Shown here piece by piece: positions 1 through 64,000 of a DNA stretch of 64,000 nt (its first letter is position 1; each line of letters begins with the position of its first letter). The position numbers were made by a program, and so were the translations under genes. The DNA is from Stagnimonas aquatica (GTDB taxonomy: Bacteria; Pseudomonadota; Gammaproteobacteria; Nevskiales; Nevskiaceae): NCBI RefSeq assembly GCF_003730135.1, contig NZ_RJVO01000007.1, positions 124,001 through 188,000 of the forward strand, given 5' to 3'. The notes under the pieces are model-generated. The model was not told the origin of the DNA and made no database searches. It worked only from the letters and a program-made list of their open reading frames with translations.

Positions 1-5
1 GCCCC

Positions 6-557
6 ATGAAGCTGATATTGCCCTTCCTCGCCGGCATCGCCACCGCCGTGACCGTGTCGCTGTACTTCCGACACCCTTCGGCGGAGGCGACGGCGCAGGG
101 CGCGCCCCGCTTCGCACCCAACTTCCCCAGCCAACAGGCCGAGGACTGGCTCAACTCGCCGCCGCTGAGCTGGCCCGCCCTGCGCGGCAAGGTGGTACTG
201 CTGGCGGTGGTCGCGCCGGCCTGCATCGACTGCGCGAACTCCCGGCCCTGGCTGACCTCCTTGCTGGAGCGCTACCGACACCGGGGTTTGCGGGTGATTG
301 TCATCGGCTCGACCGACACCGGCGCTGGCGCAGCGCCCTCGCCCGACCCCGCCACCGGCTACGGACCGGAATTCCCGGTGCTGCTGGATGCCGGCGCCGC
401 TTACAGCCGCCAGCTCGGCAGCCCGGACCGGCCGGCCTGGTATCTGATCGGCAAACACGGCCTGATCCGGGGGCTGTTTGTCGGCGAGACCCTGGAAGAC
501 AGCCGCCAGGCCCAGGCCATCGAAGCGGAGCTGGAACAGCTACTGCAAGAGCACTGA
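6..557 (+). CDS. TlpA/ResA-like membrane-anchored thioredoxin-fold protein
   Basis: This is a 183-residue protein. It has one hydrophobic N-terminal segment (about residues 4-20) that acts as an uncleaved anchor or signal, followed by a thioredoxin-like domain. A CxxC pair (C73-I-D-C76) follows a hydrophobic strand, as in the redox centre of TlpA/ResA proteins. The R-P-A-W-Y segment near residue 146 sits where the cis-proline loop is expected. Such proteins act in the periplasm on cysteine pairs, for example in cytochrome c maturation or protein disulfide reduction. The partner is unknown, and no cytochrome gene lies in the window. The ATG is at base 6, so a fuller upstream context cannot be seen. 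It converges on radA with only 10 bp between stop codons. The fold assignment is good; the specific role is not known. Confidence 0.7.
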   Translation: MKLILPFLAGIATAVTVSLYFRHPSAEATAQGAPRFAPNFPSQQAEDWLNSPPLSWPALRGKVVLLAVVAPACIDCANSRPWLTSLLERYRHRGLRVIVIGSTDTGAGAAPSPDPATGYGPEFPVLLDAGAAYSRQLGSPDRPAWYLIGKHGLIRGLFVGETLEDSRQAQAIEAELEQLLQEH

Positions 558-567
558 GCGGCCGGGC

Positions 568-1932
568 CTAGATCAAGCCCAGCGCCTGGTCGAGCCGGCC
601 CACCGGCAGCACCTCCAGATCAATCGACGTTGCCTTGCGTGGGCGGTTGCCCTCGGGGACGATGGCGCGCTTGAAGCCGTGCTTGGCGGCCTCGATCAGC
701 CGCTCCTCGCCGTTCGGCACCGGCCGGATCTCGCCGGCCAGCCCGACCTCGCCGAAGATCACCAGATCATTGGCCACCGCCTGGCCTCGGAAGCTGGACA
801 GTGCCGCCACCAGGAGCGGCAGGTCGGCGGCGGTCTCGGAAATCTTCATGCCGCCGACGACGTTGGCGAACACGTCCTGATCGCCGAGCGCGATGCCGGC
901 GTGGCGGTGCAGCACCGCCAGCAGCATGTGCAGGCGGTTGCCTTCCAGCCCCAGGGTGACCCGGCGCGGATTGCCGAGCGCGGAGGAATCGACCAGCGCC
1001 TGCACCTCCACCAGCAGCGGCCGGCTGCCCTGGCGGGTGACGGTGATGACGCTGCCAGGCACCGGCTGCTCGTGGCGCGACAGGAACAGCGCGGACGGGT
1101 TGCTGACCTCCTTCAGCCCGGCATCGGTCATCGCGAACACGCCCAGCTCGTTGACCGCGCCGAAGCGGTTCTTGATCGCCCGGATGATGCGGTAGCGACT
1201 GCCGACATCCTGCTCGAAGTACAGGACGGTATCGACCATGTGTTCCAGCACCCGAGGGCCGGCAATGGCGCCTTCCTTGGTGACATGGCCGACCAGGATG
1301 ATCACGCAGCCGCTCTGCTTGGCGTGGCGCACCACCTGCGCCGTGGTCTCGCGCAGCTGGCTCACCGAGCCGGGCGCGGATTCCAGGCTGTCGGTATAGA
1401 GCGTCTGGATCGAGTCGAGCACCACCAGGCCGGGCTTCTCTCGTGTGAGCACACCGAGAATCTGCTCGACGCTCGTTTCTGCCAGCACCGGCAAATCCAG
1501 GCGCGGCAGGCCGAGGCGCCGGGCACGCAGATGCACCTGGGTGAGCGACTCCTCGCCAGTGATGTAGAGCGTCTTCAATCGCCCTTCCACCGCCGCCAGC
1601 ACCTGCAGCAGCAGGGTGGACTTGCCGATGCCGGGGTCGCCGCCGATCAGGATCACCGCCCCCGGCACCAGGCCGCCGCCCAGCACCCGGTCCATCTCGG
1701 AGAGCTCGGTGGCGACGCGCGGCGAGTCCTCGGCCGAGACCTCGGAGAGCCGCTGCACCCGGCCGTCGCCCGCGAGTCCAGCCATGCCGCCGCTGCGGGC
1801 ACTGCGCGGCGTCGCCGACACCGTTGCCTCGACCAGGGAATTCCAGGCTCCGCAGTCGCCGCACTGGCCGGCCCATTTCGGAAACTGGCCGCCGCATTCC
1901 TGGCACACGTACGCGGTCTTAATCCTGGCCAT
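568..1932 (-). CDS. radA: DNA repair protein RadA
   Basis: RadA is a hexameric RecA-like ATPase that drives branch migration of recombination intermediates. The 454-residue protein shows the complete family layout: a C4 zinc finger (C10, C13, C24, C27), Walker A GGDPGIGKST at residues 97-106, the RadA-specific KNRFG motif at 254-258, and a Lon-protease-like C-terminal domain ending in the G-R-L-D-Q-A-L region. The length is normal for the family. The ATG at 1932 lies back to back with the kinase operon starting at 2017, so the 84-bp gap must hold promoters for both directions. There is no sign of truncation. Confidence 0.97.
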   Translation of the reverse strand: MARIKTAYVCQECGGQFPKWAGQCGDCGAWNSLVEATVSATPRSARSGGMAGLAGDGRVQRLSEVSAEDSPRVATELSEMDRVLGGGLVPGAVILIGGDPGIGKSTLLLQVLAAVEGRLKTLYITGEESLTQVHLRARRLGLPRLDLPVLAETSVEQILGVLTREKPGLVVLDSIQTLYTDSLESAPGSVSQLRETTAQVVRHAKQSGCVIILVGHVTKEGAIAGPRVLEHMVDTVLYFEQDVGSRYRIIRAIKNRFGAVNELGVFAMTDAGLKEVSNPSALFLSRHEQPVPGSVITVTRQGSRPLLVEVQALVDSSALGNPRRVTLGLEGNRLHMLLAVLHRHAGIALGDQDVFANVVGGMKISETAADLPLLVAALSSFRGQAVANDLVIFGEVGLAGEIRPVPNGEERLIEAAKHGFKRAIVPEGNRPRKATSIDLEVLPVGRLDQALGLI

Positions 1933-2016
1933 GGGGCGTGCTGCAAGTCATGTCTGGGGCTCGGAAATCTGGGTTAGTATCGGTTTCATTACAACGCAAA
2001 AAGTTGGGAGCGTCGC

Positions 2017-4671
2017 GTGAAAGAGCGCCTCTGGACCAAAGACTGGTTCGCAGCTCTGGCCTTTTCCCTGCTGTTCGCCGTCCTGGCTTATGGCGTCTTC
2101 GGCTCCGGCTTCCAGGGCCTGGAGCGTGCCGCCTACGATCTAGGCGTGCGCGGGCATGAGCGCCAGCCCTCCGACCGCATCGCCATCGTCGCCATCGACG
2201 ACGACTCCATCGCCAAGCTGGGCCGCTGGCCCTGGCCACGGGTCCGGCAGGCGGAGCTGCTCGACCGCATCAACGCCGGCCAGCCCAAGCTGGTGGTCAA
2301 CACCGTGCTCTACCTGGAGCCGGAGCAGGGAGCCGCCGGCGATGTGCAGGGCCTGGCCGACTACCTCGCCACCTCGCCCTTGCAGGGACAGATCCCGGCC
2401 GAGATCGAGACCTTCGGCATCATGCTGCACGACGCCGCCGGCCATTCGCCGGAAATCGCCCAGATCGCCAAGGCCTATCAGGACTCGGCGCTGACCAAGA
2501 CCTATGTCGATGCCATCAACGAGCTGATGGCGCGCATCAAGGCGCTCGGCGGCGGCGCCTCGCCGGACGCCACTCTCGGCAGCTCGCTGGCCGCGAGCCA
2601 CGGCGTGCTGCCGATGCTGTTCCACCTCGGGCGTCCCCAGGGCCTGCCGGACAAGCCGCTGCCCGACTATGTGCAGCGCGAGGCGCTCACCAGCATCGTT
2701 GACCGCGTCGATGCCCGCGCTTCCGGGCAGTTGCCGGTGCCCACCATCGCCGTGGTGCCGCCAATCGCCACCCTGGCCGCCGCCGCCGCCGGCCTCGGCC
2801 ACCTCAACATCACCGTCGATGAGGACGGCGCGGTACGCCGCACGCCGCTGGTGCTGCAGTACTACGACAGCTTCTTCCCCTCGCTGTCGCTGCGGACCGC
2901 CTCGCTGGCGCTCAACCTCAAGCCCTCGGACATCGAGGTGCGCCTGGGTGAAGGCGTGCAACTGGGCGGCCTCAACCTGGGCACCAATCCACAGTTGATG
3001 CTCTACAGCCAGTTCTACGCGGACAAGGACGGCGCTCCCGCCTTCCGCACCGACTCCGCCTATGACGTCTACGCCGGCAAGATCCCGGCCGACAAATACA
3101 AGGACAAGATCGTCCTGCTCGGCACCACGGCGGCGGCCACCGGCGACAGCTTCGCCACCCCGGTCTCGCCTTCGACCGCGCCGGTGACCCTGCTGGCGCA
3201 TGAAATCTCCAGCATCCTGCAACAGGACTATTTCACCCGTCCGGGGTGGGCGCGCATCGCCGAATTCCTGCTGTTCCTGTCGCTCGCGGCCTATCTGGCG
3301 CTGGCGGTGCCGAGGCTCTCGGCCGGTCTCGCCGCAGGCATCACCATCGGCCTGGCCCTGGCGCTGTTCGCCACCGAGTATTTTCTGATGACCGGCCCGG
3401 CGCTGTGGCTGAAGCTCACCGTGCCAAGCCTGTTCGTGCTCACCGGCTACGGCTTCATGCTGCTGAAGCGCTTCAACCTCACCGAAAAGCTGAAGTTCGC
3501 CAGCGAGACCGAATCCGCCGAGTCCAACAAGATGCTGGGTCTCGCCTTCCAGGGCCAGGGCCAGCTCGACATGGCCTTCGACAAGTTCAAGCGGGTGAAG
3601 CCGGTCGACGACAAGCTGCTCGACCTGATCTACAACCTGGCGCTGGACTTCGAGCGCAAGCGGCAGTTCAACAAGGCCGAGGCGGTGTACCAGTACATCG
3701 CCGGGAACAACAAGGACTTCAAGGACGTCCAGGCCAAGCTCAATCGCGCGAAGAAGCTGTCGGAAACCATCATCCTCGGCGGCGCGATGGGAGCCACCAC
3801 CGCCGACGGCACCATGATCATGGCCGGCGGCGGCACCGAGAAGCCGATGCTCGGCCGCTACCAGGTGGAGAAGGAACTCGGCAAGGGCGCGATGGGCGTG
3901 GTCTACCTGGGCAAGGATCCGAAGATCGGCCGCATGGTCGCGATCAAGACCATGGCGCTGTCGCAGGAATTCGAGGCCGACGAGCTGGACGACGTCAAGG
4001 CGCGCTTCTTCCGCGAGGCGGAGACCGCCGGGCGCCTGAGCCACCCCAACATCGTCTCGATCTTCGACGCCGGCGAGGAACACGATCTCGCCTACATCGC
4101 CATGGAGTTCGTGAAGGGCCACGACCTCACCAAGCACACCAAGCCCAATCTGCTGCTGCCGGTGCCGGAGGTATTGCGGATCATGGCCGATGCCGCCGAT
4201 GCGCTCGACTACGCGCACAGCAACAGCGTCGTGCACCGCGACATCAAGCCGGCCAACATGATGCTGCTGGACGGCAGCCAGGTGATCAAGCTGATGGACT
4301 TCGGCATCGCCCGCATCGCCGACTCCAGCAAGACCAAGACCGGCATGGTGCTGGGCACGCCCAGCTACATGAGCCCGGAGCAGCTGGCCGGCAAGAAGGT
4401 GGACGGCCGCAGCGACATCTTCTCGCTGGGCGTCACTACCTACCAGTTGCTGACCGGCTCCCTGCCCTTCCTGGCCGACTCGATGGCGACCCTGATGTAC
4501 AAGATCGCCAACGAGACGCACGCCTCGCCGTTGGTGGTGCGCCCCGACCTGCCGCCGGAGATCGTTGCGGTGATCGACAAGGCCCTGGCCAAGAACTTCG
4601 AGCAGCGCTACCAGCGCGGCAGCGAGTTCGCCCGCGAACTGCGCGAACTGTTGCGCAAGCTGGGTAGCTGA
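2017..4671 (+). CDS. CHASE2-domain transmembrane serine/threonine protein kinase
   Basis: This 884-residue receptor kinase starts at GTG, with GGGAG placed 6 bp upstream. Residues about 9-27 form a first membrane helix. A CHASE2 extracytoplasmic sensor domain follows (about 40-390), then three membrane helices (about 408-485). A TPR-like region (about 505-580) precedes the Hanks-type kinase domain (about 613-880). Catalytic residues are intact: glycine loop G-K-G-A-M-G, K644, H-R-D with D742, D-F-G with D761, and a G-T-P-S-Y-M-S-P-E activation segment. The linker carries T584 (ETIIL) and T599 (TMIM), which resemble a threonine motif in the neighbouring FHA protein. The ligand sensed is unknown. 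The gene is the first of a kinase-phosphatase-FHA operon. Confidence 0.93.
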   Translation: MKERLWTKDWFAALAFSLLFAVLAYGVFGSGFQGLERAAYDLGVRGHERQPSDRIAIVAIDDDSIAKLGRWPWPRVRQAELLDRINAGQPKLVVNTVLYLEPEQGAAGDVQGLADYLATSPLQGQIPAEIETFGIMLHDAAGHSPEIAQIAKAYQDSALTKTYVDAINELMARIKALGGGASPDATLGSSLAASHGVLPMLFHLGRPQGLPDKPLPDYVQREALTSIVDRVDARASGQLPVPTIAVVPPIATLAAAAAGLGHLNITVDEDGAVRRTPLVLQYYDSFFPSLSLRTASLALNLKPSDIEVRLGEGVQLGGLNLGTNPQLMLYSQFYADKDGAPAFRTDSAYDVYAGKIPADKYKDKIVLLGTTAAATGDSFATPVSPSTAPVTLLAHEISSILQQDYFTRPGWARIAEFLLFLSLAAYLALAVPRLSAGLAAGITIGLALALFATEYFLMTGPALWLKLTVPSLFVLTGYGFMLLKRFNLTEKLKFASETESAESNKMLGLAFQGQGQLDMAFDKFKRVKPVDDKLLDLIYNLALDFERKRQFNKAEAVYQYIAGNNKDFKDVQAKLNRAKKLSETIILGGAMGATTADGTMIMAGGGTEKPMLGRYQVEKELGKGAMGVVYLGKDPKIGRMVAIKTMALSQEFEADELDDVKARFFREAETAGRLSHPNIVSIFDAGEEHDLAYIAMEFVKGHDLTKHTKPNLLLPVPEVLRIMADAADALDYAHSNSVVHRDIKPANMMLLDGSQVIKLMDFGIARIADSSKTKTGMVLGTPSYMSPEQLAGKKVDGRSDIFSLGVTTYQLLTGSLPFLADSMATLMYKIANETHASPLVVRPDLPPEIVAVIDKALAKNFEQRYQRGSEFARELRELLRKLGS

Positions 4672-4674
4672 GCC

Positions 4675-5496
4675 GTGGCGCTCAAGGACAAGGTCTCGAC
4701 CGCCCTGCTCAGCGACGTCGGCAGGGTCCGCAACAACAACGAGGACGCCCTCGACGAGGACCAGGACCTCGGCCTGCTGGTGCTGGCCGACGGCATGGGC
4801 GGCTACAACGCTGGCGAGATCGCCAGCGGCATCACCATCGCCACCGTGGTCGACACCGCGCGGCGCGAATGGAAGAACCTCAAGCCGGGCGAGATCGACC
4901 AGAGCAGCGGCTACAGCGTCGAGGCGCTGATGCTGCGCCATGCGGTGGAGACCGCGCACACCACCATCTACCACGTCAGCCAGAGCCAGCCGCAGTGCGC
5001 CGGCATGGGCACCACGGTGGTGGCCTGCCTGTTCCACGACGACCGCCTGTCGATCGCCTACGTCGGCGATTCGCGCCTGTACCGGCTGCGCGGCGAGCGC
5101 CTGGAGCAGATCACCCGCGACCACTCCCTGCTGGAAGAGCTGATCGCCCGTGGCCACTACACCCGCGAGGAAGCCAGCAAGCTGGTGCGCAAGAACATCG
5201 TCACCCGCGCGCTCGGCGTCGAGCCGGAGGTGGCGGTCGACTTGATCGAGGAGACCGTCGAGGTCGGCGACATCATCCTGATCTGTTCGGATGGCCTCAC
5301 CGACATGGTCGATGACGAGACCACGCGCTTAACGCTGCTACGGTTTGCTGATAACCTGCCAGAGGCTGCAAAGGCGCTGGTGGATACCGCCAATGAGCGC
5401 GGCGGAAAAGACAATGTTTCGGTCGCGCTGGCGCGGGTCAACGGCAGTTTCGCCCGCGGTCGGCGCTGGTATGAGCGGCTGTTAGAGTGGTTTTAG
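4675..5496 (+). CDS. PP2C-family serine/threonine protein phosphatase
   Basis: This 273-residue metal-dependent (Mg/Mn) phosphatase of the PP2C/Stp1 type starts at GTG, 3 bp after the kinase stop, which implies translational coupling. Family motifs appear in order: S-D-V-G-R-V-R-N-N-N-E-D near the N-terminus, A-D-G-M-G-G, G-M-G-T-T, Y-V-G-D-S-R, C-S-D-G-L-T-D and G-G-K-D-N. These supply the metal-binding aspartates. It most likely reverses phosphorylation by the upstream CHASE2 kinase. No membrane segment is present, so it should act in the cytoplasm. Confidence 0.95.
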   Translation: MALKDKVSTALLSDVGRVRNNNEDALDEDQDLGLLVLADGMGGYNAGEIASGITIATVVDTARREWKNLKPGEIDQSSGYSVEALMLRHAVETAHTTIYHVSQSQPQCAGMGTTVVACLFHDDRLSIAYVGDSRLYRLRGERLEQITRDHSLLEELIARGHYTREEASKLVRKNIVTRALGVEPEVAVDLIEETVEVGDIILICSDGLTDMVDDETTRLTLLRFADNLPEAAKALVDTANERGGKDNVSVALARVNGSFARGRRWYERLLEWF

Positions 5497-5512
5497 GAGC
5501 TAGGGAATAATC

Positions 5513-6193
5513 ATGGGCAAGCTCATCGTCACCGAGGCCGACGGCAAGAGCCGCGAGCTCGCGCTCGACAAGGAGCGCGTCACCATCGGCCGTCACGCCG
5601 ATAACGACATCGCACTCAACGACAAGGCGGTTTCCGGCCACCACGCGGTGGTCATCACCATCCTGTCCGACTCCTTCCTGGAAGATCTCGACTCCACCAA
5701 CGGCACGCTGGTGAATGGCAAGCAGGTCGCCAAGCATCCGCTCAGCCACGGCGACAGCATCACCATCGGCCGCAATACCCTGGTCTACGAAAGCGAGCAG
5801 ACCGGCGATGGCGAGGACTTCGAGAAGACCATGATCCTGCGGCCCGGCCAGGTGGCCGCCGCCATGGGCACCCCGCCACCCGCGCCCGCTGCGGCTGGCC
5901 TGCCCAGCAGCGGCAACGCGCCGCTCAATGGCCGTCTACGGGTCGATAGCGGCTCCAGCGCCGGCAAGGAGCTGGAACTGACCAAGGCGCTGACCACCAT
6001 CGGCAAGCCGGGTATCCAGGTCGCCGCCATCACCAAGCGTGCCGATGGCTACTACATCGTCCACGTCGGCGGCGCCGCCGGCAGTAAGCGGCCTCTGGTC
6101 AACGGTGCCGAGATCGACGCCCAGGCACGGCGCCTCAACCCTGGCGACGTGGTGGAGCTGGCGGGCACCAAGATGTCCTTCCTGCTCGGCTAA
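5513..6193 (+). CDS. FHA-domain phosphothreonine-binding protein
   Basis: This 226-residue protein begins with a canonical forkhead-associated domain (about residues 5-92) showing G-R-H, S-G-H-H and the S-T-N-G-T-x-V-N-G loop, which bind phosphothreonine peptides. An Ala/Pro-rich linker follows. The C-terminal half (about 145-226) has a second FHA-like fold that lacks the GR and SxxH residues and keeps only a V-N-G turn, so it is probably not phospho-binding. Between the two is E-K-T106-M-I-L, a plausible phosphorylation site like the GarA regulatory threonine. It is third in the kinase-phosphatase operon, 16 bp downstream with an AGGAG ribosome site, and is a likely kinase substrate or adaptor. 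Confidence 0.9.
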   Translation: MGKLIVTEADGKSRELALDKERVTIGRHADNDIALNDKAVSGHHAVVITILSDSFLEDLDSTNGTLVNGKQVAKHPLSHGDSITIGRNTLVYESEQTGDGEDFEKTMILRPGQVAAAMGTPPPAPAAAGLPSSGNAPLNGRLRVDSGSSAGKELELTKALTTIGKPGIQVAAITKRADGYYIVHVGGAAGSKRPLVNGAEIDAQARRLNPGDVVELAGTKMSFLLG

Positions 6194-6215
6194 TCGCGGC
6201 TTCGCGGCAGCACGA

Positions 6216-6240
6216 CGGCAGCCCTCGGGCTGCCGTTTTT
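6216..6240 (+). terminator. Rho-independent terminator of the kinase-PP2C-FHA operon
   Basis: A perfect 9-bp stem (CGGCAGCCC/GGGCTGCCG) with a 2-base loop is followed by five T residues, 22 bp after the FHA stop codon. The T run is only on the plus-strand side. Confidence 0.9.
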
Positions 6241-6255
6241 GCTTCCGGTCGCCGC

Positions 6256-7563
6256 TCAGGCGTAGTGGTCGAACAGACCCCGCAGGCGTCGCGGTGGTGG
6301 TAGCGACGGCGCCTCAATCCGGTCCGGCTCCGCAGAACCGGTGCCCCGGTCGGTCTGCCAGGCCGGTGGCGCGTAGCCGCGCGATTGCGGGTCCTGGCTG
6401 AACACGCTGGCCTGGGACAGGCTCAGGCCGCTGTCGCCGAGCAGTTCGCGCAGGCGCGGCAGCGCCTCGCTCAGCAGCTCGCGGGTCGTCGCCTGCGCCG
6501 CGCCCATGTGCACCTGCACACGGCCATCGTGCACCCGCACCTGCAGATCAATGGCGCCAAGATCGTCCGGGGCCAGGGCGATGCGTGCCTCCTGGACTTC
6601 ACGGCCCAGATGCCAGCTGATCTGGCTAGAGAGCTGCTCCGGCCAGTCGCTGCGGGCGGTGTTCACCACCGGCGTGGGCATTGGCGCCGACGCCGGCTCC
6701 AGCCTTGGCACCGCCGCGCCGCCGGCGCTGGTCACCGGCAAGGCGAACGGCAGCTCGCCAGCGCCTTGATTGCCGCTCACCGGCGACGCCGCCTCCGCCG
6801 GGACCACCGCCCGGCCGCCCTCCACCACCGCGCCCAGTGTCTGGTCGGCCGGCTGGGTCGCTGCTCCGGGCAGCGCGGTGCCGGCGCCGACGGCGGGGAT
6901 CGCGGACTCTGCGCCCGCTGGCGCCAGTGGGGACGCTGCCAGACCCTGCAAGGCGTCCCTGGCCGCGACCGCCGGCCCCGGCGTCGGGGTGGGGATCGGT
7001 GGCCTAGCCCAGGGACTATGAATCTGTAGCAGCAGAGTGCTGGCGGGATCGTTGGTCACTGGTGCCTGGCTGCCCGCCTCCGGCTTACCAGCCGTCGCCG
7101 GCGCTGGCAGCGTGGCAGACGGCGGCACCGGCTCGCCAGCGGCGGGCTCGGTGGCCTCGCCGGCACGCAGCGCCATCGGCGTCGGCGCCCGGCAGGCGGT
7201 CTTGCCCACCAGAGGCCGTGGTCGAGCATCGGCGGCGGCCGCTCCAGGCTCGGATGCGGAAGCGGGATCCGCTGGGGCCGCCGGGTCGGCGCCCGGTGGC
7301 TCCGGCGGCGCGGCGGGGGCAAATGGCATCGTGCCGCTGGCCGTGGTCGGCGCCTCGGAGGGAGCGGGAGCGGCGGAGGGAGCGGGAGCGGCGGAGGCAG
7401 AAGTAGCAGCGGCCGGGCCTGCGGCGGGCGGTGCGGCAGCGGCACCCTGACCGGCAAGCAGACTGGCGAAGCCCGGCCCTGGCGGCGCGGCGGTCGCGGT
7501 AACCGCCTCGCCGGACGAAAGCTTGGGAGCGGCGCCCGGCGCGGCGGCGGTCGCCGCGATCAT
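6256..7563 (-). CDS. fliK: Flagellar hook-length control protein FliK
   Basis: This 435-residue protein is the molecular ruler that sets hook length and switches export specificity from hook to filament. The first 300 residues are Ala/Pro-rich and of low complexity, as usual for FliK. The C-terminal Flg_hook domain (about 310-405) is conserved, with L-S-S-Q-I-S-W-H-L, A-R-I-A-L-x-P-D-D-L-G and V-R-V-H-D-G-R-V-Q-V motifs. It is the last gene of the fliEFGHIJK operon. Its ATG overlaps the fliJ stop (ATGA), indicating coupled translation. The N-terminal part is too variable to recognise on its own; the call rests on the C-terminal domain and operon position. Confidence 0.92.
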   Translation of the reverse strand: MIAATAAAPGAAPKLSSGEAVTATAAPPGPGFASLLAGQGAAAAPPAAGPAAATSASAAPAPSAAPAPSEAPTTASGTMPFAPAAPPEPPGADPAAPADPASASEPGAAAADARPRPLVGKTACRAPTPMALRAGEATEPAAGEPVPPSATLPAPATAGKPEAGSQAPVTNDPASTLLLQIHSPWARPPIPTPTPGPAVAARDALQGLAASPLAPAGAESAIPAVGAGTALPGAATQPADQTLGAVVEGGRAVVPAEAASPVSGNQGAGELPFALPVTSAGGAAVPRLEPASAPMPTPVVNTARSDWPEQLSSQISWHLGREVQEARIALAPDDLGAIDLQVRVHDGRVQVHMGAAQATTRELLSEALPRLRELLGDSGLSLSQASVFSQDPQSRGYAPPAWQTDRGTGSAEPDRIEAPSLPPPRRLRGLFDHYA

Positions 7564-8027
7564 GCGCTGCCGTCGGCCGCCAGCAGACGCCGCGCCATGT
7601 AGCCGCGCACCGCGTTCTCGTCCATCTCCCGGCCCTGGCGACGGGCGTCCTTCTGCCGCGCCTCCTGGGCAGTCTGGGCGATCAGGCGATCCAGCTTCTC
7701 GACCTCGCGGTGGGTGGCGAGCCAGTGCGCGCGCGCCTGATCCACCTCCTGCACGCTGCCGGCCAGGCGCTCGGTCTGGAAGCGCACCGCCTCACGCAGC
7801 CGCGCCAGAAACGCGGCGTTGTGGCGCAGGTTGTTGACGCCGGTGGTTTCCGGCAATGGCCGCTCCGCGTACTCGGCCTCGTAGCGGCAGAGCTCGGCGT
7901 GGCGGCTCTCGGCCTGGGCATGACGGCGCAAGGCCTCCGCCAGCAGTTTGGCGGCCTGATCCTCCAGGCCGGCGGCGCGCTGGCGCAGCGGTTCGAAGCG
8001 GTTCAATCCGGGCAGCGGGGAAGTCAT
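7560..8027 (-). CDS. fliJ: Flagellar export chaperone/stalk protein FliJ
   Basis: This 155-residue, charged, all-alpha protein is predicted to form a long coiled coil, as FliJ does when it inserts into the FliI hexamer and links it to FlhA. The start at 8027 (M-T-S-P-L) is chosen because it overlaps the fliI stop by ATGA and because FliJ proteins are about 150 residues. A longer open frame runs upstream only inside fliI. It is identified by position between fliI and fliK, its length and its heptad-rich pattern. Confidence 0.88.
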
Positions 8028-9394
8028 GTGGCGGGACCCTGGTCGAGCAGCGCTTGCAGCTGCGCCAGACTTTCTCCAAATCCCGCGCCAGCCTGGACAT
8101 CCTGGCTGAGGAACTTCTCGATCAGCGGCCATAGCGCGATGGCGGCGTCGGTGCGCGGATCACCGCCTTTCTGGTAGGCGCCGATGGCGATCAGATCGCG
8201 GTTGCGCTGGTAGGCGGAGAGCAACGCACGCAGGCGCCGCACCAGCTGTTGCTGTTCGCGGCTGGTGCAATCGTTGGCGACGCGCGAGATCGAGGCCTCG
8301 ACGTCGATGGCCGGATAGATGCCGCCCTCGGCGATGCGCCGCGACAGCACGATGTGGCCGTCGAGGATGCCGCGCGCAGCGTCGGCGATCGGGTCCTGGG
8401 GATCGTCGCCTTCGGTCAGCACGGTGTAGAAGGCGGTGATCGAGCCGGAGCCCTCGGGACCGTTGCCGGCGCGCTCCACCAGCGCCGGCAATTTGGCGAA
8501 CACGCTGGGCGGGTAACCGCGCGTGGTCGGCGGCTCGCCGATGGCGAGTCCGATCTCGCGCTGCGCCTGGGCGTAGCGGGTCAGCGAGTCCATCAGCAGC
8601 AGCACGTTGAGGCCACGGTCGCGGAAGTGCTCGGCCACCGTGGTCGCCAGCGCCGCACCGTGCAGACGCTGCAGGGGCGAACGGTCGGCCGGGGTGGCGA
8701 TTACGCAGGCGCGCGCCAGACCTTCCGGGCCGAGCGAATGCTCGACGAAATCGCGCACCTCGCGGCCGCGCTCGCCGATCAGTCCGACGACGATGACATC
8801 GGCGGCGGTATAGCGGGTCATCATGCCGAGCAGTGTCGATTTGCCGACGCCGGTGCCGGCGAACAGACCCAGACGCTGGCCGCGCCCCACCGTCAGCAGC
8901 GCATTGAGGGCGCGCACGCCGACATCCAGCGGCTCGCGCACCGGCGCGCGCTCGAAGGGATTGATACGCCGGCCGGACAGTGGCGCGCTGGCCTCGCCGC
9001 GTGGCTTGGGGCGGCCATCGAGGGGATCGCCCTCGCCGTCCAGCACCCGGCCCAGCCAGTCGTTGCCGACGCTCACGCGCGCCACCCGCCGCAGGGGCAC
9101 CACGCGGGCGTGCGGAGCGATACCGGCGAGATCGCCGATCGGCATCAGGTGCACGCGGTCGCCGGCGAAGCCGACCACCTCGGCCTCCAGCGCGGCACCG
9201 TCGATGTCGACCACCCGGCAGCGGCTGCCGATCTGCACCTGGCAGCCGACCGCTTCCAGGGTCAGGCCGACGACCCGTGTCAGGCTGCCCTCGACGGTCA
9301 TCAGCGGCGCCCGGCTCAGCACCGGCAGTTGTTCGCGCAGGCGCTGCGCCAGACGGTGCTGGCGCTCGCGGTTGAGCTCGCTGGTCGCGCTCAT
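8024..9394 (-). CDS. fliI: Flagellum-specific ATP synthase FliI
   Basis: FliI is the ATPase of the flagellar type III export apparatus. The 456-residue protein resembles the F1 beta subunit. It has an N-terminal hexamerisation region, Walker A G-T-G-V-G-K-S-T, the [10 protein letters not shown] motif, a Walker B strand [10 protein letters not shown], and the family signature P-P-S-V-F-A-K-L-P. Two ATGs are possible, at 9394 and 9409. The first is preferred by alignment to typical FliI N-termini, but neither has a clear ribosome site. A palindromic repeat inserted just upstream seems to have displaced the normal fliH-fliI junction. Confidence 0.97.
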
Positions 9395-9421
9395 GGTGCA
9401 GTACCGCATGCCGCATTTGTT

Positions 9422-9559
9422 CCCCTCTCCCCTCGTGGGAGAGGGTGGCCCGAAGGGTCGGGAGAGGGGGCGCGCCGCAGGCGCGTCGAGAGCCTGCGCC
9501 CAATGCGCCTGCGGCGCGCCCCCTCTCCCCTAGCCCCTCTCCCACCAGGGGAGAGGGGA
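9422..9559 (-). repeat. Palindromic intergenic repeat inside the fli operon
   Basis: The gap between fliH and fliI holds a compound palindrome. A perfect 25-bp inverted repeat lies at 9460-9484 and 9505-9529, separated by 20 bases. It is flanked by two smaller CCCTCTCCC/GGGAGAGGG hairpins at about 9422-9445 and 9534-9558. All other junctions between neighbouring fliE-K genes are overlaps or gaps under 30 bp, so this roughly 138-bp block looks like an insertion of a REP/MITE-type extragenic palindrome. It encodes no protein. Confidence 0.8.
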
Positions 9560-9591
9560 AATTGAGCGCTTTTGGCGAGACTGTTCACGAC

Positions 9592-10203
9592 CTACTCCTG
9601 GCCCAGCAGCTCGTGCGCCAGACCGGCGGCACGGGCGTCGAGGCTGGCGTTGACGGTGGCGTGCTCGCTGCTCACCCGGCAGCCGCCGGGCAGCACGTCG
9701 CCATCGGCCACCAGCGACCAGCCGGCGCCGCTGATCTCGCTGCTCAGCACCTCGGTGAGCGCGCCGTAATCCTCGGGCGCGACGTGCACGCGCAGCGCAC
9801 GCGGCACCGAGCCGAGCACGGCGGCGGCATCGCGTACCACGGCGGCGACCCGCGCCGGCTCCACCGACAGCTCCTGCTGGGCGATGCGCCGCGCCGCCTC
9901 CAGGGTCATCGCCACCAGTACCCGTTCCAGCTCGGCATCGAGCGCACCCAGCGGCGTCGCCAGGGCGTCGAGCACGGCCCGCACCCGGGCGGCCTGCGCC
10001 TCGGCGGCGGCGAGGCCGGCGGCGCGGCCCTGGATCTCGCCCAGTGCGAAGCCGCGCGCGGCAGCCTCGGCCTCCAGCTCCGCCAGCCGGGCGGCGGTGG
10101 CGGCGGGATCGGGCATCGGCGGTGGCGGCTTGGGCGCCTCGAAGCTGGGCAGCACCCAGCGGGTGGCGCGGGCACCGTGCTCGCTGGTCCAGAGCTCGGA
10201 CAT
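9592..10203 (-). CDS. fliH: Flagellar assembly protein FliH
   Basis: FliH is the negative regulator and stator of the FliI ATPase. The 203-residue protein has an Ala/Glu-rich N-terminal helical region containing spaced glycines (A-R-G-F-A-L-G-E-I-Q-G-R-A-A-G), typical of FliH GxxxG repeats, and a globular C-terminal half with V-H-V-A-P-E-D-Y and a late G-G-C-R-V segment. Its ATG overlaps the fliG stop by one base. It is separated from fliI by the palindromic repeat, which is unusual because the two are normally coupled. Confidence 0.93.
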   Translation of the reverse strand: MSELWTSEHGARATRWVLPSFEAPKPPPPMPDPAATAARLAELEAEAAARGFALGEIQGRAAGLAAAEAQAARVRAVLDALATPLGALDAELERVLVAMTLEAARRIAQQELSVEPARVAAVVRDAAAVLGSVPRALRVHVAPEDYGALTEVLSSEISGAGWSLVADGDVLPGGCRVSSEHATVNASLDARAAGLAHELLGQE

Positions 10204-11228
10204 CAGACGAAGTCCTCGCCCTTGCCGCCCAGCGCGATGCCGCCGGATTCGGCGAGACGGCGGGCGGTGGCGAGGATGTCCTTCTGCGCCACCTCGACAT
10301 CGGAAATCTTCACCGGGCCCTTGGCCTCCATGTCTTCCACCAGCATCTCGGCGGCGCGCTTGGACATGTTGCGCAGCAACTTGTCCTTCACCTTCGGATC
10401 GGCGCCGCGCAGGGCCAGCGCCAGGGTGTCGGTGCTGATCTCGCGCAGCAGGGTCTGGATGCCGCGATCATCGACGTCGGCGAGATTGTCGAACACGAAC
10501 ATCAGATCCTGGATGCGCTGGCCGAGATCCTCGTCGACGCCCTTGATGGTCTCGGTGAGCTTGGCCTCGGTGCCGGAGTCGAGCAGGTTGAGGATGGTCG
10601 CCGCCACCTTCACGCCGCCGACGCTGGAGGCCTTGATGTTGGCGGTGCCGGTGAACTGCCGCTCCATGATCTCGTCCAGCTCGCGCAGTGCCTGCGGCTG
10701 GATGCCGTCGAGCGTGGCGATGCGCAGCACCACGTCGGACTGGATGCGCTCCGGCAGGTTGACCAGCACCTCGGCCGCCTGGTCCGGGTCGAGGTAGGAC
10801 AGCACGATGGCGATGATCTGCGGATGCTCGTTGCGGATCAGCTCGGCGACCGCGCGGGTCTCCATCCACTTCAGCGCCTCCAGGCCCTTGGAGTTGCGGC
10901 CGAGCAGGATGCGGTCGATCAGGCCGCCGGCCTTGTCCTCGCCGAGCGCCTGCACCAGTACCTTGCGCACGTAGTCGTCGGCGCCGACGCCCAGCGAGGT
11001 CTGGCTTTCCAGGTTGGCGACGAAGCCCTGCAACACCGACTCCGCCTGCTCGCGGCTGACGCTGGAAAGATTCGCCATCGCCTGCCCGAGCCGCTGCACG
11101 TCCTTGGCGCCGAGATGACGCAGCACCTCGGCGGCCTCGTTCTCGCCCAGCGACAGCAGCAGGATGGCGGCGCGGTCGGTGCCCGACAGCTTGGTCTCGG
11201 CGGTGGGAGCGGAGGCGGCATCGGCCAT
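10203..11228 (-). CDS. fliG: Flagellar motor switch protein FliG
   Basis: FliG is the torque-generating rotor subunit that sits on the MS ring and contacts MotA. The 341-residue protein carries the three FliG armadillo-like domains. The E-H-P-Q motif of the middle domain is present (E-H-P-Q-I-I-A-I-V-L-S-Y-L), as is a C-terminal charged torque helix region with M-F-V-F-D-N-L. The first domain has L-L-L-S-L-G-E. Length and motifs are normal. It lies 28 bp after fliF and overlaps fliH. Confidence 0.97.
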   Translation of the reverse strand: MADAASAPTAETKLSGTDRAAILLLSLGENEAAEVLRHLGAKDVQRLGQAMANLSSVSREQAESVLQGFVANLESQTSLGVGADDYVRKVLVQALGEDKAGGLIDRILLGRNSKGLEALKWMETRAVAELIRNEHPQIIAIVLSYLDPDQAAEVLVNLPERIQSDVVLRIATLDGIQPQALRELDEIMERQFTGTANIKASSVGGVKVAATILNLLDSGTEAKLTETIKGVDEDLGQRIQDLMFVFDNLADVDDRGIQTLLREISTDTLALALRGADPKVKDKLLRNMSKRAAEMLVEDMEAKGPVKISDVEVAQKDILATARRLAESGGIALGGKGEDFV

Positions 11229-11256
11229 GGTGGGTCTCGTGAGTGGCGTTGGTTGG

Positions 11257-13008
11257 CTATTCCTGCGCGATCCAGGCGCGCATCACCTGGGCGACGCGCT
11301 TGGGGTCTTCGCGCACCGCCTGGCGGGCGCGTTCCAGACGCTGGTCGTAGACGCTGGCGGCGGGCGCGGGCAATGGCAGCTCGTCTTCGCCCTGCGCCAG
11401 CGCCGGTACGCCCTGGCCGGGCAGCGCCGCCAGCGTGCCGGGAACGCCGGCGGCAACCTCCGGCGGCGCCAGCGCCGCCAGTTGCTCGGGCGTCAGCACC
11501 TTGCGGTCAGGCCCGCCGAACAGATTGCGCATCAGCGGACGCACTACCGCGATGATCAGCACCAGCAGCACCAGCGCGCCCAGCGCCTCGCGGGCGACAT
11601 CGCGCAGCTCCGGCCGTTCCAGCAGCGGCAGTTCCGGCTCGACATAGGCCTCGGTGGGCGCGAACGGCGCGTTCTGCACGGTGACGCTGTCGCCGCGCTG
11701 GGCGTCAAAGCCCACCGCCTCCTTGACCAGCGCCTCCATGCGGCTCAGCTCCTCCGGCTTGAGCGCGCTCGGCACCATGCCGCCCTTGCCGTCCGGGCGC
11801 GGCAGGTAGTCCACCAGCACCGCCACCGATAGCCGCTGGATGCGTCCCGGCGCCTGCTTGCTGTAGCGCACGGTCTTGTCGATCTCGTAATTGCGGCTGC
11901 TGCTGCGGCTCTGCGGGCCGCTGGCCTCGACGCCACTGCCGGCGGTGGCGGCAGGCACTGGCGGCGTCGGCGCGGTGCTGGCGACGGGACTGTTGGGATC
12001 GCTGGCGGCGGGAGCTGCGGCGGCGACCGGCGGTGCGACTTCCGGCGGCTTGTTGCTGGTCGCGCCCGGCACACCGCGCGCCGCGACCGCCGCATCGCGC
12101 TCCTCGCGGGTCTGTTCGCTGCGGATCGCCTGCGGGTTCGGCTGGTACTGCTCTTCAGTCTGTTCGGCGGCGGTGAAGTCCATGTCGGCCACCACCTGGG
12201 CGCTGATCCGGCCACTGCCGGTAAGCGGCCGCAGAATCTCCTGCACCCGCCGGGTGTAGTCGTCCTCGACCCGGCGCACGTGCTCGAACTGGCTGGAGGT
12301 GAGCGCGCCGGCGCTGTCGCGGCTGTCGTCGGTGAGCAGGTCGCCGGCCTGGTCCACCACGGTCACCGCCGACGCCGGCAGCTCCGGCACGCTGGACGAC
12401 ACCACATGGACGATGCTCGCCACCTGCTGCGCGGTCAGCGTGCGGCCGGGGTGCAGCTCCACCAGCACCGAGGCGCTGGGTGTGGAGCGGCCACGGGCAA
12501 AAGCCGAGGCCTTGGGAATGGCCAGATGCACGCGCGCGCTCTTCACCGGTTGCAGGGCGCTGATGGTGCGTACCAGCTCGGTTTCCAGCGCATTCTGGTA
12601 GCGCGCGCTCTCGATGAACTGCGAGACGCCGAAGCCCTGCTCGCCACGGATCGCCTCGAAGCCAACGCCGCCGGCCTTGGGCAGCCCCTGGCCGGCCAGC
12701 TTCAGCCGCGCCGCGCGCAACTGCGCCGCCGGCACGGTGAGCGCGCCGGTATCGGGGTCGACGCGGTTCTCGATGCCGGCGGCGGTGAGTGCATCGGCCA
12801 TCAGCGCCACGTCCTGCTCCGGCAGACCGGAATACAGGGGCTGGAAGCCCGGCGCCCGCGACCACATGAACAGGCTTAGTCCAGCGGCGATTGCCGCCGC
12901 CAGACCGGTGAGCAGCAGCAGCTGGCTCAGGCCCGGGATGGCGCGGACGCGCTCGCCCAGCGAGCGCAGGTTGTCGGGTTGGTCGGGGGTGAGTACGGCG
13001 TCGCGCAT
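11257..13008 (-). CDS. fliF: Flagellar MS-ring protein FliF
   Basis: FliF forms the MS ring in the inner membrane, the base on which the rod and C ring assemble. The 583-residue protein has two transmembrane helices (about residues 28-48 and 483-500). Between them are the periplasmic ring-building motifs, including the first YscJ/FliF segment with P-L-Y-S-G-L. An Ala/Pro-rich variable region follows (about 290-350), and the cytoplasmic C-terminal tail that binds FliG ends A-W-I-A-Q-E. It sits between fliE and fliG in the canonical order. Confidence 0.98.
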   Translation of the reverse strand: MRDAVLTPDQPDNLRSLGERVRAIPGLSQLLLLTGLAAAIAAGLSLFMWSRAPGFQPLYSGLPEQDVALMADALTAAGIENRVDPDTGALTVPAAQLRAARLKLAGQGLPKAGGVGFEAIRGEQGFGVSQFIESARYQNALETELVRTISALQPVKSARVHLAIPKASAFARGRSTPSASVLVELHPGRTLTAQQVASIVHVVSSSVPELPASAVTVVDQAGDLLTDDSRDSAGALTSSQFEHVRRVEDDYTRRVQEILRPLTGSGRISAQVVADMDFTAAEQTEEQYQPNPQAIRSEQTREERDAAVAARGVPGATSNKPPEVAPPVAAAAPAASDPNSPVASTAPTPPVPAATAGSGVEASGPQSRSSSRNYEIDKTVRYSKQAPGRIQRLSVAVLVDYLPRPDGKGGMVPSALKPEELSRMEALVKEAVGFDAQRGDSVTVQNAPFAPTEAYVEPELPLLERPELRDVAREALGALVLLVLIIAVVRPLMRNLFGGPDRKVLTPEQLAALAPPEVAAGVPGTLAALPGQGVPALAQGEDELPLPAPAASVYDQRLERARQAVREDPKRVAQVMRAWIAQE

Positions 13009-13023
13009 GGCTTAGCTCGCGGC

Positions 13024-13344
13024 TCAGATCGGCATGTTCATGATGTCCTGGTAGGCGGCAACCACGCGGTTGCGCACCTCCACCGCCGCCCGGAAGTTCA
13101 CCTGCGCGCGGGCGCCGGCGATCATCACCGAGGCCAGGTCCACCGACTTGTCGCCCAGCTCGAAGCGGGTGGAGAGGTCCGCCGCCGCGTTCTGGGCGCC
13201 AGCGACGCCGTCCACCGCCTTGCCGAGGGTGTTACTAAAGTCTGCGAGCGCCTTGCCGTTATCGGTTGCAGCGGGAGCACGCGCCGAGGCCGCATTGAGT
13301 GTGCGGATCTGGGCGAGAACCTGGTTGATGCCGATGTCGTTCAT
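13024..13344 (-). CDS. fliE: Flagellar hook-basal body protein FliE
   Basis: This 106-residue rod-adaptor protein joins the MS ring to the rod. The C-terminal family signature is present: V-M-I-A-G-x-R-A-Q-V-N-F-R-A-A-V-E-V-R-N-R-V-V-A-A-Y-Q-D-I-M. It is the first gene of the minus-strand fli operon. A sigma-54-type promoter lies about 40 bp upstream of its ATG. Confidence 0.96.
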   Translation of the reverse strand: MNDIGINQVLAQIRTLNAASARAPAATDNGKALADFSNTLGKAVDGVAGAQNAAADLSTRFELGDKSVDLASVMIAGARAQVNFRAAVEVRNRVVAAYQDIMNMPI

Positions 13345-13380
13345 TGCGGGCCCTGGAGGCGCGGGTTTGAGCGGGCCTGG

Positions 13381-13396
13381 AGCAAGTCCCGGACCA
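13381..13396 (-). promoter_or_regulatory. Sigma-54 promoter of fliE operon
   Basis: Read on the minus strand, TGGTCCGGGACTTGCT matches the RpoN consensus TGGCACG-N4-TTGCW. It has GG at -24, GC at -12 and exact spacing. It ends 36 bp before the fliE ATG. This fits class II flagellar operons driven by RpoN with an FlrC/FleQ-type activator. Confidence 0.75.
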
Positions 13397-13488
13397 GACG
13401 GGGTGTCGGCTCCTTGACGGGGTTTGTGTAAGCCTTGAGGCCGGACTGATGGCGCTGGGGTCCGGCCCGAAGCGAGTGTCTGTGCTTC

Positions 13489-13608
13489 GCGCGTTCGCGC
13501 TCTGCTTTGTTCGTGCTGTTTGAGGTCTTCTTTTCGCCAATAGGCGAAAAGAAACTCTCAAACCCTGCACACCTAAACGAGCGCGAACGCGCGAACCACA
13601 GCCCAGCA
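13489..13608. repeat. Nested palindromic element upstream of rlmB
   Basis: The 327-bp space between fliE and rlmB holds the sigma-54 promoter and this nested stem-loop. The outer arms are a perfect 14-bp inverted repeat (13489-13502 with 13579-13592). Middle arms of 7 bp lie at 13518-13524 and 13557-13563. An inner perfect 11-bp stem lies at 13528-13538 and 13543-13553, with loop AATA. Its right side (13581-13608) is almost identical to the right arm of the palindrome after flgL at 21120-21147, so both belong to one repeat family. No gene is seen in the rest of the gap. Confidence 0.7.
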
Positions 13609-13671
13609 GCCGGCCAAGAGCGCACTCCAACAAGTCCAGCACCCATCAGCGCCAGCCATTAAACTGCGCAC

Positions 13672-14442
13672 ATGTCCGAAACCTATATTGGCGGCTTCCA
13701 TGCCGTCACCGCCGCTCTCGAAGACGGCGAGAAACAGCCCCGCGAAATCCTGGTCGCCGACGCCCGCCGTGACTCGCGCATGGCCGCGCTGCTGTCGCTG
13801 GCCGCGCGTCGCAAGGTCACCGTGCGCACGGTTTCCAAGGACCAGCTCGACCTCTACGCCCCCGGCTTGCGCCACCAGGGCGTGATCGCGGCGGTGCCGG
13901 CGGCTGATTTTCAGGGCGAGGACGCGCTGGAAGTGCCGGCGACGCCGGACCGGCTGGTGCTGGTGCTCGATGGCGTGCAGGACCCGCATAACCTCGGTGC
14001 CTGCCTGCGCACCGCCGAGGCGGTGGGGGTCACCGCCGTCATCATCCCCAAGGACCGCGCGGTCGGCCTCACGCCGGTGGCGCGCAAGGCCGCCGCCGGC
14101 GCCGCCGAGCGGGTACCGGTGGTGGCGGTGACCAACCTCACCCGCGCCCTGGAACGGCTCAAGGAGCTGGGCTACTGGATCACCGGCCTGGCCGGCGAGG
14201 CCGATGAGCTGCTCTACCAGGCCGACCTCACCGGGCCCACCGTGATCGTCATGGGCGGCGAAGGCGATGGCCTGCGCCGGCTCACCCGTGAAACCTGCGA
14301 CAAGCTGGTGCGCATCCCGATGGTCGGCGAGATCGAGAGCCTCAACGTCTCGGTGGCTGCTGCCGTCTGCCTGTACGAGTCCTTCCGCCAGCGTCAGGCG
14401 GCCGTCGCCAAGACCAAGAAGCCGCCCGCCCGGCGCAAATAG
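13672..14442 (+). CDS. rlmB: 23S rRNA (guanosine-2251-2'-O)-methyltransferase RlmB
   Basis: RlmB is a SPOUT-class SAM-dependent enzyme that methylates the ribose of G2251 in the peptidyl-transferase P loop. The 256-residue protein has an N-terminal substrate-binding domain and the three SPOUT motifs: L-D-G-V-Q-D-P-H-N-L-G-A (motif 1), M-G-G-E-G-D-G-L (motif 2) and I-P-M-V-G-E-I-E-S-L-N-V-S (motif 3). It stands alone between two flagellar operons. In E. coli it directly follows rnr, which here lies about 8 kb away on the other strand, beyond flgB-flgL. Confidence 0.96.
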   Translation: MSETYIGGFHAVTAALEDGEKQPREILVADARRDSRMAALLSLAARRKVTVRTVSKDQLDLYAPGLRHQGVIAAVPAADFQGEDALEVPATPDRLVLVLDGVQDPHNLGACLRTAEAVGVTAVIIPKDRAVGLTPVARKAAAGAAERVPVVAVTNLTRALERLKELGYWITGLAGEADELLYQADLTGPTVIVMGGEGDGLRRLTRETCDKLVRIPMVGEIESLNVSVAAAVCLYESFRQRQAAVAKTKKPPARRK

Positions 14443-14505
14443 GCGTTCGTCGGCGCGACCTTCAAGGTCCGCGCCGGGAAGCCGTCACCGCCGCCCGGAA
14501 ATTCC

Positions 14506-14521
14506 GGGCACGGGACTTGAA
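14506..14521 (+). promoter_or_regulatory. Sigma-54-like promoter upstream of flgB
   Basis: GGGCACGGGACTTGAA matches the RpoN -24 element (GGCACG) and TTG of the -12 element with correct spacing, but has A where the -12 C is expected. It lies 43 bp before the flgB ATG and shares the core CGGGACTTG with the fliE promoter. The -12 mismatch lowers certainty. Confidence 0.5.
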
Positions 14522-14564
14522 GGAGCCCCTCCGACCAGACCCTTTCGGCTGACGGAGGTGCCCC

Positions 14565-14960
14565 ATGTCCGACCCGCTCTTCGGCGTCCACGCCGCGGCG
14601 CTGACGCTAGGCCGTCAGCGGATGGACGTGCTCGCCAGCAACCTGGCGAACGCCGACACCCCGCATTACCAGGCCAAGGACATCGACTTCGAGCGCGCGC
14701 TCGCCGCGCAGACCGCCGTCGCCGACGCCGAGCGCCTGAGCGGCAGCGACGCCCGCCATCTGAGCACGCCCGGCGAGGGCGGCGAGGCCGAGACGGTCTG
14801 GCGGGTGCCCTTGCAGCCGTCCGCCGACGGCAACACCGTCGACGCCCAGATCGAACAGGCGCAGTTCGCCGACGCGGCCCTGCGCTACCAGGCCAGCCTG
14901 AATTTCCTCGACGGTCGGGTGCGCTCGCTGATGACCGCCATCACCGGACAATCCGCATGA
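14565..14960 (+). CDS. flgB: Flagellar basal-body rod protein FlgB
   Basis: FlgB is a proximal rod subunit. The 131-residue protein has the rod-family N-terminal motif (R-M-D-V-L-A-S-N-L-A-N-A-D-T-P-H-Y), a central spacer containing Q-P-S-A-D-G-N-T-V-D, and the C-terminal helix (A-D-A-A-L-R-Y-Q-A-S-L). A ribosome site GGAGG precedes the ATG. It is the first gene of flgBCDEFKL, and its stop overlaps the flgC ATG. Confidence 0.97.
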   Translation: MSDPLFGVHAAALTLGRQRMDVLASNLANADTPHYQAKDIDFERALAAQTAVADAERLSGSDARHLSTPGEGGEAETVWRVPLQPSADGNTVDAQIEQAQFADAALRYQASLNFLDGRVRSLMTAITGQSA

Positions 14961-15343
14961 GCCGCTTCCCGGTGTTCGATGTCGCCGGCTCGGCGCTGGC
15001 GGCGCAGTCGGTGCGCCTCAACGCCACCGCCTCCAACCTCGCCAATGCCAACAATCTGGCCGGCTCGCCGGAGGCGGTGTACCGCGCCCACGAGCCGGTG
15101 TTCCAGGCGGTGGATGGCGGTGTGCGGGTGCAGGAAGTCCGCGAGGACGCGCGCGAGCCGCAGAAGCTCTACCAGCCCGGCCATCCGCTGGCCGACTCCG
15201 AGGGATACGTCTACGCGCCCAACGTCAACGTCGTCGAGGAGATGGTCAACATGCTCTCCGCCTCGCGCAGCTACCAGAGCAACATCGAGGTGTTCAACAC
15301 CACCAAGGATCTGGCGATGCGCACCCTCACCCTGGGCAAGTAA
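14957..15343 (+). CDS. flgC: Flagellar basal-body rod protein FlgC
   Basis: FlgC is the second proximal rod subunit, 128 residues. The N-terminal heptad motif S-N-L-A-N-A-N and the C-terminal signature P-N-V-N-V-V-E-E-M-V-N-M, followed by S-R-S-Y-Q-S-N, are clear. The start is set by the ATGA overlap with flgB. Longer open frames in this register run through rlmB sequence and are not real. Confidence 0.97.
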   Translation: MSRFPVFDVAGSALAAQSVRLNATASNLANANNLAGSPEAVYRAHEPVFQAVDGGVRVQEVREDAREPQKLYQPGHPLADSEGYVYAPNVNVVEEMVNMLSASRSYQSNIEVFNTTKDLAMRTLTLGK

Positions 15344-15356
15344 GCAAAGGACTCCC

Positions 15357-16016
15357 ATGACCAGCAGCGTCGGCAGCTACGAGTCACTCGGCCTCGGCAC
15401 GGCCGTGCAGAGCAACAAGAAGAGCGAGATCGGCCAGGCCGACTTTCTCAAACTGATGACCACCCAGTTACAGGCGCAGGATCCGTTCAAGCCGATGGAT
15501 TCCAGCCAGTTCCTGGGGCAGATCGCGCAGTTTTCGCAGGTCTCCGGCCTGCAGACGCTCAACAGCGCCTTTTCCAATCTGGCCAGCAGCCTCACCGCCA
15601 ACCAGACCTTGCAGGGCGCCTCCCTGGTCGGCCGCGAGGTTCTGGTGGCCGGCAACCGACTGAGCCTGGGCAGCAGCGGCGGCGCCGGTGGCGCCATCGA
15701 GGTGCCGCAGTCCGGCTGGCTGTCGGTGAGCATTACCGACGCCAGCGGCCAGGTGGTGCGCCACATCGACTACGGCAGCCAGCCGGCCGGTCGTGGTGAC
15801 TTCGCCTGGGACGGCCTCGACGACGACGGCAATCGCCTGCCGGCGGGCAGCTACAAATTCCAGGCCCAGGTCAGCAGCGACGGCGGCGGCAGCGTTGCCG
15901 CCAGCACCTTCGTGCTCGGCCAGGTGATCGGCGTGCAGCCTTCCGGTTCCGGCCTGCAGATCGAGGTCAGCGGCCTGGGCACGCTGCCGCTCTCGCAGAT
16001 CGAACGTATCCAGTAA
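15357..16016 (+). CDS. flgD: Flagellar hook assembly (capping) protein FlgD
   Basis: FlgD caps the growing hook and directs addition of FlgE. The 219-residue protein has the N-terminal signature D-F-L-K-L-M-T-T-Q-L-Q-A-Q-D-P, with a P-M-D-S-S-Q-F segment after it, and a C-terminal FlgD Ig-like/Tudor region (G-D-F-A-W-D-G-L-D-D-D-G-N-R-L-P-A-G-S-Y). The ATG at 15357 follows an AAGGA ribosome site 13 bp after flgC. Longer frames upstream overlap flgC. Confidence 0.96.
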   Translation: MTSSVGSYESLGLGTAVQSNKKSEIGQADFLKLMTTQLQAQDPFKPMDSSQFLGQIAQFSQVSGLQTLNSAFSNLASSLTANQTLQGASLVGREVLVAGNRLSLGSSGGAGGAIEVPQSGWLSVSITDASGQVVRHIDYGSQPAGRGDFAWDGLDDDGNRLPAGSYKFQAQVSSDGGGSVAASTFVLGQVIGVQPSGSGLQIEVSGLGTLPLSQIERIQ

Positions 16017-16053
16017 ACACCGTCCCCATCCCTTTCCCCGCAGGAGGCACCTC

Positions 16054-17271
16054 ATGTCCTTCAACTTCGCGCTCAGCGGCCTCAATGCCGCTTCGTCCGA
16101 CCTCAACGTCACCGCCAACAACATTGCCAACGCCAACACCATCGGCTTCAAGAACAGCCGCGCTGAATTCGGCGACGTGTTCTCCGCCACCTCCTATGGC
16201 CTGGCGCGCACTGCCAGCGGCAACGGCACCCGCTTGCAGGACATCCGCCAGCAGTTCAAGCAGGGCAACATCAACTACACCGAGAACACCCTCGACCTCG
16301 CGGTCAGCGGCGAGGGCTTTTTCACCGTGCGCGGTGAGAAGGGTGTGGCCTACACCCGCGCTGGCGCCTTCGGGGCCAACGACGACGGCTATGTGGTGAA
16401 CAACGCCGGCCAGCGCCTGCAGGTGTTCCCGCCGCTGGTCGGTGGCGGCTTCGATACCGCCAGCCTCGGCGATCTGCGTCTGGGCACTGCCAACAGTCCG
16501 CCGAAGTCCAGCAATCTGCTGGAAGTGGTGGCCAACCTGCCGGCCAATGCCAGCGCGCCCACCGTCACGCCGTTTTCGGCCAGCGATCCCAGCAGCTACA
16601 ACCAGGGCACCTCGGTGACCCTCTACGACTCGCTGGGCACCGCGCATCCGGCCAATCTCTACTTCGTGAAGTCGGCCACCGCCGGCGCCTGGGACGTGCA
16701 CGTCACCGTTGACGGCAACGAGGTCGGCAGCGCTCAGACCGTCCAGTTCTCCGGCACCGGCGCGCTCACCTCGCCGGCCAGCGGCCAGCTGAGCCTGGCG
16801 ACGGTGACGCCGAGCAACGGTGCCACCCCGCTCAACCTGACGCTCGACGTCAAAAAGCTCACCCAGTACGGCAACAGCTTCTCGGTTTCGCGCCTCACTC
16901 AGGACGGCTACGCCGCTGGCGAGCTGACCGGCCTCAACATCAGCGACGAGGGTGTGGTCGAGGGCAGCTATTCCAACGGCCAGAAGATTCCGCTCGGCAA
17001 GGTGGCGCTGGCGATGTTCAGCAATGCCCAGGGCCTCAAGCAGCTGGGCGACACCGGCTGGGCCGAGACCATCGACTCCGGCCCGGTGCTGCTCGGCTCG
17101 GCCGGCACCGGTTCCTTCGGCCAGGTGCAGTCGGGCGCGCTGGAGGCGAGCAATGTCGACCTCACCGCCCAGCTGGTGAACATGATCACCGCGCAACGCA
17201 ACTTCCAGGCAAACGCGCAGATGATCCAGACCAGCGATTCGATCACCCAGACCATCATCAACATCCGCTAG
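16054..17271 (+). CDS. flgE: Flagellar hook protein FlgE
   Basis: FlgE is the structural subunit of the hook. The 405-residue protein begins with S-F-N-F-A-L-S-G-L-N-A-A-S-S-D-L, the hallmark of FlgE, and has A-N-A-N-T-I-G-F-K. It carries the central hook domains and closes with the rod/hook C-terminal helix V-D-L-T-A-Q-L-V-N-M-I-T-A-Q-R-N-F-Q. The length is typical of proteobacterial FlgE. A GGAGG ribosome site precedes the ATG. Confidence 0.97.
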   Translation: MSFNFALSGLNAASSDLNVTANNIANANTIGFKNSRAEFGDVFSATSYGLARTASGNGTRLQDIRQQFKQGNINYTENTLDLAVSGEGFFTVRGEKGVAYTRAGAFGANDDGYVVNNAGQRLQVFPPLVGGGFDTASLGDLRLGTANSPPKSSNLLEVVANLPANASAPTVTPFSASDPSSYNQGTSVTLYDSLGTAHPANLYFVKSATAGAWDVHVTVDGNEVGSAQTVQFSGTGALTSPASGQLSLATVTPSNGATPLNLTLDVKKLTQYGNSFSVSRLTQDGYAAGELTGLNISDEGVVEGSYSNGQKIPLGKVALAMFSNAQGLKQLGDTGWAETIDSGPVLLGSAGTGSFGQVQSGALEASNVDLTAQLVNMITAQRNFQANAQMIQTSDSITQTIINIR

Positions 17272-17302
17272 CGCGGACGCCGCGCCTGGAGTGCATTGAG
17301 CC

Positions 17303-18046
17303 ATGGACCGCGCCCTCTACGTCGCCCTTTCCGGCGCCACCCAGACCCTGCGCGCCCAGGCCGCCAACAACCACAACCTGGCCAATGCCAGCACCACCGG
17401 CTTCAAGGCCGAGCTGGTGGTGGCCGATGCCCTGCAGGTGGGCGGTGAGGGCTTTGGCAGCCGGGTCAACGCCCGCAGCCTCGACGCCGGCATCGACAGT
17501 CGCGCCGGCACCCTGCTCAGCACCGGCCGCGAGCTGGACGTGGCGCTGGGCGCCGACGACTGGCTGGCGGTACAGGCCGCCGATGGCCGCGAGGCCTATA
17601 CCCGCGCCGGCGAACTGCAGGTGGATGCCGACGGCCTGCTGCGAACCCGGGGCGGCCAGGAAGTATTGGGAGAGGGTGGACCGATCCAGATCCCGCCCAA
17701 CTCCCAGCTCAGCATCGGCAGCGACGGCAGTGTCTCGGTGATCCCCCTGGAGCAGACCGGCGGTACTGCGGTGACGGTTGGACGGCTCAAGATCGTCAGC
17801 GCCGCGCCGACACAGCTGACAAGGGCCGGCGACAACCTGTATTTCGCCCGCGAGGGCGTGCCGCCGCTGGAAGCCAGCGGTAGCGCCAAGGTGGTCGCCG
17901 GGGCCCTGGAAAGCAGCAACGTCAACATCGCCGAGTCGATGGTGACGATGATCGAGCTGGCCCGGAACTTCGAGTTGCAAACCCGCGCGATGAAGTCCGC
18001 TGATGAAAACGCCCAGCAGGCGGCCAGCCTGTTGCGCATGAAGTGA
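17303..18046 (+). CDS. flgF: Flagellar basal-body rod protein FlgF
   Basis: FlgF is a proximal rod subunit adjacent to FlgG. The 247-residue protein begins M-D-R-A-L-Y-V-A-L-S-G-A, with A-N-N-H-N-L-A-N-A-S-T-T-G-F, which is FlgF-like and not FlgG-like. The C-terminus is complete, with G-A-L-E-S-S-N-V-N, then M-V-T-M-I-E-L-A-R-N-F-E and a final A-S-L-L-R-M-K. The next gene, 6 bp later, is flgK. The expected flgG, flgH, flgI and flgJ are absent at this point. Confidence 0.94.
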   Translation: MDRALYVALSGATQTLRAQAANNHNLANASTTGFKAELVVADALQVGGEGFGSRVNARSLDAGIDSRAGTLLSTGRELDVALGADDWLAVQAADGREAYTRAGELQVDADGLLRTRGGQEVLGEGGPIQIPPNSQLSIGSDGSVSVIPLEQTGGTAVTVGRLKIVSAAPTQLTRAGDNLYFAREGVPPLEASGSAKVVAGALESSNVNIAESMVTMIELARNFELQTRAMKSADENAQQAASLLRMK

Positions 18047-18052
18047 GATGCC

Positions 18053-19894
18053 ATGGCTGACATTCTCAACATCGGGTCCTCGGCGCTGCTGGCCGCGCAG
18101 CGCGGCCTGGAGGTGACCAGCCACAACGTCGCCAACGTCAACACCCCCAACTATTCGCGGCAGCGCATCGAGCAGTCCTCGCGCATCGGCAACTTCGACA
18201 GCAGCGGCGGTGTCAGCGTCGACCTCACCCGTCGGCTCAACGACGCGGTGCTGGAAACCCGGCTGGTGCGCAGCAGCAGCGAGACCGCGCGCCTCAGCAG
18301 CTTCGATGCGATGGCGCAGCGCGTCGACAGCCTGCTGTCCGACCCCGACACCGGGCTCTCCAGCAGCCTCGACAGCTTCTTCTCCTCGCTCTCCAACCTG
18401 GCCGCCAATCCGAGTTCGACTGCGGTGCGGCAGAGCACGCTCGGCACCGCGCAGTCGCTGGCCGACCGCTTCAACAGCCTGCACGGCGAACTGTCGTCGC
18501 TGGACGCCGAGGTCGACCAGCGGCTGCGCATCGCGGTCGGCACGCTCAACGACCAGACTGCAGCGCTGGCCAAGCTCAATGCCCGCATCGCCAGCTCCGG
18601 CGCCAATGCCTCGCCCGACCTGCTCGACAGCCGCGACAAGCTGGTGCAGGACATCGCCGGGCAGTTGCAGGTGAGCACCGTGCGCCAGGACGACGGCAGC
18701 CTGAATCTCTACACCGGCTCCGGCCAGCCGCTGGTTGTAGGCAGCACCGCCGTCCCGCTCGCCACCAGCACCGACAGCTTCCGTCCCGACCGTATCGAGA
18801 TCGCCGGCGGCAAGCAGCTGTCCGGCGGAGTGATCGGCGGACTGCTCGATGCCCGCCGCGAACTGATCGACCCGGCGCTGGAAAAGCTGGGCCGGATGGC
18901 GGTGGCGATCAGCAGTGCCAGCAACAGCGTGCAGGCGCAGGGCGTGGACCTGAAGGGCAACAGCGGCGCGCCGCTGTTCGTCACTATCGGCGGCGAAGTG
19001 CTGCCGGCGACCGGCAACAGCGGCAGCGCCCAGGTCAGCCTCGGCCTCGGCGACAGCGCCAAGCTCACCGGCGGTGACTACCTGCTCCGCTACAGCGGCG
19101 GCAGCTGGCAGCTGAGCAACGCCAGCACCGGCGCGGCGGTTGCCCTCAGCGGCAGCGGCAGCGCGCAGGATCCGTTCACCGCCGAGGGCCTGTCGCTGGT
19201 GGTCAGCGGCAGCGCCAATGAAGGCGACCGCTACCGGTTGTCGCCGGCGCGCGAGGCGGCGGGTGCACTCAAGCTCAGCCTGAGCGATGCCGCCGGCCTG
19301 GCCGCCGCCAGCCCGCTGACCGCCAGCGCCGGACTGAGCAACCAGGGCAGCGCCAAGGCCAGCGGCCTGAGCATCACCGATGCCAGCAACCCGGCGCTGA
19401 AGACGCCGGCCAGCATCGTCTTCACCAGCGCCAGCACTTATCGCATCGACGGCGGTGCCGAGCAGAGCTGGAGCGCCGGCAGCACGATCACGGCCAATGG
19501 CTGGAGCTTGAGCCTGAGCGGCAGCGCGGCCGCCGGCGACCAGTTCAGCCTGGCGCCCACCGGCGCCGGCAGCGGCGACAACCGCAATGCCCTGGCGCTG
19601 TCGGGGCTCTCCAGCAAGAAATTGCTCGATGGCGGCAGCAGCAGCCTGGTCACCGCCAACAGCAATCTAGTCACCCAGATCGGCTCCACCGCCGAGCGGG
19701 TGAGTGTCGCCAAGACCGCCGCCGAGGCCCTGCAGGTGCAGGCGCAGGGCGAGCGTGACTCGCTGTCCGGCGTCAATCTCGACGAAGAGGCCGCCAACCT
19801 GATCCGCTATCAGCAGGCCTACCAGGCCGCCGCCCAGGTCATCGCCACCGCCAGCGCCGCCTTCGAGTCGCTGCTGGCGGCGGCCCGGAGCTAG
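18053..19894 (+). CDS. flgK: Flagellar hook-associated protein 1 FlgK
   Basis: FlgK is the first hook-filament junction protein. The 613-residue sequence opens with S-S-A-L-L-A-A-Q-R-G-L-E-V-T-S-H-N-V-A-N-V-N-T-P-N-Y-S, the standard FlgK N-terminus. A long Ser/Gly/Ala-rich middle contains repeated beta-rich segments. It ends with the coiled C-terminal signature G-V-N-L-D-E-E-A-A-N-L-I-R-Y-Q-Q-A-Y-Q. The start follows flgF by 6 bp, so translation is probably coupled even though four genes are missing at this boundary. Confidence 0.97.
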   Translation: MADILNIGSSALLAAQRGLEVTSHNVANVNTPNYSRQRIEQSSRIGNFDSSGGVSVDLTRRLNDAVLETRLVRSSSETARLSSFDAMAQRVDSLLSDPDTGLSSSLDSFFSSLSNLAANPSSTAVRQSTLGTAQSLADRFNSLHGELSSLDAEVDQRLRIAVGTLNDQTAALAKLNARIASSGANASPDLLDSRDKLVQDIAGQLQVSTVRQDDGSLNLYTGSGQPLVVGSTAVPLATSTDSFRPDRIEIAGGKQLSGGVIGGLLDARRELIDPALEKLGRMAVAISSASNSVQAQGVDLKGNSGAPLFVTIGGEVLPATGNSGSAQVSLGLGDSAKLTGGDYLLRYSGGSWQLSNASTGAAVALSGSGSAQDPFTAEGLSLVVSGSANEGDRYRLSPAREAAGALKLSLSDAAGLAAASPLTASAGLSNQGSAKASGLSITDASNPALKTPASIVFTSASTYRIDGGAEQSWSAGSTITANGWSLSLSGSAAAGDQFSLAPTGAGSGDNRNALALSGLSSKKLLDGGSSSLVTANSNLVTQIGSTAERVSVAKTAAEALQVQAQGERDSLSGVNLDEEAANLIRYQQAYQAAAQVIATASAAFESLLAAARS

Positions 19895-19899
19895 TCGCC

Positions 19900-21075
19900 A
19901 TGCGCCTGTCCACCCTCGGGGTCCACAACGCCAGCGTCAGCAGCCTGCTCAGCAAGCAGGCCGAGCTGGCGCAGACCCAGCAAAGGATCAGTTCGGAGCG
20001 GAAGTTCCGCACCGCCGGCGAAAACCCCGCCGGCATGGCGCAGTCGCTGGCGCTGGAAAGCGCCCAGGCCGCGCACGCCCGGCTCGGCGCCAACGTCACC
20101 ACGCTGCGGCATCGGCTGTCGGCGGAGGAGTCCACGCTCGCCGCCGTCGACGACAATCTCACCCGCGTCCGCGAGCTGGCCCTGCAGGCCAACAGCGCCG
20201 CGCTCAGCAGCGAGGACCGCAGCCAGATTTCCGGCGAGCTGGAGCAGCTCTACGCGCGGCTGGTGGATCTCGCCAACAGCGACGACGGCACCGGCCACTA
20301 CCTGTTCGGCGGCAGCCGCGACGGCGACGCTCCGTTTGCCAGCAGCGGTGGCGCGGTCCTGTACGGCGGCGATCAGCAGGCGCGCGAGCTGGCGATCGGC
20401 CCGGGCACGCGCATGACCGACGGCGATTCCGGCGATGCGGTGTTCCTGCGCATCCGCACCGGGGCGCAGGTCCAGACCGCCGCGAGCAATACCGGCACCC
20501 TGGCGCTTTCCGGCCTGGCTTCCACCGGTGGCGGCACCCAGGCGCTGACGCTGAGCTTCAGCGGCGGGCAGTACGAGGCGCGTGCCGCCGACGGCAGCCT
20601 GGTGCAGTCCGGCAGCTATACGGCGGGCGACTCGATCAGCCTGCCCGGCGTGCGGCTGAGCCTGAAAGGCAGTCCGGCCGACGGCGACAGTCTGGTGCTG
20701 AAGCCCGGCGGCAATCAGGACTTGTTCGCGCAGGTGCGTTCGATCATCGACGCCGTGCAGGCGCCGGTGGGCACCGATGCCGCGCGTGCCCAGGCGCAGA
20801 CTCTGCGCAGCAGTGCGCTCAGCGCGCTCGATAGCGGCATGACCCATGTATCCAGCGTGCGTTCTTCCGTGGGCACTCGGCTGGCGTCGCTGGACCAGGT
20901 GGAGTCGCAACTTGGCGCCTTGGACGAACAGTTGCAGACCACGCTGTCCGATGTCCGCGACATCGGCTATGCCGAGGCGATCAGCAAGCTGGAGTTGCAG
21001 ACCACGGCCTTGCAGGCCGCGCAGGCGGTGTTTGCCAAGGTGCAGGGGTTGACGCTGTTCAACTACATCCGCTGA
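19900..21075 (+). CDS. flgL: Flagellar hook-associated protein 3 FlgL
   Basis: FlgL is the second hook-filament junction protein, related to flagellin. The 391-residue protein has the flagellin-like N-terminal helix (Q-A-E-L-A-Q-T-Q-Q-R-I-S-S-E-R-K, then A-G-E-N-P-A-G-M-A) and C-terminal helix (I-S-K-L-E-L-Q-T-T-A-L-Q-A-A-Q), with a longer central insertion than the 317-residue E. coli protein. It starts 5 bp after flgK. No flagellin gene follows; the operon ends here. Confidence 0.96.
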   Translation: MRLSTLGVHNASVSSLLSKQAELAQTQQRISSERKFRTAGENPAGMAQSLALESAQAAHARLGANVTTLRHRLSAEESTLAAVDDNLTRVRELALQANSAALSSEDRSQISGELEQLYARLVDLANSDDGTGHYLFGGSRDGDAPFASSGGAVLYGGDQQARELAIGPGTRMTDGDSGDAVFLRIRTGAQVQTAASNTGTLALSGLASTGGGTQALTLSFSGGQYEARAADGSLVQSGSYTAGDSISLPGVRLSLKGSPADGDSLVLKPGGNQDLFAQVRSIIDAVQAPVGTDAARAQAQTLRSSALSALDSGMTHVSSVRSSVGTRLASLDQVESQLGALDEQLQTTLSDVRDIGYAEAISKLELQTTALQAAQAVFAKVQGLTLFNYIR

Positions 21076-21104
21076 GAGGTGTGGTGCTGTTGCCTTGATC
21101 TACG

Positions 21105-21147
21105 GCTGGGTTGTGGTTCGCGCGAACGCGCGAACCACAACCCAGCA
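21105..21147. repeat. Palindromic element after flgL
   Basis: A perfect 20-bp inverted repeat (21105-21124 and 21127-21146) with a 2-base centre lies 30 bp after the flgL stop. Its right arm shares 27 of 28 bases with 13581-13608, before rlmB. There is no T run, so it is better explained as an extragenic repetitive palindrome than as a simple terminator. It could still form a strong hairpin at the end of the flg transcript. Confidence 0.8.
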
Positions 21148-21220
21148 ACACCCATTCCCCACAAACAGCCCCGCTGCCTATCACCCAATCCGCAACCCGC
21201 ACGATAGAAGACGCAGAAAC

Positions 21221-21250
21221 AAAAACGCCGCGCTGTTCAGCGCGGCGCTT
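21221..21250 (-). terminator. Rho-independent terminator of the rnr-OmpA-like transcript
   Basis: On the minus strand a 10-bp stem (CGCCGCGCTG/CAGCGCGGCG at 21226-21235 and 21238-21247) is followed by five T residues, 26 bp after the lipoprotein stop. Confidence 0.85.
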
Positions 21251-21275
21251 CGGAGCCAGTTCAGAGCACCCCGAC

Positions 21276-21971
21276 TCAGCCTCCCAGATAGGGCGGCGGC
21301 GTCCAGGCCGACTGCTCGTTGCCTTCGACCACCGCCTTGATGACGATGTCCACACGCCGGTTGCGCGGCTCCGCGACGTTGTCGCCAGTGCGCACCAGCA
21401 GTTCGCGCTCACCACGCCCTTCCTCGCGGATACGGGCGGCGGGCAGACCCTGGCCAGCCAGATAACTGCCGACGCTGGCGGCGCGCTGGTCCGACAGCGT
21501 CTGGTTGTAGGCACTGCTGCCGACGGTGTCGGTGTGGCCGACCACGTGGACCACGGTCTGGTCGAAGCTTTTCAGGGTGCCGGCGATCTTGGCGAAGGTC
21601 GTCAGCGCGGCGGCCGACAACTGCGCCGAGCCGGTATCGAAGGACACATCGCTGGCGACACCGATCTTCAGGGTATCCGGCGCGATCTGGGTGATGACCA
21701 GCTCCTTGCGGCGCGCCTCCTCGGCGAGCTTGGCTTCCAGCTCACGACGCTGGCGGTCCATGTAGCCGCCGACCGCGCCGCCAGCCAGCGCACCCACCAC
21801 CGCACCGACGATGGGCGCGCCGTCGGCGCCGCTGACCTGACGGCCAATGACGCCGCCGAGCACGGCACCGACGCCCGCACCGATCTTCTTGTCGCGATTC
21901 GGATCGCCGGCGCAACCTGCCAGGGTGGCTGCGGCCAGAACCAGGGCGAGGGGCTTGAGGGCTGCGTGCAT
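21276..21971 (-). CDS. OmpA-family peptidoglycan-binding lipoprotein
   Basis: This 231-residue envelope protein starts with a lipoprotein signal ending L-A-G-C20. A glycine-zipper segment follows (about residues 30-75, with repeated G-x-x-x-G such as G-A-V-L-G-G-V-I-G). The C-terminal OmpA-like domain (about 105-215) has V-G-H-T-D-T-V-G-S, N-Q-T-L-S-D-Q-R-A and a final N-R-R-V-D-I, which bind meso-diaminopimelate in peptidoglycan. This glycine-zipper plus OmpA layout matches the YiaD-like group. Its ATG is 4 bp after the rnr stop, with the GGAG ribosome site inside the rnr end, so expression is coupled to RNase R. The physiological role is not known. Confidence 0.9.
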   Translation of the reverse strand: MHAALKPLALVLAAATLAGCAGDPNRDKKIGAGVGAVLGGVIGRQVSGADGAPIVGAVVGALAGGAVGGYMDRQRRELEAKLAEEARRKELVITQIAPDTLKIGVASDVSFDTGSAQLSAAALTTFAKIAGTLKSFDQTVVHVVGHTDTVGSSAYNQTLSDQRAASVGSYLAGQGLPAARIREEGRGERELLVRTGDNVAEPRNRRVDIVIKAVVEGNEQSAWTPPPYLGG

Positions 21972-21975
21972 GGAT

Positions 21976-24711
21976 TTATCTCCGCTTCTTGTTGTTGGAT
22001 CGTCTGGACTTCGAGGACTTTGGCGACGGAGCCTGCGGCTGGGGCTGACGCCCCTTGCCACCGGCGCGCTGACCGCCAGCTCCTGAGGGGGAGTGTGTGC
22101 GGCCGCGCTGAACCATTTCTGAACTTCCGCCCGCAGCCGAGGCCGCAGGCACCAGATCAATCTTGCGTTCCTCCAGATTGACCCGAACCACCTGCACGCG
22201 CAGCGGCTGACCGAGACTGTAGGCATGGCCGCTACGCCGGCCGACCAGGCGCTGGGTCTTGGGGTCGAGCTGATAACCCTCCTCGCCCAGGGCGGAGATG
22301 TGCACCAGACCGTCGATGTAGAGGCCGCTGAGATCGACGAACAGGCCGAAGGCGGTCACCGCGCTGACCACGCCGTCGAAGCTGTCGCCGACGCGGTGGC
22401 TCATGAACTCGCACTTGAGCCAGCTGCTGACATCGCGGGTGGCCTCGTCGGCGCGCCGCTCGGTCATCGAGCAATGCAGTCCGAGGGCCTCCATCTGCTC
22501 CTGGCTGTACGGGAAGCTCTTCGGCTTGCGGCGCTTGACGATGTGCTTGACCGCGCGGTGCAGCAGCAGGTCGGGATAGCGACGGATCGGCGAGGTGAAG
22601 TGCGCGTAATGCTCCAGTGCCAGACCGTAGTGGCCGAGCGGCTCGGGGCTGTAGCGGGCCTGCGCCATGGTGCGCAGGATCATCATGTGGATCAGGCCGG
22701 TGTCGGGACGACCGCGCGCCGCTTCGGTGACCGCCGCGAAATCCTTGGCCTGCGGCTCCTCGCCACCGCCCAGGGTCAGCGCGCGGCCGGCGAGAAAGTC
22801 CTTGAGCACCTGCACCCGCTGCGGATCGGGCCGCTCGTGCACGCGGTGCAGCGCCGGGGTCTCGCGGCCACTGACGAATTTCGCGGCCTCGATGTTGGCG
22901 GCGATCATGCATTCCTCGATCAACCGGTGCGCGCGGGTGCGCTGTACCGGCACGATGCGGGCGATCTTGCGGTCGTCGGTGAACTCGAACTTGGTCTCCT
23001 GCCCCTCGAAGTCGATGGCGCCGCGCTGCTGGCGCGCCGCGAACAGCGCGGTGAACACCGCGTCGAGGTTCTGCAGGTGCGGCAGCAGCTTGGCGTTGGC
23101 GCGCGCCAGCTCGCCCTTGGGTTCGGCGAGCATGGTGGCGACGTCTTCGTAGATCAGCCGCGCCTGCGAACGCATCACCGCCTCGTAGAACTTGGCGGCG
23201 CTCACCTCGCCGTCCTTGCTCAGCTTCATGTCGCAGACCAGGCAGAGGCGGTCGACATTCGGGTTGAGCGAGCACAGGCCGTTGGACAGCGCCTCCGGCA
23301 GCATCGGGATCACCCGCCGGGGGAAGTACACCGAGGTGCCGCGCTTGGTCGCCTCCTCGTCCAGCGGGCTGCCCGGCTCGACGTAGGCGGAGACATCGGC
23401 GATCGCCACCACCAGGCGGTAGCCGCCACGCACCTTCTCGGCGTAGACGGCATCGTCGAAATCGCGGGCGTCGATGCCGTCAATGGTCATCAGCGGCAGC
23501 TTGCGCAGATCGACGCGGCCTTCGATGTCGGCGGCGCGCACCTCGGGCCCGAAGGCCTCAGCCTCGGCTTCCACCTCGGGCGGGAACTCGTGCGGCAGGT
23601 CGTGACGGCGCAGCGCGATCTCGATCTCCAGGCCCGGCGCCAGATGCTCGCCGACGATCTCGGTGATGCGGCCGGTCATCGGGCTGCGGCTGCCCGGCAG
23701 GCTGAGCATTTCCGCGCGCACCACCTGCCCCTCTTTAGCGCCACCGAGATCGGCGCTGCTGACGCTCAGCTCGAACGGCTGGGCCTTCTGGTTGTCCGGC
23801 GTCACCAGCCAGCGTCCGGCCTCGCGGCGCAGACGGCCGACCACGAAGCGCGGCGCAGTGCTGAGCATGGCGACAAACTCGCCGGACAGGCGGCCGTTGG
23901 CCTCGACATTGGTGATCCGCACCCGCACGCGGTCACCGGTCATCAGGCCGCGCATCTCGCGCGCCGGCAGGAACACGTCCTCGCCCGGACCGTCGACCAC
24001 CACGAAGCCGAAGCCGTCGCGGTGCGCGGACACCTTCCCGCCCAGTTCGTCGCCGACCTTGGGCAAGACCGGGACCGGCACCGCGGCGCTGGCCTTGAGC
24101 TTGCCGCCCGCCGGCTTCGCGGCGACCGGCGGCAGCGACGGCATGGCCGTCGCCGGCGGGCCGCTGATCAGACGCGACAGCGACTGCGCGGCGGTCTTCG
24201 CCGCCGCCAGCATGCCGCCCTGCGGCTTGGCCGGCACAGCCGGCACGTCGACCACCAGACCGACCTTGGCGGCCTCGGCTTTCGACACCGGCGGCGGGAT
24301 CGGCTTGGTCGGCGGCTCCGCAGCCAGCGGCTTGGCGGTGGTCGTGGGCCTGGCCGCCGCCGGCGTGGCGCTGGCCGGCTTGGCCGGCGGCACCGCCTCC
24401 AGCGGCGTGGTCTCCAGCCGGCCGCGACGGTCGAGGCGCACCTGGCCGCTGCGACCCAGCTCCAGCAGGCGCTTTTCCAGCGCGGTCTGCTCCGGCAGTT
24501 TCTTCAGCTTGAAGTAACCGATGAGGTCGTCGAGCGAGCCCGGCGACTGCCGCAGCCGCGCCAGTACCGCCTCGACACTGGGCACACCGGCCGAGGCCAC
24601 CGGCTTGGCGGCAGAGGGCCGGGGCGCCAGGACATCGGGGCTCTTCCAGGGCTCGTCGTAGGGCGTGCCGCCACGATTTTGATGAGAGCCAGAACTTGTA
24701 CGTTTTTTCAT
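21976..24711 (-). CDS. rnr: Ribonuclease R (3'-5' exoribonuclease)
   Basis: RNase R degrades structured RNA from the 3' end. The 911-residue protein has an N-terminal helix-turn-helix domain (about residues 45-105), cold-shock OB folds (about 220-380), the RNB catalytic domain with I-D-G-I-D-A-R-D-F-D-D-A-V-Y (metal-binding aspartates), a C-terminal S1 domain and a basic tail rich in K, R and S. An Ala/Pro-rich linker of about 100 residues sits between the HTH and the first OB fold, longer than in E. coli RNase R (813 residues). The ATG at 24711 overlaps the -35 box of the divergent tRNA-Leu promoter. Confidence 0.96.
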   Translation of the reverse strand: MKKRTSSGSHQNRGGTPYDEPWKSPDVLAPRPSAAKPVASAGVPSVEAVLARLRQSPGSLDDLIGYFKLKKLPEQTALEKRLLELGRSGQVRLDRRGRLETTPLEAVPPAKPASATPAAARPTTTAKPLAAEPPTKPIPPPVSKAEAAKVGLVVDVPAVPAKPQGGMLAAAKTAAQSLSRLISGPPATAMPSLPPVAAKPAGGKLKASAAVPVPVLPKVGDELGGKVSAHRDGFGFVVVDGPGEDVFLPAREMRGLMTGDRVRVRITNVEANGRLSGEFVAMLSTAPRFVVGRLRREAGRWLVTPDNQKAQPFELSVSSADLGGAKEGQVVRAEMLSLPGSRSPMTGRITEIVGEHLAPGLEIEIALRRHDLPHEFPPEVEAEAEAFGPEVRAADIEGRVDLRKLPLMTIDGIDARDFDDAVYAEKVRGGYRLVVAIADVSAYVEPGSPLDEEATKRGTSVYFPRRVIPMLPEALSNGLCSLNPNVDRLCLVCDMKLSKDGEVSAAKFYEAVMRSQARLIYEDVATMLAEPKGELARANAKLLPHLQNLDAVFTALFAARQQRGAIDFEGQETKFEFTDDRKIARIVPVQRTRAHRLIEECMIAANIEAAKFVSGRETPALHRVHERPDPQRVQVLKDFLAGRALTLGGGEEPQAKDFAAVTEAARGRPDTGLIHMMILRTMAQARYSPEPLGHYGLALEHYAHFTSPIRRYPDLLLHRAVKHIVKRRKPKSFPYSQEQMEALGLHCSMTERRADEATRDVSSWLKCEFMSHRVGDSFDGVVSAVTAFGLFVDLSGLYIDGLVHISALGEEGYQLDPKTQRLVGRRSGHAYSLGQPLRVQVVRVNLEERKIDLVPAASAAGGSSEMVQRGRTHSPSGAGGQRAGGKGRQPQPQAPSPKSSKSRRSNNKKRR

Positions 24712-24739
24712 TGACAACAGGCGGCCTCGCCGCGATACT
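24711..24739 (+). promoter_or_regulatory. Sigma-70 promoter of tRNA-Leu
   Basis: A consensus -35 TTGACA (24711-24716) and a -10 GATACT (24734-24739) are separated by 17 bp. A GC-rich discriminator (GCGCGCCC) typical of stringently controlled stable-RNA promoters follows. The site is 46 bp upstream of the tRNA. Confidence 0.85.
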
Positions 24740-24784
24740 GCGCGCCCTTGGAATTCGGCGGCTGTGATGGATGCCGATTCTCAG

Positions 24785-24869
24785 GCCGAGATGGCGGAAT
24801 TGGTAGACGCACCAGTTTCAGGTACTGGCGGGTAACACCGTGGAGGTTCGAGTCCTCTTCTCGGCACCA
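24785..24869 (+). tRNA. tRNA-Leu (anticodon CAG)
   Basis: This is an 85-nt class II tRNA with encoded CCA. The acceptor stem is perfect (GCCGAGA with TCTCGGC). The D loop has G-G, the anticodon loop is TTCAGGT giving anticodon CAG (reads CUG), a long variable arm follows, and the T loop is GTTCGAGTC. A strong terminator follows. Confidence 0.97.
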
Positions 24870-24877
24870 AACAAACA

Positions 24878-24901
24878 AACCCGGCTCCGGCCGGGTTTTT
24901 T
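24878..24901 (+). terminator. Rho-independent terminator of tRNA-Leu
   Basis: An AACCCGGC/GCCGGGTT stem (24878-24897) is followed by T residues to 24901, 8 bp after the tRNA CCA end. Confidence 0.92.
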
Positions 24902-24998
24902 GTTTGGCGCCGTCGGCGCATTGATATTGGGTCTCCCCCACGTCGCCGGCTACGCCAGCAACGTCGCCCCCTCGCCGGGGGCAAAAAGAAAGCCGCGA

Positions 24999-25055
24999 GG
25001 GAGTGCCTCGAATGGCACTCCCGCCCGTTTCGCGGGCAGGCATGGATGCCTGCCC
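24999..25055 (-). other. Two hairpins in the purA 3' region
   Basis: The roughly 205-bp stretch between the tRNA-Leu terminator and purA has no convincing gene. It holds two palindromes: GGGCAGGCAT/ATGCCTGCCC at 25034-25055, and GGGAGTGCC/GGCACTCCC at 24999-25022. On the minus strand the second is followed within about 10 bases by a CTTTCTTTTT tract, so it probably terminates purA transcription. Confidence 0.55.
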
Positions 25056-25107
25056 AGGGGCCAGATCAGTGGTTTGAGGTCTCGCCAGGGATGGCAACTA
25101 GGCGGCC

Positions 25108-26457
<1,350 letters not shown>

Positions 26458-27453
26458 TCAGGCCGCGCCGAGGCGCAGCAGTTCGTTGACATCGGCCGAG
26501 AAGCCGGTGGCCGGCCGGGCCATGCCGAATTCACCACCGACGCCGTCGTAGCGGCCACCGCGCGCCAGCTCGCGGCCGTGGCCGGGCGCGAAGGCGGCGA
26601 AGGTGAGGCCGGTGTGATAGCGGGCACCGCGCAACTCGGCAAGATCGAGATGGATCGGTAGACCGGGGTGCTGACGAGCAATGGCGGCGATCACCTGCTC
26701 CAGCGTGCGCAGCGCCAGCACCACGCTGTCTCCATATCCCGAAAGCGTGGCGGCCGCGCTTTGCAGGACGCTGACATCGCCATGCAGGCCGGTGAGCGCC
26801 TGCAGCGCGACGGCGGCCTCGGCGTCGATGCCGAGCGCAGTGGCGAACGCCGACAGCTCCGGCCGCGACTTGCGCTGCAGGATGTCGAACAGCGTGGTCT
26901 CGTCCTCGGCCGACAGCGCCAGTCGGTCCACCACGGCGCGGTAGACGCCAACGTGGCCGAGGTCGAGGTGCACGTCGGCGACCCCGGCCAGGCGCAGGGT
27001 GTCGAGCATCAGCGACAGCACTTCCAGATCGGCGCCGGCGGCGCCCCCGCCGGCCGGCATGCCGAACAGCTCGCAGCCGACCTGGCGCGGCGAGCGCGGC
27101 CCGCCGAGCGCGTCCGGCCGGGTGCGCAACACCGTGCCCAGGTAGCAGAGCCGCACCACCGGGGTGTCGGCAAAGTGCCGGGCGGCGATGCGCGCCGCCT
27201 GCGGCGTCATGTCGCTACGCAGGCCGAGCAGGCGGCCGCTGGCCGGATCGGTGAGCTTGAAGGTGAGGCTGTCGAGATCGGCGCCGGCGCCGGTGAGCAG
27301 GGAGTCCAGGTGCTCCAGGAACGGCGGCAGGATCAGCTCATAGCCGGCCGCGCGGTAATGGTCGAGCAGCGCGCGGCGCAGCCCTTCGGCGCGCCAGGCC
27401 TGTTGCGGCAGCGCCTCTTCCATGCCGTCCGGCAGCATCCACAGCTTGGTCAT
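26458..27453 (-). CDS. hisZ: ATP phosphoribosyltransferase regulatory subunit HisZ
   Basis: HisZ is a catalytically inactive paralogue of histidyl-tRNA synthetase. It forms a hetero-octamer with short-form HisG and carries its histidine feedback control. The 331-residue sequence shows class II synthetase-like motif 2 with R-S-D-M-T-P-Q-A-A-R-I, and has L-P-D-G at the N-terminus. It lacks the anticodon-binding domain of HisS. Its presence implies a short-form HisG elsewhere. Position between hflC/DUF2065 and purA matches Pseudomonas. Confidence 0.95.
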   Translation of the reverse strand: MTKLWMLPDGMEEALPQQAWRAEGLRRALLDHYRAAGYELILPPFLEHLDSLLTGAGADLDSLTFKLTDPASGRLLGLRSDMTPQAARIAARHFADTPVVRLCYLGTVLRTRPDALGGPRSPRQVGCELFGMPAGGGAAGADLEVLSLMLDTLRLAGVADVHLDLGHVGVYRAVVDRLALSAEDETTLFDILQRKSRPELSAFATALGIDAEAAVALQALTGLHGDVSVLQSAAATLSGYGDSVVLALRTLEQVIAAIARQHPGLPIHLDLAELRGARYHTGLTFAAFAPGHGRELARGGRYDGVGGEFGMARPATGFSADVNELLRLGAA

Positions 27454-27458
27454 GACTT

Positions 27459-27650
27459 CTAGGTCGTCGAAAGAAAATGCAGCAGCCCGGCGCCACTCAG
27501 CATGGCAACCAGGCCCAGTAAACGCAGCGGCCGGTCTTCGAGACTGGCTGCGCGTAGCAGCGATTCGCGGAACCGGCGCGGCGACAGGAAGGGCAGCATG
27601 CCCTCGATCACCATCACCAGGGCCAGCGCCCGCAGAAAATCTTCACCCAC
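27459..27650 (-). CDS. DUF2065 (YjeT-like) small inner-membrane protein
   Basis: This 63-residue protein starts at GTG. It has two predicted membrane helices (about residues 8-24 and 44-60) separated by a short basic loop with P-R-R-F-R-E. Length, E-G-x-x-P-F-L-S-P motif and position between hflC and hisZ/purA match the DUF2065/YjeT family. The function is unknown; conserved linkage to hflKC suggests a membrane or quality-control role. Confidence 0.88.
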   Translation of the reverse strand: MGEDFLRALALVMVIEGMLPFLSPRRFRESLLRAASLEDRPLRLLGLVAMLSGAGLLHFLSTT

Positions 27651-27656
27651 GGAGAA

Positions 27657-28529
27657 CTACTTGCCGGCCTTGAAGCTGCGGAAGAACTCACCTTCGGGCT
27701 GCAACACCATCACGTCATTGGCGCCACCGAAGGCATCGCGGTAGGCGCCCAGCGAACGGTAGAAGCGGTAGAACTCGGCATCAGCGCCATAGGCCTTGGC
27801 ATAGATTTCCGCCGCCTTGGCATCGCCCTCGCCGCGCAGCTTTTCGGCGTCGCGGTAGGCGTTGGCGACGGTGACCTGCGCCTCGCGGTCGGCTTCGGCG
27901 CGGATCTTCTCCGCCTCCTCGGCGCCACGCGCGCGGTAGTCGGCGGCAATCCGCGAGCGCTCGGCGCGCATGCGCTCGTACACCGAGCCGCTGACGTTGT
28001 CGTTCTGCGGCAGATTGATCGACTTGATGCGCACGTCGATGATCTCGATGCCCAGCTCCTTGACCTTGTCGGCGGCGCTGGTTTCCAGCGCCTGCATCAT
28101 CTGGTCGCGCTCGCTGGTCACCGCCTGCTGGATGGTGCGCGAGCCGAACTGATCGCGCAGGCCACGGTTGACGATGGCCGAGAGGCGATCCGCCGCGACC
28201 AGCTCCTGGCCGCCGGTGGAGCGGTAGTACTGGAGCGCGTCGGCGACCCGCCACTTCACGTAGAAATCGACCTCGACGTTCTTCTTCTCGACGGTCAGGA
28301 AGTTCTCGGTCTGGTTGTCGAGGGTGAGGATGCGGCCATCGAACTTCTTCACCGACTGGATGAACGGCAGCTTGAAGTGCAGACCCGGCTGGAAGTCGGC
28401 GGTACGCACCGCCGACAGCTGGAACAGCACTGCGCGCTCGCGCTGGTCAACCACGAAGGCAGAGTTGCTGACCACGAACAGCGCCAGGATGACGGCCCCG
28501 AACAGGAACAGGCTACGGTCCTGAGTCAT
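27657..28529 (-). CDS. hflC: HflC, FtsH protease modulator subunit
   Basis: HflC pairs with HflK in a large SPFH/band-7 membrane cage around the FtsH protease. The 290-residue protein has a single N-terminal membrane helix (about 8-25), an SPFH domain containing V-D-Q-R-E-R-A-V-L-F and L-P-F-I-Q-S-V-K-K, and a helical A/E-rich region. The ATG overlaps the hflK stop by one base (TAATG), so translation is coupled. Confidence 0.97.
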   Translation of the reverse strand: MTQDRSLFLFGAVILALFVVSNSAFVVDQRERAVLFQLSAVRTADFQPGLHFKLPFIQSVKKFDGRILTLDNQTENFLTVEKKNVEVDFYVKWRVADALQYYRSTGGQELVAADRLSAIVNRGLRDQFGSRTIQQAVTSERDQMMQALETSAADKVKELGIEIIDVRIKSINLPQNDNVSGSVYERMRAERSRIAADYRARGAEEAEKIRAEADREAQVTVANAYRDAEKLRGEGDAKAAEIYAKAYGADAEFYRFYRSLGAYRDAFGGANDVMVLQPEGEFFRSFKAGK

Positions 28530-29647
28530 TAGCGGCTCCGGTCGCGGGAACGGGTGGCATCACCGCCGCTGACGCGCGGCGTGGCGGCGGCTTCGGGCGC
28601 GGCTTCCATCAGGGGCGGCTTGGGCTGGTTCTTCAACAGCTGATCGAGCGGCAGGTAAATCATCGGGGAACCCTTGTCGACATCCACCAGCACCTTGCTG
28701 GTCTTGCCCATCACCTCGCTCATGGCGTCGAGATATAGGCGGTCACGGGTGACCTGTGGCGCCTTGCGGTACTCGCCTACCAGCTGGCTGAAGCGCGAGG
28801 CATCACCCTGGGCCTTGGCGACCACCTGGTCGCGGTAGCCGGTGGCCTCCTCCAGCGTGCGCGCGGCAGCGCCACGGGCGCGCGGAATGCGCTCGTTGGC
28901 ATAGGCCTGGGCTTCGTTCTTCAGACGCTCCAGATCCTCGCGTGCCTTGATAGCGTCGGCGAAGGCCGCCTGCACCGCCTCCGGCGGCTGCACCTGCCGG
29001 AGGTTCACTTCATTCACCACCAGGCCCGCCTTGTACTCTTCCAGGCGCTCCTGCAGCAGCTGCTTGGTGCGGTCGGCGACGGCCTCGCGTCCTTCGGTAA
29101 GGATGAAGTCCATCTTGTTCTGCCCCACCACCTCGCGCACCGCCGCCTTGGTGGCCTGGCGCAGGGTGAGGTCGGGGTCTTCGACGTTGACCACGTAGTC
29201 CACCGCCGAGCTGACCCGGTACTGCACCGACAGTTCGACATCGACGATGTTCTCGTCCTGGGTCAGCATGGTGGCGCGGTCGGTGACGTTGCGCACGCCG
29301 GTGAGATTCACCTTTTCGTGACTCTCGATCGGCCACGGCAACCGCCATTGCAGGCCGGGCTCGGTGGTCCCGACATAGGCGCCAAAGCGGAATACCACGG
29401 CACGCTGCTGTTCATCGACGGTGTAGAAGCCAGACATCACCCAGAGCAGGCCGACCAGGCCCAGCACCAGACCGATGCCGCCAGCCAGACGCGGACCGGA
29501 GCCCGGCTTGCCGCCACCCGGCTTGCCGGACAGGCGCGCCTTGAAGCGCTTGAACAGCTCGTCCAGATCGGGAGGCCCCTGGTTGCTGCCCTTCCCGCCC
29601 TGATTCCAGGGGTCGCGGTTACCCGACCCCGGTTCATTCCATGCCAT
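28529..29647 (-). CDS. hflK: HflK, FtsH protease modulator subunit
   Basis: HflK is the larger SPFH subunit of the HflKC cage. The 372-residue sequence has a Gly/Asn/Pro-rich N-terminus beginning M-A-W-N-E-P-G, a membrane helix (about 60-80), the SPFH core with V-D-E-Q-Q-R-A-V-V-F-R-F-G, and a coiled region. The ATG at 29647 is chosen over an in-frame TTG two codons earlier. It follows hflX by 60 bp. Confidence 0.97.
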   Translation of the reverse strand: MAWNEPGSGNRDPWNQGGKGSNQGPPDLDELFKRFKARLSGKPGGGKPGSGPRLAGGIGLVLGLVGLLWVMSGFYTVDEQQRAVVFRFGAYVGTTEPGLQWRLPWPIESHEKVNLTGVRNVTDRATMLTQDENIVDVELSVQYRVSSAVDYVVNVEDPDLTLRQATKAAVREVVGQNKMDFILTEGREAVADRTKQLLQERLEEYKAGLVVNEVNLRQVQPPEAVQAAFADAIKAREDLERLKNEAQAYANERIPRARGAAARTLEEATGYRDQVVAKAQGDASRFSQLVGEYRKAPQVTRDRLYLDAMSEVMGKTSKVLVDVDKGSPMIYLPLDQLLKNQPKPPLMEAAPEAAATPRVSGGDATRSRDRSR

Positions 29648-29707
29648 TAGCAAATTTCTCGTCTGAGTGATCCAGATTCGGCTGCTGCCGTCAGGATGGG
29701 CCTGCCT

Positions 29708-31030
29708 TCAGTCGCGGACGCCCGTGGTGGAACGACCCGCGCGGGTACGGCCACGTTCCCAAGATTCTAGGGGGCGGGCGGCGGCGGCGCCATTCAGCGG
29801 CACACCCGCCTCGCGGCAGATGCGTTCGTAACGTGGGCGCGGCAAGCGCAGTTGCAAGTGCGAAACACCCTTGTCGTCGATGCGCTCCGCCTGCACGGCG
29901 TGGCTGGCGTAGAGCAGCGCGCGCAGCTTGCCCTGGGCCGGCGTCACCGCCATTTCGCCCTCGAACAGGTCGGGGAAGATCAGCTCCGACAGCACCTCGC
30001 GCAGCGCGTCCAGGCCCTCGCCGGTCCTGGCAGACAGGAATACCCGCTTCGGCCGGCCGGCCTCGTCGCGTTCCACCCGCGCGGTTTCGTGTTCGCTCAG
30101 GTCGATCTTGTTGAACACCAGCAGGGTCGGCACCTCTTCGGCCTCGATCTCCTGCAAGACCGCATTGACCTGCTCGATGCGACTGGCCCGCTCGGGGTCG
30201 GCGGCATCGAGCACGTGCAGCAGCAGATCGGCTTCGCGCGCCTCTTCCAGCGTGGCGCGGAAGGCGGCCACCAGGTCGTGCGGCAGATCGCGGATGAAGC
30301 CCACGGTGTCGGCGAGCAGGATCTCCTGATCGGCCGGCAGCTGCAGCTTGCGGATGGTGGTATCGAGGGTGGCGAACAGCTGGTCGGCGGCGTAGGCCTC
30401 GGCACCGGTCATGCTGTTGAACAAGGTGCTCTTGCCGGCGTTGGTGTAGCCGACGATCGACACCAGCGGCGTCTCGTTGCGCTTGCGCGCCCGCCGCGAC
30501 AGCGCGCGGTGGCGCTTCACGTCTTCCAGTTGCCGGCGCAGATGCGCCATCCGGTCCTTGATCAGGCGGCGATCAAGTTCGAGCTGAGTCTCGCCGGGGC
30601 CGGACAGGCCGATGCCGCCACCCTGCTGCCGCTCCAAGTGGGTCCAGCCGCGCACCAGGCGGGTCGCCAGGTGCTGCAACTGCGCCAGTTCCACCTGCAA
30701 CTTGCCCTCGTGGGTACGGGCACGCTTGGCGAAGATGTCGAGTATCAGGCCGGCGCGCGACAGCACGCGGCAGCGGAGCACACGTTCAAGATTGCGCTCC
30801 TGGGCCGGCGACAGCTCGTGATTGAAGATCGCCACCTCGGCCTCGCCCGCCGCGCAGGCAGCCGCAACCTCATCGGCCTTGCCCGAGCCGATGAACATGC
30901 CGGCATCCGGCCGTTGCCGGGAACCGCCGATGACAGCGACGATCTCGGCACCGGCGGAACGGGCCAACTCCTCGAACTCGCGGCGGTCGGACTCGAAGTC
31001 CGACCCCGGCAATTCGAGGTGCACCAGCAC
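29708..31030 (-). CDS. hflX: Ribosome-associated GTPase HflX
   Basis: HflX is a GTPase that splits stalled or heat-damaged 70S ribosomes. The 440-residue frame shows the N-terminal HflX domain (A-R-T-H-E-G-K-L-Q-V-E-L-A-Q-L) and the G domain with G1 G-Y-T-N-A-G-K-S-T, G3 D-T-V-G-F and G4 N-K-I-D. The first canonical start is GTG at 31030. However, the frame stays open to 31087, and the upstream codons read F-I-E-R-P-Q-G-G-Q-K-A, like the usual HflX N-terminus. A CTG at 31069 has GGAG 6 bp before it, so translation may begin there. Confidence 0.95.
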   Translation of the reverse strand: MLVHLELPGSDFESDRREFEELARSAGAEIVAVIGGSRQRPDAGMFIGSGKADEVAAACAAGEAEVAIFNHELSPAQERNLERVLRCRVLSRAGLILDIFAKRARTHEGKLQVELAQLQHLATRLVRGWTHLERQQGGGIGLSGPGETQLELDRRLIKDRMAHLRRQLEDVKRHRALSRRARKRNETPLVSIVGYTNAGKSTLFNSMTGAEAYAADQLFATLDTTIRKLQLPADQEILLADTVGFIRDLPHDLVAAFRATLEEAREADLLLHVLDAADPERASRIEQVNAVLQEIEAEEVPTLLVFNKIDLSEHETARVERDEAGRPKRVFLSARTGEGLDALREVLSELIFPDLFEGEMAVTPAQGKLRALLYASHAVQAERIDDKGVSHLQLRLPRPRYERICREAGVPLNGAAAARPLESWERGRTRAGRSTTGVRD

Positions 31031-31101
31031 GGCTTTCTGCCCGCCTTGCGGGCGCTCGATGAACTTCAGCGGGAGCTCCGAGGCCGGTCAGCCGGCCGCC
31101 A

Positions 31102-31353
31102 TCAGGCGGAAGGCGCGGCCGCTTCCTCGCCCTCGGTCTCGGCCAGGCGCACAGCGCGGGCGGGAACGATGGTGGAGATCGCGTGCTTGTAGACCATCTG
31201 GCTCACGGTGTTGCGCAGCAGCACCACGAACTGGTCGAAGGATTCGACGTGACCTTGCAGCTTGATGCCGTTGACCAGGTAGATGGAGACCGGAATGCGT
31301 TCCTTGCGCAGGGCATTGAGGAACGGTTCCTGGAGGGTTTGGCCTTTGGACAT
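31102..31353 (-). CDS. hfq: RNA chaperone Hfq
   Basis: Hfq is the Sm-like hexamer that pairs small RNAs with mRNAs. The 83-residue sequence starts [13 protein letters not shown]. It has the Sm1 motif N-G-I-K-L-Q-G and the Sm2 motif Y-K-H-A-I-S-T, plus a short acidic-Ala tail. The ATG at 31353 is preceded by AAGGAAG. An in-frame ATG 12 codons upstream lies in the leader and is unlikely. The order miaA-hfq-hflX is as in E. coli. Confidence 0.98.
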
Positions 31354-31449
31354 GGCTGACTTCCTTTTGTTGTTGTTGCTGATTGTCATGGACCTGCGAT
31401 ACCGCTTGATTACCGCTCGCAGGCAAGTTTTGATTTTACCACGGTACCG

Positions 31450-32427
31450 CTAGGCCGCCTTGACCGCCGAGCACAGCCTTTCGACCGTTCGCTCCAGAGC
31501 CACACCGCCCTGCCGTGGATCAAGCCACTCGCTGTCCCGCTCGCTGCGCAGCCAGGTGATCTGGCGCTTGGCGTACTGCCGGGTGGCGATGATTCCCCGC
31601 TCCACTGCGTCGCTCAGACTGCCGCGACCGTCCAAATGTTCCCAGAGCTGGCGATATCCCACAGAACGGATTGAGGGCAGGCCCGGATGCAGGTCGCCAC
31701 GCGCCCTCAGCGCCCGCACCTCGTCGAGAAAGCCGCGCGCCATCATCTGCCGGAAGCGCTCGGCAATCGCCGCGTGCAGGGTTTCCCTCTCCGGCGGCAT
31801 CAGTGCCAGCTTCACCAGCGGCCCGGCCAAGCCCGCCGACTTCGGCGCCGCCCAGTGAGCGCTGCGCGAGCGGCCGCTCAGCAAGAGGATCTCCAGCGCC
31901 CGCTGGATGCGCTGCTGGTCGTTGGGCTTGATCTTGGCACCGGCTTCCGGGTCCAGCGCCGCCAGCCGCTCGTGCAGCGCCGGCCAGCCCAGCGCCTGGG
32001 CCTCCGCCTCCAGCTGTGCACGCAGCGCGGGATCGGCGGGCGGCAACTCGGAGAGTCCGTACTCCAGAGCTCGGAAGTACAGGCTGGTGCCACCGACCAG
32101 AATCGGCAGATGGCCGCGCGCGCGGATCGCCGCCAGCAGGGCCAGGGCATCGTCGCGAAAGCGGGCAGCGGAATAGCTCTCGGCGGGATCGAGGATGTCG
32201 ATCAGCGCCTGCGGCACCGCCGCCAGCACCGCCGGCTCCGGCTTGGCGGTGCCGATGTCCATGCCCCGGTACACCTGGGCGGAATCAACACTGATCAGCT
32301 CGGCCGCCGGCCAGGGTAGCCGGCCCGCCGCGGCGGCGGCATGCAGGGCCAGCGCCAGGCCGGTCTTGCCGGAAGCGGTCGGCCCCATCAGGAACAGGAC
32401 TGGAATGGTCTCGGCGGCTGCGGTCAT
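31450..32427 (-). CDS. miaA: tRNA dimethylallyltransferase MiaA
   Basis: MiaA adds a dimethylallyl group to N6 of A37 in tRNAs reading UNN codons. The 325-residue protein has the P-loop [33 protein letters not shown] and a final [10 protein letters not shown]. The start at 32427 is chosen to begin just before the P-loop; the longer frame overlaps mutL. It lies between mutL and hfq, 26 bp from mutL. Confidence 0.97.
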
Positions 32428-32453
32428 CCGCCCGTCTCCTCGCGGCGCATGGA

Positions 32454-34268
32454 CTAGCGCCCCCGCAGGAACAGCCGGTCCAGCTCGGCCAGCTCCACCT
32501 GCACCCAGGTCGGACGGCCGTGGTTGCACTGGCCGGCCAGCTCGGTCTGCTCCATGTCGCGCAGCAGCGCATTCATCTCGCTCAGGCTCATCACCCGGTT
32601 GGCCTTGATCGCCGCCTTGCAGGCCATTTCCGCCAGCACCCGGTGCTGAGCATCCAGCACCTCGCCGAGATGGGCGTGCGAGCCGCTGTCGCTGCTGCGG
32701 CCCAGCACCTGGCGCAGCAAGTCCACCACCGCCTCGCTCGGCAGCAGCGCCGGCGTGGCACGCACCAGTAGTTGGCCAGGGCCGCTGCGGTCCACTTGCA
32801 GGCCGGCGGCCAGCAGGGTCGCGGACTGGGTTTCGGCGGCTTCGGCCTCGTCTTCCGGGAGGTTCACCAGCACCGGGGCCAGCAGCGCCTGCGAGGGCAC
32901 TCCACCCTCGGCCAGCTCGCGCTTGTAGCGCTCGTAGAGCACCCGCTCGTGGGCGGCGTGCATATCGACGACGATCAGGCCGCGCGCGTTCTGGGCCAGG
33001 ATGAAGATGCCGTGCAGCTGCGCCACCGCGTAGCCCAGCGGGTGCTCCACCGGCGAGGTGGCGCCGGGCGGCGCCGGCACCGCAGCCCGGCTGACCTCGG
33101 CCAGGCCGGCCCAGGTCGGCGCGCTGGCCGCCGGCGCGGCGAAGTAACGACCGGGCGGCTCGCCCAGACGAGGCGCGGTGCTCAGCGGCAGCGCATAGGG
33201 CTGCGGCTCGCGCGCCGGCTCGGCGGCACTGCCGAAACCGACGCCGTGATGGTGCTCGGGCTCTGGCCGCAGCTCGCGCAGCCAGCGGTGCACCAGGCCG
33301 AACAGGAAGTCGTGCACCCGCGCCGCCTCGCGGAAACGCACCTCGGTCTTCTGCGGATGCACGTTCACGTCCACCGCCGCCGGGTCCAGGGTCAGCGCCA
33401 ACACGAACGCCGGGTGGCGGGTACTGTGCAGGGCGTCGGCATAGGCGCGCCGCAGGGCGGCACCGAGCAGACGATCACGCACGCCGCGACCGTTGACGGT
33501 GAGGAACTGCAAGTCCGGCTGCGCCCGCGAGAAGCTGGGCAGGGCGATCCAGCCGGCCAAGCGCAGACCGCCGAGTTCGGCCTCGCGGTAGATGGCATTG
33601 GCGAGGAACTCCGCGCCGCAGACCGCCGCCAGCCGCCGCTCGTTGGCGGCCGCGTCCTCGGCAGGCTCCACATCCAGCAGCCGGCGGCCGTCGTGGCTGA
33701 GCGCAAAGGCCACGTCCGGCCGCGCCAAGGCCAGGCGCCGCAGCGCGGTTTCGACATGGCGCGCCTCGGTGCCCGGGCTCTTCATGAACTTCCGCCGCGC
33801 CGGGGTGCTGAAGAACAGGTCCAGCACTTCCACGGCCGTGCCCTGCGCCTGCGCCGCCGGCACCGGTTCGGCGCTGGCGAGACCACCCTCGCCGCCCAGA
33901 CGCCAGCCGTGTGGCTCGACCGCCGTGCGCGAACTCAAGCTCAGGCGCGATACCGCCAGGATGCTCGCCAGGGCCTCACCACGGAAACCCAGACTGGCGA
34001 CCCGCTCCAGGTCGTCGAGGCTGGCGATCTTGCTGGTGGCATGGCGCGCCAGCGCCAGCGGCAATTCCTCGCGCGGGATGCCGCGCCCGTCATCGCGCAC
34101 CAGAATGCGCCGCAGCCCGCCCTGCTCCAGCTCCACCACCACCCGCCGGGCACCGGCATCGAGGGCGTTCTCGACCAGTTCCTTGACCACCGCCGCCGGG
34201 CGCTCAACAACCTCGCCCGCCTTGATCTGGTTGATCAGGACTTCCGGCAACTGTTTGATCGTTGTCAT
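32454..34268 (-). CDS. mutL: DNA mismatch repair protein MutL
   Basis: MutL links MutS mismatch recognition to strand incision. The 604-residue protein has a GHKL ATPase N-terminus ([11 protein letters not shown]-x-[12 protein letters not shown]) and a C-terminal dimer domain. The endonuclease motif D-M-H-A-x2-E-x4-E is present ([12 protein letters not shown]), so this MutL probably nicks DNA itself. The start M-T-T-I-K-Q-L-P replaces the usual M-P-I-x-x-L-P. The first 18 codons and upstream DNA belong to a 125-bp tandem repeat. Two leader ORFs end immediately before the ATG. Confidence 0.97.
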
Positions 34269-34487
34269 CTTTACCGAGCCCAGCATTGGGCGAGGTCGAA
34301 ACGCCCCTGATCATTGCCGTGCAGGCCAGCCTGCACAGGGCCCGCCTTGATCTGGTTGATCAGGACTTCCGGCAACTGCTTGATCGTGGTCATCTTTACC
34401 GAGCCCAGCATTGGGCGAGGTCGAAACGCCCTTGATCATTGCCGTGCAGGCCAGCCTGCACGGGGCCCGCCTTGATCTGGTTGATCA
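34215..34487 (-). repeat. 125-bp tandem repeat over the mutL initiation region
   Basis: Two full 125-bp units (34215-34339 and 34340-34464) and the first 23 bp of a third (34465-34487) are almost identical. On the minus strand each unit holds a GTGCAGGC/GCCTGCAC hairpin, then a conserved segment ending CGGTAAAG, then ATG and 18 codons encoding the MutL N-terminus. Unit 1 contains the real mutL start. Beyond 34487 the third copy differs in DNA but keeps the MutL peptide. This and the amiC terminator fill the 315 bp between mutL and amiC. Confidence 0.92.
34271..34393 (-). pseudogene. Leader ORF: truncated second copy of mutL start
   Basis: This 40-codon ORF has the same first 18 residues as mutL ([18 protein letters not shown]). 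It then runs through the repeat as P-V-Q-A-G-L-H-G-N-D... and ends at TAA just 2 bases before the mutL ATG. It cannot be a functional MutL. It could act as a leader peptide coupling ribosomes into mutL. Confidence 0.6.
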
Positions 34488-34515
34488 ATACCTCGGGCAG
34501 CAACTGGATCGGCAT
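34396..34515 (-). pseudogene. Leader ORF: outermost copy of mutL start with canonical N-terminus
   Basis: This 39-codon ORF begins [17 protein letters not shown], which is closer to the common MutL start (M-P-I-Q-V-L-P in E. coli) than the working gene is. It then enters the repeat and stops at TAA 2 bases before the next ATG. Five consecutive codons (L-P-E-V-L) differ from the inner copies, all synonymously. It looks like the original mutL start, severed from its gene. Confidence 0.6.
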
Positions 34516-34531
34516 GGCGGTCGGCAAAAGC

Positions 34532-34563
34532 AAAAAACGGCGCGCAGGATAACCCGCGCGCCG
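34532..34563 (-). terminator. Rho-independent terminator of amiC
   Basis: On the minus strand a CGGCGCGC/GCGCGCCG stem (34538-34545 and 34556-34563) with a 10-base loop is followed by six T residues, 20 bp after the amiC stop. It separates amiC from mutL, which are normally co-transcribed. Confidence 0.88.
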
Positions 34564-34583
34564 CGTTCAGCCCGGTTTCGCGA

Positions 34584-35897
34584 TCAGCGCGGCTTCTTGC
34601 GCCGCAGGCTCACCGGCACCGGTCCGGGCTCCGACTGCACCACCTGCTGCTGCGGGCGGTAGCCGGAGAAGTAGCCTTTGATGCCGGCCAGCAGCGAGGC
34701 GGCCATGCTGTCCTGGTAGTCGGAGGCGGCCAGCAGGCGCTCGTCCTCGGGATGGCTGAGGAAGGCGGTCTCCACCAGCACCGAAGGAATGTCCGGCGCC
34801 TTGAGCACCGCAAAGCCGGCCTGCTGCACCTCGGCCTTCTGCAGAGGATTGAACTGGCCGATGGACTCCAGGAGCCGCGAGCCAAAGTCGAAGCTGGCCT
34901 CGCGCACCGCCGTCTGGGAGATGTCGAGCAGCACCGAGGCGAGGTCGTCGTCCTTCCCGGCGATGCCGACGCCACCGACCAGATCGGCGGCATTTTCCAG
35001 GCTGGCCAGCATCTTGGCGTGTTCGCTGGTGGCACCGCGCTGGCTCAGCACGTAGACCGCCGAGCCGCGTACGTTCTTCGCCACCGGCAGGGAGTTGGCG
35101 TGGATCGACACGAACAGATCGGCCTGCGCCTTGCGGGCGATGGCGGTGCGCTCGCGCAGGCCGACGTAGTAGTCACCGTTGCGGGTCAGCACCGCCTTGT
35201 AGCCGGGAGTTTCGTTGACCATGCGCGCCAGCTTGCGGGCGATGCGCAGGCAGACTTCCTTTTCGATCACACCATTGCGGCCGCGAGCGCCCGGATCTTC
35301 GCCGCCGTGACCGGCGTCGATGGCGACGATGATCGGTTTCTGCCCAGGCATCGGCGCCGGGCGGGCAGCAGGCGCGGCATCGACGCGCAGACTGGGCCGG
35401 GGCGACGGCGCCACCGCGACCGTCGCCGGGCTCGGCGCCGAGACGACCGGCGCGGCTGGCGCAGCGGCAATCACCGACTCGGAAGACTCGGGCAGAGCAG
35501 GCATCGCCGGCGCAGAAGCCTGGCTGCCGTAAAGATCAAAGATCAGTCGATAGCCGTACTGCCCGTTGGGCTCCAGACCGAAGCTCTTGGGACTGGCGGT
35601 CTCGGCGAGATCCAGTACCACCCGCAGGCCCCCGTCGCGCGGGCCGGTGCGGACGCTTTTGACCAAGCCCTTACTGAGACCGTCCAGCTGCACCGAGCCG
35701 GCAAGCTTGGCGTCGGCGATATCAATCACCAGACGGCTGGGATTTTCCAGGGTGAAGGACTTGTGGCTGGTCTGGCTTTCCAGGTCGAAGACCACGCGGG
35801 TGCTTTCCGGGCCGTCCCAGAGACGCAGGTCACGCAGCTCGTTGGCGTGCGCGAGCGACGCCAGCAAACCCAGAACCATGGCCATTAGCCCACGCAT
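34584..35897 (-). CDS. amiC: N-acetylmuramoyl-L-alanine amidase (AmiB/AmiC type)
   Basis: This 437-residue periplasmic zinc amidase cleaves septal peptidoglycan for daughter-cell separation. It has a signal peptide (M-R-G-L-M-A-M-V-L-G... ending A-H-A), an N-terminal AMIN domain (about 20-125) that directs it to the septum, a Pro/Ala-rich linker (about 135-195), and an Amidase_3 domain (about 200-420). Zinc ligands appear in A-I-D-A-G-H-G-G-E-D-P-G and V-S-I-H-A-N, with the catalytic glutamate in V-L-V-E-T-A-F. It has no LysM domain, so it is named by position (amiB slot) and domain layout. The start at 35897 is set by the signal peptide. Confidence 0.93.
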   Translation of the reverse strand: MRGLMAMVLGLLASLAHANELRDLRLWDGPESTRVVFDLESQTSHKSFTLENPSRLVIDIADAKLAGSVQLDGLSKGLVKSVRTGPRDGGLRVVLDLAETASPKSFGLEPNGQYGYRLIFDLYGSQASAPAMPALPESSESVIAAAPAAPVVSAPSPATVAVAPSPRPSLRVDAAPAARPAPMPGQKPIIVAIDAGHGGEDPGARGRNGVIEKEVCLRIARKLARMVNETPGYKAVLTRNGDYYVGLRERTAIARKAQADLFVSIHANSLPVAKNVRGSAVYVLSQRGATSEHAKMLASLENAADLVGGVGIAGKDDDLASVLLDISQTAVREASFDFGSRLLESIGQFNPLQKAEVQQAGFAVLKAPDIPSVLVETAFLSHPEDERLLAASDYQDSMAASLLAGIKGYFSGYRPQQQVVQSEPGPVPVSLRRKKPR

Positions 35898-35929
35898 CAC
35901 CCCAACTCCCGCAAGACCCAGATGGCCGG

Positions 35930-35958
35930 AAGATAGCGCCGCCACATTTGGCTTGCAA
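35930..35958 (-). promoter_or_regulatory. Sigma-70 promoter of amiC
   Basis: On the minus strand TTGCAA and TATCTT are separated by 17 bp, with the -10 box 33 bp upstream of the amiC ATG. The preceding A/T tract (AACAAAAAAG) would strengthen it. Confidence 0.65.
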
Positions 35959-35996
35959 CTTTTTTGTTATCCAAATCAGTCATCAAGGCCAACTTC

Positions 35997-36491
35997 TTAA
36001 AGTACAGACTGGCCTATTCCGGCGGCCAGCGCGGCGCCCCATGCGGCCGGCAGTTCCAGCTCGGCGCAGCGGCCCTCGCCGTCGGCGGCCAGGCGCAGGC
36101 ACAGATCCGGGGCCGGCAGCACGCCCTGCCCGCGCTGCGGCCATTCCACCAGCCACCAGGCCGCCGGCGGCGCCTCGTCGAGCACGCTCAGGCCGTACAA
36201 CTCCTCGGGCTCCGCCAGGCGGTAGAGGTCGAGATGCAGGATGCGCAAACCGCCCTCCAGCTCGTAGGGCTCGACCAGGGTGTAGGTCGGGCTGCGCACC
36301 GCGCCCTGCACGCCCAAGGTCCGCAGCAGGGCGCGCGCCAGGGTGGTCTTGCCGGCGCCCAGATCGCCTTCCAGCCAGATCATGCCGCCGGGCTGCCGGC
36401 GCAGCAGCGGTGCCAGCTCGGCGCCCAGGGCTTCGGTGGCGGCGCTGTCCGGCAACGCGCGGATCAGGGTCTGTCTCGCGGCCGGGATCAT
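35997..36491 (-). CDS. tsaE: tRNA threonylcarbamoyladenosine biosynthesis ATPase TsaE
   Basis: TsaE is the ATPase that drives the TsaB-TsaD complex in forming t6A37 on ANN-decoding tRNAs. The 164-residue protein has Walker A G-D-L-G-A-G-K-T-T, S-P-T-Y-T-L-V-E-P-Y and the H-L-D-L-Y-R-L segment. The start overlaps the nnr stop (ATGA). Longer frames here run inside nnr and are not real. Confidence 0.95.
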   Translation of the reverse strand: MIPAARQTLIRALPDSAATEALGAELAPLLRRQPGGMIWLEGDLGAGKTTLARALLRTLGVQGAVRSPTYTLVEPYELEGGLRILHLDLYRLAEPEELYGLSVLDEAPPAAWWLVEWPQRGQGVLPAPDLCLRLAADGEGRCAELELPAAWGAALAAGIGQSVL

Positions 36492-37975
36492 GGATTCACC
36501 AGCGGCCGCAGCGCGGCGATCAGGTCGGAGGGCAGCAGGCCGCGCGGGCCACCCCGGGCGGCGGCATCGCCGGCCAGGGCATGGATCAGCACACCCAACC
36601 GGGCGGCGTCCTCGGCGCCCAGGCCTTGGGCCAGCAGGCCGAGGATCACGCCGGTCAGTGCGTCGCCCATGCCGCCCACCGCCATGCCCGGATTGCCGTA
36701 GGGACACAGCCAGAGCTGCTCGCCGGCGACCAGACTGCCGGCCCCCTTGAGCACCACCACCGCGCCGTAGCGCGCGCGCAGAGCCTGCACGGCCGCGAGG
36801 CGGTCGGCCTGAACCTCGGCGGTGCCGCAGCCCAGCAGGCGCGCGGCTTCGCCGGGATGCGGCGTCAGCACGGTATTGGCCGACAACCGAAGCGGCTGCT
36901 CGGCCAGCAGATTCAGCGCGTCGGCATCCAGCACCGTCGGTGTCTCGCCGCTCCTGGCCGCCGAATAGAGCGCGCGGCCCCAGACGCCCTGCCCCAGTCC
37001 GGGGCCTAGGGCGATGGCTTTCGCAGCGGCGAGCTTCGTGCCCAGATCCTCGCTGGGGGTCCAGCCGGCCACCATCAGCTCCGGTTGGGCCGCGACCAGG
37101 GCGCCAGCGTGGCCGGCATGGGTCAGCACACTGACCAGGCCGGCGCCGCAGCGCAGCGCAGCGCGTCCGGCCATCAGGGCGGCGCCGGCCATGCCCTCGC
37201 CGCCAGCCAGCAGCAGCGCATGTCCGGACGCCCCCTTGTGCGCCTCGCGCGGCCGTGGCGGTAGGGCAGCGCGCAGCTCGCCGGCTTGCAGCAGACGAAA
37301 CAGCGGCGCCTCCTCGGCGAACAGAGGGTCCGGCAACTCCAGACGGTCCAGCCGCAGGACACCACAATGGTCCGGCCCGGCCCCGAGAAAGCCGCCAGCC
37401 TTGTGGGCGATGAAGCTCAGCGTGCGCTGTGCTCGCACCGCCAGCCCCAGCGGCCGGCCATGGTCGGCGTCGAGGCCACTGGGGAGATCGACCGCCAGTA
37501 CCCGCGCGCCCGCCTCGCTGGCGGCATTGATCGCGGCGATGGCCTCGGCCGCCGCACCTTCGACCGGCCGCGACAGGCCGGTGCCGAAGATGGCATCGGC
37601 GATCAGCACCAACCGGCCGCCATCGACCAGCGCATCGGCATGCCAGGCCTGCTCGCGGCCGCCGGCCTGATGCCAGTCGTCCAGGGCGCGCACCGCATCA
37701 CCACGGCTGGGCGCGGCGCCCACCTGCCAGACCCGCAGCGGCCAGCCGGCGGCCAGCGCCAGCCGCGCCAGCACATAGCCGTCGCCGCCGTTGTTGCCGC
37801 TGCCGCAGAGCACATGCAGGCAGTCCGGCGGCGCGCCGCCGGACATCTTCCGCAGCTCCGCCCAGCAGGCGGCGCCGGCGCGCTGCATCAGCGTGTAGCC
37901 GGGCACGCCCAGTTGCTGCTGGGCACGCTCGTCCAGCGACCTTGATTGCCGGGCCGAATACACTGCGCGCGCCAT
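36488..37975 (-). CDS. nnr: Bifunctional NAD(P)H-hydrate epimerase / ADP-dependent dehydratase
   Basis: This metabolite-repair enzyme converts damaged NAD(P)H hydrates back to NAD(P)H. The 495-residue protein joins an N-terminal YjeF_N epimerase domain (about 1-210; G-S-G-N-N-G-G-D-G, D-L-P-S-G-L-D-A-D) to a C-terminal ribokinase-like dehydratase (about 225-490; L-T-P-H-P-G-E-A-A-R-L-L, G-G-M-G-D-A-L-T-G). The ATG at 37975 is chosen because GGAAGA lies just before it; another ATG is at 37984. Either start overlaps the divergent queG start. Confidence 0.95.
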   Translation of the reverse strand: MARAVYSARQSRSLDERAQQQLGVPGYTLMQRAGAACWAELRKMSGGAPPDCLHVLCGSGNNGGDGYVLARLALAAGWPLRVWQVGAAPSRGDAVRALDDWHQAGGREQAWHADALVDGGRLVLIADAIFGTGLSRPVEGAAAEAIAAINAASEAGARVLAVDLPSGLDADHGRPLGLAVRAQRTLSFIAHKAGGFLGAGPDHCGVLRLDRLELPDPLFAEEAPLFRLLQAGELRAALPPRPREAHKGASGHALLLAGGEGMAGAALMAGRAALRCGAGLVSVLTHAGHAGALVAAQPELMVAGWTPSEDLGTKLAAAKAIALGPGLGQGVWGRALYSAARSGETPTVLDADALNLLAEQPLRLSANTVLTPHPGEAARLLGCGTAEVQADRLAAVQALRARYGAVVVLKGAGSLVAGEQLWLCPYGNPGMAVGGMGDALTGVILGLLAQGLGAEDAARLGVLIHALAGDAAARGGPRGLLPSDLIAALRPLVNP

Positions 37976-39038
37976 GTCTTCCATGCCGCCATTCTACGAA
38001 CTACCGCAACGCATCAAGGCCTGGGCGCAGGAACTGGGATTCGCCGACGCCGGCATCGCCGAACTGAGCCTGGATGCCGACCGCGATCATCTCCAGCGCT
38101 GGCTGGACGAGGGCCTGCACGGCCAGATGGCGTTCATGGGCCGCGATCTCGACAAGCGCGTGCATCCCGAGGGCCTGCGCCCCGGCACCCTGTCGGTGAT
38201 CAGCCTGCGCCTGGACTACCGGCCGCAGGCGGAGGCGGCGCAGGCGGTGCTCGACGACGGCGAGCGCGCCTACATTTCCCGCTACGCCCTGGGCCGGGAT
38301 TACCACAAGCTGATGCGCGGCCGCCTGCTCAAGCTCGGTGCGCGGCTGGAACAGGCCGTGGGGCCGCACGGCTACCGGGTACTCACCGACTCCGCGCCGG
38401 CGCTGGAAAAAGCGCTGGCGCGCAATGCCCGGCTGGGCTGGATCGGCAAGAACACCCTGCTGCTCAACCGCAAGGCCGGCTCCTGGTTCTTTCTCGGCGA
38501 GATCTACACCGACCTGCCGCTGCCGGCGAACGCTCAGGCGCCAAGCAGCAACCACTGCGGCAGTTGCAGCGCCTGCCTGGATGTCTGCCCGACCAAGGCC
38601 TTCGTCGCGCCCTACCGGCTGGACGCGCGCAAGTGCATCAGCTATCTCACCATCGAACACCGCGGCGCCTTTCCCCTGGAGTTGCGCGCGGCCATCGGCA
38701 ACCGGGTGTTCGGCTGCGACGACTGCCAACTGGTCTGCCCCTGGAACCGCTACGCCCAGCCCACCGCCGAAGCCGACTTCGCGCCGCGCCACGGCCTCGA
38801 TACCGCCAAGCTGGTGGAGCTGTTCGGCTGGGACGAGGCCACCTGGCTGCGCAAGACCGAGGGCATGGCACTGCGCCGGCTCGATCACGCCCGCTGGCTA
38901 CGCAATCTCGCCATCGGCCTGGGCAATGCGCCGCGTTCCAACGAGGTACTGTCCGCCTTGCGGGCGCGCGCCGAGCACCCGGACGAAGCCGTGCGCGAGC
39001 ACGTGCGCTGGGCCCTGGAACAGCAGGGCGCGGGCTGA
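37974..39038 (+). CDS. queG: Epoxyqueuosine reductase QueG
   Basis: QueG is the cobalamin- and iron-sulfur-dependent enzyme that reduces epoxyqueuosine to queuosine in tRNA. The 354-residue sequence has the N-terminal cobalamin-binding domain with R-Y-A-L-G-R-D-Y-H-K and W-I-G-K-N-T, two [4Fe-4S] motifs (C-G-S-C-S-A-C-L-D-V-C-P and C-D-D-C-Q-L-V-C-P-W-N), and a C-terminal HEAT-like region. The ATG at 37974 gives M-S-S-M-P; a second ATG lies 9 bp on. It is divergent from nnr, as in E. coli. Confidence 0.96.
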   Translation: MSSMPPFYELPQRIKAWAQELGFADAGIAELSLDADRDHLQRWLDEGLHGQMAFMGRDLDKRVHPEGLRPGTLSVISLRLDYRPQAEAAQAVLDDGERAYISRYALGRDYHKLMRGRLLKLGARLEQAVGPHGYRVLTDSAPALEKALARNARLGWIGKNTLLLNRKAGSWFFLGEIYTDLPLPANAQAPSSNHCGSCSACLDVCPTKAFVAPYRLDARKCISYLTIEHRGAFPLELRAAIGNRVFGCDDCQLVCPWNRYAQPTAEADFAPRHGLDTAKLVELFGWDEATWLRKTEGMALRRLDHARWLRNLAIGLGNAPRSNEVLSALRARAEHPDEAVREHVRWALEQQGAG

Positions 39039-39045
39039 AGCCGCT

Positions 39046-39981
39046 CTACGGTGCGGCTGGATCGGGGCAGGCCGCGGCCGGCGCCGCCGAGATTTCCGCG
39101 ATGGTCTGGCCCAGGCTGGCCGCCAGCGCCGGTGGCAGAGCCGCCAGATCAAACTTCGCCAAGGCCGTGCGCGCCGCCGTGGCGCAGCCGCGCGCCCATT
39201 CGACGTTGGCCAGATTGTTGGCATAGGCCGCGTTGTCCGGCTCCAGCGCCACCGCCTTCCTCAGTGCCTGCACCGATGCGGCCAGATCGCCGGCGGCGTA
39301 GCGCTCGGCGCCCAACGCCGCCTGCACCAGCGCCTGCTCGGGCCAGCGCTGCGCGGCGACACGGTAGGCGGTCGCGGCCAGCGGCGGCGCGCTGCGTTCC
39401 AGGGGCGCGGCTGCGGCAATCCAGTCCGGCGGCCGCACCGGCTCGGGTATCTGCTCGGGCCGGCTGACCAGCAAGGCCCAGCGTCCGGCCCAGTCCCAGC
39501 GACGCAGGAAGCTGCGCCGGCTGTAGCGACTCGGCTCAGCCTTGCCATCGTTCAGCAGATAGCCCTGCTCCGGGTCGTAGCCGACCAGCACCGCGTAGTG
39601 CCAGACCGGATAGCTGCGGACGCCGAGATTGAGCAGCACCAGCGGCGGCAGACCGTCGCGCAGGGCGGCGATCAGCGCCGCCTCCTCGGCTGGCAGTTGC
39701 ACCGGCAGGCGCCCATGCCGGCGGGTCTGCGCCAACAGTTCGACCTGCAGGGAGCCGCCACGCGCGGGGATGAACAGATCCTTTTTCAGCGCCTCGGGAC
39801 TGGTTTCAACGCCCGACGCCTGCAAGGCGCTGGACAAGGCCGCTGGCCCGCATTGCAGCTCTTCCTGCGCATGGGCCGGCACCCCGACCAGCTGCACCGC
39901 CTCAGCCACCGGTGACGGTGGCAGGGCGGCGCAACCGGCGAGGGTCAGACCCAGCGCCAGCCACAGCGGGCGCAGGTCCAT
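39046..39981 (-). CDS. C39-like (PA2778 family) cysteine peptidase lipoprotein with TPR
   Basis: This 311-residue protein begins with a lipoprotein signal ending L-A-G-C17. The peptidase C39-like domain (about 25-165) has the catalytic cysteine in Q-C-G-P-A-A-L and histidine in W-H-Y-A-V-L-V-G-Y, with an aspartate in L-L-N-D-G. The C-terminal part (about 190-290) resembles tetratricopeptide repeats (A-V-A-L-E-P-D-N-A-A-Y). This layout matches the PA2778 family of Pseudomonas, found next to a PA2779 protein, as here (2 bp apart). The substrate is unknown. Confidence 0.85.
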   Translation of the reverse strand: MDLRPLWLALGLTLAGCAALPPSPVAEAVQLVGVPAHAQEELQCGPAALSSALQASGVETSPEALKKDLFIPARGGSLQVELLAQTRRHGRLPVQLPAEEAALIAALRDGLPPLVLLNLGVRSYPVWHYAVLVGYDPEQGYLLNDGKAEPSRYSRRSFLRRWDWAGRWALLVSRPEQIPEPVRPPDWIAAAAPLERSAPPLAATAYRVAAQRWPEQALVQAALGAERYAAGDLAASVQALRKAVALEPDNAAYANNLANVEWARGCATAARTALAKFDLAALPPALAASLGQTIAEISAAPAAACPDPAAP

Positions 39982-39983
39982 CC

Positions 39984-40361
39984 TCAGATGCGGCTGAAGA
40001 TGTTGGTGACGCCCACCAGTTCCAGAATCAGCAGCACCACAAACACCACGCCGATCAGGCCGAACACGTCACCGCCAGCCGGCTGCTGATCGAGGGTGGC
40101 GGCCACGCGCTGGATTTCCTCATCGCTCATCGCCGCCGCGCGGCTCTTCGCCTGCACCGGGTCCACGCCCCAGGCAGTGAGCTGCTGTTGCACGTCCTCC
40201 CGGGACAGCAGGTTTTGCAGACGGGCCTCGGTATCCGCGCGCTGCGACTGCGCCGCCAGGCGCTCGGTGCCGATCATGGCTGCCGGCGACACGCCGGGCG
40301 TACCCATCAGGATCAAGCCAGCGCTCAGCACCACGGCAAGGGGAGATTTGAAGTTCTTCAT
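39984..40361 (-). CDS. PA2779 family protein
   Basis: This 125-residue protein has an N-terminal signal-like helix (about 7-27), an Ala/Gln-rich helical region containing L-S-R-E-D-V-Q-Q-Q-L-x-x-x-G-V-D-P and A-A-M-S-D-E-E-I, and a C-terminal membrane helix (about 100-118). This is the PA2779 pattern. It is first in a two-gene operon with the C39-like peptidase and may be its substrate or partner. This is inferred only from constant pairing. Confidence 0.83.
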   Translation of the reverse strand: MKNFKSPLAVVLSAGLILMGTPGVSPAAMIGTERLAAQSQRADTEARLQNLLSREDVQQQLTAWGVDPVQAKSRAAAMSDEEIQRVAATLDQQPAGGDVFGLIGVVFVVLLILELVGVTNIFSRI

Positions 40362-40444
40362 TGGCCACTCCTGGGAAAGACAGGCTGTCGGACTGACAGC
40401 TTCGGCATGGTCCCCTGCGCGGGATGAATCGAACCTGAAAGCCT

Positions 40445-42073
40445 TCAGCCCCCGAGGCCAAGACGCGCCAGCAAGCTCGCGGTGCTGGCGTCACCCGCCA
40501 CCGCCTCGCCATCCATGACCCGCAGGATGCGACCGGCCAATTGCTTGCCCAGCTCCACGCCCCACTGGTCGAAGGGATTGAGCTGCCAGATCACGCTCAT
40601 CACGAAGGTGCGGTGCTCGTAGAGCGCGAGCAGCGCGCCGAGGTGAAAGGCATCCAGCCGTGGCAGCAGCAGCGTGTTGGAGGGTCGGTTGCCGGCGAAT
40701 ACCCGATGCGGGATCGCCGCCTCCAGCGCTTCGCCCTGCATGCCCTTGGCGATGAGCTCGGCACGCACCTCCTCGGCACTCTTGCCCTGCATCAGCGCCG
40801 CCGACTGCGCCAGGCCGTTGGCCAGCAGCAGGCGGTTCAGCTCGGGATAGGGATGATCGGCCTGCTGCACCAGCAGGAAATCCACCGGATGCGCCACGCT
40901 GCCCTGATGCAGCATCTGGAAATAGGCGTGCTGACTGTTGGTGCCGACATCGCCCCAGAGCGCCGGAGTGGTGGTGTAGTCGAGCGGCTCGCCGTCGCGA
41001 TTGACGCTCTTGCCGTTGCTCTCCATCTCCAACTGCTGGAGCCAGGGAACGAATTTCTCCAGCCGCTGCGCATAGGGCGCGATCACCTGGTCGGCGCTAC
41101 CCAGAAAGTTGCTATTCCAGACCGCGATCAGACCGAGCAGCACCGGCAGGTTCCGCGCCAGCGGCGCGCTGCTGAAGTGCTGGTCCATGGCATGGGCACC
41201 AGCGAGCAGGGCGTCGAACCGGTCCGGCCCTAAGCCGAGCAGGATCGACAGACCGACCGCGCTCCACAGCGAGTAGCGACCGCCAACCCAGTCCCAGAAA
41301 CCGAACATGTTGTCGGCGGCAATGCCGAAACGCCGCACCGCCTCGGCGTTGGTCGACACCGCGACGAAATGCTTCGGGATGGCCGCCTCGCCCAGCGCTT
41401 GCAGCAGCCAGTCGCGGGCGGCGCAGGCATTGGCCATGGTCTCCTGGGTGCCAAAGGTCTTGCTGACCACCACGAACAAGGTGGTTTCCGGCCGCAGTCC
41501 GGCCAGCGCCGCGTGCAACTGGGCGCCATCGACGTTGGCGACGAAGTGCAGCCGGGGGCCGTCCGCGAACGGCGCCAGCGCCTCGCAAACCATGCGCGGC
41601 CCGAGATCGGAGCCGCCGATGCCGATGTTGACCACGTCGCGGATCGGCTCGCCAGTGGCGCCGGTCCAGACGCCGCCGCGCACCGCCTCGGCAAAGGCGC
41701 GCATGCGGTCGCGCACGGCATGGACCTCGGGCAGCACATTGCGGCCGGCGATGGTCATCACCGCCTCGCGCGGCGCCCGCAAGGCCATGTGGTAGGCGGC
41801 GCGTCCCTCGGTGTGGTTGACCGCATCGCCGGCGAACAGGCGGGCGATCCAGCCTTCCAGGTCCTGCTGGCCGGCGAGTTGCAGCAGCAGCTCGACGGTC
41901 TCGCCGCTCAGCCTTTGCTTGGAGTAGTCGAGATAGAGCCCGACAGCCTCGGCGGCCAGGGCCGTCGCGCGGCCGGCATCCAGGGCAAAAAGCTCGTTCA
42001 GGGAGACCTGGTTGATGGCCTGGGCATGGGCCTGTAGCGCTCGCCAGGCGGCGCTTGCGGTGAGTGCGGACAT
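40445..42073 (-). CDS. pgi: Glucose-6-phosphate isomerase
   Basis: Pgi interconverts glucose-6-phosphate and fructose-6-phosphate. The 542-residue protein has the two family signatures: V-G-G-R-Y-S-L-W-S-A-V-G-L (around 270) and a later G-x-x-x-x-N-x-x-D-Q-W-G-V-E-L-G-K. It also has N-I-G-I-G-G-S-D-L-G-P and the catalytic S-K-T-F-x-T-Q-E-T segments. The length is typical. It lies alone, with 60-80 bp of space on both sides. Confidence 0.98.
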   Translation of the reverse strand: MSALTASAAWRALQAHAQAINQVSLNELFALDAGRATALAAEAVGLYLDYSKQRLSGETVELLLQLAGQQDLEGWIARLFAGDAVNHTEGRAAYHMALRAPREAVMTIAGRNVLPEVHAVRDRMRAFAEAVRGGVWTGATGEPIRDVVNIGIGGSDLGPRMVCEALAPFADGPRLHFVANVDGAQLHAALAGLRPETTLFVVVSKTFGTQETMANACAARDWLLQALGEAAIPKHFVAVSTNAEAVRRFGIAADNMFGFWDWVGGRYSLWSAVGLSILLGLGPDRFDALLAGAHAMDQHFSSAPLARNLPVLLGLIAVWNSNFLGSADQVIAPYAQRLEKFVPWLQQLEMESNGKSVNRDGEPLDYTTTPALWGDVGTNSQHAYFQMLHQGSVAHPVDFLLVQQADHPYPELNRLLLANGLAQSAALMQGKSAEEVRAELIAKGMQGEALEAAIPHRVFAGNRPSNTLLLPRLDAFHLGALLALYEHRTFVMSVIWQLNPFDQWGVELGKQLAGRILRVMDGEAVAGDASTASLLARLGLGG

Positions 42074-42140
42074 CCCTGGATGTGTTTCAGCGGTTATCGG
42101 TTTGCCCAGAGCTTACGCGAGGCGCCGCCAGCGCCGGAAG

Positions 42141-42764
42141 TCACTGCATCCAGTGATAGTTGAAGCTGATGCTCACCCGCTCCGCAGACACCGGATTGGC
42201 CGGCACCTCGTGGCGCAGCCAGCTTTCGAACAGGATCAGATGGCCGGCCTGCGCCGGGTAGCTGATATGCGGCTGCTGCGCCGGATCGGCGTCGGCGCGG
42301 CGCATCGGCGCCGCCATCAGCCGCGACAGGCGCGGGTCCTCGAACTTGAGCCCGGGGCAGCCGCGCGGCGTCTTCACGTAGTAGGTGCCGCTGATCACTG
42401 CCTGCGGATGCAGATGAAAGCTGTGGGCGCAGCCCTTGGGCATCACATTGACCCAGCAGTCGGTCATCGCCAGACGACCGCCGCCGAGATCCCAGCCCAG
42501 TGCCTTGGCGTAGCTACGCACCTGCCGGTCAATGCGCCGCTCCAGGTCCATGAAGCTGGACGAGAACTGGTGCAGGCGGTCCATCGAACCGTAGCTGGTG
42601 TAGCCGCCCGGGTAGTTCTTGGCCGACCACTGCCGACCGGCGCGGTCGAACTCGCGCAACTGGGCGACTTCGCGCAGCAACTCGGCGTTGTAGGCCTCGG
42701 CACCTTGACGCAGCAGCGGCGCATGGTGGATCAGGGTCGGGAACCAGCTTTTGATATTGGCCAT
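42141..42764 (-). CDS. 2OG-Fe(II) oxygenase family protein (TIGR02466-like)
   Basis: This 207-residue protein matches the family of putative 2-oxoglutarate/Fe(II) oxygenases with a double-stranded beta-helix. It has H-L-H-P-Q-A-V-I-S-G-T-Y-Y-V in the first half of the core, and L-I-L-F-E-S-W-L-R-H-E-V-P-A-N with the distal iron histidine, followed by R-V-S-I-S-F-N-Y. The substrate is unknown. It is monocistronic, preceded by the panD terminator. Confidence 0.8.
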   Translation of the reverse strand: MANIKSWFPTLIHHAPLLRQGAEAYNAELLREVAQLREFDRAGRQWSAKNYPGGYTSYGSMDRLHQFSSSFMDLERRIDRQVRSYAKALGWDLGGGRLAMTDCWVNVMPKGCAHSFHLHPQAVISGTYYVKTPRGCPGLKFEDPRLSRLMAAPMRRADADPAQQPHISYPAQAGHLILFESWLRHEVPANPVSAERVSISFNYHWMQ

Positions 42765-42777
42765 GGGCGGATAAAGA

Positions 42778-42800
42778 AACGCCCGCTGGGAGCGGGCGTT
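42778..42800 (-). terminator. Rho-independent terminator of panD
   Basis: A perfect 10-bp stem (AACGCCCGCT/AGCGGGCGTT) with a 3-base loop, followed on the minus strand by TTCTTT, lies about 100 bp after the panD stop. Confidence 0.75.
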
Positions 42801-42902
42801 GTAAAAGAAGGTTCAGTTGCTCATCGAGACCAACCAGCGACATGGCGCCCAGCCTCAAGCCGGGCAGCCTTCGACTTGCGCGCTGCTACGCGGCGCGGGG
42901 CC

Positions 42903-43286
42903 TCAGGCGGCCATCTGCACCGGAATGGTGTTGGCGGTGCGCTCGACACCGTTCTGGTCGTTGCAATAGATCAGGCGCGGCTTGTAGCTGCGGGCCTGGG
43001 CCTCGTCCATGTCGGCGTAGATGGCGATGATCGCCTTGTCGCCGACCCGCGCCTTGTGGGCGGCGGCGCCGTTCACCGAGATGATGCCGGAGCCTTCCTC
43101 GGCGCGGATCGCATAGGTGGTGAAACGCTCGCCGTTGCTGACGTTGTAGATCTGGATCTGCTCGAACTCCAGGATGCCGGCGAGATCCAGCAGCTTGCCG
43201 TCGATGGCGCAGGAGCCGTCGTAGTCGAGTTCGGAGTGGGTGACGCGAACGCTGTGCAGCTTGCACTTGAGCATGGTGAGACGCAT
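42903..43286 (-). CDS. panD: Aspartate 1-decarboxylase PanD
   Basis: PanD makes beta-alanine for pantothenate from aspartate. It is made as a proenzyme that self-cleaves to a pyruvoyl group. The 127-residue sequence has the cleavage site G24-S25 (D-Y-D-G-S-C-A-I-D) at exactly the E. coli position, plus N-G-A-A-A-H and R-F-T-T-Y-A-I. The start M-R-L-T-M-L-K-C aligns with E. coli M-I-R-T-M-L-Q-G. It is separated from panBC by a 207-bp region with repeats and hairpins. Confidence 0.97.
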
Positions 43287-43316
43287 GGCTGGCTTCCTCT
43301 TGCCGGGATCGGCGTT

Positions 43317-43388
43317 GGCGGCCCAATAAGACATGCGCCTTCGCCGTAACGTTATTCAAGCAAGCGGGCGGCCCACTAAGACATACGC
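43317..43388 (-). promoter_or_regulatory. Paired 22-bp direct repeats upstream of panD
   Basis: GGCGGCCCAnTAAGACATnCGCC occurs at 43317-43338 and again at 43367-43388, exactly 50 bp apart, with two mismatches. Further upstream on the panD transcript are two stem-loops: TCGCGATGG.../...ATCGCGA around 43395-43413, and GTGACG/CGTCAC around 43420-43437. Together they fill the panC-panD gap. The spacing suggests operator or RNA control elements; no known riboswitch was recognised. Confidence 0.45.
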
Positions 43389-43493
43389 CCGGTCCGCGAT
43401 GTCGCCATCGCGAGGTGTCCGTGACGCTTCCGTCACGAATTTCGACATTAGTTTAGATCAAACCGGACTTCCTTCAAACCTCAGCGGCCTGCC

Positions 43494-44333
43494 TCAGGAC
43501 AGGCTCAGATTGTCGATCAGCCGGGTCTGCCCCAGGTAGGCGGCCACCAGCAGCACCCAGGCCGCATCGGTCTCGGCCGGCGGCTGAAGATCGGGCCGCC
43601 GGATGGCGACATATTGCGGACGGAAGCCGGCACGTTGCAGGCTGCCCGCCGCCTCGGACTGCAAGGCCAGGTAGTCCCGGCGTCCCTGGCGCAGGCCTTC
43701 GGCCATGGCCTGCAGCACCCGATGGACGGTCGCCGCCCTGCCCCGCTCCTCGGCATTCAGGTACTGGTTCCGCGAAGACAGCGCCAGGCCATCGGCATCG
43801 CGCAGGGTCGGCACGCCGACCACTTCGATGGGCAGACAGAGGTCGGCGACCATCTGCCGGATCACCGCCAGCTGCTGGTAGTCCTTCTGCCCGAACAGGG
43901 CGAGGTCGGGCTGCACCAGGTTGAACAGGATATTGACCACCGTCGCCACCCCTTCGAAATGCCCGGGGCGGAATTCGCCTTCCAGCATCTCGGTGACGCC
44001 ATTCACCCGTACCGTGGTGTGACCAACGCCTTGGGGATAGACCTCCGCGACGCTGGGCGCGAACAGCAGATCGCAGCCGGCGGCGCTGAGCTTCTCGGTG
44101 TCGGCAGGCAGGCTGCGCGGGTAGCGGCCGTAGTCTTCATTGGGCCCGAACTGCAGGGGATTCACGAACACGCTGGCCACCACCCGCCGCGCCCGCTGCC
44201 GGCCCTGGCGCACCAGCTCGATGTGTCCGGCGTGCAGATTGCCCATGGTCGGCACGAAGGCGACGGTCTCGCCGGCGCGCCGCCACTCCCGGCATCGCTG
44301 GCGCAGCTCGGCGACCGTGTGGACGACGATCAT
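43494..44333 (-). CDS. panC: Pantothenate synthetase PanC
   Basis: PanC joins pantoate and beta-alanine using ATP. The 279-residue protein carries P-T-M-G-N-L-H-A-G-H (ATP binding), F-V-N-P-L-Q-F-G-P-N-E-D and S-S-R-N-Q-Y-L. The start at 44333 (M-I-V-V-H-T) overlaps the panB stop by ATGA. A longer frame upstream lies within panB. Confidence 0.97.
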   Translation of the reverse strand: MIVVHTVAELRQRCREWRRAGETVAFVPTMGNLHAGHIELVRQGRQRARRVVASVFVNPLQFGPNEDYGRYPRSLPADTEKLSAAGCDLLFAPSVAEVYPQGVGHTTVRVNGVTEMLEGEFRPGHFEGVATVVNILFNLVQPDLALFGQKDYQQLAVIRQMVADLCLPIEVVGVPTLRDADGLALSSRNQYLNAEERGRAATVHRVLQAMAEGLRQGRRDYLALQSEAAGSLQRAGFRPQYVAIRRPDLQPPAETDAAWVLLVAAYLGQTRLIDNLSLS

Positions 44334-45190
44334 GGCTTGGCGCCGGCCGGCAGGTCGAAGCAATGCTCGGGCGCCGGGTAGGCTCCCGATTTGACCTCAC
44401 GGACGTAGTCGGCAATGGCGGCCTCGATCAGCCCGCCCTTTTCGCCACGCGCGACGGCGCCCGGCATGTAGTTCTTCACAAAGCGCGGGGTACGCCCCAG
44501 GGTGACCTGCGGGGAGATGCCCAGCAGGTCCTGGAGAACAAGAATCTGACCATCGACGCCCGCACCGGCGCCGATGCCGATCACCGGCACCGGCGACTCG
44601 GCGGTGATGCGCGCGCCCAGCCCGGCCGGGATGCATTCCAGCAGCAGCAGATCGGCGCCGGCCTCGGCCAGCACCTGCGCGTCGTGGAGCATGGCTTCGG
44701 CGGCCGCGTCTTCACGACCCTGCACCTTGAAGGCACCCATCTTGTGGATGAACTGCGGTTGCAGGCCGAGATGCGCGCAGACCGGCACGCCGCGCACCGA
44801 CAGGTATTCGACGATGGAGGCCTGCTCGCGGCCGCCTTCCAGCTTCACCATCTTGGCGCCGCCCTGCTGCATCAGCCGCTGGCTGGAATCGAGCGCGCGG
44901 TCCAGCGTGGCATAGCTCAGAAACGGCAGATCGGCGATCAGGAAGGCGCGCTTCAGATGCGGCGCCACCGCCTTGGAGTGGTAGACGATGTCGTCCACCG
45001 TCACCGGCGTGGTGGTGTTGCCGCCGTGGATGACCATGCCCAGGGAGTCGCCGATCAGCACCACGTCGACGCCAGCGCGGTCTTCGAGCAGGGCGAAGCT
45101 GGCGTCGTAGGCGGTCAGGCAGGCGATCTTCTCGCCGGCCTCGCGCATCTTGCGCAGCTCGGCGACGTGCAGCGGTTTGATGGTTTCCAT
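44330..45190 (-). CDS. panB: 3-methyl-2-oxobutanoate hydroxymethyltransferase PanB
   Basis: PanB transfers a hydroxymethyl group from 5,10-methylene-tetrahydrofolate to ketoisovalerate, the first pantothenate step. The 286-residue sequence has L-T-A-Y-D-A-S-F-A, G-D-S-L-G-M-V-I-H-G, V-K-L-E-G-G and A-H-L-G-L-Q-P-Q. It is first of the panBC pair and translationally coupled to panC. Confidence 0.97.
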   Translation of the reverse strand: METIKPLHVAELRKMREAGEKIACLTAYDASFALLEDRAGVDVVLIGDSLGMVIHGGNTTTPVTVDDIVYHSKAVAPHLKRAFLIADLPFLSYATLDRALDSSQRLMQQGGAKMVKLEGGREQASIVEYLSVRGVPVCAHLGLQPQFIHKMGAFKVQGREDAAAEAMLHDAQVLAEAGADLLLLECIPAGLGARITAESPVPVIGIGAGAGVDGQILVLQDLLGISPQVTLGRTPRFVKNYMPGAVARGEKGGLIEAAIADYVREVKSGAYPAPEHCFDLPAGAKP

Positions 45191-45251
45191 GCGCGGCGTT
45201 CAGGCCCGGGAAAAACGGGCGCGGACTATAACAAACGGGCTGAGACCGGCC

Positions 45252-45914
45252 TCAGAGCAACTCGGCCTGACGCAGCCGGCTGTAGCCGCGCGGCCGGGCC
45301 AGGGCGGCGAGCAGCTCCTGGTACAGCTCGGGCTGGGCCACCAGGTCCACTTGCGAGACATCCACCTCGATCACCGGCGCCGCCTGATAGCGGCCAAAAA
45401 AGCGGGCGTAGCGGGCGCTCAGGTCTTCCAGATAGCGGGCGTCGATACTGGCCTCGTAGTCGCGGCCACGGCGGGCGATACGCGCCAGCAGGGTCTCGAC
45501 TGGCCCCGTGAGGTAGATCACCGCATCCGGCGCGGGCACATCCCAGGCCAGGCGCTGGAACAGGGCTTCGTAGAGCGTCAGGTCGGCCGGCGACAGGGTC
45601 AGCTCGGCGAACAGCCGGTCCTTGTCGAACAGGAAATCGGCGACCCAGTGGCGGTCGAACAGGTCGCCTTGCTGGAAGGTCTCGACCTGGCCGGCGCGTT
45701 GCAGCAGGAAGCCCAGCTGCGCCGGCAGCGCGCCGCCGACCGGATCACGGTAGAAGCGCGGAAGGAAGGGATTGTCCTCCGGCTTTTCCAGCAGCAGGCG
45801 GGCGCCGGTGTCGGCGGCCAGGCGGCGCGCCAGCGTGGTCTTGCCAGCCCCAATCGGCCCCTCCACCACCAGATACGGCAGACGCGGACTCAGGCCCAAG
45901 GCGCGATCTCCCAA
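45252..45914 (-). CDS. Deoxynucleoside kinase family protein
   Basis: This 220-residue P-loop kinase has V-V-E-G-P-I-G-A-G-K-T-T at residues 16-27, an E-x-P-E segment for base recognition (L-E-K-P-E-D-N-P-F), D-R-H-W-V-A-D and the lid R-I-A-R-R-G-R-D-Y-E. These place it in the dCK/dGK-like deoxynucleoside kinase family, which salvages deoxynucleosides to monophosphates. Substrate choice cannot be read from the sequence. The start overlaps folK by 25 bp. The gene lies between folK and panB, a frequent proteobacterial arrangement. Confidence 0.88.
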   Translation of the reverse strand: MGDRALGLSPRLPYLVVEGPIGAGKTTLARRLAADTGARLLLEKPEDNPFLPRFYRDPVGGALPAQLGFLLQRAGQVETFQQGDLFDRHWVADFLFDKDRLFAELTLSPADLTLYEALFQRLAWDVPAPDAVIYLTGPVETLLARIARRGRDYEASIDARYLEDLSARYARFFGRYQAAPVIEVDVSQVDLVAQPELYQELLAALARPRGYSRLRQAELL

Positions 45915-46369
45915 TGCGGCAGCGCCGCCAGGCGGGCACTGATCGGGCCGTGCCCTGGCAGCTCCAGCGCCGGCGCGATCTCGGCCAGGGGTTGCAGCAC
46001 GAATACGCGGTTGGCCAGCTCGGGATGCGGCAACTTCAGACGCTCGTCGTCGATCCGGCAGTCGCCGTGCAGCAATAGGTCGAGGTCGAGATAACGCGCG
46101 CCCCAGCGCTCACCGCGCACGCGGCCGGCGTCCCGCTCGATGGCCTGCAAATGATCCAGCAAGGCATGAGGCTCCAGGCCGGTTTCCAGCGCCGCCACCG
46201 CGTTGCAGTAATCCGGCTGCCCCGCCGGCCCCAACGGCGCGCTGCGGTAGAGGCGCGAGCGCGCCGGCAGACGGGTTTCAGGCAGTTGCGCCAGGCGGTT
46301 CAGGGCAGCTTCGATCTGCAAGGCCGGCTCGCCGAGGTTGGCCCCCAGCGCGACGTAGGCCTTAAGCAT
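45890..46369 (-). CDS. folK: 2-amino-4-hydroxy-6-hydroxymethyldihydropteridine pyrophosphokinase
   Basis: FolK pyrophosphorylates the pterin precursor in folate synthesis. The 159-residue protein has Y-V-A-L-G-A-N-L-G at the start and the signature R-W-G-A-R-Y-L-D-L-D-L-L-L-H-G. The ATG at 46369 overlaps the pcnB end by 8 bp. The longer frame upstream is inside pcnB. Confidence 0.96.
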   Translation of the reverse strand: MLKAYVALGANLGEPALQIEAALNRLAQLPETRLPARSRLYRSAPLGPAGQPDYCNAVAALETGLEPHALLDHLQAIERDAGRVRGERWGARYLDLDLLLHGDCRIDDERLKLPHPELANRVFVLQPLAEIAPALELPGHGPISARLAALPHWEIAPWA

Positions 46370-47666
46370 CCGCCGGCGCACCACCACGGCGGCGACCGCT
46401 GCGTCGGCGGCGCTTCTTGGGCGGCGCGGCGCCAGCGACTTCCGGGGCATCGTCGCCCCCCTCATCCGGCTGTTCCGGCAGCACCGCCCCGGACTGCGCC
46501 GCCGTCCACCAGCGGGCGATCTGCGGATCGGCATCGCCGGTCTCGGCACGCAGCACCAGAAAGTCGTAGGCCGCACGGAAGCGCGGATGCGCCAGCAGGC
46601 GCTTGGGCTTATTGCCCTGCAACTGGTCGAAGCGCGGCTGCAACTCCCAGATCTCCTGCATGGGCAGGGAGAAGCGCTTGGGAATGGTCACCTGCTGGCA
46701 GGCGCGGGCGATGGCTTCGTTGGAAGCCTGCGCCAGCGCGGCATTTGGGTGATGCCCCTGCTCGGACTGCAACTGCACGAAGCGCTCGGCCACCACCGGC
46801 CAGAGCAGGGCGGCGTAGAGGAAGGCCGGCGTCACCGGCAGCTCGGCTTCGATGCGCGCGGCGGTGTTGGCCAGCGCGCGCTCGACGAAGCCGGCCATCG
46901 CCGGGTAGCGCTGCAAGGTGGCCTCGGCGTCCGGGAACATCTGGCCGTACAGGCCGTAGGCACGCAGGCCACGGAAATTGGCCACCGCCTCGCGGCTCAT
47001 CAAGAGCTTGATGATCTCGTCGAACAGCCGCGCCGGCGGAATCTCGCGCAGCAGCGGCGCCAGGCGGTAGATCGGCTCGGCGGTGTTCGGCTCGACGTCG
47101 AAGCCCAGCTTGTTGCTGATGCGCACCGCCCGCAGCATGCGTACCGGGTCTTCGCGGTAGCGCAGCTCGGGGTCGCCGATGAGGCGCAGCACCCGGTCCT
47201 GCACGTCCTCGACGCCACCGACGTAGTCGACCACCGAGTAGTCGCGAATGTCGTAGTACAGGGCGTTGACGGTGAAATCGCGCCGGAAGGCGTCGGATTC
47301 CAGATTGCCGTACTGGTTGTCGGAGAGGATGCGGCCGGTCTCGTCGCGCTCGTGACTATCGGTGATCGCGCCCCGGAAGGTGGTCACCTCGATGATCTCG
47401 TCACCGAAGCGGACATGGGCGATCACGAAGCGGCGGCCGATCAGGCGGGCGTTGCGGAACACCCGGCGCATCTCTTCCGGATGCGCGCTGGTGGCGATGT
47501 CGAAGTCCTTGGGCTCGATGCCGGCCAGGATGTCGCGCACCGCCCCACCCACCAGATGCGCCTCGTGGCCAGCGTCACGCAGGCCGTAGAGCACCTTCAG
47601 TGCGGCGGGGGAAATCAGCTTGCGCGAGACCGGGTGGTCTTCGCGAGGAATGCGGCGGGGTTCCAA
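46362..47666 (-). CDS. pcnB: Poly(A) polymerase I PcnB
   Basis: PcnB adds 3' poly(A) tails that mark RNA for decay. The frame has the nucleotidyltransferase core (L-V-G-G-A-V-R-D-I-L, P-K-D-F-D-I-A-T), R-R-F-V-I-A-H-V-R-F, the RNA-binding region and a basic Arg/Lys-rich tail. The start is unclear. The open frame reaches a TTG at 47711, but that lies inside a terminator hairpin. A TTG at 47666 or an ATT at 47651 just before the conserved I-P-R-E-D-H-P-V-S-R is more plausible; E. coli pcnB is known to use AUU. The 47666 start is a best guess. Confidence 0.93.
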   Translation of the reverse strand: MEPRRIPREDHPVSRKLISPAALKVLYGLRDAGHEAHLVGGAVRDILAGIEPKDFDIATSAHPEEMRRVFRNARLIGRRFVIAHVRFGDEIIEVTTFRGAITDSHERDETGRILSDNQYGNLESDAFRRDFTVNALYYDIRDYSVVDYVGGVEDVQDRVLRLIGDPELRYREDPVRMLRAVRISNKLGFDVEPNTAEPIYRLAPLLREIPPARLFDEIIKLLMSREAVANFRGLRAYGLYGQMFPDAEATLQRYPAMAGFVERALANTAARIEAELPVTPAFLYAALLWPVVAERFVQLQSEQGHHPNAALAQASNEAIARACQQVTIPKRFSLPMQEIWELQPRFDQLQGNKPKRLLAHPRFRAAYDFLVLRAETGDADPQIARWWTAAQSGAVLPEQPDEGGDDAPEVAGAAPPKKRRRRSGRRRGGAPADA

Positions 47667-47691
47667 ACGGGATCGACCAGGGTGGTAAACG

Positions 47692-47719
47692 AAAAAGGTT
47701 TGCCGGAGCAAACCTTTTT
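47692..47719 (-). terminator. Terminator hairpin after tRNA-Glu, upstream of pcnB
   Basis: A perfect 12-bp stem AAAAAGGTTTGC/GCAAACCTTTTT with loop CGGA (47704-47707) ends in five T residues in either direction. It lies 22 bp after the tRNA-Glu CCA end and just upstream of pcnB coding sequence. Confidence 0.88.
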
Positions 47720-47741
47720 GGGGACCAGAAACAACGAAATC

Positions 47742-47817
47742 TGGCGCTCCTACCGGGATTCGAACCCGGGTTTAAGCCTTGAGAGGGCTCCGTCCTAGGC
47801 CTCTAGACGATAGGAGC
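47742..47817 (-). tRNA. tRNA-Glu (anticodon CTC)
   Basis: This 76-nt tRNA has encoded CCA. The acceptor stem GCTCCTA/TAGGAGC is perfect. The D arm C-G-T-C-T-A-G-A-G-G is typical of tRNA-Glu. The anticodon loop CTCTCAA gives anticodon CTC (reads GAG), and the T loop is GTTCGAATC. A -10-like TACAAT lies on the minus strand at 47827-47832 with a GC-rich discriminator. Confidence 0.96.
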
Positions 47818-47848
47818 AAGGCGCGCATTGTAGCGGCGGCCGAGGCAA

Positions 47849-48394
47849 TCAGCTACCCGGTTTGGCGAGTTCGGCCTCGATCACCCGCACCAGCCCCGGG
47901 TCGCCCGGCTTGACCCGGCTGCCGTAGTGCGCCACCGCCTTGCCGTCGCGGCCGATCAGATACTTGTTGAAGTTCCAGGACGGCGCCTCGCCGGTGCGCT
48001 CCTTGAGGCGCACGAATAGAGGATGGGCGCCCGCGCCCTTCACCTCGGTCTTCGCGAACATCGGGAAGCTAACGCCGTAGTTGGCTTGGCAGAATTTCTG
48101 GATCTCCTTGTCGTCATCGAACTCCTGCTCGAGAAACTGCCCGGAGGGAAAGCCGAGCACCACCAGGCCACGGTCCCGGTAGGTCTTGTAGAGCTGTTCC
48201 AGCCCTTCGTACTGGGGCGTAAAACCGCAGTGGCTGGCGACGTTGACCACCAGCACCACCTTGCCGGCATAGCTCTGGCAGAGATTCTCGGTCTTGCCCA
48301 GCAGGCGGCGACCGGCAAAGTCGAGATCGGTCTGCGCGCAGTCGAGCGCGAAGGCGGGGGCGGCGATCAACAGCAGCAAGGCGGCAAGGCGCAT
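47849..48394 (-). CDS. Glutathione peroxidase family protein, exported
   Basis: This 181-residue peroxidase has a cleavable signal peptide (M-R-L-A-A-L-L-L-L-I... ending A-F-A-L-D). The family centre V-N-V-A-S-H-C-G-F-T-P-Q-Y has cysteine rather than selenocysteine. The glutamine and tryptophan partners appear in F-P-S-G-Q-F and W-N-F-N-K-Y-L. Such cysteine-type enzymes often use thioredoxin as reductant. The start at 48394 is chosen for the signal peptide. It should detoxify peroxides in the periplasm. Confidence 0.92.
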   Translation of the reverse strand: MRLAALLLLIAAPAFALDCAQTDLDFAGRRLLGKTENLCQSYAGKVVLVVNVASHCGFTPQYEGLEQLYKTYRDRGLVVLGFPSGQFLEQEFDDDKEIQKFCQANYGVSFPMFAKTEVKGAGAHPLFVRLKERTGEAPSWNFNKYLIGRDGKAVAHYGSRVKPGDPGLVRVIEAELAKPGS

Positions 48395-48477
48395 GGGAGA
48401 TTCTCGGAGTGGGGCAATCGGCGATTCCTGGGTGACAATACTGGTCTGGACCCCGTTCTGGATGCGAGCCTGTTCCG

Positions 48478-48984
48478 ATGACCGACCTGGTATTGCCGGC
48501 ACCGCTGTGGCGCCGTCTGGTGGCCCTGGCCTACGACGGCCTGCTCTACGTCGCCCTGCTGATGGCGGGTCTGGTGCTGGCCATCCCCTTCGTGGCCTTC
48601 GTGGTCGCGGACGACGCCCGCACGCCGCTGCACAACTACGTGATCCTGCAGGCGTATGGCTTTGTGGTCGGCGCCGGCTTCTTCGGCTGGTCCTGGACCC
48701 GCGGAGGGCAGACGCTCGGCATGCGCGTCTGGCGGCTGCAGGTGCGGCGCCTGGACGGCGCGCGGCTACGCTGGCCGGTGGCCATTCTGCGCTTCGCCGC
48801 CGGCCTGGTTCCGGTCCTCGCCGGCCTCTGGCTGGGCAAGCAGTTTGGAGCGACCGCCTACGGCGCCGCCCTGCTCGGCTACCTGCCCTGTCTGCTGTCC
48901 AGCCGTGGCCAGGCCTTCAACGATCTGATCGCCGGCACCGAGGTAGTGGAACTGCCCAGGCCGGTCGCGCCGCCAGCGGCCTGA
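48478..48984 (+). CDS. RDD family membrane protein
   Basis: This 168-residue integral membrane protein has four predicted helices (about 20-45, 58-75, 95-115, 122-140). The RDD motif is degenerate: R-R-L-V-A-L-A-Y-D-G near the N-terminus. G-Q-T-L-G-M-R-V-W-R-L and G-Q-A-F-N-D-L-I-A-G-T are standard family signatures. The function is unknown; transport has been proposed for the family. It is divergent from the peroxidase gene and converges on lptG with 6 bp between stops. Confidence 0.9.
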   Translation: MTDLVLPAPLWRRLVALAYDGLLYVALLMAGLVLAIPFVAFVVADDARTPLHNYVILQAYGFVVGAGFFGWSWTRGGQTLGMRVWRLQVRRLDGARLRWPVAILRFAAGLVPVLAGLWLGKQFGATAYGAALLGYLPCLLSSRGQAFNDLIAGTEVVELPRPVAPPAA

Positions 48985-48990
48985 GCCGGC

Positions 48991-50055
48991 TCAACGCAGC
49001 CGACTGATCCGCCAGCAGCCCAGCAGCGCCCAGACCAGGGTCGGCGTGCCGGCAGCCAGCAGCGGCGGCCAGCCATAGATCTGTCCCAGGCTCAGGCTCA
49101 CCCGATTGACCACGTAGAAGCCAACGCCGAGCAGGATGCCGATCAGCAGGCGCTGGCCGGCACCGCTGTCGCGCAGGCCGCCGAAGGCAAACGGCACCGC
49201 GAACAGCGCCATCGCCATCACCGTCAGTGGTTCGATCAGCTTGCGCCAGAGCTGCAGGCGGTATTGCTGGGCATCGAGCTGGTTTTCATCCAGATAGCCG
49301 ATCAGCCGGCGCAGGCCACCGACCGAGATCGCCTGCGCCTCCAGAACATAGAGCTTCAGCACATTGGGAGTGACCGCGCCGCGCCACTCGCTGGTGGCCC
49401 GCTGCGCGGTTTCGGCGCGGCCGTCCTCGATTATCCGGGTCTCGCGCACCCCCGACAGCTGCCAGCGGCCGTCGTGATACTCGGCGGCATCAGCGGCCAA
49501 CACCTGACTGAGGCGGAAGTCCGGCCCCAGACGATAGATCTCCACGCCCTCGGCACGGTCCTCGGCCAAAAGGCTGCGGATGCGCAGCACCTGGTCGCCA
49601 TCGCGCAGCCAGACCGCCCTGCCCGCCGCCACCGGGACGCCGCGCGCCCTGGCCTTGACCTCGTCCGCCGCCCGTTCGCCGGCCGGGGCGAGCACCTCGC
49701 TGACCAGCCAGCCGGCCGCACCGAGCACGGCACCCGCGAACAGCGTCGCCACCGCGATCTTGGCCACCGAGAAACCGGCGGCGCGCATCGCCGTCAGCTC
49801 GCCCTGTCCGGAAAGGATACCCAGGCCCATCAGCGCGCCGATCATGGCGATGATGGGCATCTGCAAGGCCAGGCCGGTGGGCAGCTGCAGCAGCGTGGTC
49901 TGCAGCAACTGCACCACGCCAAAGCCGCCCTTGCCGGTCTCGTCGGCCTCGGTCACCAGGCTGATGAAGCTGTAGATGGACAGCATCGCCAACGCCACCA
50001 CGGCGGTGGTGCCCAGCACGTGGCGGACGATATGCAGGGTCAGCAGGCGCGGCAT
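48991..50055 (-). CDS. lptG: LPS export ABC transporter permease LptG
   Basis: LptG is one of the two permeases of the LptB2FG complex that extracts lipopolysaccharide from the inner membrane. The 354-residue protein has six predicted helices, three at each end around a periplasmic beta-jellyroll domain. It has G-E-L-T-A-M-R-A-A-G-F-S, the LptG-type S-G-L-R-R-L-I-G-Y-L-like segment, and Y-R-L-Q-L-W-R-K. lptF, which normally lies directly upstream, is absent; pepA is the next gene. Confidence 0.94.
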   Translation of the reverse strand: MPRLLTLHIVRHVLGTTAVVALAMLSIYSFISLVTEADETGKGGFGVVQLLQTTLLQLPTGLALQMPIIAMIGALMGLGILSGQGELTAMRAAGFSVAKIAVATLFAGAVLGAAGWLVSEVLAPAGERAADEVKARARGVPVAAGRAVWLRDGDQVLRIRSLLAEDRAEGVEIYRLGPDFRLSQVLAADAAEYHDGRWQLSGVRETRIIEDGRAETAQRATSEWRGAVTPNVLKLYVLEAQAISVGGLRRLIGYLDENQLDAQQYRLQLWRKLIEPLTVMAMALFAVPFAFGGLRDSGAGQRLLIGILLGVGFYVVNRVSLSLGQIYGWPPLLAAGTPTLVWALLGCWRISRLR

Positions 50056-50255
50056 CGGAGCAGGGAAAGCGGTACGGGGTAGCCATCATCGCCGAATCGG
50101 GGCAGCAGGCGCGACCTGCTATCCGCGCCGCCGTGGCGGCAGTAAAATTCAGGAAACCACCGATTTCTGGTGCGCATCGCAGTTTTGGCCACGGATTTTC
50201 CATTTTCGACGCGCAGCCATCACCAACCCCCTGACCGATTCACTACTTTCCGACC
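50056..50255. other. Intergenic region between lptG and pepA, no gene
   Basis: This 200-bp divergent spacer should hold promoters for both genes. It is less GC-rich toward pepA. No remnant of lptF coding sequence, no repeat and no clear promoter was recognised. Confidence 0.5.
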
Positions 50256-51770
50256 ATGGAATATTTCGTCAAAAGCGGCAATCCCGAGAAGCAGCGCGTC
50301 GCCTGCGTGATCGTCGGCATCTATGACCGCCGCAGCCCCTCCGACCCCGCCGAGGTGATCGACAAGGCGGCCGACGGGCTGATCGGCGGCATCATGCGCC
50401 GTGGCGACATGGACGGAAAACTCGGCTCCACCCTGGTGCTGCACAACGTCCCTGGCGTGTTCGCCGACCGGGTGCTGCTGGTCGGCCTGGGCAAGCAGCG
50501 CGATTTCGACGAAACCGCCTTCCGCAAGGCCAACGTCGCCGCCGCCCGCGCGCTGCGCGGGGCCACCGGCGCCATCGACGCGGTCAGCTACCTGACCCAC
50601 CTGGAGGTCAAGGGCCGCGATTTTCACTGGAACGTGCAGCAGGCCACCCTGGTCACCGAGGACGCCTATTACCGCTTCGACGCCATGAAGGGCGCCCAGG
50701 CCCGCGAGGCGCTGCCGGCCTACAAGCTGGAGCGGCTGACCTTCGACGTGCCGCGTCGCTCCGACCTGCCCTCTGGCGAGAAAGGGCTGGCCGAGGCCCT
50801 GGCGATCGCCAAGGGCGTGGCGCTGGCCAAGGATCTCGGCAATCTGCCGGGCAATGTCTGCACCCCCAGCTACCTGGCCGAAACCGGGCTGAAGCTGGCG
50901 GCGGAGTCGGGCGGCCTGATTAGCACCCGCATCCTCGAAGAAGCCGATATGGAAAAGCTGGGCATGGGCTCGCTGCTGTCGGTGAGCCGTGGCTCGCGCC
51001 AGCCGGCCAAGCTGATCGTCATGGAGTACCGTCAGGGCCCGGCCGGCGAGAAGCCGGTGGCGCTGGTCGGCAAGGGGCTCACCTTCGACGCCGGCGGCAT
51101 CAGCCTGAAGCCGGGCGCGAAGATGGACGAGATGAAGTTCGACATGTGCGGCGGCGCCTCGGTGTTCGGCACCTTCAAGGCCTTGAGCCTGCTGAAGCTG
51201 CCGATCAACGTGGTGGCGGTGGTTGCCGCCTCCGAGAACCTGCCCGACGGCCAGGCCAGCAAGCCCGGCGACATCGTCACCAGCATGGCCGGCATCACCA
51301 TCGAGGTGCTCAACACCGATGCCGAGGGCCGGCTGATCCTCTGCGACGCGCTGACCTATACCGAGCGCAGCTTCGACCCGGCGGTGTGCATCGACATGGC
51401 CACCCTCACCGGCGCCTGCGTGATGGCCCTGGGCCAGTTCCCCTCCGGCCTGTTCAGCAACACTCCCGGCCTCGCCCGCGCCCTGCTCAACGCCGGCGAA
51501 CAGATCGGCGACCGCGCCTGGGAGCTGCCGCTGTGGCCGGAGTACGAAGAGAACATCCGCAGCGAGTTTGCCGACATCGCCAACATCGCCACCAAGGGTG
51601 AAGGCGGCGGCGCGATCATCGGCGCCACCTTCCTGCACAAGTTCACCAAGAAGATGAAGTGGGCGCACCTCGACATCGCCGGCACCGCCTGGCTGGGCAA
51701 GAAGGGCACTGGCCGGCCGGTGCCGCTGCTCACCCAGTACCTGCTGAACTACGCGGCGAAAGAGGAATAA
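50256..51770 (+). CDS. pepA: Leucyl aminopeptidase PepA
   Basis: PepA is a hexameric, dinuclear-metal M17 aminopeptidase; in E. coli it also binds DNA. The 504-residue protein has the M17 signature N-T-D-A-E-G-R-L and the metal/lysine segments V-G-K-G-L-T-F-D-A-G-G, K-M-D-E-M-K-F-D-M-C-G-G. The N-terminal domain is divergent. It is followed 21 bp later by holC, as in E. coli. Confidence 0.97.
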   Translation: MEYFVKSGNPEKQRVACVIVGIYDRRSPSDPAEVIDKAADGLIGGIMRRGDMDGKLGSTLVLHNVPGVFADRVLLVGLGKQRDFDETAFRKANVAAARALRGATGAIDAVSYLTHLEVKGRDFHWNVQQATLVTEDAYYRFDAMKGAQAREALPAYKLERLTFDVPRRSDLPSGEKGLAEALAIAKGVALAKDLGNLPGNVCTPSYLAETGLKLAAESGGLISTRILEEADMEKLGMGSLLSVSRGSRQPAKLIVMEYRQGPAGEKPVALVGKGLTFDAGGISLKPGAKMDEMKFDMCGGASVFGTFKALSLLKLPINVVAVVAASENLPDGQASKPGDIVTSMAGITIEVLNTDAEGRLILCDALTYTERSFDPAVCIDMATLTGACVMALGQFPSGLFSNTPGLARALLNAGEQIGDRAWELPLWPEYEENIRSEFADIANIATKGEGGGAIIGATFLHKFTKKMKWAHLDIAGTAWLGKKGTGRPVPLLTQYLLNYAAKEE

Positions 51771-51791
51771 ACCCGACGCGCCCGCGCCGCC

Positions 51792-52253
51792 ATGACCCGC
51801 GTTGATTTCTACATCCTGCCCGAGCAGGGCGGCAGCGATCCGCTGTCGGCAGCGGTGCGTCTCTGCGACAAGGCGGCGGCGGCCGGACACCGGCTCTACG
51901 TGACCGCCAGCGATCCGGCCCGCCTGGACGCGCTGGGCGACCTGCTCTGGACCCAGCGCCAGGGCAGTTTTCTGGCACACGAGCGCTATCTGCATGCGGC
52001 GCCGGTGGAGCCGCTGCCGCAGGTGCTGCTGGGCGAAAGCGAGCCCCCCGAGGGCTGGCAGGACATCCTGCTGACCCTGTGCGCGCAGGTACCGGCCTAT
52101 TTCAGCCGCTTCGAGCGGGTGCTGGAGATCGTGCCGGGCGACGCCGAAAGCCGTGCCCACTGCCGCGAGCGCTTCAAGTTCTACCGCGAGCGCGGTTACG
52201 AGCTGCGCAGCTTCGAGCAGACCGCCGAAGGCGGCTGGAAGCAGAAGGTCTAG
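51792..52253 (+). CDS. holC: DNA polymerase III chi subunit HolC
   Basis: HolC links the clamp loader to single-stranded DNA-binding protein. The 153-residue sequence has the family start R-V-D-F-Y-I-L and [24 protein letters not shown], and the C-terminal [12 protein letters not shown]. Its stop codon overlaps that of the convergent cysG by 4 bp. Confidence 0.95.
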
Positions 52254-53668
52254 GGCGAACCCTCGCCGCCAGCCCCGGAAGCTGCGCCGCGGAACCAGTC
52301 CAGCTGCTCGCGCAGACGCACCACCTCGCCGACGATCAGCAGCGAGGCGCCGCTGGGGGCCAGGGCCGTCACCTTGGCCGGCAAATCCGCGAGCGTGCCG
52401 GTGAGCACCCGCTGGCTGGGCTGGGTGCCGTCCTCGACCAGGGCCGCCGGCCAGTCCGCCGGCAGGCCGTGCGCGATCAGTTCGGCGCAGATGCGCGGCA
52501 GCGTCGTCACCCCCATGTAGAACACCACGGTCTGACCGGGCCGCGCCAACTGATCCCAGTGCAGGCGCAACTCGCCGTCGGCGCGGGCATGGCCGGTGAC
52601 GAAGATGCAGGCCTGGGCGTAGTCGCGGTGGGTGAGCGGGATGCCGGCGTAGGCGGCACAGCCGGCGGCGGCGGTCACGCCGGGCACCACCTGAAAGGGA
52701 ATCCCGTGGGCAGCCAGCTCGGCGATCTCCTCGCCACCACGCCCGAAGATGAAGGGATCGCCACCCTTGAGCCGCAGCACGCGCTTGCCCTGCCGGGCCA
52801 GCCGCACCAGCTCGGCGTTGATCTCGTCCTGCGGCACCGTGTGCTGGTTGCGGCGCTTGCCGACGAAGATGCGTTCGGCATCGCGGCGCACCAGGTCGAG
52901 GATCGCCGGCGCCACCAGCCGGTCGTGCAGCACCACGTCGGCCTGCTGCATCAACCGCAGAGCGCGGAAGGTGAGCAGATCAGGGTCGCCCGGGCCGGCG
53001 CCGACCAGATAGACCTCGCCAGCCGCCGCTCCAGGCGCAGCGGTGAGCAGCTCCGCAAACAGGCTCTCCGCCGCCTCCACGCGCCCGGCCAGCAGCCGCT
53101 CGGGGCCGGCGCCATCGAGGAAGCGCTCCCAGAGCGCGCGCCGCTGCAGCAGCGGCAGGGCCTTCACCCGCGCGCGCTGCTGCTCCATGAACTGCGCGAT
53201 ACGGCCGTAGCCGGCCGGCAGCCAGGTCTCGATACGCTCGCGCAGCCGCCGGGCCAACACCGGCGCCGCACCACCGGTGGCGATGGCAATGCTGATCGGC
53301 GCCCGGTCGACGATGGCCGGCGTGATGAAGCTGGACGGGACGGGGTCGTCGACCACGTTGACCAGCACGCCAGCGGCATCCGCAGCCGCAGCGACCCGGC
53401 GATTGAGGGCGGGATCGTCGGTGGCGGCGATCACCAACCGGCAGCCCGGCAGTTGGTCCGGATCGAATTCGGCACCGAGGTAGTGCAGGCGGCCCTGATC
53501 GCGCAGCGCGGTCAGTTCGGCATTCAGCTCCCGCGCCACCAGCTCCAGACGCGGTTCGGCCCGTTGCAGCAAACGAATCTTGCGGGCCGCGACCTCGCCA
53601 CCGCCAATCACCAGCACCCTGGCGCCAGCGAGGCGCAGGGTGACCGGAAACCAGGCATTGGCGCTCAC
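52250..53668 (-). CDS. cysG: Siroheme synthase CysG (trifunctional)
   Basis: CysG makes siroheme, the cofactor of sulfite reductase, from uroporphyrinogen III. The 472-residue protein joins a dehydrogenase/ferrochelatase part ([11 protein letters not shown], then V-N-V-V-D-D) to a SAM-dependent methyltransferase part ([27 protein letters not shown]). The GTG at 53668 begins S-A-N-A-W-F-P and aligns with CysG starts. The frame remains open further upstream but without homology. The gene supports cysI nearby. Confidence 0.95.
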
Positions 53669-53676
53669 GATCTGCC

Positions 53677-55559
<1,883 letters not shown>

Positions 55560-55655
55560 TCCGGCAAATTCAACTCGTCTATCGATATGCCCATTCCGAA
55601 TTGCTACCCTTCGCGGCCGCCGACTCGATGGCCCGGCGGCTGGAGCGCATAAGAG

Positions 55656-57320
55656 ATGTATCGCTACGACCAACACGATCAGCAGCTGGTGGACGCCCGC
55701 GTCGCCGAATTCCGCGACCAGACCCGGCGCTATCTCGACGGCTCGCTGTCGGCGGACGAGTTCCGCCACCTGCGCCTGCGCAACGGGCTCTACATCCAGC
55801 GCTTCGCGCCGATGCTGCGCATCAGCATTCCCTACGGCCTGCTGTCCTCAGCGCAGATGCGCATGCTGGCGCACATCGCCCGCAAGTACGACAAGGGCTA
55901 TGGCCACTTCACCACCCGCCAGAACATCCAGTTCAACTGGCCGAAGCTGGAAGAAGTGCCGGACATCCTGGCCGATCTCGCCACCGTGCAGATGCACGCG
56001 ATCCAGACCTCCGGCAATTGCATCCGCAACATCACCAGCGACCCTTTCGCCGGTGCCGCCGCCGATGAACTGGTGGACCCCCGCCCCTACTGCGAGCTGA
56101 CCCGCCAGTGGGCGACCTTCCACCCTGAATTCAACTGGCTGCCGCGCAAGTTCAAGATCGCCTTCTCGTCCTCGACCAAGGACCGCGCCGCCACCCGGGT
56201 GCACGACATCGGCATCCACATCGTCCGCAACGCCGCCGGCGAGCTGGGCTATGAGGTCTATGTCGGCGGCGGCCTGGGGCGTACCCCGATCATCGGCGTG
56301 AAGATTCGCGACTTCCTGCCGGAAGCCGATCTGCTCAGCTACTGCGAAGCGATCCTGCGCATCTACAACCTGCTGGGCCGTCGCGACAATATGTACAAGG
56401 CCCGGATCAAGATTCTGGTCAAGGAAATGGGCCTGGCCGCCTTCGCCGAGAAGGTCGAGGCCGAGTGGACGACCATCAAGGACGGCCCGCTCAAACTCAA
56501 GGACGGCGACCTGGAGCGCATGAAGGCGCAGTTCAGCCAGTTTGAACTGGACCCGACCGCTGCCGAGGATGGCAGCTACGCCCAGAAGCTGTCGGAAGAT
56601 CCTGCCTTTGCCGCCTGGACCCGGCGCAACCTCAAGGATCACCGGGTTCCCGGCTACAAGCTGGTGTTCCTCTCGCTCAAAGCCCGCGGCGTGGCACCGG
56701 GCGACGTCAGCGCCGAGCAGATGGACGCCATCGCCGACCTCGCCGACCGCTTTGCCTATGGCGAGTTGCGCGCCACCCACGACCAGAACCTGGTGTTCAC
56801 CGACGTCCGCCAGCAGGACCTCTATCCGCTCTGGCAGGAGTTGGGGCGGCTGGGCCTGGCGACGCCGAACATCGGCCTGCTGACCGATGTGATCTGCTGC
56901 CCGGGTCTGGATTTCTGCTCGCTATCGAATGCCAGCTCGATAGCCGTCGCCGAGGAAATCTTCGATAGATTCGAAGATTTGGACTATCAGCACGACATCG
57001 GCTCGATCAAGCTCAACATGTCCGGCTGCATGAACGGCTGCGGCCACCACAGCGTCGGCCACATCGGCATTCTCGGCGTCGATAAGAAGGGCGAGGAGTG
57101 GTATCAGATCACCTTGGGCGGCAGCTCCGGCAATGACGCCTCCCTGGGCGACCGCACCGGCCCTTCGGTGGAGCGCGCGCACATCGCCGACGCCATCCAG
57201 ACCATCGTCGAAACCTACCTGAAGGAACGGCTGAACGAGGAGGAAGGATTCCTGGCCTGCTACCGCCGGGTCGGCATGCCTCCCTTCAAGGCCAAGCTGT
57301 ATGCGGAGAGCCAGGCATGA
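55656..57320 (+). CDS. cysI: Sulfite reductase hemoprotein subunit CysI
   Basis: This assimilatory sulfite reductase hemoprotein reduces sulfite to sulfide using siroheme and a [4Fe-4S] cluster. The 554-residue sequence has the cluster ligands C415-x5-C421 and C458-x3-C462 (M-S-G-C-M-N-G-C-G-H-H), T-T-R-Q-N-I-Q and the double nitrite/sulfite ferredoxin-like halves. No flavoprotein subunit (cysJ) follows, so the electron donor may be ferredoxin or a separately encoded flavoprotein. The stop overlaps the DUF934 start. Confidence 0.94.
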   Translation: MYRYDQHDQQLVDARVAEFRDQTRRYLDGSLSADEFRHLRLRNGLYIQRFAPMLRISIPYGLLSSAQMRMLAHIARKYDKGYGHFTTRQNIQFNWPKLEEVPDILADLATVQMHAIQTSGNCIRNITSDPFAGAAADELVDPRPYCELTRQWATFHPEFNWLPRKFKIAFSSSTKDRAATRVHDIGIHIVRNAAGELGYEVYVGGGLGRTPIIGVKIRDFLPEADLLSYCEAILRIYNLLGRRDNMYKARIKILVKEMGLAAFAEKVEAEWTTIKDGPLKLKDGDLERMKAQFSQFELDPTAAEDGSYAQKLSEDPAFAAWTRRNLKDHRVPGYKLVFLSLKARGVAPGDVSAEQMDAIADLADRFAYGELRATHDQNLVFTDVRQQDLYPLWQELGRLGLATPNIGLLTDVICCPGLDFCSLSNASSIAVAEEIFDRFEDLDYQHDIGSIKLNMSGCMNGCGHHSVGHIGILGVDKKGEEWYQITLGGSSGNDASLGDRTGPSVERAHIADAIQTIVETYLKERLNEEEGFLACYRRVGMPPFKAKLYAESQA

Positions 57321-57778
57321 GCATCCTTCTGGACCGCCACGGCCAACGGCTCGAAGACCACTATCCGGAGTTGGCGGCCGACCAATCGGTGCCTGCCAAC
57401 CAGGCGGTTCTGGTGCCCTGGGCACGGTTCGGCGAAATTCCCGAGAACTCCAAAGCCGGTCTGCTATTGCCCAATACCACTGACGTATTGGCGCTGCCGG
57501 AGGCGGCACTACGGCTGCCGCTGCTGGTTTTGGAGTTCCCCTCCTTCGCCGACGGGCGGGCCTATTCCCAAGCCAGCTTCCTGCTCCAGCGCCGCCATTA
57601 CCCGGGCCAATTACGAGCGCGCGGACAGGCCGTGGTTCACGATCAATTGAACATGCTGCGCAGCTGCGGATTCACGCAATTTCAGCTGCGGGGCGATCAA
57701 GATATCGACCTTTGTGCACGGCTACTCAGCAATCAGCCGTCTGCTAGCACCCTGAGGCGCTTTCCTTCTCTCCCCTGA
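57317..57778 (+). CDS. DUF934 family protein
   Basis: This 153-residue soluble protein has the DUF934 hallmarks: F-x-x-F-A-D-G-R-A-Y-S-Q-A-x-x-L, where the G-R-A-Y-S motif is most conserved, and D-Q-L-N-M-L-R-S-C-G-F. The family is nearly always coupled to cysI-like sulfite or nitrite reductase genes and is a presumed accessory protein; the mechanism is unknown. It overlaps cysI by ATGA. A cysH gene often follows in relatives but not here. Confidence 0.88.
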   Translation: MSILLDRHGQRLEDHYPELAADQSVPANQAVLVPWARFGEIPENSKAGLLLPNTTDVLALPEAALRLPLLVLEFPSFADGRAYSQASFLLQRRHYPGQLRARGQAVVHDQLNMLRSCGFTQFQLRGDQDIDLCARLLSNQPSASTLRRFPSLP

Positions 57779-57956
57779 TCCGGCGAGCCTCGACAGCCTT
57801 CCTGATCCGAGTTGAGAGCTTGATCGCAGGATAATGCCGAGAAACTCTTGTGCATTGCAGAATTGATGGCTAGAGTTGTTTTCACGCATTACTTTCAAAT
57901 AGTGCGTTCCAGTTAATTTAACGACGTTTTTCACGCTAGAGACGGGGATTAATCCA

Positions 57957-58754
57957 ATGAAATTGAGCAACAAAGCAGGTGTGGCGCTGGTTGGAGTGCT
58001 CGCCGTCGCAGCACTGCCGGTCCAGGCGTCCACCGTCTATCGCCAGCAGGTCAGCGGAGCCAATCTGGCTTCTTTGGTCCCTCCCAGCGCCACTGCGGGC
58101 GCGTCCTTCGGATCACCTTTGGCCTTCGGCGCCAGCTGGGGTGATGCCGGCGTCGGTGTCTTCGTGCAAAGCATTGACAGCGTGGACGACGATTTCGACG
58201 GCGCCGCTGGCCTGGTGATCGGCCTTGGCGACGCCAAGAAAGCGGTTGGCCTCGAGGCTTCCCTCGCGCTGTCCTCGCTGATCGACAACGCCAACGCGCC
58301 TGGCGGCTTCGGCGACAACGGCTCCTTCTCCCTGAAGCTGCATACCGCGCTCCCCGGCGGCGCCGCCTTCGCGGTCGGCGTCAATACCATCGGCCGCTTC
58401 GGCGACGCCAATGACGCTGCGAAATCCAGCCTCTACGCTGTCGGCACCAAGGTCGTTCCGGTTTCGATTGCTGGCAGCAGCAAGAATCTGGTTCTGAATC
58501 TGGGCGTCGGTGATAACGGCTTTGCCGAACCCGGCAAGGACGGCGTCAATATCTTCGGCTCCGCCGCGTTCTACTTCACGCAGCAGGTCTCGCTGATCGC
58601 CGACTATACCGGCCGCTTCACCAATCTGGGCGTCTCGGTAGCCCCCTTCAAGAAATACCCGTTCTCGATCACTGCCGGCGCGATCAATGTTGGTGATCGC
58701 TACAACAGCGGTACCGAGTACGCCGTCTCGGCGGGTTACGGTTTCAAGTTCTAG
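57957..58754 (+). CDS. Predicted secreted/outer-membrane beta-barrel protein, unrecognised
   Basis: This 265-residue protein has a clear signal peptide (K-L-S-N-K-A-G-V-A-L-V-G... cleaved near P-V-Q-A-S). The mature part is rich in G, A and alternating hydrophobic residues and ends with an aromatic residue (Y-G-F-K-F), as outer-membrane barrels do. No family was recognised. A 178-bp, relatively AT-rich leader precedes it. It forms an operon with the next small exported protein (18 bp gap), and a strong terminator follows. Confidence 0.72.
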   Translation: MKLSNKAGVALVGVLAVAALPVQASTVYRQQVSGANLASLVPPSATAGASFGSPLAFGASWGDAGVGVFVQSIDSVDDDFDGAAGLVIGLGDAKKAVGLEASLALSSLIDNANAPGGFGDNGSFSLKLHTALPGGAAFAVGVNTIGRFGDANDAAKSSLYAVGTKVVPVSIAGSSKNLVLNLGVGDNGFAEPGKDGVNIFGSAAFYFTQQVSLIADYTGRFTNLGVSVAPFKKYPFSITAGAINVGDRYNSGTEYAVSAGYGFKF

Positions 58755-58772
58755 TCGATAGGAGACTTAGAC

Positions 58773-59165
58773 ATGCGCATCAAGACTCTCTCGCTGGTGG
58801 CCCTGACCGTCACCACCCTGGCCTCGACCAATCTTTTCGCTCAGAGCTCCGGCCAGGGCGGATCGGGCTCGTCTGGCTTCCAGGTCGGCGGCAACACCGT
58901 CACCGCCACCACCTCGTCGAACGCACTCTCGTTCGTTGTCCCGGTCGGCGCCGTCGGCAGCATCACGGTTTCCAGCGCTTCGGGTGGGACGATCACCATT
59001 TCGGTCGGTTCCCCTGGCTCCTCGGCCATCACTCAGCTGGGTGGCACTTTCGGCGGCCCCGGCACCTACGTGCTGACGGATAGCGCCGGCAACACCATCA
59101 CGGTGGTGGTCGGTGAAGATGGCAATGTCGCTTCGATCAGCGAAGGCGATACCTCCAACAGCTAA
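58773..59165 (+). CDS. Small exported Gly/Ser/Thr-rich beta protein, unrecognised
   Basis: This 130-residue protein has a signal peptide cleaved near N-L-F-A-Q. The mature chain is very rich in G, S, T and V with short beta-prone repeats (G-S-I-T-V-S-S-A-S-G-G-T-I-T-I-S-V), a Q/G-S-rich linker and no cysteine. Composition is unlike the neighbouring housekeeping genes. The function is unknown; a surface or matrix role with its operon partner is possible. It ends 16 bp before a terminator. Confidence 0.65.
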   Translation: MRIKTLSLVALTVTTLASTNLFAQSSGQGGSGSSGFQVGGNTVTATTSSNALSFVVPVGAVGSITVSSASGGTITISVGSPGSSAITQLGGTFGGPGTYVLTDSAGNTITVVVGEDGNVASISEGDTSNS

Positions 59166-59180
59166 CAAGCTTTGGAGACA

Positions 59181-59208
59181 AAAAAGCCCGCCATCAGGCG
59201 GGCTTTTT
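59181..59208. terminator. Bidirectional terminator between exported pair and serS
   Basis: AAAAAGCCCGCC/GGCGGGCTTTTT (12-bp perfect stem, loop ATCA) lies between the convergent ends of the 58.8-kb gene and serS. The A and T runs make it usable in both directions. Confidence 0.95.
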
Positions 59209-59222
59209 CATTGCGTCGAAAC

Positions 59223-60521
<1,299 letters not shown>

Positions 60522-60899
60522 TTATGCCAGCGCCGAGCGGGCCAGCCAGAAACCCAGCAGACAGGCCGCCAGGCTCAGCAGCAGATTGAGGCCGACGTTG
60601 GCCAGCGCGATCATGACCGCGCCCTCGCGCCAGAGCAGCAAGGTCTCCAGCGAGAACGCCGAGAAAGTGGTGTAGCCGCCCAGCACGCCGGTCATCAGCG
60701 CCAGCCGCCAGGCCGGCGACCACTCCGGCCGCGCCAGCGCATAGCCGCCAAGCAGGCCCATCGCCAGGCCGCCGGAAACATTGACGATCAGGGTCGCCGC
60801 CGGGAATGCCGGCCACTGCGTCCGCGCCCACAGGCCGACGCCATAGCGCGCCAGCGTACCGAATGCGCCGCCGAGGGCGACCGCCATCCAGACCGGCAT
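60522..60899 (-). CDS. crcB: Fluoride channel CrcB/Fluc
   Basis: This 125-residue, four-helix protein forms the dual-topology fluoride export channel. Conserved G-G-A-F-G-T-L-A-R-Y and the pore motif G-x-x-G-G-Y-T-T-F-S-A-F-S are present, along with T-L-I-V-N-V-S-G near N. No fluoride riboswitch was recognised upstream, and the ATG overlaps the rarA stop by one base. It is part of the rarA-serS operon. Confidence 0.96.
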   Translation of the reverse strand: MPVWMAVALGGAFGTLARYGVGLWARTQWPAFPAATLIVNVSGGLAMGLLGGYALARPEWSPAWRLALMTGVLGGYTTFSAFSLETLLLWREGAVMIALANVGLNLLLSLAACLLGFWLARSALA

Positions 60900-62260
60900 C
60901 AGCGCCCGCCCCCGCGCGCGGCGCGCAACTGCGCCAGCTTCTCGGCGATCTTGCCTTCCAGCCCGCGCGTGGTTGGCCGGTAGAACTCGGCACCGAGAAG
61001 TGCGTCGGGCAGGAACTGCTGACCCGCCGCGTGAGCGCCCTCCTCGCCGTGGTCGTAGCGATAACCGCTGCCGTAACCGAGATCCTTCATCAGCTTGGTC
61101 GGTGCATTGCGGATGTGCAGGGGCACTTCCAGCGAGCCGTGCTGCTCCACCGCCGCCCGGGCGGCGGCATAGGCGGTGTAGACGGCGTTGGATTTGGGCG
61201 CCACCGCGAGATAGACGATGGCCTCGGCGATCGCCAGCTCGGCCTCCGGCGAGCCGATGCGCTCGTAGGCCTCCCAGGCATTGAGGGCCAATTGCAGGCC
61301 GCGCGGATCGGCGAGGCCGATGTCCTCGTAGGCCATGCGCGTCACCCGCCGGGCGATGTAGCCGGCGTCGACGCCACCGTCGAGCATGCGGCAGTACCAG
61401 TACAGTGCCGCGTCGGGATCGCTGCCGCGCACCGATTTGTGCAGGGCGGAAATCTGGTCGTAGTGATGCTCGCCCTGCTTGTCGAAGCGGCGAAAACCCC
61501 GGCCGATCAGCTTTTCCAGCAGGGCATCGTCCCTGGACCGCTCCGCGCGCGACAGCTCCCAGGCGGTTTCCAGCAACACCAGGGCCTTGCGGGCATCGCC
61601 GTCGGCGGCCTCGGCGATGCGGGCGATCCAGCTTTCCGGCAGGGCCTCGGCGCCCGCACCCAGACCGCGTTCGGCATCGTTCAGCGCCCGCCGCAGCAGG
61701 GCAACGATGGCCTCGGTTTCCAGCGAGCGCAGCACGAAGACCCGCAACCGCGACAGCAGCGCGCCGTTCAACTCGAAGCTGGGGTTCTCGGTGGTGGCAC
61801 CGATCAGGGTGAGCGTACCGTCCTCGACGAAGGGCAGCAGCGCATCCTGCTGGCCCTTGTTGAAGCGATGGATTTCATCGACGAACAGCACCGTGCGGCG
61901 GGCGCGGAGCCCACGCGCCGCAGTCTGCGCGCTGGCCACCGCCTCACGGATGTCCTTGACCCCGGCCAGCACCGCCGACAGCGTCAGGAACTGCGCATCG
62001 ACATGCTGGGCAATCAGGCGCGCCAGCGTGGTCTTGCCGACGCCCGGCGGCCCCCAGAACACCAGCGAGGGCAGCTTGCCGGCTTCGAGCAAGGCGCGCA
62101 GTGGTGCGCCCACGCCCAGTACATGCTCCTGACCCACCACCTCGTCCAAGTGTCGCGGACGCATGCGCTCGGCCAGCGGTTGCGCCAGCGCCACGGACGC
62201 CGATGGCTTGCCAGCTCGCATAGCGCGCGGGTCAGTGAGCAGGTCTGGGGATTCGGCCAT
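60899..62260 (-). CDS. rarA: Replication-associated recombination ATPase RarA
   Basis: RarA (MgsA, clamp-loader-like) acts at stalled forks. The 453-residue AAA+ protein has Walker A G-P-P-G-V-G-K-T-T, Walker B F-V-D-E-I-H-R, and sensor 1 near G-A-T-T-E-N-P-S-F. The C-terminal tetramerisation region contains R-M-A-Y-E-D-I-G-L-A-D-P and G-Y-G-S-G-Y-R-Y-D-H-D-like residues. It follows lolA by 48 bp. Confidence 0.97.
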   Translation of the reverse strand: MAESPDLLTDPRAMRAGKPSASVALAQPLAERMRPRHLDEVVGQEHVLGVGAPLRALLEAGKLPSLVFWGPPGVGKTTLARLIAQHVDAQFLTLSAVLAGVKDIREAVASAQTAARGLRARRTVLFVDEIHRFNKGQQDALLPFVEDGTLTLIGATTENPSFELNGALLSRLRVFVLRSLETEAIVALLRRALNDAERGLGAGAEALPESWIARIAEAADGDARKALVLLETAWELSRAERSRDDALLEKLIGRGFRRFDKQGEHHYDQISALHKSVRGSDPDAALYWYCRMLDGGVDAGYIARRVTRMAYEDIGLADPRGLQLALNAWEAYERIGSPEAELAIAEAIVYLAVAPKSNAVYTAYAAARAAVEQHGSLEVPLHIRNAPTKLMKDLGYGSGYRYDHGEEGAHAAGQQFLPDALLGAEFYRPTTRGLEGKIAEKLAQLRAARGGGR

Positions 62261-62308
62261 CGCCTATCGTAGGCGCAGTCGCCGCGCCAGCGGAAACCCG
62301 CGCTCCGG

Positions 62309-62929
62309 TTAAGGCTGGCTGCCGTCGATCACTTCAACGCCCTTGGGCACCTGGAACTGGAACAGCGTCGCATCCAGTTTGCCGTTGGTCCTGATCGCGC
62401 TGAACTGGATGTCGGTGGCGCCGCCCAATTGATCGCGGAACAGCATGCGCACCGGCGTGCCGCCCTTGAGCCAGAGTTCCACCGACTGGAAGTCGCTGTC
62501 CTTGCCCTTGGGCTTGAGTTCCAGCTTGCGCACCGCGCCCTCGCTGCCGGCGTCGGCGACGCTGAAGGTCTCGGTCAGCGTCTGCCGCTGCGAGAGCAGC
62601 GCCGCCGGCGTGCCCTGCAAGGCTTCGGCGGCCGGACGGATGCTGACCTGCTTCAAGTCCTGGTCGTAGAGCCACAGGCGGCTGCCATCGGTGACGATCA
62701 GTTGTGGCGCCGGCCGCAGATACTCCCAGCGGAACTTGCCCGGCCGCGCCAGCGCCATGCGACCGCTGCTGCTGTTCAGGGTCTCGCCGCGTTCGTCGAT
62801 CTGGGTCTGGCTGAATTCCGCCTGCAAGGTCTGCACGCCGTCCACGAAACGCGCCAAGGCCTGTTCCGGGGTTTCCGCCCGGGCAGCGGTGAACGCGAGC
62901 ATCAGCAGCGAGAAAAACAGGGTGCGCAT
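62309..62929 (-). CDS. lolA: Periplasmic lipoprotein carrier LolA
   Basis: LolA carries lipoproteins from LolCDE across the periplasm to LolB. The 206-residue protein has a signal peptide (cleaved near A-R-A-E-T-P). The LolA fold shows L-Q-A-E-F-S-Q-T, the hydrophobic-cavity strands K-F-R-W-E-Y, and W-L-Y-D-Q-D-L-K-Q-V-S-I-R. It lies 72 bp after ftsK, in the usual order. Confidence 0.95.
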   Translation of the reverse strand: MRTLFFSLLMLAFTAARAETPEQALARFVDGVQTLQAEFSQTQIDERGETLNSSSGRMALARPGKFRWEYLRPAPQLIVTDGSRLWLYDQDLKQVSIRPAAEALQGTPAALLSQRQTLTETFSVADAGSEGAVRKLELKPKGKDSDFQSVELWLKGGTPVRMLFRDQLGGATDIQFSAIRTNGKLDATLFQFQVPKGVEVIDGSQP

Positions 62930-63001
62930 GGAAGTCCTGGAGCGTGAAAGGCGCCCGCAGTCTCGGCGGGCACGGTGAATGAGGCTTGAACGGCGGCGCC
63001 G

Positions 63002-64000
63002 CTAGTCGCGGCCGCCGCCGAGAATCTCGCGATTGCCGCCCGGCCCGCTGGGGCCGACCAGACCGGCACTTTCCATCGCCTCGACGATGCGCGCGGCGCG
63101 GTTGTAGCCGATCTTCAGGCGCCGCTGCACCCAGCTCACCGAAGCCTTGCGGGTTTCCAGCACCAGGGCAACGGCGCTGTCGTAGAGCGGGTCCTTCTCG
63201 GCGTCACCCTCGCTGTCGTCAGCCTTGGCCTTGAGGTCTTCCTCGTCGGCGAGGATGCCGTCGACGTAGTCCGGCTCGCCGACCTGCTTGAGATAGGCCA
63301 CCACCTTGTGCACCTCGTGGTCGTCGACGAAGGCGCCGTGCACACGCGACACGCTGGAGGCGCCCACCGGCCGGTACAGCATGTCGCCGTGGCCGAGCAG
63401 GGTCTCGGCGCCCATCTGGTCGAGGATGGTGCGACTGTCGATGCGCGAGGCGACCTGGAAGGCGATGCGCGAGGGGATGTTGGCCTTGATCAGGCCGGTG
63501 ATGACATCGACGCTGGGCCGCTGGGTGGCGACGATCAGGTGGATGCCGGCGGCGCGCGCCTTCTGGGCAATGCGGGCGATCAGTTCTTCAACCTTCTTGC
63601 CGACCACCATCATCATGTCGGCCAGCTCGTCGATCACCACCACGATGTTCGGCAAGGGCTGCAAGTACACCGGCTCGCTGGGGCTGGCGCTGAACAGGTC
63701 CGGCGCGGCGGTCATCGGGTCGCGGATCGGCGTGCCCAGCGCCTCGGCGTCGAGCAGCTTCTTGTTCATGCCGGCCAGATTGCGCACACCCAGTGCGGTC
63801 ATCAGCCGGTAGCGCCGCTCCATCTCGGCCACGCACCAACGCAGCGCGTTGGCGGCGTCCTTCATGTCGGTGACCACCGGCGTCAGCAAGTGCGGGATGC
63901 CTTCGTAGACCGACAGTTCCAGCATCTTCGGGTCGATGAAGATGAAGCGCACCTGCTCGGCGGTGGCCTTGTAGAGCATCGACAGGATCATCACGTTGAT
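63002..64000 (-). CDS. ftsK: DNA translocase FtsK, C-terminal part (cut by window end)
   Basis: This partial gene codes 332 C-terminal residues of FtsK, the septal DNA pump that aligns dif sites for XerCD. The Walker A loop lies just beyond the window. Visible are Walker B ([11 protein letters not shown]), [26 protein letters not shown], and the C-terminal gamma winged-helix domain that reads KOPS (about the last 65 residues). The true start is outside the window. Confidence 0.97.

Follow-up and report, generated by a model that had tools for sequence, protein, structure and literature searches.

In Streptococcus pyogenes, the phage-like chromosomal islands known as SpyCI, which carry an integrase, occupy the 5' end of mutL and are able to excise and re-enter (PMC3430984, PMC4689407). 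In Salmonella, mutL holds 6-bp repeats within its coding sequence (PMC2955026). REP/BIME and other non-autonomous small mobile sequences are short, hairpin-rich, dispersed and often tandem (PMC3733652, PMC2229807), and coupling of termination to reinitiation requires overlaps or very short gaps (PMC10666635, PMC6728339).

We describe a mutL locus, located in a 64-kb stretch of DNA that was analysed as a whole (hereafter the window), that shares features with these systems. Like SpyCI, its insert would have entered at the mutL 5' end, and mutL expression would then depend on what the insert brought; in contrast to SpyCI, there is only a 71-bp hairpin insert without a recombinase, and mutL is rebuilt with a start of its own. 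Direct repeats are associated with mutL here as in the Salmonella switch, but those of Salmonella lie inside the coding sequence and alter the protein, whereas those in the window lie upstream and cannot inactivate mutL. The locus also resembles coupled gene pairs, in which an upstream stop overlaps the next start (ATGA) or lies 2-3 nt from it (PMC6728339, PMC10666635), although the upstream ORF here is not a gene but the severed start of mutL itself.

We consider it probable that the array is an insertion scar that mutL has absorbed, in which a hairpin-bearing insert severed the start, a rebuilt copy stands behind it, and the leader is coupled to mutL. A short insert of this kind would have interrupted native mutL behind codon 17 (following NQIKAG), so that the original start was severed and a second copy of the mutL 5' end lay behind the insert, its new start (M-[S/T]-x-I) opening with ATGA. 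Unequal exchange between the resulting direct repeats could then have added one further unit. The severed native start, still placed after the amiC terminator, would be read as a leader ORF, and ribosomes finishing this leader would most likely reinitiate on mutL, because the leader stop abuts the new start. Such a route would be repeatable, letting small inserts interrupt conserved genes within their first codons while the genes survive. It would also provide a natural test of termination-reinitiation, as the number of severed starts preceding this one gene varies among many species (0, 1, 2 or 3).

Three successive mutL starts lie on the minus strand between 34515 and 34215, with ATG codons at 34515, 34393 and 34268 (Table 1). 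Tandem Repeats Finder places the array at 34215-34487 (period 125, 2.2 copies, 97% match, score 518) and found no other long-period array within the window. An earlier note on this DNA had described two exact 125-bp units; the two units are there, but 'exact' needs correcting because they differ at four positions, each at the third base of a codon and synonymous in the frame used. Its remaining description holds, including the three starts, the leaders of 39 and 40 codons that both terminate as TAA-AG-ATG, and the five consecutive synonymous codon changes (L-P-E-V-L) between outer and inner copies. All three start copies end in the same 23 bases, TGATCAACCAGATCAAGGCGGGC, and this core forms a direct repeat of 5' mutL target sequence at both ends of the insert. 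Between the start copies, the 71 bp contain no ORF besides the leaders. The MutL of the window has no internal stops and is alignable to that of 41/41 relatives; an alternative in-frame ATG is found at 34286 (MLGSVKMTT...).

Table 1. Coordinates of features at the mutL locus, and of a dispersed repeat copy, in the window
Feature	Position	Strand	Remarks
Intrinsic terminator of upstream amiC-like gene	34537..34564	-	12-pair stem with T tail; G003 shares this context
Putative leader ORF 1: apparent severed ancestral mutL start reading through insert	34396..34515	-	39 codons; TAA 2 nt before next ATG; nearest to single-copy G003
Invariant 23-bp core TGATCAACCAGATCAAGGCGGGC, copy 1	34465..34487	-	codons L-I-N-Q-I-K-A-G
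Invariant core, copies 2 and 3	34340-34362 and 34215-34237	-	
Insert 1	34394..34464	-	71 bp; single locus in genome; no homology to native region upstream of outer copy
Hairpin CCGTGCAGGCTGGCCTGCACGG within insert 1	34442-34463	-	directly after core
Putative leader ORF 2: start MTTIKQ plus insert 2	34271..34393	-	40 codons; TAA 2 nt before mutL ATG
Insert 2	34269..34339	-	71 bp; 2 synonymous third-position differences from insert 1
mutL proper, from MTTIKQ	32454..34268	-	604 codons; intact
Copy of repeat E, hairpins 1-3	24997..25101	+	GGTGAG foot not preserved

Relatives indicate the origin of the outer start. Three genomes of the same genus (G001, G002 and G003) have a single mutL start each, and that of G003, MPIQFLPEVL, directly follows the amiC terminator, just beyond which the outermost start of the window also sits. 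Over 45 bases, the outer copy of the window is nearest to G003 (6 differences), and the inner copy shows 9 differences from both the outer copy and G003. The alignment of 5' regions that the earlier note had recommended thus supports its view of the outermost copy as the severed ancestral start, both by position and by sequence, with the inner end having its own history. The inner copy is identical to that of G004, a sister species whose MutL is 95% identical to that of the window. This distinct and shared inner end fits a 5' end drawn from a separate mutL lineage, as had been claimed, although the inner end may instead have diverged after duplication.

The sister species G004 also carries the same 71-bp insert, without indels and at the same site, between its outer and inner mutL starts. 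Thus, the array is older than the species and most unlikely to be an assembly error. Both G004 contigs end inside the repeat, which suggests that more than one unit is present there as well. Although decayed (MSNPVLPEVLVKPLAA), the outermost start of G004 remains joined in frame with the next copy, and the resulting leader ORF ends as ATGA on the mutL start.

Severed mutL starts recur in 11 of 58 Nevskiaceae genomes, representing five genera (G004, G046, G049, G050, G053, G059, G061, G014, G068, G024 and G000, the genome of the window), with four copies of the start in G046. This survey combined the pattern L[VI]NQI[AK]AG with follow-up reading of the sequence; the pattern alone gave 9 of 53 genomes, and reading added the other two. 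The gene is severed at the same codons, NQI[A/K]AG, but the inserts are unrelated between genera. They are always 71-197 bp long and contain hairpins, and severed genes are present only patchily within genera. No severed mutL start was found in 27 genomes from other families of the order. Across 84,980 GTDB species, searched with records near the window left out, an exact two-copy pattern with a period of 121-181 occurred only in Nevskiaceae, six Aeromonas species and one Holophagaceae genome. The Aeromonas species (L122, L124, L126, L128, L130, L131) have an old duplication in common, in which the amiC end and mutL start are repeated in tandem; the Nevskiaceae inserts, in contrast, are not copies of resident upstream sequence. 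In the Holophagaceae genome (L127, about 7073-7236), the mutL start was severed independently and a hairpin insert is present.

The same layout occurs in mtnC, a methionine-salvage gene without effect on mutation. Cut after the codons TDIEG, the mtnC start was severed in 10 of 51 genomes, which belong to five genera (G000, G046, G061, G014, G064, G067, G058, G012, G042, G022), and the copies in severed cases are separated by a dispersed repeat that we term E, or by a variant of it. In G000, where E is present at mtnC, the gene is severed at C1:348548-348709 (L231) and rebuilt downstream, and in G046, a perfect 39-bp target duplication flanks E. The control gene dnaK was severed in none of 56 genomes (Fisher p about 5e-4, where mutL entered the test as 10/53 and a similar result is expected with 9/53), and mutL and mtnC did not differ in the frequency of severed starts. 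The mtnC result refutes mutL as the sole target, and the equal frequency of the event in the two genes argues against an explanation specific to mismatch repair.

Relative to the mutL start, leader stops fall between -6 and +1 in g1, Nevskia, Panacagrimonas, the Holophagaceae genome and five of the six Aeromonas species. In G004, Nevskia and Panacagrimonas, the TGA of the start ATGA serves as this stop. A gap of 2 nt separates the stop from the following start in G000 and the Holophagaceae genome, and one of 3 nt in the five Aeromonas species. Inner starts in g1, Nevskia and Panacagrimonas are of the type M-[S/T]-x-I, begun by ATGA. Shuffled inserts with start and length fixed would couple in 28-66% of cases in these three groups, so each Nevskiaceae case is weak alone and the argument rests on repetition; only 5% of shuffles would couple in Holophagaceae, and 3% in Aeromonas. 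The leader has stayed open in both G000 and G004 although its sequence has changed. Leaders in G024 and the g11 genomes are not coupled to mutL. Candidate promoter-like hexamers were noticed by eye just before the inner start in G024 and g11.

Reinitiation into mutL, which the earlier note had suggested, is thus supported by comparison only, in that several independent lineages have a severed leader whose end lies at the real start. We infer that the leader ORF is translated and that coupling would drive mutL expression. The severed leader would probably feed ribosomes into mutL by termination-reinitiation, rather than switching repair.

Selection could have kept the hairpins and leaders as a regulatory device that sets MutL dosage, for example a low MutL level with a raised mutation rate. 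We find this doubtful, as its presence is patchy within genera, mtnC is severed equally often and the g11 and G024 arrays lack coupling, even though recurrence in mutL, the open leader in both G000 and G004 and the purely synonymous differences between units would agree with it. A contingency switch, in which changes in repeat number turn mismatch repair on or off as with the 6-bp repeats of Salmonella mutL, is most unlikely. Direct repeats that can recombine are present, and repeat-based switches of mismatch repair are known (PMC2955026), but the repeats in the window lie wholly upstream of mutL, where gain or loss of a 125-bp unit changes only the number of leaders and not the mutL frame or protein. 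The tuning or switching of repair proposed in the earlier note is therefore unsupported, because every recombinant between units leaves a complete mutL and because mtnC undergoes the same event.

It is also unlikely that a larger site-specific element integrated at NQIKAG with a mutL 5' end of its own and was later deleted to 71 bp. Such an attachment-site scar would account for the identity of the core in all copies and for an inner 5' end that is distinct from the native one and common to two species, and islands in mutL have precedent (PMC3430984). However, there are no integrase or phage-like genes in the 71 bp between the copies of the window and no integrase or cargo was seen beside the arrays of relatives examined, the inserts keep to the same short, hairpin-bearing form, and a dispersed small repeat makes the same layout at mtnC. 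A plain tandem duplication of resident upstream sequence and mutL start, without any insert, is what is seen in Aeromonas, where the unit is the amiC end plus mutL start. For the window it is very unlikely, and is contradicted unless the original upstream region was later replaced, as the G000 insert does not resemble the sequence that precedes the outer copy; the G024 and Nevskia inserts are likewise unlike their upstream regions. An assembly artefact is hardly credible: tandem repeats are prone to misassembly and the G004 contigs break here, but the units differ at four sites and the same insert is found independently in G004.

If mutL did absorb a small hairpin-bearing insert, we infer that the insert in the window arrived by the same route as E, though its sequence is not that of E. 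The feet of E (GGTGAG - stem - CGAACGC) and its KGGA-loop hairpin are absent from this insert, and neither a whole-genome search nor 464 kb of G000 sequence yielded dispersed copies of it. A GTAG- or CGTC-type foot on a short palindrome is also absent, and the insert is found at a single locus rather than in many copies. It shares the layout of E, with a strong hairpin, CCGTGCAGGCTGGCCTGCACGG, directly after the core, followed by a new start with one extra codon. As a whole, the 71-base insert folds only slightly better than shuffles (z -1.7). It may be a diverged E, another repeat, or the remnant of a larger element.

E consists of a GGTGAG foot, a stem, a CGAACGC foot and a second stem with a KGGA loop, with a third hairpin in many copies, and it duplicates 19-55 bp of its target. 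Among 61 first stems, the six outer pairs are 90% complementary, compared with 43% for shuffled partners, and 46 of the 61 have different outer 6-mers. There are 8 copies with exact feet in G000 (C1:60834, 94738, 253132, 348630; C2:157621; C5:183196, 219390; C9:30365) and 26 in G024, and many copies supply, through the TGA of GGTGAG, the stop codon of the gene before them. Within mutL inserts, E is present in the g11 genomes, whereas the feet alone are present in Nevskia and Panacagrimonas. E resembles REP/BIME in being short, hairpin-rich, dispersed and often tandem, but differs in its conserved feet, in stems that change freely while staying paired, in its target duplications and in its occurrence in genomes without Y1 transposase; the insert of the window differs also in occurring once in its genome. 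Y1_Tnp matches number two in G000 and none in G061, G024 and G067, yet G061 and G024 are rich in E, which speaks against a RAYT-driven REP as its origin. A known RNA family was discarded as the identity of the mutL region or of E, since neither had an Rfam match near any gathering score.

We tentatively suggest that Nevskiaceae might carry an undescribed structured mobile repeat, which would insert after GG in short conserved coding motifs, duplicate 19-55 bp of upstream target, rebuild the start and leave a leader ORF, the insert of the window being a diverged or sister form. Proposed target sites are mtnC TDIEG, gph FDWDG, mutL NQIAAG, a tRNA gene and gene stop codons. If this is true, duplications that vary in length and stems that covary freely would point to insertion by an RNA-copied (retroposon-like) or guide-paired mechanism for this repeat class. 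With its strong stem covariation, target duplication, gene-end preference and absence from Rfam, the E family would be a new bacterial mobile or structured element. The most interesting lead from this locus is, in our view, the general one of small structured repeats invading conserved gene starts, which are then rebuilt.

Further observations concern E in other settings. Genomes from two further gammaproteobacterial families (G103, G165) contain E in its full two-hairpin form. E cuts a gph-like start (FDWDG) in G046 (L199) and the 5' end of a putative tRNA gene in G024 (L212), and in both cases a rebuilt copy follows. Upstream of mutL in G061 and G068 (L053, L055), the stretch from E to the inner start contains the mutL junction in inverted form, exact over 22 bp (GCGCTCGACGACTTCGCCGGCG). 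We rejected this inverted copy as a shared feature of the inserts, as it is exact over 22 bp only in the g11 genomes and weak elsewhere, and its apparent counterpart in Nevskia E units is better read as a direct GCCGGCGA motif. At the 3' end of mutL in G068 (L119), E-like tandem units with a period of 101 follow the stop codon, and their first stem pairs with the last mutL codons. A survey of tandem repeats that covered 400 kb each of G000 and G046, besides the window, included an array in G000 at C1:247100-247571 (period 137, 3.4 copies), which contains a glyQ-like 3' end and a hairpin.
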